NCBI GenBank assembly: GCA_021802585.1
Contig: JAJZRQ010000018.1
Span: 1-40,727, forward strand
Origin: Chloroflexota bacterium
GTDB taxonomy: Bacteria > Chloroflexota > Limnocylindria > Limnocylindrales > CSP1-4
Direction of reading: 5' to 3'
DNA: 40,727 bases
Within the stretch, counting starts at the first letter, position 1. The number at the start of each line of letters is the position of its first letter. The translations under genes and the position numbers were made by a program. The notes beneath the pieces were generated by a model. The model did no database searches and had not been told where the DNA came from. It saw only the letters and a program-made list of their open reading frames with translations. Below are positions 1 through 40,727 of the stretch, piece after piece.

Positions 1-2
1 GG

Positions 3-1067
3 GTCCCCGCCGCGTTCGAGGGGCGCGTCGTGGAGCTCACCGCCGCGCTCCGCGCGGCACTCGCCGGCGTCGACGTCGTCATCGCCCACAACGTCGCCTC
101 GCTGAACGCGAACCTCGCCCTGACGGCGGCCCTCCACGCGGTCGCCGCGGGGCGGGCAACGCCCCACCTCATCCTCTGGCATCACGACCTCGCCTGGTCG
201 CAGCCGTCACGCCGCCCGGCGCTCCACGTCGGGCGCCCCTGGGACCTCCTCCGGTCGGCGTGGCCCGGCGCAACGCAGGTCACGATCTCGGAGGCGCGGC
301 GCGCGGACCTCACCCGGATCCTCGGCCTGCCGCCCGGCACGATCCACGTCGTGCCGAACGGAGTCGACATGGCCGCGCTCCTCGGCCTCGACGAGCGGAC
401 GGCGGAGCTCGCCCGCGCAGCCGGCCTCTTCGCGGTGGACCCTCTCGTCCTCCTGCCGGCCCGGGTCACTCCGCGCAAGAACATCGAGCTCGCCCTGCGG
501 GTCGTCGCCGCCATGCGCGCCGGCGGACGCCCGCACGCCGGCCTCGTCGTCACCGGGCCGGCGGATCCCCATGACGGGGCGGCCGACGGGTACCTCGTCG
601 CGCTCCTCGAGCTGCGGCGGACGCTCGGCCTCGAAGGAGCGGCTCTGTTCGTCGCCGAGGACCTCGGGGAGCCGCCCGACGAGGCCCTCGTCCGGGACCT
701 CTACCGGCTCGCCGACCTGCTCCTCCTGCCGAGCCTCGACGAAGGCTTCGGCCTCCCGATCCTCGAGGCGGCTGCGCACCGGCTCCCGATCGTCTGCTCG
801 GACCTCCCGGCGCTCCGTGACCTCGCCGGCGACGCCGCGACGTACGTCGAGCCCGACGCCGACCCCGGGCACGTCGCCGCCGTCGCGCTCGCCCGGCTCG
901 ACGCCGACCCCGTCGGTGCCCTGGCGCGGAGAGTCCGCACCGAGTTCTCCTGGGAGGCGGTCTTCCGGCGCGGGATCGCGCCGCTCCTCGAGGCCGCGAC
1001 GGTGGCGGTCAGGACCCCTCGCCGCCCCGGCCCTGCTCGCGGAGGAACGGCTCGATCTCGCCGATGA
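3..1067 (+). CDS. Glycosyltransferase family 4 (GT-B), 5'-truncated by window edge
   Basis: Frame open from base 3; VHVVPNGVD, LLPARVTPRKNIELALR and DEGFGLPILEAAAHRLPIVCSDLPALRDLAGDAATYVEP motifs typical of GT4. Confidence 0.9.
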   Translation, partial: VPAAFEGRVVELTAALRAALAGVDVVIAHNVASLNANLALTAALHAVAAGRATPHLILWHHDLAWSQPSRRPALHVGRPWDLLRSAWPGATQVTISEARRADLTRILGLPPGTIHVVPNGVDMAALLGLDERTAELARAAGLFAVDPLVLLPARVTPRKNIELALRVVAAMRAGGRPHAGLVVTGPADPHDGAADGYLVALLELRRTLGLEGAALFVAEDLGEPPDEALVRDLYRLADLLLLPSLDEGFGLPILEAAAHRLPIVCSDLPALRDLAGDAATYVEPDADPGHVAAVALARLDADPVGALARRVRTEFSWEAVFRRGIAPLLEAATVAVRTPRRPGPARGGTARSRR

Positions 1068-1458
1068 GGTCATCGCCGCCCGGCCGCCGGGGCCTCGTCG
1101 GCGAGCGTCTCGAAGCGCTCGACGTGCGCCCGGGTCGCGGCGCGGGCGAGCTCGCGCCAGCGGTCGTCCGGCTCGGGGCCCGAGAGGACGAGGAGGTCGC
1201 GCTCCCCGAGCCGCGCCCGCCGGAGGGTCAGCTCGGGCCACGTGAGGCGGTCCGGTGGCCCGTCGAGGATCTCCAGCGTCGGCCGGCGGGCGCGATCGTC
1301 GTAGAGGCGGTCGCCGTCGAACGTGGCGATCGTCTCGGCGTCCTCGGCGAGGCGCGCGGCAGCCGTCGTCGCGGCCGCGCCCGCGTCGACCCAGCCGTCG
1401 AACGACGCCACGCGGAGCGGCGGAGGCGCGGACGCCTCCGCGATCCCGCCCGCCCGCG
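1009..1458 (-). pseudogene. PAC2-family protein, internally deleted and frameshifted
   Basis: VASFDGWVDAGAAATTAAARLAEDAETIATFDGDRLYDDRARRPTLEILDG...LTWPEL...LLVLSGPEPDDRWRELA is a PAC2 N-terminal half; it runs directly into a C-terminal-like segment (HVERFETLADEAP) and after a +1 shift into GGDDLIGEIEPFLREQ. Start not resolved. Confidence 0.6.
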
Positions 1459-1473
1459 CCCGCCGCAGGGAGG

Positions 1474-1677
1474 CTAGGCCGGCTTTGGGGTGGGGCCGGG
1501 GACGATGCGGGCGCTGCCGGCCGACGGGCGGATCGTGCTCTCGTGCCCGTCGTCCCACCGGACCCGGTAACGGATCCCGTACGAGGCCTCGATGACCTCG
1601 AGGATCACGCCCTCGCGATCCGCCTGCCCGACCTTCTCCGACTCGACGACGATCCGATCCCCGACCCGCGCGGTCAT
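1474..1677 (-). CDS. DUF1918 domain-containing protein
   Basis: 67 aa: GDRIVVESEKVGQADREGVILEVIEASYGIRYRVRWDDGHESTIRPSAGSARIV; GGAGGT SD upstream of ATG. Confidence 0.85.
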   Translation of the reverse strand: MTARVGDRIVVESEKVGQADREGVILEVIEASYGIRYRVRWDDGHESTIRPSAGSARIVPGPTPKPA

Positions 1678-2002
1678 CCCACACCTCCAGGCAGCCCGAG
1701 CCGCTCCGCACGAACGATCGCCTGTGCGCGTCGCCGGCGGTAGGGGCCGAGGTCACAATTCGCGTGGTCAGGGGACCGCCGTGGAGGCGGTACCCGCGCC
1801 CGCCGGCGGGTCAGCGGTCCTGGCGGCCTGCGCGGGTCGCGGCCGTCACCGGACGCCGTGCCGGTCGCCCGCGCGCCGTCGCCGCGACGATCGGCGCTCG
1901 TTTCCGGGCGCTTCGGCCCTCCGTCGCCCGGCGCGGCGCCGGTACCGTCCGCGGAGAGGGGTCCGCCCGGTCCCCGCGGATCCGGCTCGGAAGGTGCGTT
2001 CC

Positions 2003-2494
2003 ATGAGAGTCCTCGTCAGTGTCGCGTCCCGACACGGCGCCAGCTTCGAGATCGCCGAGGAGATCAGCGCGACGCTCGCGGCGGCGGGCTTCCAGACCGC
2101 GGTCCTCCCGCCCGACGCCGTCACGACGCTCGACGACTACGACGCCGTGATCCTCGGCAGCAGCGTCTACGTCGGCCACTGGATGGACGCCGCGGTGCAC
2201 CTCGTCGAGCGGTTCTCGAAGGAGATCAGGGAGCGTCCCGTCTGGCTCTTCTCGAGCGGGCCGATCGGCCACGAGCCCCGTGCCGACGACGAGCCGGTGG
2301 ACGTCGCCGACGTCGTCGCCGCGACCGGGGCGCGCGAGCACAAGGTGTTCGCGGGGCAGGTCGACCGGAGCCGCCTCGGCCTCGGCGAGAAGGTCATCCT
2401 CACGGCTGTCCGGGCGCCGGAGGGGGACTTCCGCCCGTGGGACGAGATCCACGCCTGGGCGAACGAGATCGCGGCTGCGCTCCGCCAGGGCTGA
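2003..2494 (+). CDS. Flavodoxin-domain protein (HemG-like)
   Basis: MRVLVSVASRHGASFEIAEEISATLAAAGF...YDAVILGSSVYVGHWMDAAVHLVERF...VWLFSSGPIG. Confidence 0.85.
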   Translation: MRVLVSVASRHGASFEIAEEISATLAAAGFQTAVLPPDAVTTLDDYDAVILGSSVYVGHWMDAAVHLVERFSKEIRERPVWLFSSGPIGHEPRADDEPVDVADVVAATGAREHKVFAGQVDRSRLGLGEKVILTAVRAPEGDFRPWDEIHAWANEIAAALRQG

Positions 2495-2558
2495 CCGGGC
2501 GCCGGCCGCGTCGTGCGGGGCGGCCGGGAGCGGAGGGCCGCGGCGCCGGGGACGGGGA

Positions 2559-3860
2559 TCAGGCGAACCGCAGCTCGTTGCGGAACGCGCCGGCGTCCTC
2601 GAGGCGCCGCCGGAGGGCGCCGAGGAACCGCGCCCCGAGCTCGCCATCGACGAGGCGATGGTCCGCCGCCAGGGTGAGCTTCATGATCGTCCGCACGGCG
2701 AGCCCGTCGCCGATCGCAACGGCCGTGGGAAGCGCGCTCGCGACGGCGAGGATCGCGGCCTCGCCAGGGTTGATGATCGCGCTGAACTCCTCGACGCCGA
2801 GCATCCCGAGGTTCGACACGGTGAACGTGCTGCCCGTCATGTCGTCGACCGGGAGCGCTCCCGCGCGGGCCCTCGCCGCGAGCGCCGCCGCCTGATCGTG
2901 GATCTCGCCGACCGTCAGGCGATCGGCGTCCCGGAGGACCGGCACGACGAGGCCGCCAGGGAGCGCGACCGCCACGCCGAGGTGGACCCGGCGGCGCGGC
3001 CACACCATGGCGCCGTCCGTGCGCGCGTTGACGTCGGGGAACTCGGCGAGCGTCCGGGCCGCGGCGGCGAGGACGAAGTCCGTCACCGAGAGGCTCGTCC
3101 CGGCCGCCTTCAGCTCCTGCCGGAGGGCGAGGAGGGCGGTGACGTCCACCGCGACGGTCACGGTGAAGTGCGGGGTCGACGTCCACGACGCGGTGAGGCG
3201 GTCGGCGATGACCCGGCGCATGCGGCTGAGCGGGCGGGGCGGCTCGACGCCGTCGACGGCCGACGGGGCGAGGGGGATCACGGCGGGCCGCCTCGCGGCC
3301 CCCGCCGCCGCGACCGCAGCCTGCACGTCGCGCTCGGTGATCCGGCCCCCGGGGCCGGTGCCCGCGATCGAGCGCGGGTCGACGCCGGCCTCCGCGGCGG
3401 CCCGGCTCGCACGCGGGCTGATCCGCAGGCGGCCCTCGACCGCGGGTCGCGCGCTCGACGCGGCCGGCACGGCGGACGCGGCGCGGGCGGGGGATGCGAG
3501 CTCCGCGGCGGACGCGGCGTCGGCGCGCCCTCCGGGGGACGCCGCGGGGGCGGGAGCCGGGGCCACGGCGGCGGACGCGCTCGCCGGCGCCGCGCCAGCC
3601 GCCGTCGCGGGGATCTCCTCGCCCGGGGCGCCGATCCAGGCACAGATCGCGTTCACCGGGACCGTGGCGCCCTCGGGGGCCACGATCCGCAGCAGCACGC
3701 CGTCGTCGAACGCCTCGACCTCCATCGTCGACTTGTCGGTCTCGATCTCGAAGAGGACGTCGCCCCGCTGCACCGGGTCGCCCTCCTTCGCGTGCCAGGC
3801 GACGACCGTGCATTCCTCGGTCATCTGCCCGGGCTTCGGCATGAGGATCGCGTGGGCCAT
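2559..3860 (-). CDS. 2-oxoacid dehydrogenase E2 (dihydrolipoamide acyltransferase)
   Basis: N-terminal lipoyl domain (ETDKSTMEVEAFDDG), PSBD (RISPRASRAAAEAGVDPRSIAGTGPGGRITERDV), catalytic DHRLVDG at C-terminus. Confidence 0.93.
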   Translation of the reverse strand: MAHAILMPKPGQMTEECTVVAWHAKEGDPVQRGDVLFEIETDKSTMEVEAFDDGVLLRIVAPEGATVPVNAICAWIGAPGEEIPATAAGAAPASASAAVAPAPAPAASPGGRADAASAAELASPARAASAVPAASSARPAVEGRLRISPRASRAAAEAGVDPRSIAGTGPGGRITERDVQAAVAAAGAARRPAVIPLAPSAVDGVEPPRPLSRMRRVIADRLTASWTSTPHFTVTVAVDVTALLALRQELKAAGTSLSVTDFVLAAAARTLAEFPDVNARTDGAMVWPRRRVHLGVAVALPGGLVVPVLRDADRLTVGEIHDQAAALAARARAGALPVDDMTGSTFTVSNLGMLGVEEFSAIINPGEAAILAVASALPTAVAIGDGLAVRTIMKLTLAADHRLVDGELGARFLGALRRRLEDAGAFRNELRFA

Positions 3861-3913
3861 GGTGCGGGGTCCTTCTCGCTCTCGTCAGGGGCGTGCGGTC
3901 ATCCGACGGCCCG

Positions 3914-6211
3914 TCACAGGAGCCCCTTCGCCGCCGCGCGGATGTCGTCGGCGCTCGGCAGGAACGCCCGCTCGAGGCTCTCGGCCTGCGGCGAGATCCC
4001 GCTGAGGGCGCCGATCCGGGCGATCGGGGCGTCGAGGTCGTCGAAGGCGTCGTGCTGGATCCGGGCGACGACCTCGTTCACGAAGCTGCCCGCGAGGACG
4101 GCCTGGCTGGCGACGACGCAGCGGCCGGTCCTGCGCACGGAGGCGAGGACCGTCTCGAGGTCGAGGGGGACGAGGCTCCGGAGGTCGACGACCTCGGCCG
4201 CGACGCCGTCCTCGGCCGCAAGGCGGTCGGCGGCGGCCAGCGCATCCGGCACCGCCGGGCCCCAGCAGACGATCGTGACGTCGGACCCCTTGCGGACGAC
4301 GTTCGCCACCCCGATCGGCACGAGGTGCTCGCCGGCGGGCACGATCCCGGTCGCCGGGTAGAGGCCCTGGCTCTCGACGAAGAGGACCGGGTTGTTCGTC
4401 CGGATCGCCGACTTCAGGAGCCCCTTGGCGTCCGCCGCGTTCGACGGGTAGACGACCCAGATGCCCGGGAGGTGCGTGAAGAGGCTCTCCAGCGACTGGC
4501 TGTGCTGGCCGCCGTAGCCCTTCCCGGCGCCCACCGACGCCCGGATCACGAGTGGCACCTCCACCTGGCCGCCGCTCATGTAGTGCCACTTCGCGGCCTG
4601 GTTCGCGATCTGGTCCGACGCCATGAGGGCGAAGTCCATGTACATGAGCTCGACGACGGGCCGGAGCCCGACGATCGCGGCGCCGACGGCGGTGCCGCAG
4701 ATCGCGGCCTCGCTGATCGGCGTGTTGAAGACGCGGTCCCGGCCGAACGACTCGAGGAGCCCCTTCGTGAGCTTGAACGCCCCGCCGTAGTCGGCCACGT
4801 CCTCGCCGTAGAAGATGACGCGCCGGTCGCGGAGCATCTCCTCCGCGAGCGCCTCGCGGAGCGCGTCGCGGTACGTGATCGCGCCGTCCGGACCCCGCTT
4901 CGAGACGGGGAGGGGAGCGAGCGGGACGACCGTCCCGTGCCGGCCCGGGACCACGTCCGCGGCCGTGTCCGTGTAGAGGAACTTCAGCGCGTCGGCCGGA
5001 TCGGGGTCGGTCGCCGCCGCCGCCCGGACCGCGGCCCGCGCCGTGCGTTCGCGGGCCTTCGCCTCGATCGCCGCGAGGCCGGCCTCGTCCGCGACGCCCG
5101 CCTCGACGATCTGTCGCTTCAGGCGCTCGATCGCGTCGATCGCCCGCCAGGCCGCCTCCTCCTCCTTCGTCCGGTACTCGTTCCGCGGGTCCGACAGGGA
5201 GTGGCCGTAGTACCGGTACGTGCTCGCCTCGACGAGGAACGGGCCCCGGCCCGCGCGGCAGAGCGCCGTCGCCCGCCGGACGGCGTCGCGGACGGCGAGG
5301 ACGTCCATGCCGTCGATCGTTTCGGCGTGCATGTCGTCGTCGGCGAAGCCGGCGCCGCGGCGGGCGAGGTGGCGGACGCCCATCACCTCCTCGTCGGTGC
5401 GGTGGGTCATCCCGTAGTGGTTGTTCTGGATGAAGTAGATGATCGGGAGCCCGTACGGGTGGTCGCCGGCGAGGTGGTTCGTCCACTGCGCCTGGGCGGC
5501 CCAGTTGAGGGACTCCAGGACGACGCCGTTGGCGTACGCGCCGTCGCCGGCGAAGCAGCAGACGACCCGGTCCGTCCGCTCGTACCGCTGGGCCATCGCG
5601 GCGCCGGTCGCGATCGGCACGCTGCCGCCGACGATCGCGTTCGCGCCGAGGTTTCCCGTCGAGAAGTCCCCGATGTGCATCCCGCCGCCCCGGCCCGCGC
5701 CGTAGCCTTCCTCCTTCCCGAAGAGCTCCGCGACGACCCGGTACACGTGCTCCTCGAGGGCGGCCTCGAGGAGCTCCTCGGGGGTCCCGTCGGCTGCCCC
5801 GCGCACGCGCGCGAGCAGCTCGTCCCGGGACATCCGGCGGATCGCGGCGAACCCCTTGGCGATCGCGTCCCCGTGCCCGCGGTGGCTGCTCGTGATGTTG
5901 TCGTCGATCCGCAGGACGCTGCAGGCCCCGACCGGGGACGCCTCCTGCCCGATCGAGACGTGCGTCGGGCCGCGGTAGTCGTACCCGGGAAGCGGGTCGT
6001 AGCCGCCCGAGCGGAGCCGCACGATCATCTCCTCGACCTCGCGGATCGCGAGCATCCCGTCGAGGAGGTCGAGGGCCTCCGCCGCGGTGATCGTGCCGGC
6101 CGCCAGCTCGGTGGCGAGCGTTCCCGCGTAGGCGAAGCCGCGGATTGTCCCGGCGGATTCCTCGAAGGGCTCGGTGGCGGGCCGATGGTCGCTCCGGTAG
6201 GCGGTCGCCAT
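3914..6211 (-). CDS. 2-oxoacid dehydrogenase E1, alpha and beta subunits fused (765 aa)
   Basis: E1-alpha part (HVSIGQEASPVGA, SSHRGHGDAIAKG, CCFAGDGAYANGVVLESLNWAA, TYRYYGHSLSDP) continuous in frame with E1-beta part (ALAEEMLRDRRVIFYGEDVADYGGAFKLTKGL, NTPISEAAICGTAVGAA, HSQSLESLFTHLPG). Confidence 0.92.
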   Translation of the reverse strand: MATAYRSDHRPATEPFEESAGTIRGFAYAGTLATELAAGTITAAEALDLLDGMLAIREVEEMIVRLRSGGYDPLPGYDYRGPTHVSIGQEASPVGACSVLRIDDNITSSHRGHGDAIAKGFAAIRRMSRDELLARVRGAADGTPEELLEAALEEHVYRVVAELFGKEEGYGAGRGGGMHIGDFSTGNLGANAIVGGSVPIATGAAMAQRYERTDRVVCCFAGDGAYANGVVLESLNWAAQAQWTNHLAGDHPYGLPIIYFIQNNHYGMTHRTDEEVMGVRHLARRGAGFADDDMHAETIDGMDVLAVRDAVRRATALCRAGRGPFLVEASTYRYYGHSLSDPRNEYRTKEEEAAWRAIDAIERLKRQIVEAGVADEAGLAAIEAKARERTARAAVRAAAATDPDPADALKFLYTDTAADVVPGRHGTVVPLAPLPVSKRGPDGAITYRDALREALAEEMLRDRRVIFYGEDVADYGGAFKLTKGLLESFGRDRVFNTPISEAAICGTAVGAAIVGLRPVVELMYMDFALMASDQIANQAAKWHYMSGGQVEVPLVIRASVGAGKGYGGQHSQSLESLFTHLPGIWVVYPSNAADAKGLLKSAIRTNNPVLFVESQGLYPATGIVPAGEHLVPIGVANVVRKGSDVTIVCWGPAVPDALAAADRLAAEDGVAAEVVDLRSLVPLDLETVLASVRRTGRCVVASQAVLAGSFVNEVVARIQHDAFDDLDAPIARIGALSGISPQAESLERAFLPSADDIRAAAKGLL

Positions 6212-6270
6212 GGTCGTCGTTCCCTCCGCGTGCGTGCGGCCGGCCGGCGCGGGCGAGCCGGGTCCGCCGG

Positions 6271-7077
6271 TCATGCCGTGATCACCCGGATGCCCCGGCG
6301 CTCGAGGCTCCGCTCGGTGCGCTCGTCGATCGCCGCGTCGGTGACGAGGATGTGGACGGCCTCGAGCCGGCCCGCGGTCACGAACGAGCGGGTGCCGATC
6401 TTCGTGTGGTCGGCAAGGAGGATGACCTCGCGGGCCCGTTCCATGACGAGCTGCTTCGTATACGCCTCCGCCGGGTCGGTCGTCGTCATCCCATCCTCGA
6501 GGGCGAGGGCGAACGTGCCCATGACCGCGCGGTCGACGTGGAGGCTCTCGAGGAGCGGCCGCGTCAGCGGACCGACGATGGCCCGGCTCGTCGCCCGCAC
6601 CTCGCCGCCGACGACGATGAGCCGCGGGCCGCGGCCGACGAGCTCGGTCGCGACGGGCAGGCTGTTCGTCACGACGGTCAGCCGCGTCCAGCCGTGGAGG
6701 AGGCGCGCCAGGCCGAGGACGGTGCTGCCGCTGTCGAGGTAGACCGTGTCGTCGGGGGCGAGGAGCTCCACCGCGCGGGTCGCGATCCGCGCCTTCTCCT
6801 CGGCAGCCGCGCTCGCCTTGACGTCGAAGTGCGGCTCGTCGAGCCGCTGGTCGACGGCCACGGCCCCGCCGTGGACGCGCCGCAGGCGCCCGGCCGCGGC
6901 GAGGGCGTTGAGGTCCCGGCGGACGGTCGCCTGGGAGACGCCGAGCGCCGCGCTGAGATCCTCGAGGCGGACGGCCCGCCGCGCGTCGACGAGGGCGCCG
7001 AGGCGCTGGCGGCGCGCCGCCGCGAGGTCGAGCCCGCCCGACGGATCCGCATGATCGTGCACGATCTTCCACGACAT
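6271..7077 (-). CDS. DeoR/GlpR-family transcriptional regulator
   Basis: N-terminal HTH VRLEDLSAALGVSQATVRRDLNALAAAGRLRRVHGGAV; C-terminal sugar-phosphate sensor domain (VYLDSGSTVLGLARLL, DHTKIGTRSFVTAG). Confidence 0.92.
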   Translation of the reverse strand: MSWKIVHDHADPSGGLDLAAARRQRLGALVDARRAVRLEDLSAALGVSQATVRRDLNALAAAGRLRRVHGGAVAVDQRLDEPHFDVKASAAAEEKARIATRAVELLAPDDTVYLDSGSTVLGLARLLHGWTRLTVVTNSLPVATELVGRGPRLIVVGGEVRATSRAIVGPLTRPLLESLHVDRAVMGTFALALEDGMTTTDPAEAYTKQLVMERAREVILLADHTKIGTRSFVTAGRLEAVHILVTDAAIDERTERSLERRGIRVITA

Positions 7078-7083
7078 GAGACA

Positions 7084-7089
7084 AGTCTA
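7084..7089 (-). promoter_or_regulatory. -10 element of leaderless deoR promoter (TAGACT-N6-ATG)
   Basis: TAGACT on the minus strand ends 6 nt before the ATG at 7077. Confidence 0.45.
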
Positions 7090-7090
7090 C

Positions 7091-7110
7091 CATGATCGCG
7101 CGTAATCATG
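7091..7110. promoter_or_regulatory. Imperfect palindrome upstream of deoR, candidate DeoR autoregulatory operator
   Basis: CATGATCGCGCGTAATCATG (arms CATGAT/ATCATG) in the -35/-10 spacer position of the deoR promoter. Confidence 0.45.
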
Positions 7111-7192
7111 CACCTCCGGGTACGGCGTGCCGAACGTTGCGGACGCGTCGCGGCGGCGCCGTGGCAGAGGTTGCGGGATCGCAACTTCGCTG

Positions 7193-7221
7193 TTGACACC
7201 GCGATTCGCCATCCGTACTCT
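7193..7221 (+). promoter_or_regulatory. Sigma70-type promoter of livHMGF operon
   Basis: TTGACA-N17-TACTCT. Confidence 0.7.
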
Positions 7222-7226
7222 TCGTT

Positions 7227-7240
7227 AATCGATTATCGAG
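7227..7240. promoter_or_regulatory. Regulon operator site 1 (ATCGATTATCGA)
   Basis: AATCGATTATCGAG immediately downstream of the livH -10; same motif recurs at four other promoter regions in this window. Confidence 0.75.
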
Positions 7241-7382
7241 GAACGAGGAGGCCCGCGGGTACGGCTCGTTCGCGAGGGAGGCGGATGACCAACCGGACAC
7301 GGCTGGACGGCGTCGAATCCCGGCGGTGCGGCATCGCGACGCGCCGCGATCGCCTCCCGCGCCGAGCAGTGGGCAACGGCTG

Positions 7383-8255
7383 ATGGAGTTCGTCACCCAG
7401 TCCCTCGTCATCGGCCTGACCGAGAACGCGCCCCTCATCCTCGCGGCGATCGGTTTCGCCCTGCTGTACCGCCTCACCGGCCTCATCAACGTGGCCTACT
7501 CGGAGACGATCACGCTCGGGGCGTACTTCGGGATGTGGATCAACACGACGTACGGCCTCGACTTCTACGCCGTCCTCATCCCCACCGGGCTGCTGGCGGG
7601 CGTCCTCAGCGTCGCGACGTACCTCGCGCTCTTCCGGCCGGCGAAGCAGCGCCACGTGGGCGGGCTGGAGATGATCATCATCTCCTTCGGGCTGTCGATC
7701 TTCCTGCGGCACGGCCTGCAGTTCGTCTTCGGCTACCCCGAACGGTTCTACGACGTCCCACCGCCGGACACGATCATGGTCCTCGGCGTCGGGGTGACGT
7801 CGTTTCGCCTGCTCGCGCTCGTGGCCGTCGCGGCCCTCTCCCTCCTGCTCTACCTGTTCATCCAGCGATCCGGCTACGGCCTCAGGATCCGGGCCCTGGC
7901 CAGTGACGAGGCCCTCGCGCAGGTGAGCGGGATCCGGCCGCTCGTCGTCACCGTGATGATCTGGTTCATCGCCGGGGTCGCCGGCGGGCTCGCCGGCGCG
8001 TTCTACGGCGTCGGGGCGTCCGTCTCGCCGCTCCTCGGCTGGCGGCAGTTCCTGCTCATCCTCATGGTCGCCCTCGTGGGAGGCAGCTGGGGGCTCGGCG
8101 GCGTCATCCTCGTCGGGGTGGGCACGAGCGTGGCGCTGGCCGCGATGGCGCTCCAGCTCGAGCAGGTCCTCTACGCGCAGCTCGTGCTCATCGTCGCCTT
8201 CGTCATCGTCCTGAAGATCCGCGGCTCCCGACGCGCCGAGACGGCGAAGGTGTAG
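7383..8255 (+). CDS. livH: Branched-chain amino acid-type ABC transporter permease (LivH family)
   Basis: Hydrophobic LivH-like protein (GFALLYRLTGLINVAYSETITLGAYFG..., RALASDEALAQVSGI); order livH-M-G-F. Confidence 0.9.
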   Translation: MEFVTQSLVIGLTENAPLILAAIGFALLYRLTGLINVAYSETITLGAYFGMWINTTYGLDFYAVLIPTGLLAGVLSVATYLALFRPAKQRHVGGLEMIIISFGLSIFLRHGLQFVFGYPERFYDVPPPDTIMVLGVGVTSFRLLALVAVAALSLLLYLFIQRSGYGLRIRALASDEALAQVSGIRPLVVTVMIWFIAGVAGGLAGAFYGVGASVSPLLGWRQFLLILMVALVGGSWGLGGVILVGVGTSVALAAMALQLEQVLYAQLVLIVAFVIVLKIRGSRRAETAKV

Positions 8256-8259
8256 TGGC

Positions 8260-9210
8260 ATGACGCTCGACTGGCTCGACGCCTTCCTCATCACGGGGCT
8301 GTTCGAGGTCGTGATGGTCATCGGCCTCGCCCTCCTGCTCCACCTCCAGCTGGGGCTCGCCCGGATCGCCAACTTCGGCGTCGTCGGGTTCTGGGGCATC
8401 GGGATGTACGTCTTCGGCGTGCTCTACGTCCAGGTCGACTGGCCGTTCGGCGAGCCCTGGCAGTTCCTCGCGTGCGCCGCCGCCGCGACGGTCGTCGCGG
8501 GGCTGGCCGGGCTCCTCGTCGGGTGGCTCGTCGCGGACCTCGACACCGACGGCGTGCTCGTCGGCACGCTCGGGTTCGCCACCGCCGTCCAGATCCTGGC
8601 GACCACCCAGGACGACCTCACGGGTGGCGCGCGGGGCATGGGCGGGCTCGGCTTCCCGTACGACATCGGGCGGGTCAAGGACAACGAGTTCCTCTGGCTC
8701 GTCCTCGTGACCGCCGTCGTCGGCGCGATCCTCCTCTATGTCTGGCGGGTCCACCGCTCGCCGTACGGGCGGCTCCTCATCGCCGTGGGCAGCAACGAGC
8801 CGCTGGCCCGGAGCCTCGGGAAGCCGACGTTCCGGACGAAGCTCTGGCTGTTCGCCGTCGCGTCGGCGGCGATGGGGTTCCTCGGTGCGATGTACGGGGT
8901 CATGGTGCGCTTCCTCGACGTCGGCAACCTCGGGGTGGGGGTCACGCTCGCTGCGATGGTGGGGCTCGTGCTGGGCGGCACGGCGCGCGTCTGGGGAGCG
9001 GTCGTCGGCGTCGTCCTGACCGTGGGCCTCTTCGACATCGTCATCCAGTCCTACCTCCCGCTGCCGCGGGAGTGGTACACGCAGGCGATCCCCGTGCTGC
9101 GCGAGGCTGCCTTCGGCCTGACGCTCATGGTCGTCCTCCTGTTCCGGCCGCTCGGCCTGCTCGGCGACATGCGGCGGGACCGGCTCATGGGGAAGATCCA
9201 TGGTCGCTGA
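8260..9210 (+). CDS. livM: Branched-chain amino acid-type ABC transporter permease (LivM family)
   Basis: LARIANFGVVGFWGIGMYV..., GRLLIAVGSNEPLARSLGKPTFRTKLWLFAVASA. Confidence 0.9.
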   Translation: MTLDWLDAFLITGLFEVVMVIGLALLLHLQLGLARIANFGVVGFWGIGMYVFGVLYVQVDWPFGEPWQFLACAAAATVVAGLAGLLVGWLVADLDTDGVLVGTLGFATAVQILATTQDDLTGGARGMGGLGFPYDIGRVKDNEFLWLVLVTAVVGAILLYVWRVHRSPYGRLLIAVGSNEPLARSLGKPTFRTKLWLFAVASAAMGFLGAMYGVMVRFLDVGNLGVGVTLAAMVGLVLGGTARVWGAVVGVVLTVGLFDIVIQSYLPLPREWYTQAIPVLREAAFGLTLMVVLLFRPLGLLGDMRRDRLMGKIHGR

Positions 9211-9988
9211 CGTCGTCCGCGCCGCGGCCGGCCCCCGGATCCATGTCCGGGGGGCCGTCAAGAGCTTCTCCGGACGGGTCGTCGTGAACGTCGAGGACCT
9301 CGTCCTCGGCGACCGCCCGATCGAGGGCCTCATCGGGCCGAACGGCGCGGGGAAGACGACGTTGATGCGCATGATCATGCACTCGACCTCGCTCGATCGC
9401 GGCCGGGTGTCCCTCCTCCCTCCCGGGGGAGGGGAGGTGGTGCTCTCGAGCCTGCCCGCCCACCGGATGGCGCGTCACGGCGTGGTGAAGAGCAACCAGG
9501 TGATCATGGACTTCGACAAGCTGACCATCTGGGACTCGCTCCTCCTCGCCGTCGCCGAGTCCCGGTACGAGCAGCCGCAGCGGATCCTCAGCGAGCGGAC
9601 GGTCTTCGCGCGCCACGAGGCGGAGATCCGGCGGCATCTCGACTTCTTCGGGTTCGGGGATCCCTCCGCCTTCGCGATGTCGGCGGGCGAGAAGAAGCTC
9701 CTCGACATCGTCCGGTGCCTGCTCCTGAAGCCGACGTTCCTCCTCCTCGACGAGCCGACGGCCGGCCTGCCCGACGACCTGACCGAGAAGGTCATGACCG
9801 TCGTGCGAGAGCTCGCCGCCACCGGCACGACGGTCGTCATCGTGGAGCACGACCTCAACGTCATCTGGAACCTCTGCGACGAGGTCCACTTCATGGCCGA
9901 GGGCAGCGTCATCCTGCGGGGCGACCCGCAGTCGATCCGCGAGCACCGGACCGTCGTCGAGAAGTACCTCGGAGAGGGTCATGTCTGA
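9200..9988 (+). CDS. livG: Liv-type ABC transporter ATP-binding protein (LivG)
   Basis: Walker A GPNGAGKTT, signature MSAGEKKLLDIVR, Walker B LLLDEPTAGL. Confidence 0.92.
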   Translation: MVADVVRAAAGPRIHVRGAVKSFSGRVVVNVEDLVLGDRPIEGLIGPNGAGKTTLMRMIMHSTSLDRGRVSLLPPGGGEVVLSSLPAHRMARHGVVKSNQVIMDFDKLTIWDSLLLAVAESRYEQPQRILSERTVFARHEAEIRRHLDFFGFGDPSAFAMSAGEKKLLDIVRCLLLKPTFLLLDEPTAGLPDDLTEKVMTVVRELAATGTTVVIVEHDLNVIWNLCDEVHFMAEGSVILRGDPQSIREHRTVVEKYLGEGHV

Positions 9989-10697
9989 GACGGCCGGACC
10001 CTCCGTGCTCGAGGTCGAGGGTCTCCGCAGCGGTTACCACGGCGTCACGGTCCTCAAGGGGCTCGACTTCTGCGTCGGCCCCGAGATCTTCGCCGTGCTG
10101 GGAGCGAACGGGGCCGGGAAGACGACGCTCCTGGCGACCCTGGCGCGCCTCATCCCCCTCATGGCCGGGACGATCCGGTTCCAGGGCGAGGACGTGTCCG
10201 CGCTGCCGCCGTACGACACGGCCGGCCGGGGGGTCGGCTACGTCCCCCAGGAGAAGGGCGTCTTCCCCGACCTCACCGTCCTCGAGAACCTCAGCGTGGG
10301 GGGGATGATCGGCCGGCGTTCGCGCGACGAGCGGATGGCCGAGGTGCTCGCCCTGTTCCCCGACCTCCGGGCCCTCCAGGCCCAGCCCGCGGGCACCCTG
10401 AGCGGCGGCGAGTCGCGGATGGTCGCGTGCGGGCGGGCCCTCATGCAGGACCCTCGGGTGCTGCTCCTCGACGAGCCCACGGCCGGCCTCTCTCCGCTCT
10501 ACGTCGACATGTTCTTCGACAAGATCCGCGAGATCCACGAGACCCGGGGCGTCGCCATCGTCCTCGCCGAGCAGAACGCCACGAAGGCGCTCCAGGTGGC
10601 CGACAGGGTGATGGTGCTGAGCCTCGGCCAGGCGTACGCCGTGGTGGACGCCGCCGAGCTGACGACCCAACAGCTCAAGGAGGGATACAGGATCTGA
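9981..10697 (+). CDS. livF: Liv-type ABC transporter ATP-binding protein (LivF)
   Basis: Walker A GANGAGKTT, YVPQEKGVFPDLTVLENL, LSGGESRMVACGRALM, LLLDEPTAGLSP. Confidence 0.92.
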   Translation: MSETAGPSVLEVEGLRSGYHGVTVLKGLDFCVGPEIFAVLGANGAGKTTLLATLARLIPLMAGTIRFQGEDVSALPPYDTAGRGVGYVPQEKGVFPDLTVLENLSVGGMIGRRSRDERMAEVLALFPDLRALQAQPAGTLSGGESRMVACGRALMQDPRVLLLDEPTAGLSPLYVDMFFDKIREIHETRGVAIVLAEQNATKALQVADRVMVLSLGQAYAVVDAAELTTQQLKEGYRI

Positions 10698-10773
10698 CGA
10701 CCCCCCTTCGGCGTCCCGCCACAGCCGGATCTGAGACCCACCGCTCGGCGTCCCGCACAGGAGGAGAAGTGCA

Positions 10774-12177
10774 ATGAGGGTCGAACGCGTCACAGGGGGC
10801 CGCTCCGCGGTCGCGATCGCGGTGCTCGCCCTGCTCGTCGCCGCGTGCAGCGGCGGCGCGACGGCGACGCCCGGCACGACGGCCGAAGCCACGCCCGCCC
10901 CGTCGGCCGGCGGCGAGGCCACCCCCGTGCCGTCCGCGGCAGGCGGGCCGGTGACGGTCTGCGAGCTCGCCTACTACACGGGTGCGTTCGCGGCCTACGG
11001 GAAGTCGCTCACGAACGATGTGCGCTTCCCGATCGAGGAGGTCATCAACGTCGACCCGCCGCTCGGCCGCGCCTGGGAGCTCGTCTCCGAGGACATCGGC
11101 GATGACCACGAAGGCCAGGCGGCGAAGATCTGCATCGAGCAGCACAAGGCCGAGATCCTGGTGAGCATCGCGCACCAGTACCGGACCTACCGCGACTACA
11201 TGATGGAGTGGTGGCAGGAGAACGACTCGCCGCTCGGGCCGTCGGTCCACGGCGGGGCGATCCCGGGCAACCTCGGCGGCAAGGCAGCGGAGCCGATCTT
11301 CCGGGCCCAGGGCCTCGACCAGGCCCTCGGGACCTATGGGAGCCTCTACGCGGAGTCGATCGGCGCCAAGAAGCTCGTCATCTTCGCCACCCAGGTCGAA
11401 GGCTTCCAGCTCGCGGCCGACGCGGCCGAGAAGGCTGCCGGGATCCTCGGGCTCGAGGTGCTGGCCCGCCTCGACGTCCAGGCCAGCCAGCCCTCGTACC
11501 GGGCCCAGGCCCAGAAGATCGCCGACCTCAAGCCCGACGCCGTCATCGTCCAGGCGGGATCGACGGAATCCGCCGCGCTCATCAAGGGTGCGGCCGAAGC
11601 CGGCCTGTCGCTCACCTGGATCGGCGAGACCGGGTGGAGCGAGGCGGAATTCATCGGGACGCTCGGCACCGCGCCGATCGCCTCGCAGAAGGCGATCGGC
11701 TTCCCCTCGTTCGCGCCGAACAAGTCGACCCCGGCATGGGCGTTCTTCCAGCCGCTGTGGGATGCCCAGACCGACGTTGCCTACGACGCGACGAACCAGT
11801 ACGCGTTCTCGACGTACGACCTCATGGTCCAGACGGCCCTCGCCGTCGAGGCCGCGGGCTCGTACAAGGCGAGCGCCTGGGCGCCGGCGATGTTCAAGGT
11901 CGGCGACCCGCCCGGCGAGGTGTGCTACACGTACGCCGACTGCCTGAAGCTCATCCGCGAGGGCAAGGACATCGACTACGAGGGCGTCACCGGCCCCGGC
12001 ACGTACACGGATGGCGGTGTCAACGCCGTCACCCCGGCGTACATCCCGTTCAAGGCGGACGGGACGCCCGGCGAGCCGGTGCTCCTCGACGCCCAGAAGG
12101 GGCTGCAGCTTCTCGAGCAGATCGTCACGTACGCGAAGTGCGACCCCGAGAACCCGCCCAACAAGTGTGAGTGGTAG
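10774..12177 (+). CDS. ABC transporter substrate-binding lipoprotein (periplasmic binding protein type I)
   Basis: Lipobox LLVAACSGG; VTVCELAYYTGAFAAYGKSLTND; 3' of livF. Confidence 0.9.
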   Translation: MRVERVTGGRSAVAIAVLALLVAACSGGATATPGTTAEATPAPSAGGEATPVPSAAGGPVTVCELAYYTGAFAAYGKSLTNDVRFPIEEVINVDPPLGRAWELVSEDIGDDHEGQAAKICIEQHKAEILVSIAHQYRTYRDYMMEWWQENDSPLGPSVHGGAIPGNLGGKAAEPIFRAQGLDQALGTYGSLYAESIGAKKLVIFATQVEGFQLAADAAEKAAGILGLEVLARLDVQASQPSYRAQAQKIADLKPDAVIVQAGSTESAALIKGAAEAGLSLTWIGETGWSEAEFIGTLGTAPIASQKAIGFPSFAPNKSTPAWAFFQPLWDAQTDVAYDATNQYAFSTYDLMVQTALAVEAAGSYKASAWAPAMFKVGDPPGEVCYTYADCLKLIREGKDIDYEGVTGPGTYTDGGVNAVTPAYIPFKADGTPGEPVLLDAQKGLQLLEQIVTYAKCDPENPPNKCEW

Positions 12178-12204
12178 CGGGCCGGAGCCCGTCTGACACC
12201 GAGC

Positions 12205-12241
12205 GAAGGGGTCCTCCCGCCACCCGGCGGGGGACCCCTTC
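12205..12241 (+). terminator. Strong hairpin after the liv operon
   Basis: GAAGGGGTCC-T-CCCGCC / ACCC loop / GGCGGGGGACCCCTTC; no U-tract. Confidence 0.65.
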
Positions 12242-12346
12242 TCGCACGTCGCGGCGCCTCTCCCGCCCGCCGGGGGGCCGCCCGCGTCGGCGATCGAGCG
12301 CACCCCGATGACCGGGGGCCTGACCGGCGGGCCAGGAGGAGGCGCC

Positions 12347-13024
12347 GTGGCAGCGCAGCGAGAACAGGTCTCGCGGAGCGTCCTCGCCGACCAGGTGAGG
12401 GACCGCCTGCTCCAGGACATCGTGGGCGGCGTCTACCCGCCCGACTCCCGCATCATCGAGACGCAGCTGGCTCGCGAGCTGGGCACGAGCCAGGCCCCCG
12501 TCCGCGAGGCGCTCCGGGCCCTCGAGGCGCTCGGCCTCGTGGAGATCAGCCCCTTCCGGGGGGCCCGCGTCCGGCGCCCCGGCCGCGCCGAGCTCCTCGA
12601 GGCCTACGTCGTGCGAGCCGAGCTGGAGGCGCTCGGGGCCCGCCTCGGGGTCCCCCGGATGTCGGACGCCGACCTCGCCGACCTCGAGGCGCTCGGCGAG
12701 GCGATGCGGCGCGCGGCGTCGGCCGGCGACGGCCGCGAGGTCGCCGTCGCGGACGCCGCCTTCCACGCCCGCCTCCTCCATCTCGCCGGGAACGCCACGC
12801 TCGAGCGCGTCTGGCGCTCCCTCGAGCCGTTCTCGCGGACGTACATGACGCTCGTCGCCCCGGGCGCCGACGCGCACCGGACGGCCGAGCTCCACCCCCG
12901 GATCCTCGCGGCCCTCCGGACGCGCAGCCCCGAGCCTGTCGTCGCCGCCCTGCGGCTTCACTTCGCCGAGGCGGGGGCCCACCTCGCCGAGAGCTGGCCG
13001 GAGCCGGGCGCCGGGGCCGGGTAG
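12347..13024 (+). CDS. GntR-family regulator, FCD domain (paralog 1)
   Basis: wHTH LLQDIVGGVYPPDSRIIETQLARELGTSQAPVREALRALEALGLVEI and FCD DAAFHARLLHLAGNATLERVW; GTG start after AGGAGG (ORF track start 12308 also possible). Confidence 0.92.
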   Translation: MAAQREQVSRSVLADQVRDRLLQDIVGGVYPPDSRIIETQLARELGTSQAPVREALRALEALGLVEISPFRGARVRRPGRAELLEAYVVRAELEALGARLGVPRMSDADLADLEALGEAMRRAASAGDGREVAVADAAFHARLLHLAGNATLERVWRSLEPFSRTYMTLVAPGADAHRTAELHPRILAALRTRSPEPVVAALRLHFAEAGAHLAESWPEPGAGAG

Positions 13025-13051
13025 CCCCCGCCACCGCCCGACGACGACGCC

Positions 13052-13660
13052 ATGGACGGACGCGAAGGACCGGAGGCGGCCGCGGCGGTCCTCCTTGCCC
13101 GGGACCTCTTCCTCGACGAAGGCCACCGCTACGGGTGCGCGGAGACCGCCTTCGTCGTGCTGAAGGCGGCGTACGGCCTCCGCGACCCGCTGGACTCTGC
13201 CGCGGCGGTCGCCCTCAACGGCGGGATCGCGTACGGCGGCGGCCCGTGTGGCGCCGTGACGGGGGCCGCGCTCGCGGTGGGGCTGCTCGCCGAGGGCCGG
13301 ATCGGCGATCACGGTCGGGCGAAGCGGGTCGCCCGCGAGGTCGTCGCCGACCTGGCCGAGGCGTTCCGCGCGGAGCACGGCGCCCTCGACTGCCGCGCCC
13401 TCATCGGCTACGACCTGCGGGCTCCCGGCGGCCACGAGGCGTTCCTCGCGAGCGACGTCTGGCGGGACGCCTGCCTCCGCCAGGTCGAGTTCGCGGTCCG
13501 GCGGCTCGCGCCGCTCGCCGATCCGGCGACGTGGGACCGGGCGGTCGCGGCGATCGAGGGCGGTGGCGCGCCGGAGGACCCGGGTCGCGCAGCCGCGGGG
13601 CGGGACGGGGAGGGCGACTCGCGCGGCCCGGCGGGACGGGGAGCGGACCGCGCACGCTAG
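13052..13660 (+). CDS. C_GCAxxG_C_C family (putative redox) protein
   Basis: YGCAETAFVVLKAAYGL ... NGGIAYGGGPCGAVTGAALAVGLL ... LDCRALIGYDL ... DACLRQVEFAV. Confidence 0.75.
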   Translation: MDGREGPEAAAAVLLARDLFLDEGHRYGCAETAFVVLKAAYGLRDPLDSAAAVALNGGIAYGGGPCGAVTGAALAVGLLAEGRIGDHGRAKRVAREVVADLAEAFRAEHGALDCRALIGYDLRAPGGHEAFLASDVWRDACLRQVEFAVRRLAPLADPATWDRAVAAIEGGGAPEDPGRAAAGRDGEGDSRGPAGRGADRAR

Positions 13661-13692
13661 ACTGCGCTCGCCGGAGCTCACGAGGAGGATCG

Positions 13693-14406
13693 ATGACCGA
13701 GCGCGACGCGATCTCGCGCAACGTCCTCGCCGACCAGGTGAAGGACCGCCTTCTCCAGGACATCGTCTCCGGCCGCTACCCGCCGGACGCCCGGATCGTC
13801 GAGACGAGCCTTGCCCGCGAGCTCGGCGTGAGCCAGGCGCCGGTCCGCGAGGCCCTCCGGGGGCTCGAGGGTCTCGGCCTCGTCGAGATCCACCCGTTCC
13901 GCGGGGCGCGCGTCCGGCGCCCCTCGATCGGCGAGCTCCTCGAGGCCTACACGGTCCGCTTCGAGCTCGAGGCGCTCGGCGCCCGGCTCGGCGTGCCGCG
14001 GATGTCGGACGCCGACCTGGCGGAGATCGAGGCGCTGGGCGAGGCGATGCAGCGCGCCGCCGCCGCCGGCGACCGTCATGCCGTCGCGGTCGCGGACGCC
14101 GCCTTCCACGGCCGCCTCCTCCACCTCGCCGGGAACGCCACGCTCGAGCGCGTCTGGCGCTCCCTCGAGCCGTTCTCGCGGACGTACCTCACGCTCGTCG
14201 CCCCGGGCGCCGACCCGCACTGGACGGCCGACCTCCACACCGCGATCCGGGTCGCCCTCCACGCGCGCGATCCCGAGGGCGTCGTCGACGCCCTGCGGGG
14301 GCATTTCGACGAGGTGAGCGGCCGGCTCGCCGAGGAATGGCGGGCGAGCGCGCCCGACGCGGGGCACGCGGTACCCGTCGGCGAGCCGCCGGCCGGCCGA
14401 TCCTGA
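13693..14406 (+). CDS. GntR-family regulator, FCD domain (paralog 2)
   Basis: Near-duplicate of paralog 1; ELGVSQAPVREALRGLEGLGLVEI, AAFHGRLLHLAGNATLERVWRSLEPFSRTY. Confidence 0.93.
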   Translation: MTERDAISRNVLADQVKDRLLQDIVSGRYPPDARIVETSLARELGVSQAPVREALRGLEGLGLVEIHPFRGARVRRPSIGELLEAYTVRFELEALGARLGVPRMSDADLAEIEALGEAMQRAAAAGDRHAVAVADAAFHGRLLHLAGNATLERVWRSLEPFSRTYLTLVAPGADPHWTADLHTAIRVALHARDPEGVVDALRGHFDEVSGRLAEEWRASAPDAGHAVPVGEPPAGRS

Positions 14407-14443
14407 GGGATCGGTTCCCCGGGGCGGACCCCCGGCCCGGCCT

Positions 14444-15388
14444 CTACCCCGCGCGGACGAGCGTCCGGACCTGCTCCGCGACGCGGGCGGCAGACAGCCC
14501 GTAGATGTCGAGGAGCGCGTCGTTCGGACCCGACTCCGGGTAGACGTCGCGGATCCCGATCCGGTCGACCCGTGTCGGGCGGTGCTCGGCGAGCGCCTCC
14601 GCGACCGCCCCACCGAGGCCCCCGATGACGGTGTGCTCCTCGACGGTGAACACCCGTCGCGTCCGCTCCGCGACGGCGACGAGGGTCGCGACGTCGAGCG
14701 GCTTCAGCGTCGGCACGTGGAGGACGAGGGCGTCGATCCCGTCGGCGGCCAGGAGCTCGGCCGCGTCGACCGTCCGCGGCGTCTGCGACCCGGTGCTCAC
14801 GAGGGCGATGCCGGCGCCCTCGCGGACGACGACGGCCTTCCCGAGCTCGAAGCGGTACGAGGCGTCGAAGAGCCGCTGGGTCGCGTCGCGGACGAGCCGG
14901 ACGTAGCAGGGACCCGCGTACGCCGCCGCCCAGCGGAGGGCCGCGGCCGCCTCGACGTCGTCGGCCGGCGCGACGGAGACCATCCCCGGCATCGCCCGCA
15001 TGATCGCGAGGTCGTCGACGATGATGTGGCTCATCCCGGTCTGGCCGGTGAAGAGACCGGCGTACGAGGGCGTGATCTTCACGTTCGCCCCGGTCTGGGC
15101 GATGAGAACCCGGATCTGGTCGAGCGGGCGGACGACGGCGAACGAGACGAACGTGCTGATGTACGGGATCAGCCCCATCGTCGCGAGGCCCGCCGCGACT
15201 CCCAGCATGTTCTGCTCGGCGATCCCCATCTGGAGGTAGCGTCCGGGGTGCGCCTTCTCGAAGATGTCGGCCCGGGTCGAGCTCCCGACGTCGCCGTCGA
15301 CGACGACGATCCGGGGATCCTCGCTCGCGAGCTGGGCGACCGTCTCGCCGAAGATCTCGCGCATCGGGCGGCCCATCGGGAGCGTCAT
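14444..15388 (-). CDS. Transketolase C-terminal subunit (split transketolase)
   Basis: MREIFGETVAQLASEDPRIVVVDGDVGSST, FEKAHPGRYLQMGIAEQNMLGVAAGLA, VFTVEEHTVIGGLGGAVAEALAEH. Confidence 0.92.
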   Translation of the reverse strand: MTLPMGRPMREIFGETVAQLASEDPRIVVVDGDVGSSTRADIFEKAHPGRYLQMGIAEQNMLGVAAGLATMGLIPYISTFVSFAVVRPLDQIRVLIAQTGANVKITPSYAGLFTGQTGMSHIIVDDLAIMRAMPGMVSVAPADDVEAAAALRWAAAYAGPCYVRLVRDATQRLFDASYRFELGKAVVVREGAGIALVSTGSQTPRTVDAAELLAADGIDALVLHVPTLKPLDVATLVAVAERTRRVFTVEEHTVIGGLGGAVAEALAEHRPTRVDRIGIRDVYPESGPNDALLDIYGLSAARVAEQVRTLVRAG

Positions 15389-16290
15389 CGCGGGCCTCCT
15401 TCTCCGGTGGCGACCGGCTCGCCGAGGTCGGCCATCGCCTGGGCCAGCTCCTCGGGCTTGATCGCCCGGGTGTGCCAGAAGTAGCGGCCCTCCATGAACG
15501 AGACGCCCTTCCCCTTCACCGTGTGGGCGATGACGACGGTCGGGCGGCCATCGCCGCGTGCCGCCTCGCCGAGGACGCGGAGGATCTCGGCGATGTCGTG
15601 GCCGTCCATCTCGAGGACTCGCCAGCCGAACGCCCGCCACTTCCCGACGAGCTCGCCCGGGACCTGGGGCGGGAGCCGCCCGTCGGGGCCGTCGCCCGGC
15701 CAGCCGTACTGCTGGAGGCGGTTGTGGTCGACGATCGCGACGAGGTTGTCGAGGCCGTAGCGGGGGGCGGCCATCGCCGCCTCCCAGACTTCGCCCTCCT
15801 GGCACTCCCCGTCGCCGAGCATGACGTAGACCCGCACGTCATGCCCGGTGAGGCGGGCGCCGAGCGCCATCCCCATCCCCGCCGAGATCCCCATCCCGAG
15901 CGACCCGCTCGACATGTCGAGGCCCGGAAGGCGGGTCATGTCGGGGTGGCCCTGGAGCCGCGACCGCGCGGCGTCGAACGTCGCGAGCTCCTCCACGGGG
16001 AAGTAGCCGCGGAGCGCCATCGCCGCGTACAGGCCGATCGACGAGTGGCCCTTCGAGAGGATGAACCGGTCGCGGTCGGGCCAGGCCGGCTCGCCGGGGC
16101 GGATCCGGAGGACGTGGAAGTAGAGCGCGGCGAGCATGTCGGCCGCGGAGAGGGGACCACCGAGGTGGCCGGCCTTCGCGTGGTCGACGGCCTTCACGAC
16201 CTCGACGCGGATCCGCCGGGCGACCTCCTCGAGGCGCGCGACCTCCGCGGCGTCGGCCGGGCCGGCCGCGGGGACGGTGGTGTCGCTCAC
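15385..16290 (-). CDS. Transketolase N-terminal subunit (split transketolase)
   Basis: VVKAVDHAKAGHLGGPLSAADMLAALYFHVLRI, LSKGHSSIGLYAAMALRGYF, MLGDGECQEGEVWEAAMAAPRYGLDNLVAIVDHNRLQQYG. Confidence 0.93.
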   Translation of the reverse strand: MSDTTVPAAGPADAAEVARLEEVARRIRVEVVKAVDHAKAGHLGGPLSAADMLAALYFHVLRIRPGEPAWPDRDRFILSKGHSSIGLYAAMALRGYFPVEELATFDAARSRLQGHPDMTRLPGLDMSSGSLGMGISAGMGMALGARLTGHDVRVYVMLGDGECQEGEVWEAAMAAPRYGLDNLVAIVDHNRLQQYGWPGDGPDGRLPPQVPGELVGKWRAFGWRVLEMDGHDIAEILRVLGEAARGDGRPTVVIAHTVKGKGVSFMEGRYFWHTRAIKPEELAQAMADLGEPVATGEGGPR

Positions 16291-16655
16291 GCCCGGCCGC
16301 CCATCTCGTACGAGCCGGGGACGACGGGCGGGGAGAAGAAGCAGACGAGCTCGAGCGGCTCGGGGCCGTCCGATTCGGTCGCGTGGAGGGTGCCGGGCGG
16401 GACCCAGACCGTGACCCCGGCCTCGATCTCGGCGGTCGCGTCCGGGGTGACGATCCGGCCGCGGCCGGCGGCGCAGTAGATCGTCTCCTCCTGCGTGTCG
16501 TGGACATGCCCCGCCGGCTTCGAGCCGGGAGGGAAGATGGAGACGCCCATCGAGACGCGCTCGGTGGGGGTCGCCGGCGGCCCGATGTACGTGAACCAGT
16601 CGCGGCCGGGGAGCGGGAAGCGCTCGGCCTCGGATCGCGTCACGCGTCGGATCAT
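16287..16655 (-). CDS. Cupin-domain protein
   Basis: MGVSIFPPGSKPAGHVHDTQEETIYCAAGRGRIVTPDATAEIEAGVTVWVPPGTLHATES. Confidence 0.88.
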   Translation of the reverse strand: MIRRVTRSEAERFPLPGRDWFTYIGPPATPTERVSMGVSIFPPGSKPAGHVHDTQEETIYCAAGRGRIVTPDATAEIEAGVTVWVPPGTLHATESDGPEPLELVCFFSPPVVPGSYEMGGRA

Positions 16656-16725
16656 CCGCTCACCTCGCTGGCCACCGGGGGCCGGGGGCGCGCCGCTGGC
16701 GTCGCGGCTCGGCCGGGGGAGTCAC

Positions 16726-16739
16726 AATCGATTATCGAT
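16726..16739. promoter_or_regulatory. Regulon operator site 2 (ATCGATTATCGAT)
   Basis: AATCGATTATCGAT, overlapping the -10 of a minus-strand promoter before the cupin-transketolase operon. Confidence 0.75.
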
Positions 16740-16767
16740 GATAGCGGCGGGCTCATCGGCGCGTCAA
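16738..16767 (-). promoter_or_regulatory. Promoter of cupin-transketolase operon
   Basis: Minus strand TTGACG-N18-TATCAT. Confidence 0.65.
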
Positions 16768-16985
16768 GCCGCTTCCGGGGTCCGCGACCGGCGCAACCGC
16801 GGCGCGGGACGTTGGGGCCTGGGCGACCCTTCGTCGAGGGACCGGGTCGCCGGCGCGCCGGGTACCCGGAGGCGGGCCGGGAGCCGGCGGGCCGGGAGCC
16901 ATCACGACGGCGGGATGGTCGGTGGCCGGGCCCGGGGTGTCAGGCCGCCCGCCGGGGGGCCGGCGCGCGGCCTGGCACAGGAGGC

Positions 16986-18512
16986 TCAGGCGTTGCCGGG
17001 GAAGACGAGGCTGAGGGCCGCGCGGCGGCCGGGCTCCGGCCAGCGCTCGGTGACCATCTTCTGCTGGGTGAAGAAGCGGACTCCGTCCTCGCCCCGCATC
17101 GCGAGGTCGCCCATCGCCGACTCCTTCGCGCCGCCGAAGCTCAGGTACCCCGCGGGGACCGGGATCGGGACGTTGACGCCGATCATCGGGACGTCGACCT
17201 CGAGCCGGAAGCGCCGCGCGGCGCCGCCGTCGGTCGTGAAGATCGCCGTCCCGTTCGCGTACTTGTGGTCGTTGATGAGGCGCAGGGCCTCGTCGTACGT
17301 CGCCGTGCGGACCATCCCGAAGACCGGGCCGAAGATCTCCTCCTGGTAGACCTTCATGTCCGGCGTGACGTGGTCGAAGAGGGTGACTCCGAGGAAGAAG
17401 CCGTCGGGGTTCTCCGGGTGGCGGAACGCGCGGCCGTCGACGACGACCTCGGCGCCCTCGGCCTCCCCGACGCCGATCCAGCGGATGATGGACTCGCGGT
17501 GCTCCGCCGAGTAGATCGGGCCCATGTCGACGCCGGGCTCCATCCCGGGGCCGACCCGCAGCTTCGCGATCCGCTCCTCGATGAGCGGGCGCAGGCGGTC
17601 GACGGTGTCGCCGACGCCGATGAGGAGCGTCTGGGCCATGCAGCGCTCGCCGGCGGAGCCGTAGCCCGCGGCGACTGCCGCGTCGGCGGTCATCTCGAGG
17701 TCCGCGTCCGGGAGGACGAGCATCGCGTTCTTCGCCGAGGTGTACGACCCGACCCGCTTCCCGCGCTTCGTGCCCTCCTCGTGGACGTAGCGCCCGACGG
17801 CGGTGCTCCCGACGAACTGGATCGCCCTGACGTCGGGGTGCTCGACGATCGCGCTGACGGCCTCGCGGCCGCCGTACACGACGTTGAACACGCCGTCGGG
17901 CCCGCCGGCCTCCTTCCACAGCTCGGCCTGGAGCTGCGCCGCCCCCGGCGTGTGGGACGAGGGCTTCCAGACGAGGGTGTTCCCGGCGGCGAGGGCGATC
18001 GGGTAGATCCACATCGGGACCATCACCGGGAAGTTGAAGGGGGTGATCGCCGCAGTCACGCCGAGCGGGCCGCGGAATGTGTAGGCGTCGACCTTCGTCG
18101 AGACGTTCGGGGTGGTCATCCCCGCGAGGTGGACGGGGAGGCCGCAGGCGAACTCGACGGTCTCGAGGCCGCGCATGACCTCGGCGAGCGCGTCGGGGAA
18201 TGTCTTGCCGTGGTCGCGGGTGATGAGCGCGGCGAGCTCCTCGCGATGCTGGAAGAGAAGCTCCCGGAAGGCGAAGAAGACCTGGCTCCGGGCGATGAGG
18301 GGCGTGTCGCGCCAGGCGGGGAAGGCGGCCTTCGCGGCGGCGACGGCGCGGTCGACCTCGGCCCTGCCGCCGCGCGGCACGCGGGCGATGACGGCACCCG
18401 TCGCCGGGTTGTGGACCGGGCCGGTCTGCTCCGGGAGGACCTCGACCGGGCGGCCGTCGATCCAGTGGGAGAGGATGGGCAGCGTCGCGGGCTGCGCGAT
18501 CTCGGTGGTCAC
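16986..18512 (-). CDS. mmsA: CoA-acylating (methyl)malonate-semialdehyde dehydrogenase
   Basis: ITPFNFPVMVPMWIYPIALAAGNTLVWKPS, YGSAGERCMAQT catalytic Cys, MmsA-like full-length protein. Confidence 0.9.
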   Translation of the reverse strand: MTTEIAQPATLPILSHWIDGRPVEVLPEQTGPVHNPATGAVIARVPRGGRAEVDRAVAAAKAAFPAWRDTPLIARSQVFFAFRELLFQHREELAALITRDHGKTFPDALAEVMRGLETVEFACGLPVHLAGMTTPNVSTKVDAYTFRGPLGVTAAITPFNFPVMVPMWIYPIALAAGNTLVWKPSSHTPGAAQLQAELWKEAGGPDGVFNVVYGGREAVSAIVEHPDVRAIQFVGSTAVGRYVHEEGTKRGKRVGSYTSAKNAMLVLPDADLEMTADAAVAAGYGSAGERCMAQTLLIGVGDTVDRLRPLIEERIAKLRVGPGMEPGVDMGPIYSAEHRESIIRWIGVGEAEGAEVVVDGRAFRHPENPDGFFLGVTLFDHVTPDMKVYQEEIFGPVFGMVRTATYDEALRLINDHKYANGTAIFTTDGGAARRFRLEVDVPMIGVNVPIPVPAGYLSFGGAKESAMGDLAMRGEDGVRFFTQQKMVTERWPEPGRRAALSLVFPGNA

Positions 18513-18552
18513 GACTTGCGCCTCCTTGGGGGCTGCTGCTCGGGCGGTGGCT

Positions 18553-19647
18553 CTAGGCGGGGCGGGCGTCGGGGTCGGGCAGGACGAGGTCCCGGATCGT
18601 GCCCTGGAGGTCGTGGTACGACTTCACGAAGGTTCGCAGGGTGCGGGCGCTGGCGCCGTACTGCTCGAACTCCGCGGGCGCCATCCCGTCGGGATCGTAC
18701 GCCCGGCGGAAGTCCGGCACACGGTCCAGGAGGTCGTCGACGAGCGCCGGGTCGACCGGCGCGTCGATCCGCGGCTCCGGCGCGATCCCGCTCCTGTTGA
18801 AGCGAACCTGCCAGGGGTAGGGGAGGGTCATGCTCACGTCGCCCCCCACGAGCTCCGTCCAGTGGAGCCGGTGACGGTACGCGGCGGCGAGGAGGCGCGA
18901 GCGGTAGCCGCGCTCCTGGAAGATGCCGTACGTGCGCTTGAAGACGGCGAGGCCCGCCCAGTTCGGGGCGTCGGGGTGGACGGCGAGGTCGTCGCGCTCC
19001 ACGAGGACCTTCATCCAGTCGTCGAGGCGGCCGATCATGAGCGTGACGATCGGCGACATCGACGCCGTCTCCTCGCCGCCGGCGGTGCGTCGAGCGAGGC
19101 CGCGCTCGACGGCCTCGGCGGCGGCGAGGGCCTGGGGGACGGTGAAGCTCACCGTGGCGTTGATGCTCACGCCGCGGGCCGTCGCCTCCTCGATCGCCGC
19201 GATCCCGGCGGCCGTCGCCGGGAACTTCACCTGCATGTTCGGGGCGAGGGTCGCGAAGCGGACGGCCTGCTCGACCATCCGGGCGGGGTCGCGGTGGTTC
19301 GCCGGGTTCGTCTGGAGGGACAGGCGTCCCGCGCGCCCGCGCGCCCGCTCGAAGACCGGGGCGAGGACCGCGGCGCCACGGGCGGCCATCTCCTCGACGA
19401 TCGCCCACGTCAACTCGACCTCGGACCACTGCGGGTGCTCCGTCGCGAGCTCGTGGACGCGGGGGACCCAGTGGTCCCTCTCCTTCTTCATGACCTCGAG
19501 GACGATGCTCGGGTTCGAGGTGGCGCCGGTGGCGCCCCGCTCGACGGCGTAGGCCAGCTCGGCGACCGCGCACGAGTCGTTCCAGTACTGCGTCGGCGTC
19601 TCCCGCGTCATCCGCAGGAGCGGGCTCTCGATCATCGTCGTGACCAT
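18553..19647 (-). CDS. Transaldolase-family protein
   Basis: GATGATSNPSIVLEVMKKE, LSLQTNPANHRDPARMVEQA, NMQVKFPAT (Schiff-base Lys), GVSINATVSFTVPQALAAAEAVERGL. Confidence 0.88.
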   Translation of the reverse strand: MVTTMIESPLLRMTRETPTQYWNDSCAVAELAYAVERGATGATSNPSIVLEVMKKERDHWVPRVHELATEHPQWSEVELTWAIVEEMAARGAAVLAPVFERARGRAGRLSLQTNPANHRDPARMVEQAVRFATLAPNMQVKFPATAAGIAAIEEATARGVSINATVSFTVPQALAAAEAVERGLARRTAGGEETASMSPIVTLMIGRLDDWMKVLVERDDLAVHPDAPNWAGLAVFKRTYGIFQERGYRSRLLAAAYRHRLHWTELVGGDVSMTLPYPWQVRFNRSGIAPEPRIDAPVDPALVDDLLDRVPDFRRAYDPDGMAPAEFEQYGASARTLRTFVKSYHDLQGTIRDLVLPDPDARPA

Positions 19648-19756
19648 GCGGTCTCCTCGATCCGGACCCGCGGCGCCGGGGCAGGTCGGCGGATCGCGCC
19701 CCGATCGGCGTCGGGGCGCGCCCATCGCGCCTCGCGTGCCGCGATGCAGGGCATAT

Positions 19757-19770
19757 AATCGATCATCGAT
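19757..19770. promoter_or_regulatory. Regulon operator site 3 (ATCGATCATCGAT)
   Basis: AATCGATCATCGAT upstream of the minus-strand transaldolase-mmsA unit. Confidence 0.7.
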
Positions 19771-19816
19771 GCTTCGAACGCAAGCCACGCTGCCCGCCGA
19801 CCCTGCGCCTCCAGGG

Positions 19817-19844
19817 TTGACGTGGCGTTCCGCGGTGCTATCCT
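19817..19844 (+). promoter_or_regulatory. Promoter of PEP-utiliser/GntR/Mo-hydroxylase gene train
   Basis: TTGACG-N16-TATCCT. Confidence 0.65.
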
Positions 19845-19849
19845 CCAAC

Positions 19850-19863
19850 AATCGATTATCGAC
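19850..19863. promoter_or_regulatory. Regulon operator site 4 (ATCGATTATCGA)
   Basis: AATCGATTATCGAC; same -10-to-operator distance as site 1. Confidence 0.75.
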
Positions 19864-19936
19864 GATTCACCGGCAGCGGCGCGAGCGCGGCGGAGGCGAG
19901 GATGTCGAGATCAGGGTCACGCTCGACCCCGGAGCG

Positions 19937-20104
19937 ATGAGCGAGCGACACCTCGCCGGGCCCGAGGACGCCCGGCGCGTCGGCCGCCGCGCGCGGCGCG
20001 CGGCACGGTTCATCGGCGCTTCGAACGGGGAGCGACTCCCGACGGAGGTGGCGATCACAGAGAGCATGCGGCGCTTCACGCGGATCTCCCGCGCGGCGAG
20101 CTAG
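19937..20104 (+). CDS. Possible small protein (55 aa, Arg-rich) leading the gene train
   Basis: MSERHLAGPEDARRVGRRARRAARFIGASNGERLPTEVAITESMRRFTRISRAAS; very high GC3; between promoter and next gene; no family recognised. Confidence 0.4.
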   Translation: MSERHLAGPEDARRVGRRARRAARFIGASNGERLPTEVAITESMRRFTRISRAAS

Positions 20105-20153
20105 GCGTCCCGCTCGGCCCGGCGACACCAGGCAGGCACAGGAGGAAGCCACG

Positions 20154-21923
20154 GTGCCCCTCAAGGAAGAAGTCCTCGGCGAGTTCCTCGGGGACGCGAC
20201 GTTCCCGATCGAGTGGACCTCGGAGACGGAGAAGCTCCTCTTCTGGGTCTACGACGACCTGCACAACCCCAAGCCGCTGAGCCCGATGTTCGAGGACATC
20301 GGCGGCTGGTGGATGAGCTGCGACCACATGTTCCGCCGGTTCGGCACGCCGTTCGCGACCGACTGGATCTACAAGAACATCAACGGCTGGTGCTACACGG
20401 CGGCGATCCCCGCCGAGGCCGGCCTCGAGCTCGCCACGCAGGAGTACAACTTCCGGGTCAGCGCGATCGTGCCCGAGGACGACACGTATGCGGGCAGCAT
20501 CGGCGCCTACCTCGGAACGGTCCTGCCGGTCTACGGGCACAACTTCGCGCACTGGTGGCGCACCCGGTTCGTGCCCGAGATGCAGAAGAACTTCGACTAT
20601 ATCGAGGGCATGCTCGACCGGAAGGGCCGGCTGAGCCTGGCCGACGTGGCCGTCCTCCTCGAGGACGCCATTGACATGCACGACCGCCACTGGAAGATCC
20701 ACTGGATGCTGAACTTCGCGCAGCTGAGCGCGACGCTCAACCTCCGGGCGGTCATGGAGAAGACCCACGGCAAGGTCGACGAGGTCCTCCTCGGCCGGCT
20801 GCAGAACTCGGCGAGCGACCGCAACTGGGACAAGATCCGGGCCCTGTGGGAGATGAAGGAAGAGGTCAAGGGCGACGCGGAGCTCGGCCGGGCGTTCGCC
20901 TTCGAGACCGCCCCCCAGATCGTGCCGGCCCTCCAGGCCACGGAGCGCGGTCGCCGCTTCATCGCCGAGCGCGTGAAGCCGTACCAGAAGGAGTTCGGCT
21001 GGCACGCGGTCTGGAGCCACGAGTTCATCTTCCCGTCCTTCTACGAGGACATGAACCCGGTCATCCAGCTCGTCCGCGACCAGTACTCCTCGGACTACGA
21101 CTACCCGTCGAAGGTCGCGGCCCTCAAGGCCGACATCGACGCGGCGGCGAAGGAGATCCTCGCGGGGCTCGAGGGCGAGGCGCTCGAAGAGATGCGCGCC
21201 GCCAACGAGATCAACCTGAAGATGGCGCCGCTCACCCCGGACCATCACTTCTACATCGACCAGGGCGCGAACGCCCACGTCCGCCAGGTGCTCCTCGCCA
21301 TTGGCGAGAAGCTCGTGGAGATGGGCGTCCTCGACGCCCGGGACGACGTGATCCTGTTCCGCTACAACCAGCTCCGCGAGTTCATCGGCAACCCGGCGAG
21401 CATGGACGGGCGGGCGATCGTGGCGGCGGCCAGGGCCCGGCGCGCCGCGGCCGAGCAGTACCAGCCCAGGGACTGGGTCGGCACGGCGACCGCGACCCAG
21501 CTCGCCTTCCCGTACCTCAACCTGTGGGGGTTCCCCGACAAGTTCTATCGCTCGATCGAGAACGAGCCCGGCAGGGTGAAGGGCATCGCCGGGTCGCCGG
21601 GCGTCGTCGAGGGCGTGGCCCGGGTCGTCGGCTCGGAGGCCGAGTTCGACAGCCTCCAGGTCGGCGAGATCCTCGTCTGCCAGATGACGAACCCGGCCTG
21701 GCAGGTCCTGTACGGCAAGATCATCGCCGTGGTGACGGACGCCGGCGGGACGGTGTCGCACCCCGCCGTCCTCGCTCGCGAGTACGGCATTCCGGCCGTC
21801 GTCGGCACGTCCGTGGCCACGTACAAGATCCGGACCGGCGATCGCGTCCGCGTCGACGGCAACGCCGGCGTGGTCGAGGTCCTCGTCAGCGCGCCGGCCG
21901 CGCCGGCGATCGTCGGCAGCTAG
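20154..21923 (+). CDS. PEP-utilising enzyme mobile (phospho-His) domain protein, no ATP-binding domain; phenylphosphate-synthase-alpha-like layout
   Basis: C-terminal AVVTDAGGTVSHPAVLAREYGIPAVVGTSVATYKIRTGDRVRVDGNAGVVEVL; about 450-aa N-terminal region without Walker/ATP-grasp motifs; GTG start after AGGAGG. Confidence 0.85.
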   Translation: MPLKEEVLGEFLGDATFPIEWTSETEKLLFWVYDDLHNPKPLSPMFEDIGGWWMSCDHMFRRFGTPFATDWIYKNINGWCYTAAIPAEAGLELATQEYNFRVSAIVPEDDTYAGSIGAYLGTVLPVYGHNFAHWWRTRFVPEMQKNFDYIEGMLDRKGRLSLADVAVLLEDAIDMHDRHWKIHWMLNFAQLSATLNLRAVMEKTHGKVDEVLLGRLQNSASDRNWDKIRALWEMKEEVKGDAELGRAFAFETAPQIVPALQATERGRRFIAERVKPYQKEFGWHAVWSHEFIFPSFYEDMNPVIQLVRDQYSSDYDYPSKVAALKADIDAAAKEILAGLEGEALEEMRAANEINLKMAPLTPDHHFYIDQGANAHVRQVLLAIGEKLVEMGVLDARDDVILFRYNQLREFIGNPASMDGRAIVAAARARRAAAEQYQPRDWVGTATATQLAFPYLNLWGFPDKFYRSIENEPGRVKGIAGSPGVVEGVARVVGSEAEFDSLQVGEILVCQMTNPAWQVLYGKIIAVVTDAGGTVSHPAVLAREYGIPAVVGTSVATYKIRTGDRVRVDGNAGVVEVLVSAPAAPAIVGS

Positions 21924-21933
21924 CGTTCCGCCG

Positions 21934-22698
21934 ATGACGCGCGACGCCTCCATCTCGCGCAGCGTCCTCAGCGACCAGGTCAAGGACCGCCTCCTCCAGG
22001 CGATCCTCGACGGCCGCTACCCGCCGGGGGCCCGGATCGTCGAGACGCGGGTCGCCCGCGAGCTCGGGACGAGCCAGGCTCCCGTGCGGGAGGCGCTCCG
22101 CGACCTCGAGGCGCTCGGCGTCGTCGAGACCACCGCCTTCCGAGGAGCTCGCGTCCGCCGCCCGTCGGCGGCGGAGCTCCTCGAGGCGTTCGCCATCCGG
22201 GCGGAGCTGGAGTCCCTCGGGGCCCGGCTGGCGATCCCACGCCTGGCGGACGCCGACCTCGCGACGCTCGAGGGGTACATCGAGGAGATGCAGCGGGCGG
22301 CCGAGGCCGGCGACACCCACGACGAGGCGGCCGCCGACGCGGCGTTCCACAGCCGGATCGTCGAGCTCGCCGGCAACCGGACCCTCGCCCGCGTCTGGCG
22401 GACGCTCGAGCCATACTCGCGGACGTACATCACGATCGACGCGCCCGGCATCGACCGGCGCCGGATCGCCGACGAGCACCTCCCCGTCCTCGACGCGCTC
22501 CGTCGCCGCGACCCGGACCTCGTCGTGGAGGTTCTCCACCGCCACTTCGCCACCGCGGCGGCGATGCTCGCGAGCCTCTGGGAGCGGACCGACGCCGCCG
22601 GGTCCCGGCCTGCGAGCGGGTCCGGTCCCGCCGTCCGGCGCCCGGCATCCCGTCGCGTGCCGCGCGCCATCCCCTCGCTCGTCGAACCACCCGCCTGA
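21934..22698 (+). CDS. GntR-family regulator, FCD domain (paralog 3)
   Basis: SVLSDQVKDRLLQAILDGRYPPGARIVETRVARELGTSQAPVREALRDLEALGVVE; FCD DAAFHSRIVELAGNRTLARVW. Confidence 0.93.
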   Translation: MTRDASISRSVLSDQVKDRLLQAILDGRYPPGARIVETRVARELGTSQAPVREALRDLEALGVVETTAFRGARVRRPSAAELLEAFAIRAELESLGARLAIPRLADADLATLEGYIEEMQRAAEAGDTHDEAAADAAFHSRIVELAGNRTLARVWRTLEPYSRTYITIDAPGIDRRRIADEHLPVLDALRRRDPDLVVEVLHRHFATAAAMLASLWERTDAAGSRPASGSGPAVRRPASRRVPRAIPSLVEPPA

Positions 22699-22722
22699 AA
22701 CCGCCGGAGTCGAAAGGACGCC

Positions 22723-23610
22723 ATGAACGACCAGCTGCACCTGTCGGAGGAGATGTCCGCCGGGACGGCCCGCCTCCGGGTGGACGTCCACGGGAGCGAG
22801 CCGCGCGAGCACGTCCTGGAGGACATGAGCTTCCTCAACTACCGGCTCGCCGACGTCCGCATCTCCCCGACCGTGACGCTGGCCGAGCCCGACATCGTCT
22901 GGCACGAGGACGGCCCGAAGGACGTCCGCTACGACGGGCGCACGGTCACGTTCACCGGCCCGTGGCCTGCCGGCCCGCTCCAGAAGGTCATCGTCGCCAT
23001 CCTCGCCCTCCGGATGGAGGACACGGGGCTCCACCCGTCCCACAGCGCGGCCGTCCACTATCGCGGGAAGACGCTCCTCTTCCTCGGCGGCGAGTCGAAC
23101 CACGGGAAGAGCATGGGGCTCATCGAGGCCGGCCGCCGGGGCGCCCTCCAGGTTGCCTCGGAGACGACCGTCATCGACGAGGAGGGTCGGGCAGTCATGG
23201 GCTCGGTCGACACGTTCCTCCGGAAGCGGACCGAGGGGACCGAGCGCTCCGACAAGGCGGCCCCGAACAGGGGCGTCGAGAAGTTCTGGGGCACGATGCC
23301 GACGTGGGCGATGTACGAGGGCACGCCGGACATCGACCTCGTCATCGTGCCGGCGATCGACGGCAACTTCGACCCCGCGACGAACGAGCTCATCCCGTTC
23401 GAGGCGCAGTTCCAGTTCCTCCACTCACTCCAGAACTACTTCCTGACGAACGAGCTCCTCGCGCCCGGGCACGTCATGCCGCTCGTCGACGACGACGGGC
23501 TCCGGCGCCGCCGGGCCGGCTTCGTCGAGCGGTTCTGCGAGCGGCCCTTCTACTTCATCCGGGCGGCGACCCCCCAGGTCCTCCTGGACGAGGTGGACGG
23601 GATCCTGTAG
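22723..23610 (+). CDS. HPr-kinase-like P-loop protein
   Basis: HPSHSAAVHYRGKTLLFLGGESNHGKSMGLIEAGRRGALQVASETTVIDEEG: HprK-type Walker A (GESNHGKS) in an HprK-like context. Confidence 0.6.
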   Translation: MNDQLHLSEEMSAGTARLRVDVHGSEPREHVLEDMSFLNYRLADVRISPTVTLAEPDIVWHEDGPKDVRYDGRTVTFTGPWPAGPLQKVIVAILALRMEDTGLHPSHSAAVHYRGKTLLFLGGESNHGKSMGLIEAGRRGALQVASETTVIDEEGRAVMGSVDTFLRKRTEGTERSDKAAPNRGVEKFWGTMPTWAMYEGTPDIDLVIVPAIDGNFDPATNELIPFEAQFQFLHSLQNYFLTNELLAPGHVMPLVDDDGLRRRRAGFVERFCERPFYFIRAATPQVLLDEVDGIL

Positions 23611-23631
23611 CGGAGAGGGGCGCCGGGACCG

Positions 23632-24492
23632 ATGCACACCTTCGCCTACGCGCGACCGGCAACGGTCGCCGAGGCGCTGGCCATCCTCGCCGAGCACGGG
23701 CCTGACGCCCGCGTCCTCGCCGGCGGCACCGACCTCGTCATCCGGCTCCGGGACGGTTCGCTCCGGCCGCGCGTCGTCGTCGACATCAAGCGGATCGCCG
23801 AGCTGGGCCCCGGGATCCGGGTGGCGGACGGGCGGCTCGTCATCGCTGCCACGACGGTGATGGCCGAGATCGCGGCCGACGAGCGGGTCCGCCGCGACTT
23901 CACGGCCCTCGCCGAGGCAGCGGCGGTCGTGGGGTCGGTCCAGATCCGCAACCGGGCGACGCTCGCCGGGAACGTCTGCAACGCCTCGCCCGCAGCCGAT
24001 ACGGCGCCCTCGCTCCTCGTCTACGGGGCGGAGGTCGTGGCGGCCGGGCCGGCCGGCGTCCGCCGCTTCCCCGTCGACGACCTCTTCGTCCGGTCGGGGG
24101 TCACGACCCTCGCTCCGGCCGAGCTCGTGACCGCGATCGAGCTGCCGATCCCGGCCGGGCGCCTCGGGGCCGCCCACGCCCGGCGGACCCGCCGACGCGG
24201 CCACGACCTCGCGTCGGTCACCCTCGCCGTCGCGGTCGATGCCGCCGGCGTCACCCGGCTGGCGTACGGGAGCGTCGGGCCACGGCCCGTCCTCGTCGTC
24301 GACGAGAGCGGCGTCCTCGCCGATGCGGCCGCACCCGACGCGGCGACGGCCCCGGCCTTCGAGCGGCTGTTCGCCGCCGCGAGCCCGTCGCCGCGCTCGA
24401 TGCGCGCCGGCCCGGAGTACCGCCTCGCGATGCTCCGCGTCCTTGGCGGGCGGGCGCTCCGGACCGCGATCGCGCGGCTGGCAGGGGAGTGA
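23632..24492 (+). CDS. Molybdenum hydroxylase FAD-binding subunit (XdhB/CoxM-like)
   Basis: FAYARPATVAEALAILAEHGPDARVLAGGTDLVIRLRDG, VQIRNRATLAGNVCNASPAADTAPSLLVYGAEV. Confidence 0.93.
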   Translation: MHTFAYARPATVAEALAILAEHGPDARVLAGGTDLVIRLRDGSLRPRVVVDIKRIAELGPGIRVADGRLVIAATTVMAEIAADERVRRDFTALAEAAAVVGSVQIRNRATLAGNVCNASPAADTAPSLLVYGAEVVAAGPAGVRRFPVDDLFVRSGVTTLAPAELVTAIELPIPAGRLGAAHARRTRRRGHDLASVTLAVAVDAAGVTRLAYGSVGPRPVLVVDESGVLADAAAPDAATAPAFERLFAAASPSPRSMRAGPEYRLAMLRVLGGRALRTAIARLAGE

Positions 24493-24496
24493 CGCG

Positions 24497-24973
24497 ATGA
24501 GCCCGGCGATCCCGATCGCGCTGACCGTCAATGGGCGCTCGCGGACGCTCGACGTCGCGCCCCACCATACGCTCCTCGAGGTCCTCCGCGATGACCTCGC
24601 CCTCACCGGCACGAAGGAGTGCTGCCTCGTCGGGGAGTGCGGCGCCTGCACGGTGCGCCTCGACGGCCGGATCGTCGACTCGTGCCTGGTCCTGGCCGTC
24701 GAGGCCGACGGTGGCGAGGTGACGACGATCGAGGGCCTCGCCCCGGAGGGCGGCCTCACCCGCCTCCAGGGGGCGTTCCTCGACAAGGGCGCCGTCCAGT
24801 GCGGCTTCTGCATCCCGGGCCAGGTCATGGCCGCCGACGACCTCCTCCGGAGGAGCCCGCACCCCACGGTCGCGGAGGTCGAGGAGGGGATGGCCGGCAA
24901 CCTCTGCCGCTGCGGCTGCTACGCGCAGATCACCGAGGCGATCCTCGCCGCAGCCGAGGAGGGCGGGCGATGA
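24497..24973 (+). CDS. Molybdenum hydroxylase 2Fe-2S subunit
   Basis: LTGTKECCLVGECGACTVRLDG and QCGFCIPGQVMAADDLL...GNLCRCGCYAQI. Confidence 0.95.
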   Translation: MSPAIPIALTVNGRSRTLDVAPHHTLLEVLRDDLALTGTKECCLVGECGACTVRLDGRIVDSCLVLAVEADGGEVTTIEGLAPEGGLTRLQGAFLDKGAVQCGFCIPGQVMAADDLLRRSPHPTVAEVEEGMAGNLCRCGCYAQITEAILAAAEEGGR

Positions 24974-27240
24974 CCGGCGCCCGGGTCGGCGCGTCGCCGC
25001 GGCGCGTCGGGGGCGCCGAGCGCGTCACCGGCGGCCAGCGGTACGTCGCCGACATCCACATCCCGGGTGAGCTCCACGTGAAGCTCGTCACGCTGCCCGT
25101 CGCCCGGGCCCGGATCGGCGCGATCGATACGAGCGCCGCCGAGCGCGTGCCCGGCGTGCGGCTCATCGTCACCGCCGCCGACCTCCCCCAGCCCGTCCCG
25201 CGCTTCGGGCCGCAGTTCGAGGACCGCCCGGTCCTCGCCGTCGGCGAGACGAAGTACCACGGCGAGCCCGTGGCCGCGGTCGCGGCCGACACGCGGGACG
25301 CCGCCGAGGAGGCGGCGGGGCTCGTGCGGGTCGAGCACGAGGAGCTGCCGGCGGTCTTCACCCTCGCCGCGGCTCTCGATCCGGCCGCGCCCCTCGTCCA
25401 GGACCCGGCGCTCCGGCCGGGCGACCCGCTCGCCGGCACGAACGTCCTCCGCGTCCACCGCGTCGGCTGGGGGGACGTGGACGCGGCCGCCGCCGACCTC
25501 GTCGTCGAGCGGCGCTACGCGTTCCCGATCGTCACCCACTTCGCGATCGAGCCCCACGCGTGCCTCGCGGCGCCGGACGGCGACGGGATCGCCGTCTGGA
25601 GCACGATCCAGCACCCGAACTGGCTCCAGCGGATCCTCGCGAAGCTCCTCGGGCTGCCGCTCGCGAAGGTGCGGGTCCACGCCCCGGACCCCGGAGGCGG
25701 GTTCGGCGGCAAGCAGCACGCGAAGTACGAGCCGCTCGTCGCGCTCATGGCGCTCCGGGCCGACCGGCCGGTCCGCCTCGTCCTCACGCTCGAGGAGACG
25801 TTCCAGGCCGTGCGCCGCGCCGCCGCCGAGGTCACGGTCCGGACGGGCCTCCGGGCGGACGGCACGCTGGCCTTCCAGGACGTCGCCGCCGACTACCTCA
25901 TCGGCGCGTACGCCGACATCGCCGACCGGGTCGTCGGCAAGGGCAGCTACGTCGGGGCCGGGCCGTACCGGATGCCGGCCGCGCGGATCGTTGCGCGCTC
26001 GGTCCTGTCGCACACCGTTCCCTCGACCGCCTTCCGCGGCTTCGGCAACCCCCAGGTGAACTGGGCGGTCGAGTCGAACCTCGACGAGGCGGCGCTCGCG
26101 CTCGGGATCGACCGGCTCGAGATCCGCCTCCGGAACCTCGCCCGGAAGGGCGAGGCATTCATCCCCTGGGACACCCCGGCCGACGGCGACTGGGCCGAGG
26201 CCACGCGCCGCGCGGCCGACCGGATCGGGTGGGGGACGCCGGCCGCGCCCGGCCGCGGCCGCGGGATCGCCGTCGGGATCAAGTCGGGGCCAACGACCGG
26301 CCTCTCGTACTCGACGGTCCGGCTCCTCGCCGACGGGAGCGTCATCGTCTTCGCCGGCACCTCGGACATGGGCCAGGGCGCCCGCACGGTCTTCGCCCAG
26401 GTCGCCGGCGACGAGCTCGGCGCGCCGCTCGACGCCGTGACCGTCGTCATGGGCGACACCGCCGTCGTTCCCTACGACCAGCAGACGTCGGCGAGCCGCT
26501 CGACCGTGCTCATGGGGAACTCCGTCCTCGCCGCCTGCCGGGAGGTCCAGGCGAAGGTCCGGGCGATGGCCGCCCGGGTCCACGGCGTCGACGAGGCCGC
26601 GATCACCGTGGAGCACGGCGTCGTCCGCCTTCCCGGGCGCGAGCTGCCGATCCGCGACGTCGTCGCGGCAGGGCTCGGCCGGCTCGGCGGCGAGGTCGTC
26701 GGCAACGGGGAGATGCGGAAGGACGCCGATCCCGGCCACCCCCTCCAGGGTGCGCCGGCGTTCTTCGAGTTCAACTGCACGGCGATCGAGGCCGCGGTGG
26801 ACGAGGAGACCGGCGACGTGACGATCGTCCGCCATGTGACCGTGTCGGACGTCGGCAAGGCGATCAACCCGCTCCAGGTCCGGATGCAGGACGAGGGGGC
26901 GGCGATCCAGGGCCTCGGCCACACGCTCATGGAGCACTACATCTACGACTTGCGGGGCCGGGTCCGGAACCTCGGGGCGATCGACTACCGGATCCCGACG
27001 AGCATGGACCTGCCGCTCGAGCTCCACAGCGAGGCGGTCGAGAACGCGGACGGGCCGGGCCCCTACGGCTCGAAGGGGATGAGCGAGGGCGCGCTCCTCT
27101 GCGTCGCCCCGGCGGTCGCCGCCGCCGTGCGGGACGCGTGCGGGGCGGTCATCCGCGACCTGCCGCTCAGCCCGGAGCGCGTGTGGCGGGCGCTCCGCGA
27201 ACGGGATGCGGCCCGGGCGGGCCGGGAGGATGCGCGATGA
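24970..27240 (+). CDS. Molybdenum hydroxylase molybdopterin-binding large subunit (xanthine dehydrogenase family)
   Basis: TAFRGFGNPQVNWAVESNLDEAALALG, DPGGGFGGKQHAKYEPLVALMA, GSKGMSEGALLCVAPAVAAAV (catalytic Glu region); ATGA overlap with Fe-S gene. Confidence 0.93.
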   Translation: MTGARVGASPRRVGGAERVTGGQRYVADIHIPGELHVKLVTLPVARARIGAIDTSAAERVPGVRLIVTAADLPQPVPRFGPQFEDRPVLAVGETKYHGEPVAAVAADTRDAAEEAAGLVRVEHEELPAVFTLAAALDPAAPLVQDPALRPGDPLAGTNVLRVHRVGWGDVDAAAADLVVERRYAFPIVTHFAIEPHACLAAPDGDGIAVWSTIQHPNWLQRILAKLLGLPLAKVRVHAPDPGGGFGGKQHAKYEPLVALMALRADRPVRLVLTLEETFQAVRRAAAEVTVRTGLRADGTLAFQDVAADYLIGAYADIADRVVGKGSYVGAGPYRMPAARIVARSVLSHTVPSTAFRGFGNPQVNWAVESNLDEAALALGIDRLEIRLRNLARKGEAFIPWDTPADGDWAEATRRAADRIGWGTPAAPGRGRGIAVGIKSGPTTGLSYSTVRLLADGSVIVFAGTSDMGQGARTVFAQVAGDELGAPLDAVTVVMGDTAVVPYDQQTSASRSTVLMGNSVLAACREVQAKVRAMAARVHGVDEAAITVEHGVVRLPGRELPIRDVVAAGLGRLGGEVVGNGEMRKDADPGHPLQGAPAFFEFNCTAIEAAVDEETGDVTIVRHVTVSDVGKAINPLQVRMQDEGAAIQGLGHTLMEHYIYDLRGRVRNLGAIDYRIPTSMDLPLELHSEAVENADGPGPYGSKGMSEGALLCVAPAVAAAVRDACGAVIRDLPLSPERVWRALRERDAARAGREDAR

Positions 27241-28124
27241 CCACCCCCGACATCGGCCCGATCGGCGCCCTGCCGCCGGAGCAGGTCGTCCGCGCCGCTC
27301 GCCTCGTCCACGAGGGCCGGATGATCTCCCTCGCGGCCGTCCGGTACCCCGGGATGCCGCTCTTCCCCGGCCACCCGCCGTTCCAGGTCCTCAACTACCG
27401 CACGCCGCGGGGGATCCGCGTCGCCGGGGCCCAGCCGTGGGGACCCGTCAACGACGCCGGCCTCGGCTACATGGCCGAGTACGTCATGGCAACCTCCCAT
27501 TCGGGGGCCCACATGGACGGCCTGGCCCACATGACGGTCGGCGACGACATGCACTGGTACGGCGGGGGGAGCGCCGACGCGCACCTTTCGGACTTCGGGC
27601 CGACGCACCTCGACGCGTCGACGATGCCGCCGTTCTTCACCCGCGGCGTCCTCCTCGACGTCGCCGGGCATCGGGGGGTCGACTGCCTCCCGAAAGGCGC
27701 GCCGATCGACGCGGCGGAGCTCCAGGCGGTCGCCGCCGCGGAGGGCGTGACCGTCGAGCCGTGGGACGTCGTCGTCATCCGCACCGGCTACATGGGACTG
27801 TGGCCGGACGCCGAGCGGATGGCCGCCCACAAGACGCCGGGCCCGGATGTCTCGGCGGCGCGCTGGCTCCTTGAGCGGGGCGTCGTCGCGACCGGCACCG
27901 ACACCGAGACGTACGAGGTCCAGCCCGCGCTGGACCCGGGGTCCGAGGGGAACCCGCAGCCCGTCCACACGCTCCTGCTCATCCAGAACGCCGTCTACCT
28001 CATGGAGAGCCTCGACCTCGAGGCGCTCGCCCGCGCGCGCATCCACGAGTTCCTGTTCGTCGCGCTCCCGGTGAAGATCCGCGGCGCCACGGGGTCGATG
28101 GTCGACCCGGTGGCCGTCGTCTGA
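27237..28124 (+). CDS. Cyclase-family hydrolase (kynurenine formamidase-like fold)
   Basis: ATSHSGAHMDGLAHM...; GVDCLPKGAPIDAAELQAVAAAEGVTVEPWDVVVIRTGYM. Confidence 0.85.
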   Translation: MTTPDIGPIGALPPEQVVRAARLVHEGRMISLAAVRYPGMPLFPGHPPFQVLNYRTPRGIRVAGAQPWGPVNDAGLGYMAEYVMATSHSGAHMDGLAHMTVGDDMHWYGGGSADAHLSDFGPTHLDASTMPPFFTRGVLLDVAGHRGVDCLPKGAPIDAAELQAVAAAEGVTVEPWDVVVIRTGYMGLWPDAERMAAHKTPGPDVSAARWLLERGVVATGTDTETYEVQPALDPGSEGNPQPVHTLLLIQNAVYLMESLDLEALARARIHEFLFVALPVKIRGATGSMVDPVAVV

Positions 28125-28139
28125 AGGAGGAGGCCTGTC

Positions 28140-29195
28140 GTGCCCGAGACCATGGAGGCGCTCGTCGTCCTCGAGCCGAACCGGATGGAGATCCGCGCGG
28201 TCCCGATCCCGGTCCCCGGCCCGAACGAGGTGCTCGCGCGCGTCCGTGCCGTCTCGATCTGCGGCACCGACGCCCACCTCATCCGCGGCGACTACCCGGG
28301 GTTCTGGCCGCCCGCCTTCCCCTTCATCCCGGGGCACGAGTGGGCCGGGGAGATCGCGGCCCTCGGACCCGGCGTCGAGCTCTACGGCTGGAAGGTCGGC
28401 GACCGCGTCGCCGGGACCTCCCATGACGCCTGCGGCGTCTGCCAGAAGTGCGTCGAGGGCCGCTACAACCTCTGCGAGAACTACGGCCGGCCCGGCCTCC
28501 ACAAGCAGTACGGCCACAACGTCCAGGGCGCCGACGCCGAGTACGTCGTCCAGGGCGTGAAGACGATCTTCCCGCTCCCCGACGGCCTCACGTTCGAGGA
28601 CGGCGCCCTCGTCGACCCCGCGTCGATCGCCCTCCATGTCGCGAACCGCGGCGGGATCTCGCCCGGGGACACGGTCGCGATCACCGGCGCGGGGGCGATC
28701 GGGCTCCTCGGCGGTGACGCCGCCCGGATCCGGGGCGCGGCCCGGGTCATCGTCGTGGGCCGCGGGCACCGCCTCGCGAAGGCCGCCGCGATGGGCTTCG
28801 AGACGGTCGACGCCGCGGCCGGCGACCCCGTGGCCACGGTGCGCGCGATGACCGGTGGCTTCGGGGTCGACGTCGTCCTCGAGTGCGCGGGCGTGCCGGT
28901 CACCGTCCAGTGGGCGCTCGGCATGCTCCGCCGCGGCGGGCGCTGCGCCGCCGTCGGGATCCCGACCGTCGGCGTCGAGATCGCGATGCAGCGGCTCGTC
29001 CTCGACGAGCTCGAGCTCGTCGGGTCGCGCGCCTCGGCGGGCGAGATGCGGCGCGTCATGCCGCTCGTCGAGCAGGGCCGGATGCGCGTCCGGGACGTGA
29101 CGACCCATCGCTTCAGCCTGGCCGAGTACGCCCGCGCCATCGCCACGTTCAACGACCCCGCGAGCGGGGCCATCAAGATCATCGTCGCGCCCTGA
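28140..29195 (+). CDS. Zinc-dependent medium-chain alcohol dehydrogenase
   Basis: SICGTDAHLIRGDYP, GHEWAGEIAALGPGV, structural-Zn cysteines CGVCQKCVEGRYNLC, C-terminus THRFSLAEYARAIATFNDPASGAIKIIVAP. Confidence 0.93.
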   Translation: MPETMEALVVLEPNRMEIRAVPIPVPGPNEVLARVRAVSICGTDAHLIRGDYPGFWPPAFPFIPGHEWAGEIAALGPGVELYGWKVGDRVAGTSHDACGVCQKCVEGRYNLCENYGRPGLHKQYGHNVQGADAEYVVQGVKTIFPLPDGLTFEDGALVDPASIALHVANRGGISPGDTVAITGAGAIGLLGGDAARIRGAARVIVVGRGHRLAKAAAMGFETVDAAAGDPVATVRAMTGGFGVDVVLECAGVPVTVQWALGMLRRGGRCAAVGIPTVGVEIAMQRLVLDELELVGSRASAGEMRRVMPLVEQGRMRVRDVTTHRFSLAEYARAIATFNDPASGAIKIIVAP

Positions 29196-29258
29196 TCGGC
29201 CGGCCGCGCGGCCCCCCGACGCGCGGCCGGCCGGACGGGCGTCCAGGAGACCCGCTCC

Positions 29259-31448
29259 GTGCCCTACGTCTTCGACTGCGACCAGCGCCACGAGCTCTCC
29301 TTCCCGGAGCTCCGGCGCCTCATCGGCGGGAAGGCCGCGAACCTGTCGGTCATGGCCCGCGACCTCGGGCTCCCCGTCCCGCCGGCGTTCACGATCTCGA
29401 CGGCCGCCTGCAACGAGTACCTGGCGCGCGGCTGGCCGGACGCGCTGGACGGCGAGTTGCGGGAGCACATGGCGCGGATGGAGGAGCGCGTCGGGCAGCG
29501 CTTCGGCGACCCCGTGGAGCCGCTCCTCGTGAGCGTTCGCTCGGGGGCTCCGGTCTCGATGCCGGGGATGATGGACACGATCCTCAACCTCGGACTCAAC
29601 GACGCGACGGCCGCCGGCCTCGCGGCCCGCTCCGGGAGCCCGAAGTTCGCGGCCAACTGCCGGAAGCGGTTCGAGGCGATGTTCCGCGACATCGTCGGCG
29701 TGGAGACCGTGCCGGCCGACGCCTGGGTCCAGCTGCGCGCGGCGATCGAGGCGGTCTTCCGCTCGTGGAACAGCGACCGGGCCCGGACGTACCGCGAGCG
29801 GGAAGGGATCCCCGACGACCTCGGCACGGCCGTGACGGTCCAGGCGATGGTCTTCGGCAACCGGAGCGTCGACTCCGGGACCGGCGTCCTCTTCACGCGC
29901 AACCCGGCGACCGGCGAGCCCCTCCTCTACGGCGACGTCATGTTCAACGCCCAGGGCGAGGACGTGGTCGCAGGGACCCACAGCCCGCAGCCGATCGCCG
30001 TCCTCGACGAGCGGATGCCGGCCGTCGGCCGCGAGCTGCGCGACTACGCGGCGCGCCTCGAGCGTCACAACGCCGACCTCTGCGACATCGAGTTCACGAT
30101 CGAGCACGGGAAGCTGTGGATGCTCCAGTGCCGGGTCGGCAAGCGCAGCCCGCAGGCCGCGCTCCGGATCGCGGTCGACATGGCCGAGGACCCCGGATTC
30201 CCGCTCACCCGGGCGGAGGCGGTCCGGCGCATCGCGGGAATCCTCGCCGACCCCCCGCAGCGGATGACGGAGCGCGTCGACGCCGGCCCTCCGCTGACGA
30301 CCGGCCTGCCCGCCTCGCCGGGCGTGGCCTGCGGCGAGATCGTGACGTCCCCCGACGCCGCCGTGGAGGCCGCCGCGGCCGGCCGGGCCGTCATCCTCGT
30401 GCGCGCCGAGACGTCGCCCGACGACGTGCACGGGATGGCGAAGGCCGCCGGCATCCTCACCGCCACGGGCGGCCTTGCGAGCCACGCCGCGGTCGTCGCG
30501 CGCGGCTGGGGGATCCCGGCCGTCGTCGGCGCATCCGCCGTCACGGTCGGCGAGGCAGAGGTCGTCATCGGGGACTGCACGCTCGCCGCCGGCGAGACGA
30601 TCACGATCGACGGCGCGACCGGCGACGTCTTCGCCGGTGCGGCGGCCGGTGCGGCGACGGTCGTCCCCGAGGTCGCCACGCTCCGCGCGTGGGCTCGCGA
30701 GCTCGGCATCGCGGTCGGGGAGGAGGCCGTCGGCGAGGCTGCCGCGGGCGAGGCTGCGGCGGGCGAGGCTGCGGCGGGCGCCCAGCCGGGGCCGGCGACG
30801 TCCGGGCAGCCCGGCGCGGGGCCAACCGTGCTGACGACGGATGGCGTCCTGCGCGTACTCGTCGTGAAGGGCTACGGCACGCCGGAGAGCATCGCCGCTG
30901 CGCTCCTCTCCACGCCCGACGAGATCGGGGACCTCCTCGACCGGCTCGTCGCCGACGGGCTGGCGGAGATCGCCGCCGGGTCGTTCCGGCTCACCCGCGA
31001 CGGGAAGGCCGTGGGGGCGGAGCGGATGGCCGCCGACCGCGAGGCGTGGGGGACCGCGAACGCGGTCGCCGCCCTCGACGCGTTCCTCGCCCTCGACCAG
31101 CGGATGAAGGCGACCGTCACGGCCTGGCAGATGCGGGAGGTCGACGGCGCCCCGGCGTTCAACGACCACACCGACCCGGGGTACGACGCCGGCGTGCTCG
31201 CCGACCTCGCGGCCCTCCATGCCGACGCCGCGGCCTGGCTGCGGCCCCTCGTCGCGGGCCTCCCCCGCCTCGTCGCGTACCTCGAGCGCCTCGACCGTGC
31301 CAGCGCGGCCGCCCAGGCCGGTGACCATCGGTACATCGCGTCCCCGCGCGTCGACAGCTACCACGGCGCCTGGTTCGAGCTGCACGAGGACCTGATCCAG
31401 CTGGCGGGTCGCAGCCGGGCGGACGAGGTCGCCGCCGGCCGCGCCTGA
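29259..31448 (+). CDS. PPDK-like protein: ATP-binding and phospho-His domains, PEP/pyruvate barrel absent, wHTH-like C-terminal extension
   Basis: GGKAANLSVMARDLGLPVPPAFTIST, RSGAPVSMPGMMDTILNLGLN, TGVLFTRNPATGEP, TGGLASHAAVVARGWGIPAVVG; C-terminus LRVLVVKGYGTPESIAAALLSTPDEIGDLLDRLVADGLAEI. Confidence 0.88.
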   Translation: MPYVFDCDQRHELSFPELRRLIGGKAANLSVMARDLGLPVPPAFTISTAACNEYLARGWPDALDGELREHMARMEERVGQRFGDPVEPLLVSVRSGAPVSMPGMMDTILNLGLNDATAAGLAARSGSPKFAANCRKRFEAMFRDIVGVETVPADAWVQLRAAIEAVFRSWNSDRARTYREREGIPDDLGTAVTVQAMVFGNRSVDSGTGVLFTRNPATGEPLLYGDVMFNAQGEDVVAGTHSPQPIAVLDERMPAVGRELRDYAARLERHNADLCDIEFTIEHGKLWMLQCRVGKRSPQAALRIAVDMAEDPGFPLTRAEAVRRIAGILADPPQRMTERVDAGPPLTTGLPASPGVACGEIVTSPDAAVEAAAAGRAVILVRAETSPDDVHGMAKAAGILTATGGLASHAAVVARGWGIPAVVGASAVTVGEAEVVIGDCTLAAGETITIDGATGDVFAGAAAGAATVVPEVATLRAWARELGIAVGEEAVGEAAAGEAAAGEAAAGAQPGPATSGQPGAGPTVLTTDGVLRVLVVKGYGTPESIAAALLSTPDEIGDLLDRLVADGLAEIAAGSFRLTRDGKAVGAERMAADREAWGTANAVAALDAFLALDQRMKATVTAWQMREVDGAPAFNDHTDPGYDAGVLADLAALHADAAAWLRPLVAGLPRLVAYLERLDRASAAAQAGDHRYIASPRVDSYHGAWFELHEDLIQLAGRSRADEVAAGRA
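30735..30779 (+). repeat. 15-bp coding tandem repeat x3 (EAAAG linker)
   Basis: gaggctgccgcgggc / gaggctgcggcgggc / gaggctgcggcgggc. Confidence 0.85.
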
Positions 31449-31485
31449 CCCGCGCCCGGCCACGTCCGGGAGAGAGGAGCGTCGC

Positions 31486-32256
31486 GTGTCCCTTGCCGGT
31501 CGCCGGATCATCGTCACCGGCGCGTCGAGCGGGCTGGGCGCGGCCACGGTCCGCCATCTGGCCGGGCTGGGCGCCGGCGTCCTCGCGGTCGCGCGCCGCG
31601 GCGACCGCCTGGAGCGGCTTGCGCATGACCTCGCCGACGCCCCCGGCCGCGTCGTCCCGTTCCGCGCCGACGTCACGCTCGACGTCGATGCCCGGGCGAT
31701 GGTCGCCGCCGCCGCCGAGGCGTTCGGCGGCGTCGACGTCCTCGTGAACAACGCCGGCAGCGAGGTCCAGGGCCCGATCGACGCGCTGAGCGACGCCGAC
31801 TTCGAGGGGATGTTCCGGGCGAACGTCGTGAGCGTCGTCGTCTGCACGCGCGCCGCGCTCGGCGAGCTCCGCGTCAGCCGGGGCGCCGTGATCAACCTCG
31901 GCTCGACCGTCGTCTCCCGGCCGCCGCGCGGCCGCTTCGGCTACGTCGCGAGCAAGGGGGCGGTGGAGGCGATGAGCCGGGCGCTCGCGCTCGACCTCGG
32001 GCGCGACGGCATCCGCGTCAACGTCATCCGGCCGGGGATCATCCCGTCGGAGCTCCGCGGGATGACGGAGGAGGCCGAGCGGGCGAAGCTCGCGACGGGG
32101 GTCGCCTTCGGCCGGCAGGCGCTCTCCGCGGTGGGCGACGCCCGCGATGTCGCCGAGGCGGTCGCCTGGCTGTGCGGCGCCGGCGGCCGCTGGGTGACCG
32201 GCGCCGTCATCGACGTCGACGGCGGCTTCACGCTCGGCGCGGCCGACGTCCTCTGA
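31486..32256 (+). CDS. Short-chain dehydrogenase/reductase
   Basis: IIVTGASSGLGAATVRHLA, LVNNAGSEVQG, GYVASKGAVEAMSRALALDLG. Confidence 0.93.
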   Translation: MSLAGRRIIVTGASSGLGAATVRHLAGLGAGVLAVARRGDRLERLAHDLADAPGRVVPFRADVTLDVDARAMVAAAAEAFGGVDVLVNNAGSEVQGPIDALSDADFEGMFRANVVSVVVCTRAALGELRVSRGAVINLGSTVVSRPPRGRFGYVASKGAVEAMSRALALDLGRDGIRVNVIRPGIIPSELRGMTEEAERAKLATGVAFGRQALSAVGDARDVAEAVAWLCGAGGRWVTGAVIDVDGGFTLGAADVL

Positions 32257-32307
32257 GACCCGCCGCGGGACGATCCGCGCCGCCGCCTGCCGCCGTGACC
32301 GTGCGGG

Positions 32308-32435
32308 TCAGGGCGCGACGATGATCGTGATGGCCCTGCTCGAGCGGTCGTTGAACGTGGCGATGGCGCGGGCGTGCTGGGCCAGGCTGAGGCGATGGGT
32401 CGTCACGAGACGAGCGCCTCCATGGTCTCGGGCAC
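32308..32435 (-). pseudogene. Internally deleted copy of the Zn-ADH gene at 28140-29195
   Basis: Minus strand reads GTGCCCGAGACCATGGAGGCGCTCGTC (VPETMEALV, identical to the ADH start) then directly GTGACGACCCATCGCCTCAGCCTGGCCCAGCACGCCCGCGCCATCGCCACGTTCAACGACCGC...ATCATCGTCGCGCCCTGA (ADH C-terminus). Confidence 0.88.
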
Positions 32436-32516
32436 GGCGGGCCTCCCGGGCGAGGGTGGGGCGGAGAAGCAGGCCCGCGCCGGCGGGGGCCGGCTCGGGC
32501 AGCGACGCGGGCGGCG

Positions 32517-33449
32517 TCAGGCGCCGGAGATCGCCCCCGTGAGCTTGTCGTAGAGCGAGGCGGCGTTGAGGTTCTGGATGTAGTCGAGCATGTAGCCCTG
32601 GCCGATGTCGACGGGCCCGAAGCGGTCCCGGAAGTCGATCCGGGCGATCGTCTCGTCGCGCGACCACCCGTTCGCGACGGCGGTGGCCACCGCCGCCTTC
32701 CACTCCATGAGGTGGGAGCGCTGGACGTCGAGGTACGACTTCGCGACGACCGGCCCGTGGCCGGGCACGATCCAGTCGACGTCGAGGGTCCGGATCCGCT
32801 CGAGCGCCGCGAGCCACTGCTCGACGTCGGAGGTCATGAGCCAGGTCTGGCAGCCGGAGAAGATCGTGTCCCCGGTGAAGACGACCCGCTCCTCGGGGAC
32901 GTGGACGGCGATCTGCCCGGGCGTGTGGCCCGGCGTGTGGAGCAGGTTGAACGTGTGGTCGCCGACGCGGAGGGTGAGGTCGCCGGTGAAGACGATCCGG
33001 CCCTTGTTCGGGTCGCGGTCGTACTCCGCGCGGTCGGGCCAGAGGGCGACGCCCTCCGGGTCGTCGAGGTCGGTGCCCTTCGCGTTGTCCCCGGGCACGG
33101 ACTCGTACGCGTACGCGAAGGGGTCGAGCTCGGGGAAGACGACCATGAACCGGTCGTAGACGCCCTGGTGGTGGACGACCGTGCCAGCGCCCCGGAAGTA
33201 GTAGTTCCCGAAGATGTGGTCGACGTGGTGCTCGGTGTTGATGACGTAGCGGATCGGGCCCCGCGACTCGGCGAGGGCCCGCATCGCGACGGCCTTCGTC
33301 GGGAGCTGCGGCGTGTCGATGACGACGACGCCGTCCGACGTCGTGACGAAGCTCGGGTTGCAGCCCCGGAGCTTCGTGTTCGTGAAGACGTTCGACGTCA
33401 CCGGCTCCATCGCGATCGAGCCGGGCCGGGTGGCGGGGGAGGTGGTCAC
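32517..33449 (-). CDS. MBL-fold metallo-hydrolase
   Basis: VINTEHHVDHIFGNYYF, LLHTPGHTPGQIAVHVPEERVVFTGDTIFSG, WIVPGHGPV. Confidence 0.9.
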   Translation of the reverse strand: MTTSPATRPGSIAMEPVTSNVFTNTKLRGCNPSFVTTSDGVVVIDTPQLPTKAVAMRALAESRGPIRYVINTEHHVDHIFGNYYFRGAGTVVHHQGVYDRFMVVFPELDPFAYAYESVPGDNAKGTDLDDPEGVALWPDRAEYDRDPNKGRIVFTGDLTLRVGDHTFNLLHTPGHTPGQIAVHVPEERVVFTGDTIFSGCQTWLMTSDVEQWLAALERIRTLDVDWIVPGHGPVVAKSYLDVQRSHLMEWKAAVATAVANGWSRDETIARIDFRDRFGPVDIGQGYMLDYIQNLNAASLYDKLTGAISGA

Positions 33450-33464
33450 GGCGGTCCTCTCCGG

Positions 33465-34250
33465 CTACTGGGTCGCGGTGAGGCCGCCGTCGATCCCGAG
33501 GATCTGCCCGGTGACGAACGACGAGGCCGCGGAGCAGAAGAAGATCGCCGCGCCGGTGAGGTCATCCGTGCCGCCGACCCGGCCGAGCGGGATCCGGCCC
33601 ACGATCCCGGCCTTGAACGCCGGGTCGTCGAGGAGCATCGCCACCTGCGGCGTGTCGACGAACGTCGGGGCGATCGCGTTCACGGTGATCCCGTGCTTCG
33701 CCCACTCCGTCGCCCACTGGCGCGTCAGCGAGCTGATCGCGCCCTTCGCTGCGACGTAGGCCGAGTACCCGGCGTTGATCCCGAGGGTCGCCCGGACCGA
33801 GGAGATGTTGAGGACCCGCCCGCCGTGGCCGGCGGCGATCATCGCCTTCACCGCCGCCTGGGTCGCGAGGAGCGTGCTCCGGAGGTTGAGCTCCATGATC
33901 CAGTCCCAGGCGTCGCGCGGGTAGGCCTCGGCGTCGAAGAGGACCCGGCCGGCGCCGCCACCCACCGCGTTGACGATGATGTCGAGGCGCCCGAAGCGCT
34001 CGACCGTCGCCGCGACGGCCCGCTCGCAGTCGGCCTCGTTCGTCACGTCCGCCCCGAGGGCGAGGACGTCGCCGCCGGCTGCCCGGATCGGCGCCGCGGC
34101 GGCCTCGGCCTTCTCCTCTGTCTGGTCGACGATCGCAACGCGCGCGCCCGCCCCGACGAGCGCCTTCGCCATCGCCGAGCCGATCGCACCGCCGCCCCCG
34201 GGGATGATGGCGACGCGACCGTCGAGGCTGAAGACATCGAGCTGGCTCAT
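33465..34250 (-). CDS. Short-chain dehydrogenase/reductase
   Basis: GRVAIIPGGGGAIGSAMAKALVGAGARVAIVDQ, SAYVAAKGAISSLTRQWATEW, GQILGIDGGL. Confidence 0.92.
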   Translation of the reverse strand: MSQLDVFSLDGRVAIIPGGGGAIGSAMAKALVGAGARVAIVDQTEEKAEAAAAPIRAAGGDVLALGADVTNEADCERAVAATVERFGRLDIIVNAVGGGAGRVLFDAEAYPRDAWDWIMELNLRSTLLATQAAVKAMIAAGHGGRVLNISSVRATLGINAGYSAYVAAKGAISSLTRQWATEWAKHGITVNAIAPTFVDTPQVAMLLDDPAFKAGIVGRIPLGRVGGTDDLTGAAIFFCSAASSFVTGQILGIDGGLTATQ

Positions 34251-34364
34251 GCGCTCCCTCCCGGGCCGGGTCGGCCCGGCGTCCGTCATCGTGTCGTCCG
34301 GCCCGCGGAACCGCGACCGGCGGGGGTCGGAACGCCGTCGGCCGTCGCCGACCGCGCGACGTTT

Positions 34365-34378
34365 CATCGATTATCGAG
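34365..34378. promoter_or_regulatory. Regulon operator site 5 (ATCGATTATCGA)
   Basis: CATCGATTATCGAG abutting the -10 of the SDR-MBL promoter; same geometry as site 2. Confidence 0.75.
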
Positions 34379-34405
34379 AATACGCCACCTCGCGAACGTG
34401 GTCAA
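34377..34405 (-). promoter_or_regulatory. Promoter of SDR-MBL operon
   Basis: Minus strand TTGACC-N17-TATTCT. Confidence 0.7.
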
Positions 34406-34521
34406 CGACGCCGCCCGCCCACTGTCGGAGCCGCCCGCCCGCTCGGCGCGGCCCCCGCGCGGCGAGGGCATCCCGCTCGGCGGGGCCGGCGCACGGTCGC
34501 CGGACCCCGTACCCTCTCGCC

Positions 34522-35760
34522 ATGACGACCCCCACGGACCCGCTCGGGGCCGGGCCCCGGCGCCCGCTCCGGACCGCCGAGCTCCTTGCCGTCGGCAGTG
34601 AGCTCACCGCGGGCGAGACGCGGGACACGAATGGCGGCGAGCTGGCCCGTTCGCTCGCCGTCCGAGGGGTCGGCATCCGCCGGATCATCGCGCTTCCCGA
34701 CGACCTGGCGCTCGTCACGGCCGCCGTCGCGGAGGCGCTCGCGAGCGTCGACCTCGTCGTGACGACCGGCGGCCTCGGTCCGACCCCCGACGACCTGACC
34801 CGCGAGGCCGTCGCCGCGGCGGTCGGGGAGGCGCCGGCGGTCGACGCCGCGCTCGAGGCCTGGCTCCGCGACCTCTTCGCCCGTCGCGGGGCCCGGCTAC
34901 CGGAGTTCAACCTCAAGCAGGCCTGGCGCATCCCGTCGGCGACGGCGATCCCGAACCCGAACGGCACGGCCCCGGGATGGTGGGTCGACCGCCCCGACGG
35001 GCGGGTCGCCGTCCTCCTGCCAGGCCCGCCGCGCGAGATGCGGCCGATGTGGCGCGACTGGGTCGTCCCGCGCCTCTCCGCGCGGGGACTCGGCGACGGG
35101 CGCCTCGTCCGGACGCTCCGCACGTACGGGATCGGCGAGTCGAGCGTGGCCGAGATCCTCGGCGAGCCGATGCTCCGGGCCGCGAACCCGATCGTCGCGA
35201 CGTACGCCCGCGCCGACTGGCTCGACGTCCGGATCTCGGCGGTCGACGAGCGCGACGCCGGGGACCGGGTGACCCGGCCCGCGGCCGAGGTGCTCGAGGT
35301 TGCGACCGCGGACGTCCGGGCGCGGCTCGAGGGGTTCGTCCGCGCCGAGGGCGAGACAAGCTGGGCGGACCTCGTCGCGGGGGCGGCCGAGCGGGCCGGC
35401 GTGCGGATCGCGATCATCGAGCTCGGCACGGGCGGGGCGCTCGGCGACCTCCTCGCCGAGGTCGCGGCCGTCGAGCGGGATGTCGCGTACGGGCCGCGGA
35501 CGACCCCCGACCCGTCGACGTGGCCCGCGGAGGCTGAGGCTGAGGCGGTGGCGCGGGACGCCCGCGTCGAGGTCGGGCTTGCCCTCGCGGCCCATGACGA
35601 CGGGACGCAGACGGTCCTCCGCGCCGCGGTCGCGGCCCCGCGGGCCGGATGGGCGCGGACGCTCGACCTCCGCCTCTTCCCGCGCGGGCCTCATGGGCGG
35701 TTCCGGGCCGGGGTCGCCGCCGCCGCGTTCCTCGTCGAGGTCCTCGGCGCCGAGCCCTGA
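34522..35760 (+). CDS. CinA-family protein (molybdopterin-binding domain; degenerate amidohydrolase domain)
   Basis: TAELLAVGSELTAGETRDTNGGELARSLAVRGVGIRRIIALPDD..., LVVTTGGLGPTPDDLTREAVAAA; preceded by TACCCT-N6. Confidence 0.88.
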   Translation: MTTPTDPLGAGPRRPLRTAELLAVGSELTAGETRDTNGGELARSLAVRGVGIRRIIALPDDLALVTAAVAEALASVDLVVTTGGLGPTPDDLTREAVAAAVGEAPAVDAALEAWLRDLFARRGARLPEFNLKQAWRIPSATAIPNPNGTAPGWWVDRPDGRVAVLLPGPPREMRPMWRDWVVPRLSARGLGDGRLVRTLRTYGIGESSVAEILGEPMLRAANPIVATYARADWLDVRISAVDERDAGDRVTRPAAEVLEVATADVRARLEGFVRAEGETSWADLVAGAAERAGVRIAIIELGTGGALGDLLAEVAAVERDVAYGPRTTPDPSTWPAEAEAEAVARDARVEVGLALAAHDDGTQTVLRAAVAAPRAGWARTLDLRLFPRGPHGRFRAGVAAAAFLVEVLGAEP

Positions 35761-35797
35761 GGGGGCCCCCCGGCCCCGGCGCCGCGTCCCGGACATG

Positions 35798-35838
35798 GCA
35801 GCGCCCCCGGTCAGGGTGGGGGAGACCGAGGGCGCTGC
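35798..35838 (+). terminator. Long hairpin downstream of cinA-like gene
   Basis: GCAGCGCCC..GGTC ... GACC..GGGCGCTGC. Confidence 0.5.
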
Positions 35839-36073
35839 AATAGTGGCGCACCGGGGAGGGGGGGTCGACCGATGCGCCTTGCCCGAAGGATCGCCGACGC
35901 CGCAACCGGCGCCGAAGGGCCGTTCGGCCCCTCGTGGGGGGCCGTTGCGACCCCGGCCGCCAGAGGGCCCGGCGGGCGGCGAGCCGCGGGCAGCCGGGCC
36001 GGGTGGAGGGGCCCGCCGGGGGCACCGGCCGGGCGTGCCCGCGGCGTCGCCCCCGGCGCGGCAGAATCCGAGG

Positions 36074-36781
36074 ATGTCCACCCCATCTGCTCCTCCGCCG
36101 CCGCGCGCGGCACGCGCAAGCGCCGCCCCGGCGGCGTCCCCGCGCGTGGCCGCGGTCGTCTTCGACCTCGGCGGGGTCCTCATCGACTGGGACCCGCGCC
36201 ACCTCTACCGCACGCTGTTCGCCGGCGACGAGCCCGCGATGGAGGCGTTCCTCGGCACCGTGTGCACGCCCGAGTGGAACGCCCGGCTCGACGCCGGCGC
36301 GTCGTGGCCGGACGCCGTCGCCGAGCTTGCCCGCCGGTTCCCGGCGGAGCGCGACCGGATCGTCGCCTACTGGGAACGGTGGCCGGAGATGCTCGGCGGC
36401 GCGATCGAGGGCAGCGTCGAGATCCTCGCCGACCTCCGCGCGGCGGGCGTGCCCGTCTACGCCCTCAGCAACTGGTCGGCCGCCACGTTCGCGATCACCC
36501 GCGAGCGCTTTCCGTTCCTCGACTGGTTCGCGGGGATCGTCATCTCGGGCGAGGAGGGGATCGCGAAGCCGGACCCGCGCCTCTTCGAGATCCTCCTCGA
36601 CCGCTACGGGCTCGACCCCCGGGCCGTCGCCTACGTCGACGACCGCGCCGACAACGTCGCCGTCGCCGCCCGCCTCGGGATGCGCGCGGTCCGCTTCGAC
36701 GGGCCCCCTGCCCTGCGCGCTGCGCTCGCCGGCCTCGGCGTCCCGGGGGAGGGGCCGGGCGGAGCTCGGGCCCGGCGATAG
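36074..36781 (+). CDS. HAD-superfamily hydrolase
   Basis: VVFDLGGVLIDWDPRHLYR, YALSNWS, ISGEEGIAKPDPRLFEILLDRYGL, YVDDRADNV. Confidence 0.9.
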   Translation: MSTPSAPPPPRAARASAAPAASPRVAAVVFDLGGVLIDWDPRHLYRTLFAGDEPAMEAFLGTVCTPEWNARLDAGASWPDAVAELARRFPAERDRIVAYWERWPEMLGGAIEGSVEILADLRAAGVPVYALSNWSAATFAITRERFPFLDWFAGIVISGEEGIAKPDPRLFEILLDRYGLDPRAVAYVDDRADNVAVAARLGMRAVRFDGPPALRAALAGLGVPGEGPGGARARR

Positions 36782-36784
36782 ACG

Positions 36785-36824
36785 CCGGCCCTGCCGCTCA
36801 GACCCCGGCCCTGCCGCTCAGACC
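36785..36824. repeat. 20-bp perfect tandem duplication x2
   Basis: ccggccctgccgctcagacc twice; second copy contains the pirin stop codon. Confidence 0.85.
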
Positions 36825-37840
36825 CCGGCGGCCCCCTCGTCGGCGAGCCGCGACTCGACGACGGTCGTCGGCGTGTGGTGGACGGCGGTGATCGCAGGGA
36901 TGCTCCCGAGCCGCCCCGCTCGATAGTCCTCGAAGGCCTGGATCACCTCGGCCCGGGTGTTCATGACGAACGGGCCCATCCACGCGACCGGCTCCCGGAT
37001 CGGGCGCCCGCCGAGGAGGAGGACCTCGAGTCTCGGGCTGCGGCTCTCCTGGAGCGGCGCCGCGGCGATCATCAGCGCGTCGCCCGGGCCGAAGACCGCG
37101 AGCTGGCCGGCCTGGACCGGGCGCCGCTCGCGGCCGACGCTCCCGTGGCCGGCGAGGACGTAGGCGAGGGCGTTGTCGTCGGCGCGCCAGGGGACCGCAA
37201 GGCGGGCGCCGGGGCTCAGCGTCGCGTGGACGAGCGTCATCGGTGTGTACGTGGAGCCCGGGCCGGCATGCCCCGCGACCTCGCCGGCGATGACCCGCAC
37301 GAGCGCGCCGCCGTCGCTCGACGAGACGAGCGCGACCTCGCGCGCCCGGAGGTCCTGGTAGCGCGGCGGCGACCACTTCAGCGCGCGGGGCAGGTTCACC
37401 CACAGCTGGATCCCGTGGAAGAGCCCGCCGCTCACGACGAGCGCCTCGGGCGGCTTCTCGATGTGGAGGATCCCGGCGCCGGCGGTCATCCACTGCGTGT
37501 CGCCGTTCGTGATCACTCCGCCGCCCCCGTTCGAGTCGCTGTGCTCGAACGTGCCGTCCATCATGTACGTCACGGTCTCGAAGCCCCGGTGCGGGTGCCA
37601 CGGGGTTCCCTTCGGCTCGCCGGGCGCGTACTCGACCTCGCCCATCTGGTCCATGTGGACGAACGGGTCGAGGTCGGCGAGGTCGACGCCGGCGAACGCG
37701 CGACGGACGGGGAACCCCTCGCCCTCGAGGCCGCGCGGGGCGCTCGTCACCGTCCGCACCGGGCGCTGGCGCGCCGCGATGGGGTCCGGGTCGGGGATCC
37801 GGGGGAGGACGGTGATGTCGTCGACGGTGATGGCGGGCAT
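36818..37840 (-). CDS. Pirin-family protein
   Basis: DPFVHMDQMGEVEYAPGEPKGTPWHPHRGFETVTYMMDGTFEHSDSNGGGGVITNGDTQWMTAGAGILHIEKP. Confidence 0.93.
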   Translation of the reverse strand: MPAITVDDITVLPRIPDPDPIAARQRPVRTVTSAPRGLEGEGFPVRRAFAGVDLADLDPFVHMDQMGEVEYAPGEPKGTPWHPHRGFETVTYMMDGTFEHSDSNGGGGVITNGDTQWMTAGAGILHIEKPPEALVVSGGLFHGIQLWVNLPRALKWSPPRYQDLRAREVALVSSSDGGALVRVIAGEVAGHAGPGSTYTPMTLVHATLSPGARLAVPWRADDNALAYVLAGHGSVGRERRPVQAGQLAVFGPGDALMIAAAPLQESRSPRLEVLLLGGRPIREPVAWMGPFVMNTRAEVIQAFEDYRAGRLGSIPAITAVHHTPTTVVESRLADEGAAGV

Positions 37841-37894
37841 GGCCGGCTCAGTCCTGGTGCTCGACGCCGCACCATGGCGGCGCGCTTCGGGTGG

Positions 37895-37914
37895 ATAGTT
37901 GCATACGCAACTAT
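37895..37914. promoter_or_regulatory. Perfect inverted repeat upstream of pirin gene (candidate MarR-type operator)
   Basis: ATAGTTGC-ATAC-GCAACTAT, downstream of a minus-strand TTGACG. Confidence 0.6.
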
Positions 37915-38080
37915 TGGCGTCAAGCGAGGGAGCGGTGCCGGCCCCGGCCCGCCCGCGGATCGGGGCCGCCGGCTCGGGACCACACCGGTCGACCCGCGCC
38001 CGGGGTGGTAGGCTCGGGCCGCCGGGAGGCCCCGACGAGCGGGGGGCGCCGCGAGCCGCGCAGGGAGGAGGATCCGCGCC

Positions 38081-38782
38081 ATGGCCGTCGACTTCGGGCG
38101 CGTCGAGGTGCTCACCTTCGACTGCTACGGGACCCTCATCGACTGGGAGGCCGGGATCCTCGCGGGCCTCCGCCGCGTCCTCGACGCGCGCGGCGTCGCG
38201 GCCGCCGACGAGGACCTCCTCGCGCGGTACGCCCGCCACGAGGCGGTGATCGAGGCGGGCCCGTACCGCCGGTATCGCGACGTCCTCGCCGACGCGCTCC
38301 GCGGCGTCGCGGCGGAGCTCGGCGTGGAGCCGAGCGCGGCGGAGGCCGCCGCGTTCGGGGACTCCGTGGGGGAGTGGCCGGCGTTCCCCGACTCGGCCGA
38401 CGCGCTCGCACGCCTCGCGGACCGCTACCGGCTCGCGGTGATCACGAACTGCGACGACGATCTGTTCGCCGCCTCGAACCGTCGGCTGGGAGTGACCTTC
38501 GACGCCGTCATCACCGCCGAGCAGGTCGGGAGCTACAAGCCGAGTCGCCGGAACTTCGAGCTCGCGCTCCAGCGGATCGGGGTGCCCCGTGAACGGATCC
38601 TCCACGTCGCCCAGAGCCTCTTCCACGACCACGTCCCGGCGCAGGAGCTCGGACTCACCACCGCCTGGATCGACCGGCGGCGGGGCCGGCCGGGGAGCGG
38701 CGCGACCCCGCCCGCAGCCGCCACCCCCGACCTCGCCGTGCCCGACATGGCGACGTTCGCCGACCTCGCGACGCGCTGGTAG
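38081..38782 (+). CDS. Haloacid dehalogenase type II-like HAD hydrolase
   Basis: VLTFDCYGTLIDWEAGIL, AVITNCDDDLF, VGSYKPSRRNFELAL, HVAQSLFHDHVPAQELGLTTAWIDRR. Confidence 0.92.
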   Translation: MAVDFGRVEVLTFDCYGTLIDWEAGILAGLRRVLDARGVAAADEDLLARYARHEAVIEAGPYRRYRDVLADALRGVAAELGVEPSAAEAAAFGDSVGEWPAFPDSADALARLADRYRLAVITNCDDDLFAASNRRLGVTFDAVITAEQVGSYKPSRRNFELALQRIGVPRERILHVAQSLFHDHVPAQELGLTTAWIDRRRGRPGSGATPPAAATPDLAVPDMATFADLATRW

Positions 38783-38893
38783 GCGGGCCGCCCACGCGGC
38801 GCGCCGTGGAGCCGGTCGCCCCCGGGTCGCGCCGCGGAGCCGCCCCCGCCCGTGCCGCACGAGGTGGCACGCGGCGCGCCGTATCCTCGGTGG

Positions 38894-40727
38894 ATGACCT
38901 CGGAGGCGGCACGCGACCCGGAATGGCTCCTCGACGGCCTCGACCCCGAGCAGGTCGAGGCCGTCCGGATCACGCGCGGCCCCCTCGTGATCCACGCCGG
39001 CGCCGGGTCCGGCAAGACGCGGGTGATCAGCCACCGGGTCGCGTACGCCGTGGCGACGGGCGCCGTGGATCCCCGCCGCGTCCTCATCGTCACGTTCACG
39101 GACAGGGCCGCCGGCGAGATGGCCGCCCGGCTCGCCGCCCTCGGGCGGGCCGAGGCGGCCCCCGGGCTCGCCGGCGTGGCGGCGCGGACGTTCCACGCGG
39201 CGGCCCTCGCCCAGCTCCGCCACTTCTGGCCCGCCCGCCACGACGGCGCGCCCGCGCCCGAGGTGCTCGACTCGAAGGTCCCGATCGTCGGCCGGCTCGC
39301 CCGCGGGCTTCCCGGCGGCTACCGCTTCACGCCGGCGAAGGACCTGAGCGACGAGATCGAATGGGCGAAGAGCCGCCGGCTCACGCCCGCGACGTACGCG
39401 GCCCGCGCGAGCGACCGGACGCCGCCGCTCCCGGTCGAGCTGTTCACCCGGCTGTGGCTCGACTACGAGCGGGCGAAGGACCGCGCCGGGAAGCTCGACT
39501 TCGACGACATGCTCACCCGCACGGTGGACCTCCTCGAGACCGACCGCGAGGCGGCGGCGGCCGTCCGCCGGCGGTACTCCTGGTTCAGCGTGGACGAGTA
39601 CCAGGACACGAACCCGCTCCAGCAGCGCCTCCTCGAGCTCTGGCTCGGCGACCGCGACGACCTCTGCGTCGTCGGCGACGAGGACCAGACGATCTACACG
39701 TTCGCCGGGGCGACCGCGGAGTTCCTCACCGGGTTCGCGGCCCGCTTCCCGTCGGCCCGCTCGGTGACGCTCAGCCGCAACTACCGGAGCAGCCCCGAGA
39801 TCCTGGAGCTCGCGAACCGCCTCCTCGCCGCGGAGGGCCGGCCGAAGCGGCTCGTCGCCGCGGGCCCTCCAGGACCCCCGCCGACGATCCGGCGGTGCAC
39901 CGACGACGCGGCGGAGCTCGCCCACCTCGTCGCGACGATCCGGGGCCTTGTCGCCGGCGGCACGCCGGCCGGCGAGGTCGCGGTCCTCGTCCGGATGAAC
40001 GCCCAGGTCCCGCCGATCGAGGCGGCGCTCACGAAGGCCCGGATCCCATTCCGCGTCCGCGGCCAGCGCTTCTTCGAGCGGCCGGAGGTCCGCGACGCCC
40101 TCCGCGTCCTCCGCCGGATGCCGCCGGACGTGCGGGGCGTCGCGCTCGGCGACGCGTTCGAGCGGCACCTCCGGGACGACCTCGGGCTCGAGCCCGAGGA
40201 GGCCGCCGCGGGCGCCGAGGCCCGCGAGCGGCGCGCGGCGCTCGCCCTCGTCCTCGAGCTCGCGCGCGACGCGATCGCCGCGGAGCGCGACACCGACGCG
40301 AGTGCAGTCGTCGCCGACCTCGAGGTCCGGGCCGCCGCGGAGGCCGCCGGCGGGAACGACGGGGTGAACCTCCTCACGCTCCACCGGGCGAAGGGCCTCG
40401 AGTGGGATGCCGTCCTCCTCCCGCAGCTCGAGGAGGGGACGCTGCCGATCCGGCAGGCCGATCCGGACGGCGAGGCGCTCGCCGAGGAGCGACGGCTCCT
40501 CTACGTCGGCCTGACGCGCGCCCGCCGGTTCCTCCACCTCTCCTGGGCCGCGATGCGGACCGGCGCCGGCGGCCGCGCCACCGCCCGGCGACCGAGCCGC
40601 TGGCTCGCGACGCTCGGATCGCGCCCCGAACGGCGCGTCCTCCGGCCGGGCGCGCGGCCGGAGCCCGCCGCCGGCCCGTGGCGCCCGGCCGCCGCGACGC
40701 TCGCGCCGGGCGTCCCGCTCCTCGACG
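38894..40727 (+). CDS. UvrD/Rep-family DNA helicase (UvrD2-like), 3' end beyond window
   Basis: HAGAGSGKTRVISHRV, VDEYQDTNPLQQRLLELW, VVGDEDQTIYTFAGA, SRNYRSS, LLTLHRAKGLEWDAVLL, EERRLLYVGLTRARR; absent from the ORF track because no stop lies in the window. Confidence 0.93.
   Translation, partial: MTSEAARDPEWLLDGLDPEQVEAVRITRGPLVIHAGAGSGKTRVISHRVAYAVATGAVDPRRVLIVTFTDRAAGEMAARLAALGRAEAAPGLAGVAARTFHAAALAQLRHFWPARHDGAPAPEVLDSKVPIVGRLARGLPGGYRFTPAKDLSDEIEWAKSRRLTPATYAARASDRTPPLPVELFTRLWLDYERAKDRAGKLDFDDMLTRTVDLLETDREAAAAVRRRYSWFSVDEYQDTNPLQQRLLELWLGDRDDLCVVGDEDQTIYTFAGATAEFLTGFAARFPSARSVTLSRNYRSSPEILELANRLLAAEGRPKRLVAAGPPGPPPTIRRCTDDAAELAHLVATIRGLVAGGTPAGEVAVLVRMNAQVPPIEAALTKARIPFRVRGQRFFERPEVRDALRVLRRMPPDVRGVALGDAFERHLRDDLGLEPEEAAAGAEARERRAALALVLELARDAIAAERDTDASAVVADLEVRAAAEAAGGNDGVNLLTLHRAKGLEWDAVLLPQLEEGTLPIRQADPDGEALAEERRLLYVGLTRARRFLHLSWAAMRTGAGGRATARRPSRWLATLGSRPERRVLRPGARPEPAAGPWRPAAATLAPGVPLLD

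Follow-up and report, generated by a model that had tools for sequence, protein, structure and literature searches.

A 139-nt relic on the minus strand (32446-32308) of the analysed window, a 40,727-nucleotide stretch of a Chloroflexota draft genome (contig JAJZRQ010000018.1), consists of the two ends of a zinc-dependent dehydrogenase gene (ADH) fused to each other. It is an ordinary pseudogene remnant, a dead gene at a late stage of deletion. Most probably it is what is left of ADH2, the inverted ADH copy that follows the MBL-fold gene in related genomes, and this copy would have been converted by the nearby ADH1 while still whole and then deleted internally. The features concerned are listed in Table 1.

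Table 1. Coordinates of the relic, its component pieces and the neighbouring genes in the window.
Feature	Position	Strand	Basis or remark
ADH1, intact zinc-dependent medium-chain dehydrogenase, 3' of the cyclase gene; other inverted arm	28140-29195	+	Pfam PF08240, PF00107; ADH1 clade in tree
PPDK-like gene, between both arms	29259-31448	+	PF01326, PF00391
SDR1, convergent neighbour of the relic	31486-32256	+	PF00106 / PF13561
3' piece of relic	32308-32407	-	Last 100 nt of ADH including TGA; 93/100 identical to 29096-29195
Old-frame end of 3' piece	32308-32407	-	VTTHRLSLAQHARAIATFNDRSSRAITIIVAP-stop
Residual frame VPETMEALVS-stop, made by the join	32403-32435	-	Direct sequence reading
Deletion join, one unmatched base	32408	-	~928 nt net missing versus ADH1
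5' piece of relic	32409-32435	-	ADH codons 1-9, GTG...GTC; 27/27 identical to 28140-28166
RBS-like leader GGAGGCCCGCC (ADH1 counterpart GGAGGCCTGTC)	32436-32446	-	Comparison with ADH1
MBL-fold gene, immediately 5' of the relic; in relatives intact ADH2 comes next	32517-33449	-	PF00753; synteny
SDR2, in one gene row with MBL and upstream of it	33465-34367	-	Synteny

The two pieces of the relic have the same order and orientation as in ADH1. Together, the leader and 5' piece (32446-32409) match 28129-28166 at 36 of 38 positions, and both mismatches fall in the 11 nt 5' of the start codon. Homology is limited by the RBS-like segment at one end and by the stop codon at the other. Unguided detection recovered the same pairings as inverted repeats, one of 105 nt at 91% (29096-29200 / 32303-32407) and one of 38 nt at 95% (28129-28166 / 32409-32446). 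In a DNA search of the whole draft genome the 3' and 5' pieces gave E-values of 5e-37 and 4e-10; given these values and the colinearity of the pieces, chance similarity is excluded. The source genome has no other close ADH, the next best being only 35-36% identical. Pfam returned no match for the 35-residue translation of the 3' piece, as its short length predicts. The unmatched base at the join is a T on the relic strand, and the net deficit of 928 nt (309.3 codons) shifts the frame, so that significant homology to a functional gene is combined with an inactivating lesion. The initial annotation had described an inverted, internally deleted ADH relic 3 kb from the intact gene, with RBS-like DNA and nine identical first codons retained, about 310 codons lost, some 33 last codons kept and an early stop created at the join. 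The relic is real and this description of it holds, with coordinates and counts right to within a few bases. A repeat-mediated deletion was considered and rejected, as there is neither a direct repeat nor a repeat family at the join.

The annotation had also placed the relic just 3' of a convergent MBL gene. MBL does lie directly upstream, and it is convergent with SDR1 yet co-directional with the relic. Between the inverted arms, the PPDK-like protein has 729 aa, in which Pfam recognises just the ATP-binding and mobile domains and not the C-terminal PEP/pyruvate barrel; a GEAAAG-type repeat occurs in its gene near 30711-30790.

We searched genomes of the same genus and the same family and mapped gene order using the window's own proteins. 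In the typical family layout, coxM-coxL-cyclase-ADH1-PPDK-SDR1 faces the row SDR2-MBL-ADH2, which lies on the opposite strand. Seven family members carry ADH2 in inverted orientation between SDR1/PPDK and MBL, either intact or truncated by a contig. Both copies are whole, inverted and on a single contig in G073 (L150), ADH2 is whole after MBL in G072 and G001, and it is interrupted by the end of a contig in G027, G123, G120 and G119. The annotation had proposed to look between the SDR and MBL genes for a second ADH of full length; three relatives have one there, an intact positional counterpart of the relic. The relic occupies the ADH2 site and is, by position, the orthologue of ADH2. No clear alignment with the G001 counterpart was obtained for the spacer that separates the relic from MBL.

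Six genus members were seen, and in five of them ADH2 is damaged or missing. It is partly deleted in two, the relic's own genome and G005, where it is reduced to codons 2-103 followed by a spacer before PPDK, a lesion unlike that of the relic. In the other three (G002, G003 and G004) no ADH2 was found beside MBL; in G004 the MBL match (L169 / L198) has an in-frame TAG and the next gene is not an ADH. Three further genomes (G059, G071 and G065) have their sole ADH in the inverted position beside PPDK, with none found after the cyclase. A family-wide search for the same scar returned ends of ADH genes and short matches due to chance, and no second copy. In two genomes (L042 in G032 and L160 in G074) MBL and PPDK are co-directional and ADH lies 2.4 kb further on, a rearranged order that an earlier flip of the PPDK segment might have left. 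In three genomes, strong hairpin-like inverted repeats were seen by eye in the stretch from the stop of MBL to the start of ADH2 (L150 ~3955-3995, L151 ~3675-3710 and L201 ~150-205); they might be a terminator or an attenuator upstream of ADH2.

In a maximum likelihood tree of 28 ADH copies, the ADH1 clade (97/98) is separate from the ADH2 copies, and ADH1 and ADH2 within one genome are about 82-86% identical over comparable length. The one exception to the labels is the ADH adjoining the cyclase in G021, which groups with ADH2. This gene (L045, 9538-10593) has the Asp-Arg of the ADH2 type at codon 340; it stands immediately before MBL, and both are on one strand. Based on the separate groups and the within-genome identity, ADH1 and ADH2 are old paralogues whose duplication predates the genus and is shared by the family, so the local ADH1 is not the original parent of the relic. 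This revises the initial annotation, which took the local Zn-ADH as parent and proposed an inverted duplication followed by one large deletion: an undeleted inverted copy does stand at this site in relatives, the duplication is old and family-shared, and ADH1 is a paralogue.

Placement of the relic by sequence points to the local ADH1. When tried on every branch of the ADH tree, the relic fits best with local ADH1, 22 lnL units above the next placement and 36 above the ADH2 clade. The signal is spread across both pieces and includes codon 321 (ACG), shared with local ADH1 and absent from other ADH1 and ADH2 copies. Codons 340-341 are excepted; there the ADH2 clade is favoured by 7 lnL units. 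Codon 340 encodes Arg in the relic and in all 11 ADH2 copies compared, against Pro in all ADH1 copies compared. These codons may be a small unconverted ADH2 island, one that spans two sites only and that two chance substitutions could mimic. The ADH2 ancestry of the relic is thus suggested by its position, its strand and this two-site island.

Gene conversion between ADH1 and ADH2 can be seen directly in four relatives, whose in-genome copies share identical runs of 120 nt (G120), 113 nt (G119), 99 nt (G123) and 98 nt (G027). Third-position permutation gave p values of 0.0002-0.002 for these runs, which exceed cross-genome expectation: over the same spans, those of the longest third-position runs, ADH1-ADH2 pairs from different genomes agree at 55-65% of third positions on average. 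In G119 the 5' ends of the two genes are identical over 114/114 nt and over ~30 nt of upstream leader. Conversion of ADH2 by ADH1 in the source genome is the likely explanation of the relic's likeness to ADH1, judging from its placement in the tree.

The same placement, codon 321 included, would also follow if, in this lineage and without involvement of the older ADH2, a fresh inverted copy of ADH1 had entered the gap between SDR1 and MBL and later undergone an internal deletion. We consider this unlikely. The site is not a new one, as relatives of the same genus and family hold ADH2 there, and chance would have had to put a fresh copy into that very gap with matching strand and order. This reading would also leave to chance that homology stops at the leader and the stop codon, and two chance changes would be needed for the ADH2-type Arg340-Ser341. 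The similarity to ADH1 is already covered by conversion of the kind seen in four relatives.

Many contigs of the relatives stop inside ADH, at or close to stretches over which ADH1 and ADH2 are identical (contigs C64, C110 and C157 of G027, C9 and C39 of G123, C137, C28 and C32 of G119, C88 of G120, C295 of G072 and C150 of G001; loci L034-L036, L152, L153, L155, L157 and L199-L202). These identical stretches account for the contig ends, and short-read assemblies break on the inverted ADH pair. The source genome, the only one of its species among the genomes compared, is itself a draft of 141 contigs, and an assembler might have fused the two ends of a whole ADH2. Such a collapse, raised in the initial annotation as a possible cause of the relic, is very improbable and largely answered by the relic itself, which carries substitutions of its own. 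Its longest exact word in common with ADH1 is 30 nt and no word is shared at the join, which makes k-mer collapse unlikely. Moreover, the repeat in relatives yields a contig end and not an internal deletion.

Least probable of all is that the remnant was kept for a role. It forms an inverted 100-nt match directly after SDR1, so that an ADH1-PPDK-SDR1 read-through transcript would carry a 100-nt antisense copy of the 3' end of ADH1, 93% paired, as a long-range hairpin that could affect transcript stability, or it might shape the end of the MBL transcript; the same remnant is found in no relative, however, and its substitutions hit conserved sites. Leaving aside the two ADH2-like sites, we count five changes in the 3' piece (F-L, E-Q, Y-H, G-R and K-T), and all are non-synonymous. 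Four of the five lie at nucleotide sites invariant among 22 copies, for which the chance is about 0.04, and three of the five in the wider set of 30 copies. These substitutions appear to fit neutral drift, by a weak test with only five substitutions, and the relic presumably lacks a function.

We propose the following history for a converted and then deleted ADH2. The gene would have closed a minus-strand row, SDR2-MBL-ADH2, facing the row cyclase-ADH1-PPDK-SDR1 on the plus strand, with ADH1 and ADH2 as an old inverted pair ~3 kb apart. Homologous recombination may have copied patches repeatedly between the whole copies, making ADH2 in this genome ADH1-like. With ADH1 sufficient, ADH2 would have become dispensable and been lost through redundancy. 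A single internal deletion (~928 nt, with little or no microhomology) may then have taken codons 10 to ~318, and the leftover 139 nt, with a frame of 10 residues at most, would now be drifting. A wider proposal, which we regard as doubtful, is that the inverted pair of ADH1 and ADH2 actively serves as a substrate for recombination throughout the family. It would homogenise the two genes by conversion, perhaps flip the PPDK-SDR1 segment from one of the opposing gene rows to the other, and be dissolved repeatedly by the loss of one arm; the relic would then be one end state.

Our literature search found nothing directly on point on gene conversion between inverted bacterial paralogues. Duplicated bacterial genes, such as tufA and tufB, evolve in concert by gene conversion. 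As in that case, the ADH copies within a genome share long identical patches and cross-genome pairs do not. Unlike tufA and tufB, they are metabolic genes that lie close together in inverted orientation, with patchy conversion and an overall identity of 82-86%. As a deletion remnant, the relic is of an already known kind, for which the pseudogene dynamics and deletional bias described in Salmonella offer a comparison (PMC2916853). Like bacterial pseudogene remnants, it represents a redundant gene inactivated and lost by a kilobase-scale deletion, with short ends syntenic with intact orthologues; in contrast to them it is unusually short and symmetric, preserving both ends of the gene, and a living paralogue lies inverted 3 kb away.

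The relic neatly illustrates gene loss at a late stage in an uncultured lineage of bacteria, and it carries a warning that the sequence placement of a short relic can follow the converting donor and not the locus. It is more useful for having brought to light an inverted ADH pair that occurs across the family and undergoes conversion in patches, a pair that explains why assemblies break inside ADH in the metagenomes of these organisms.
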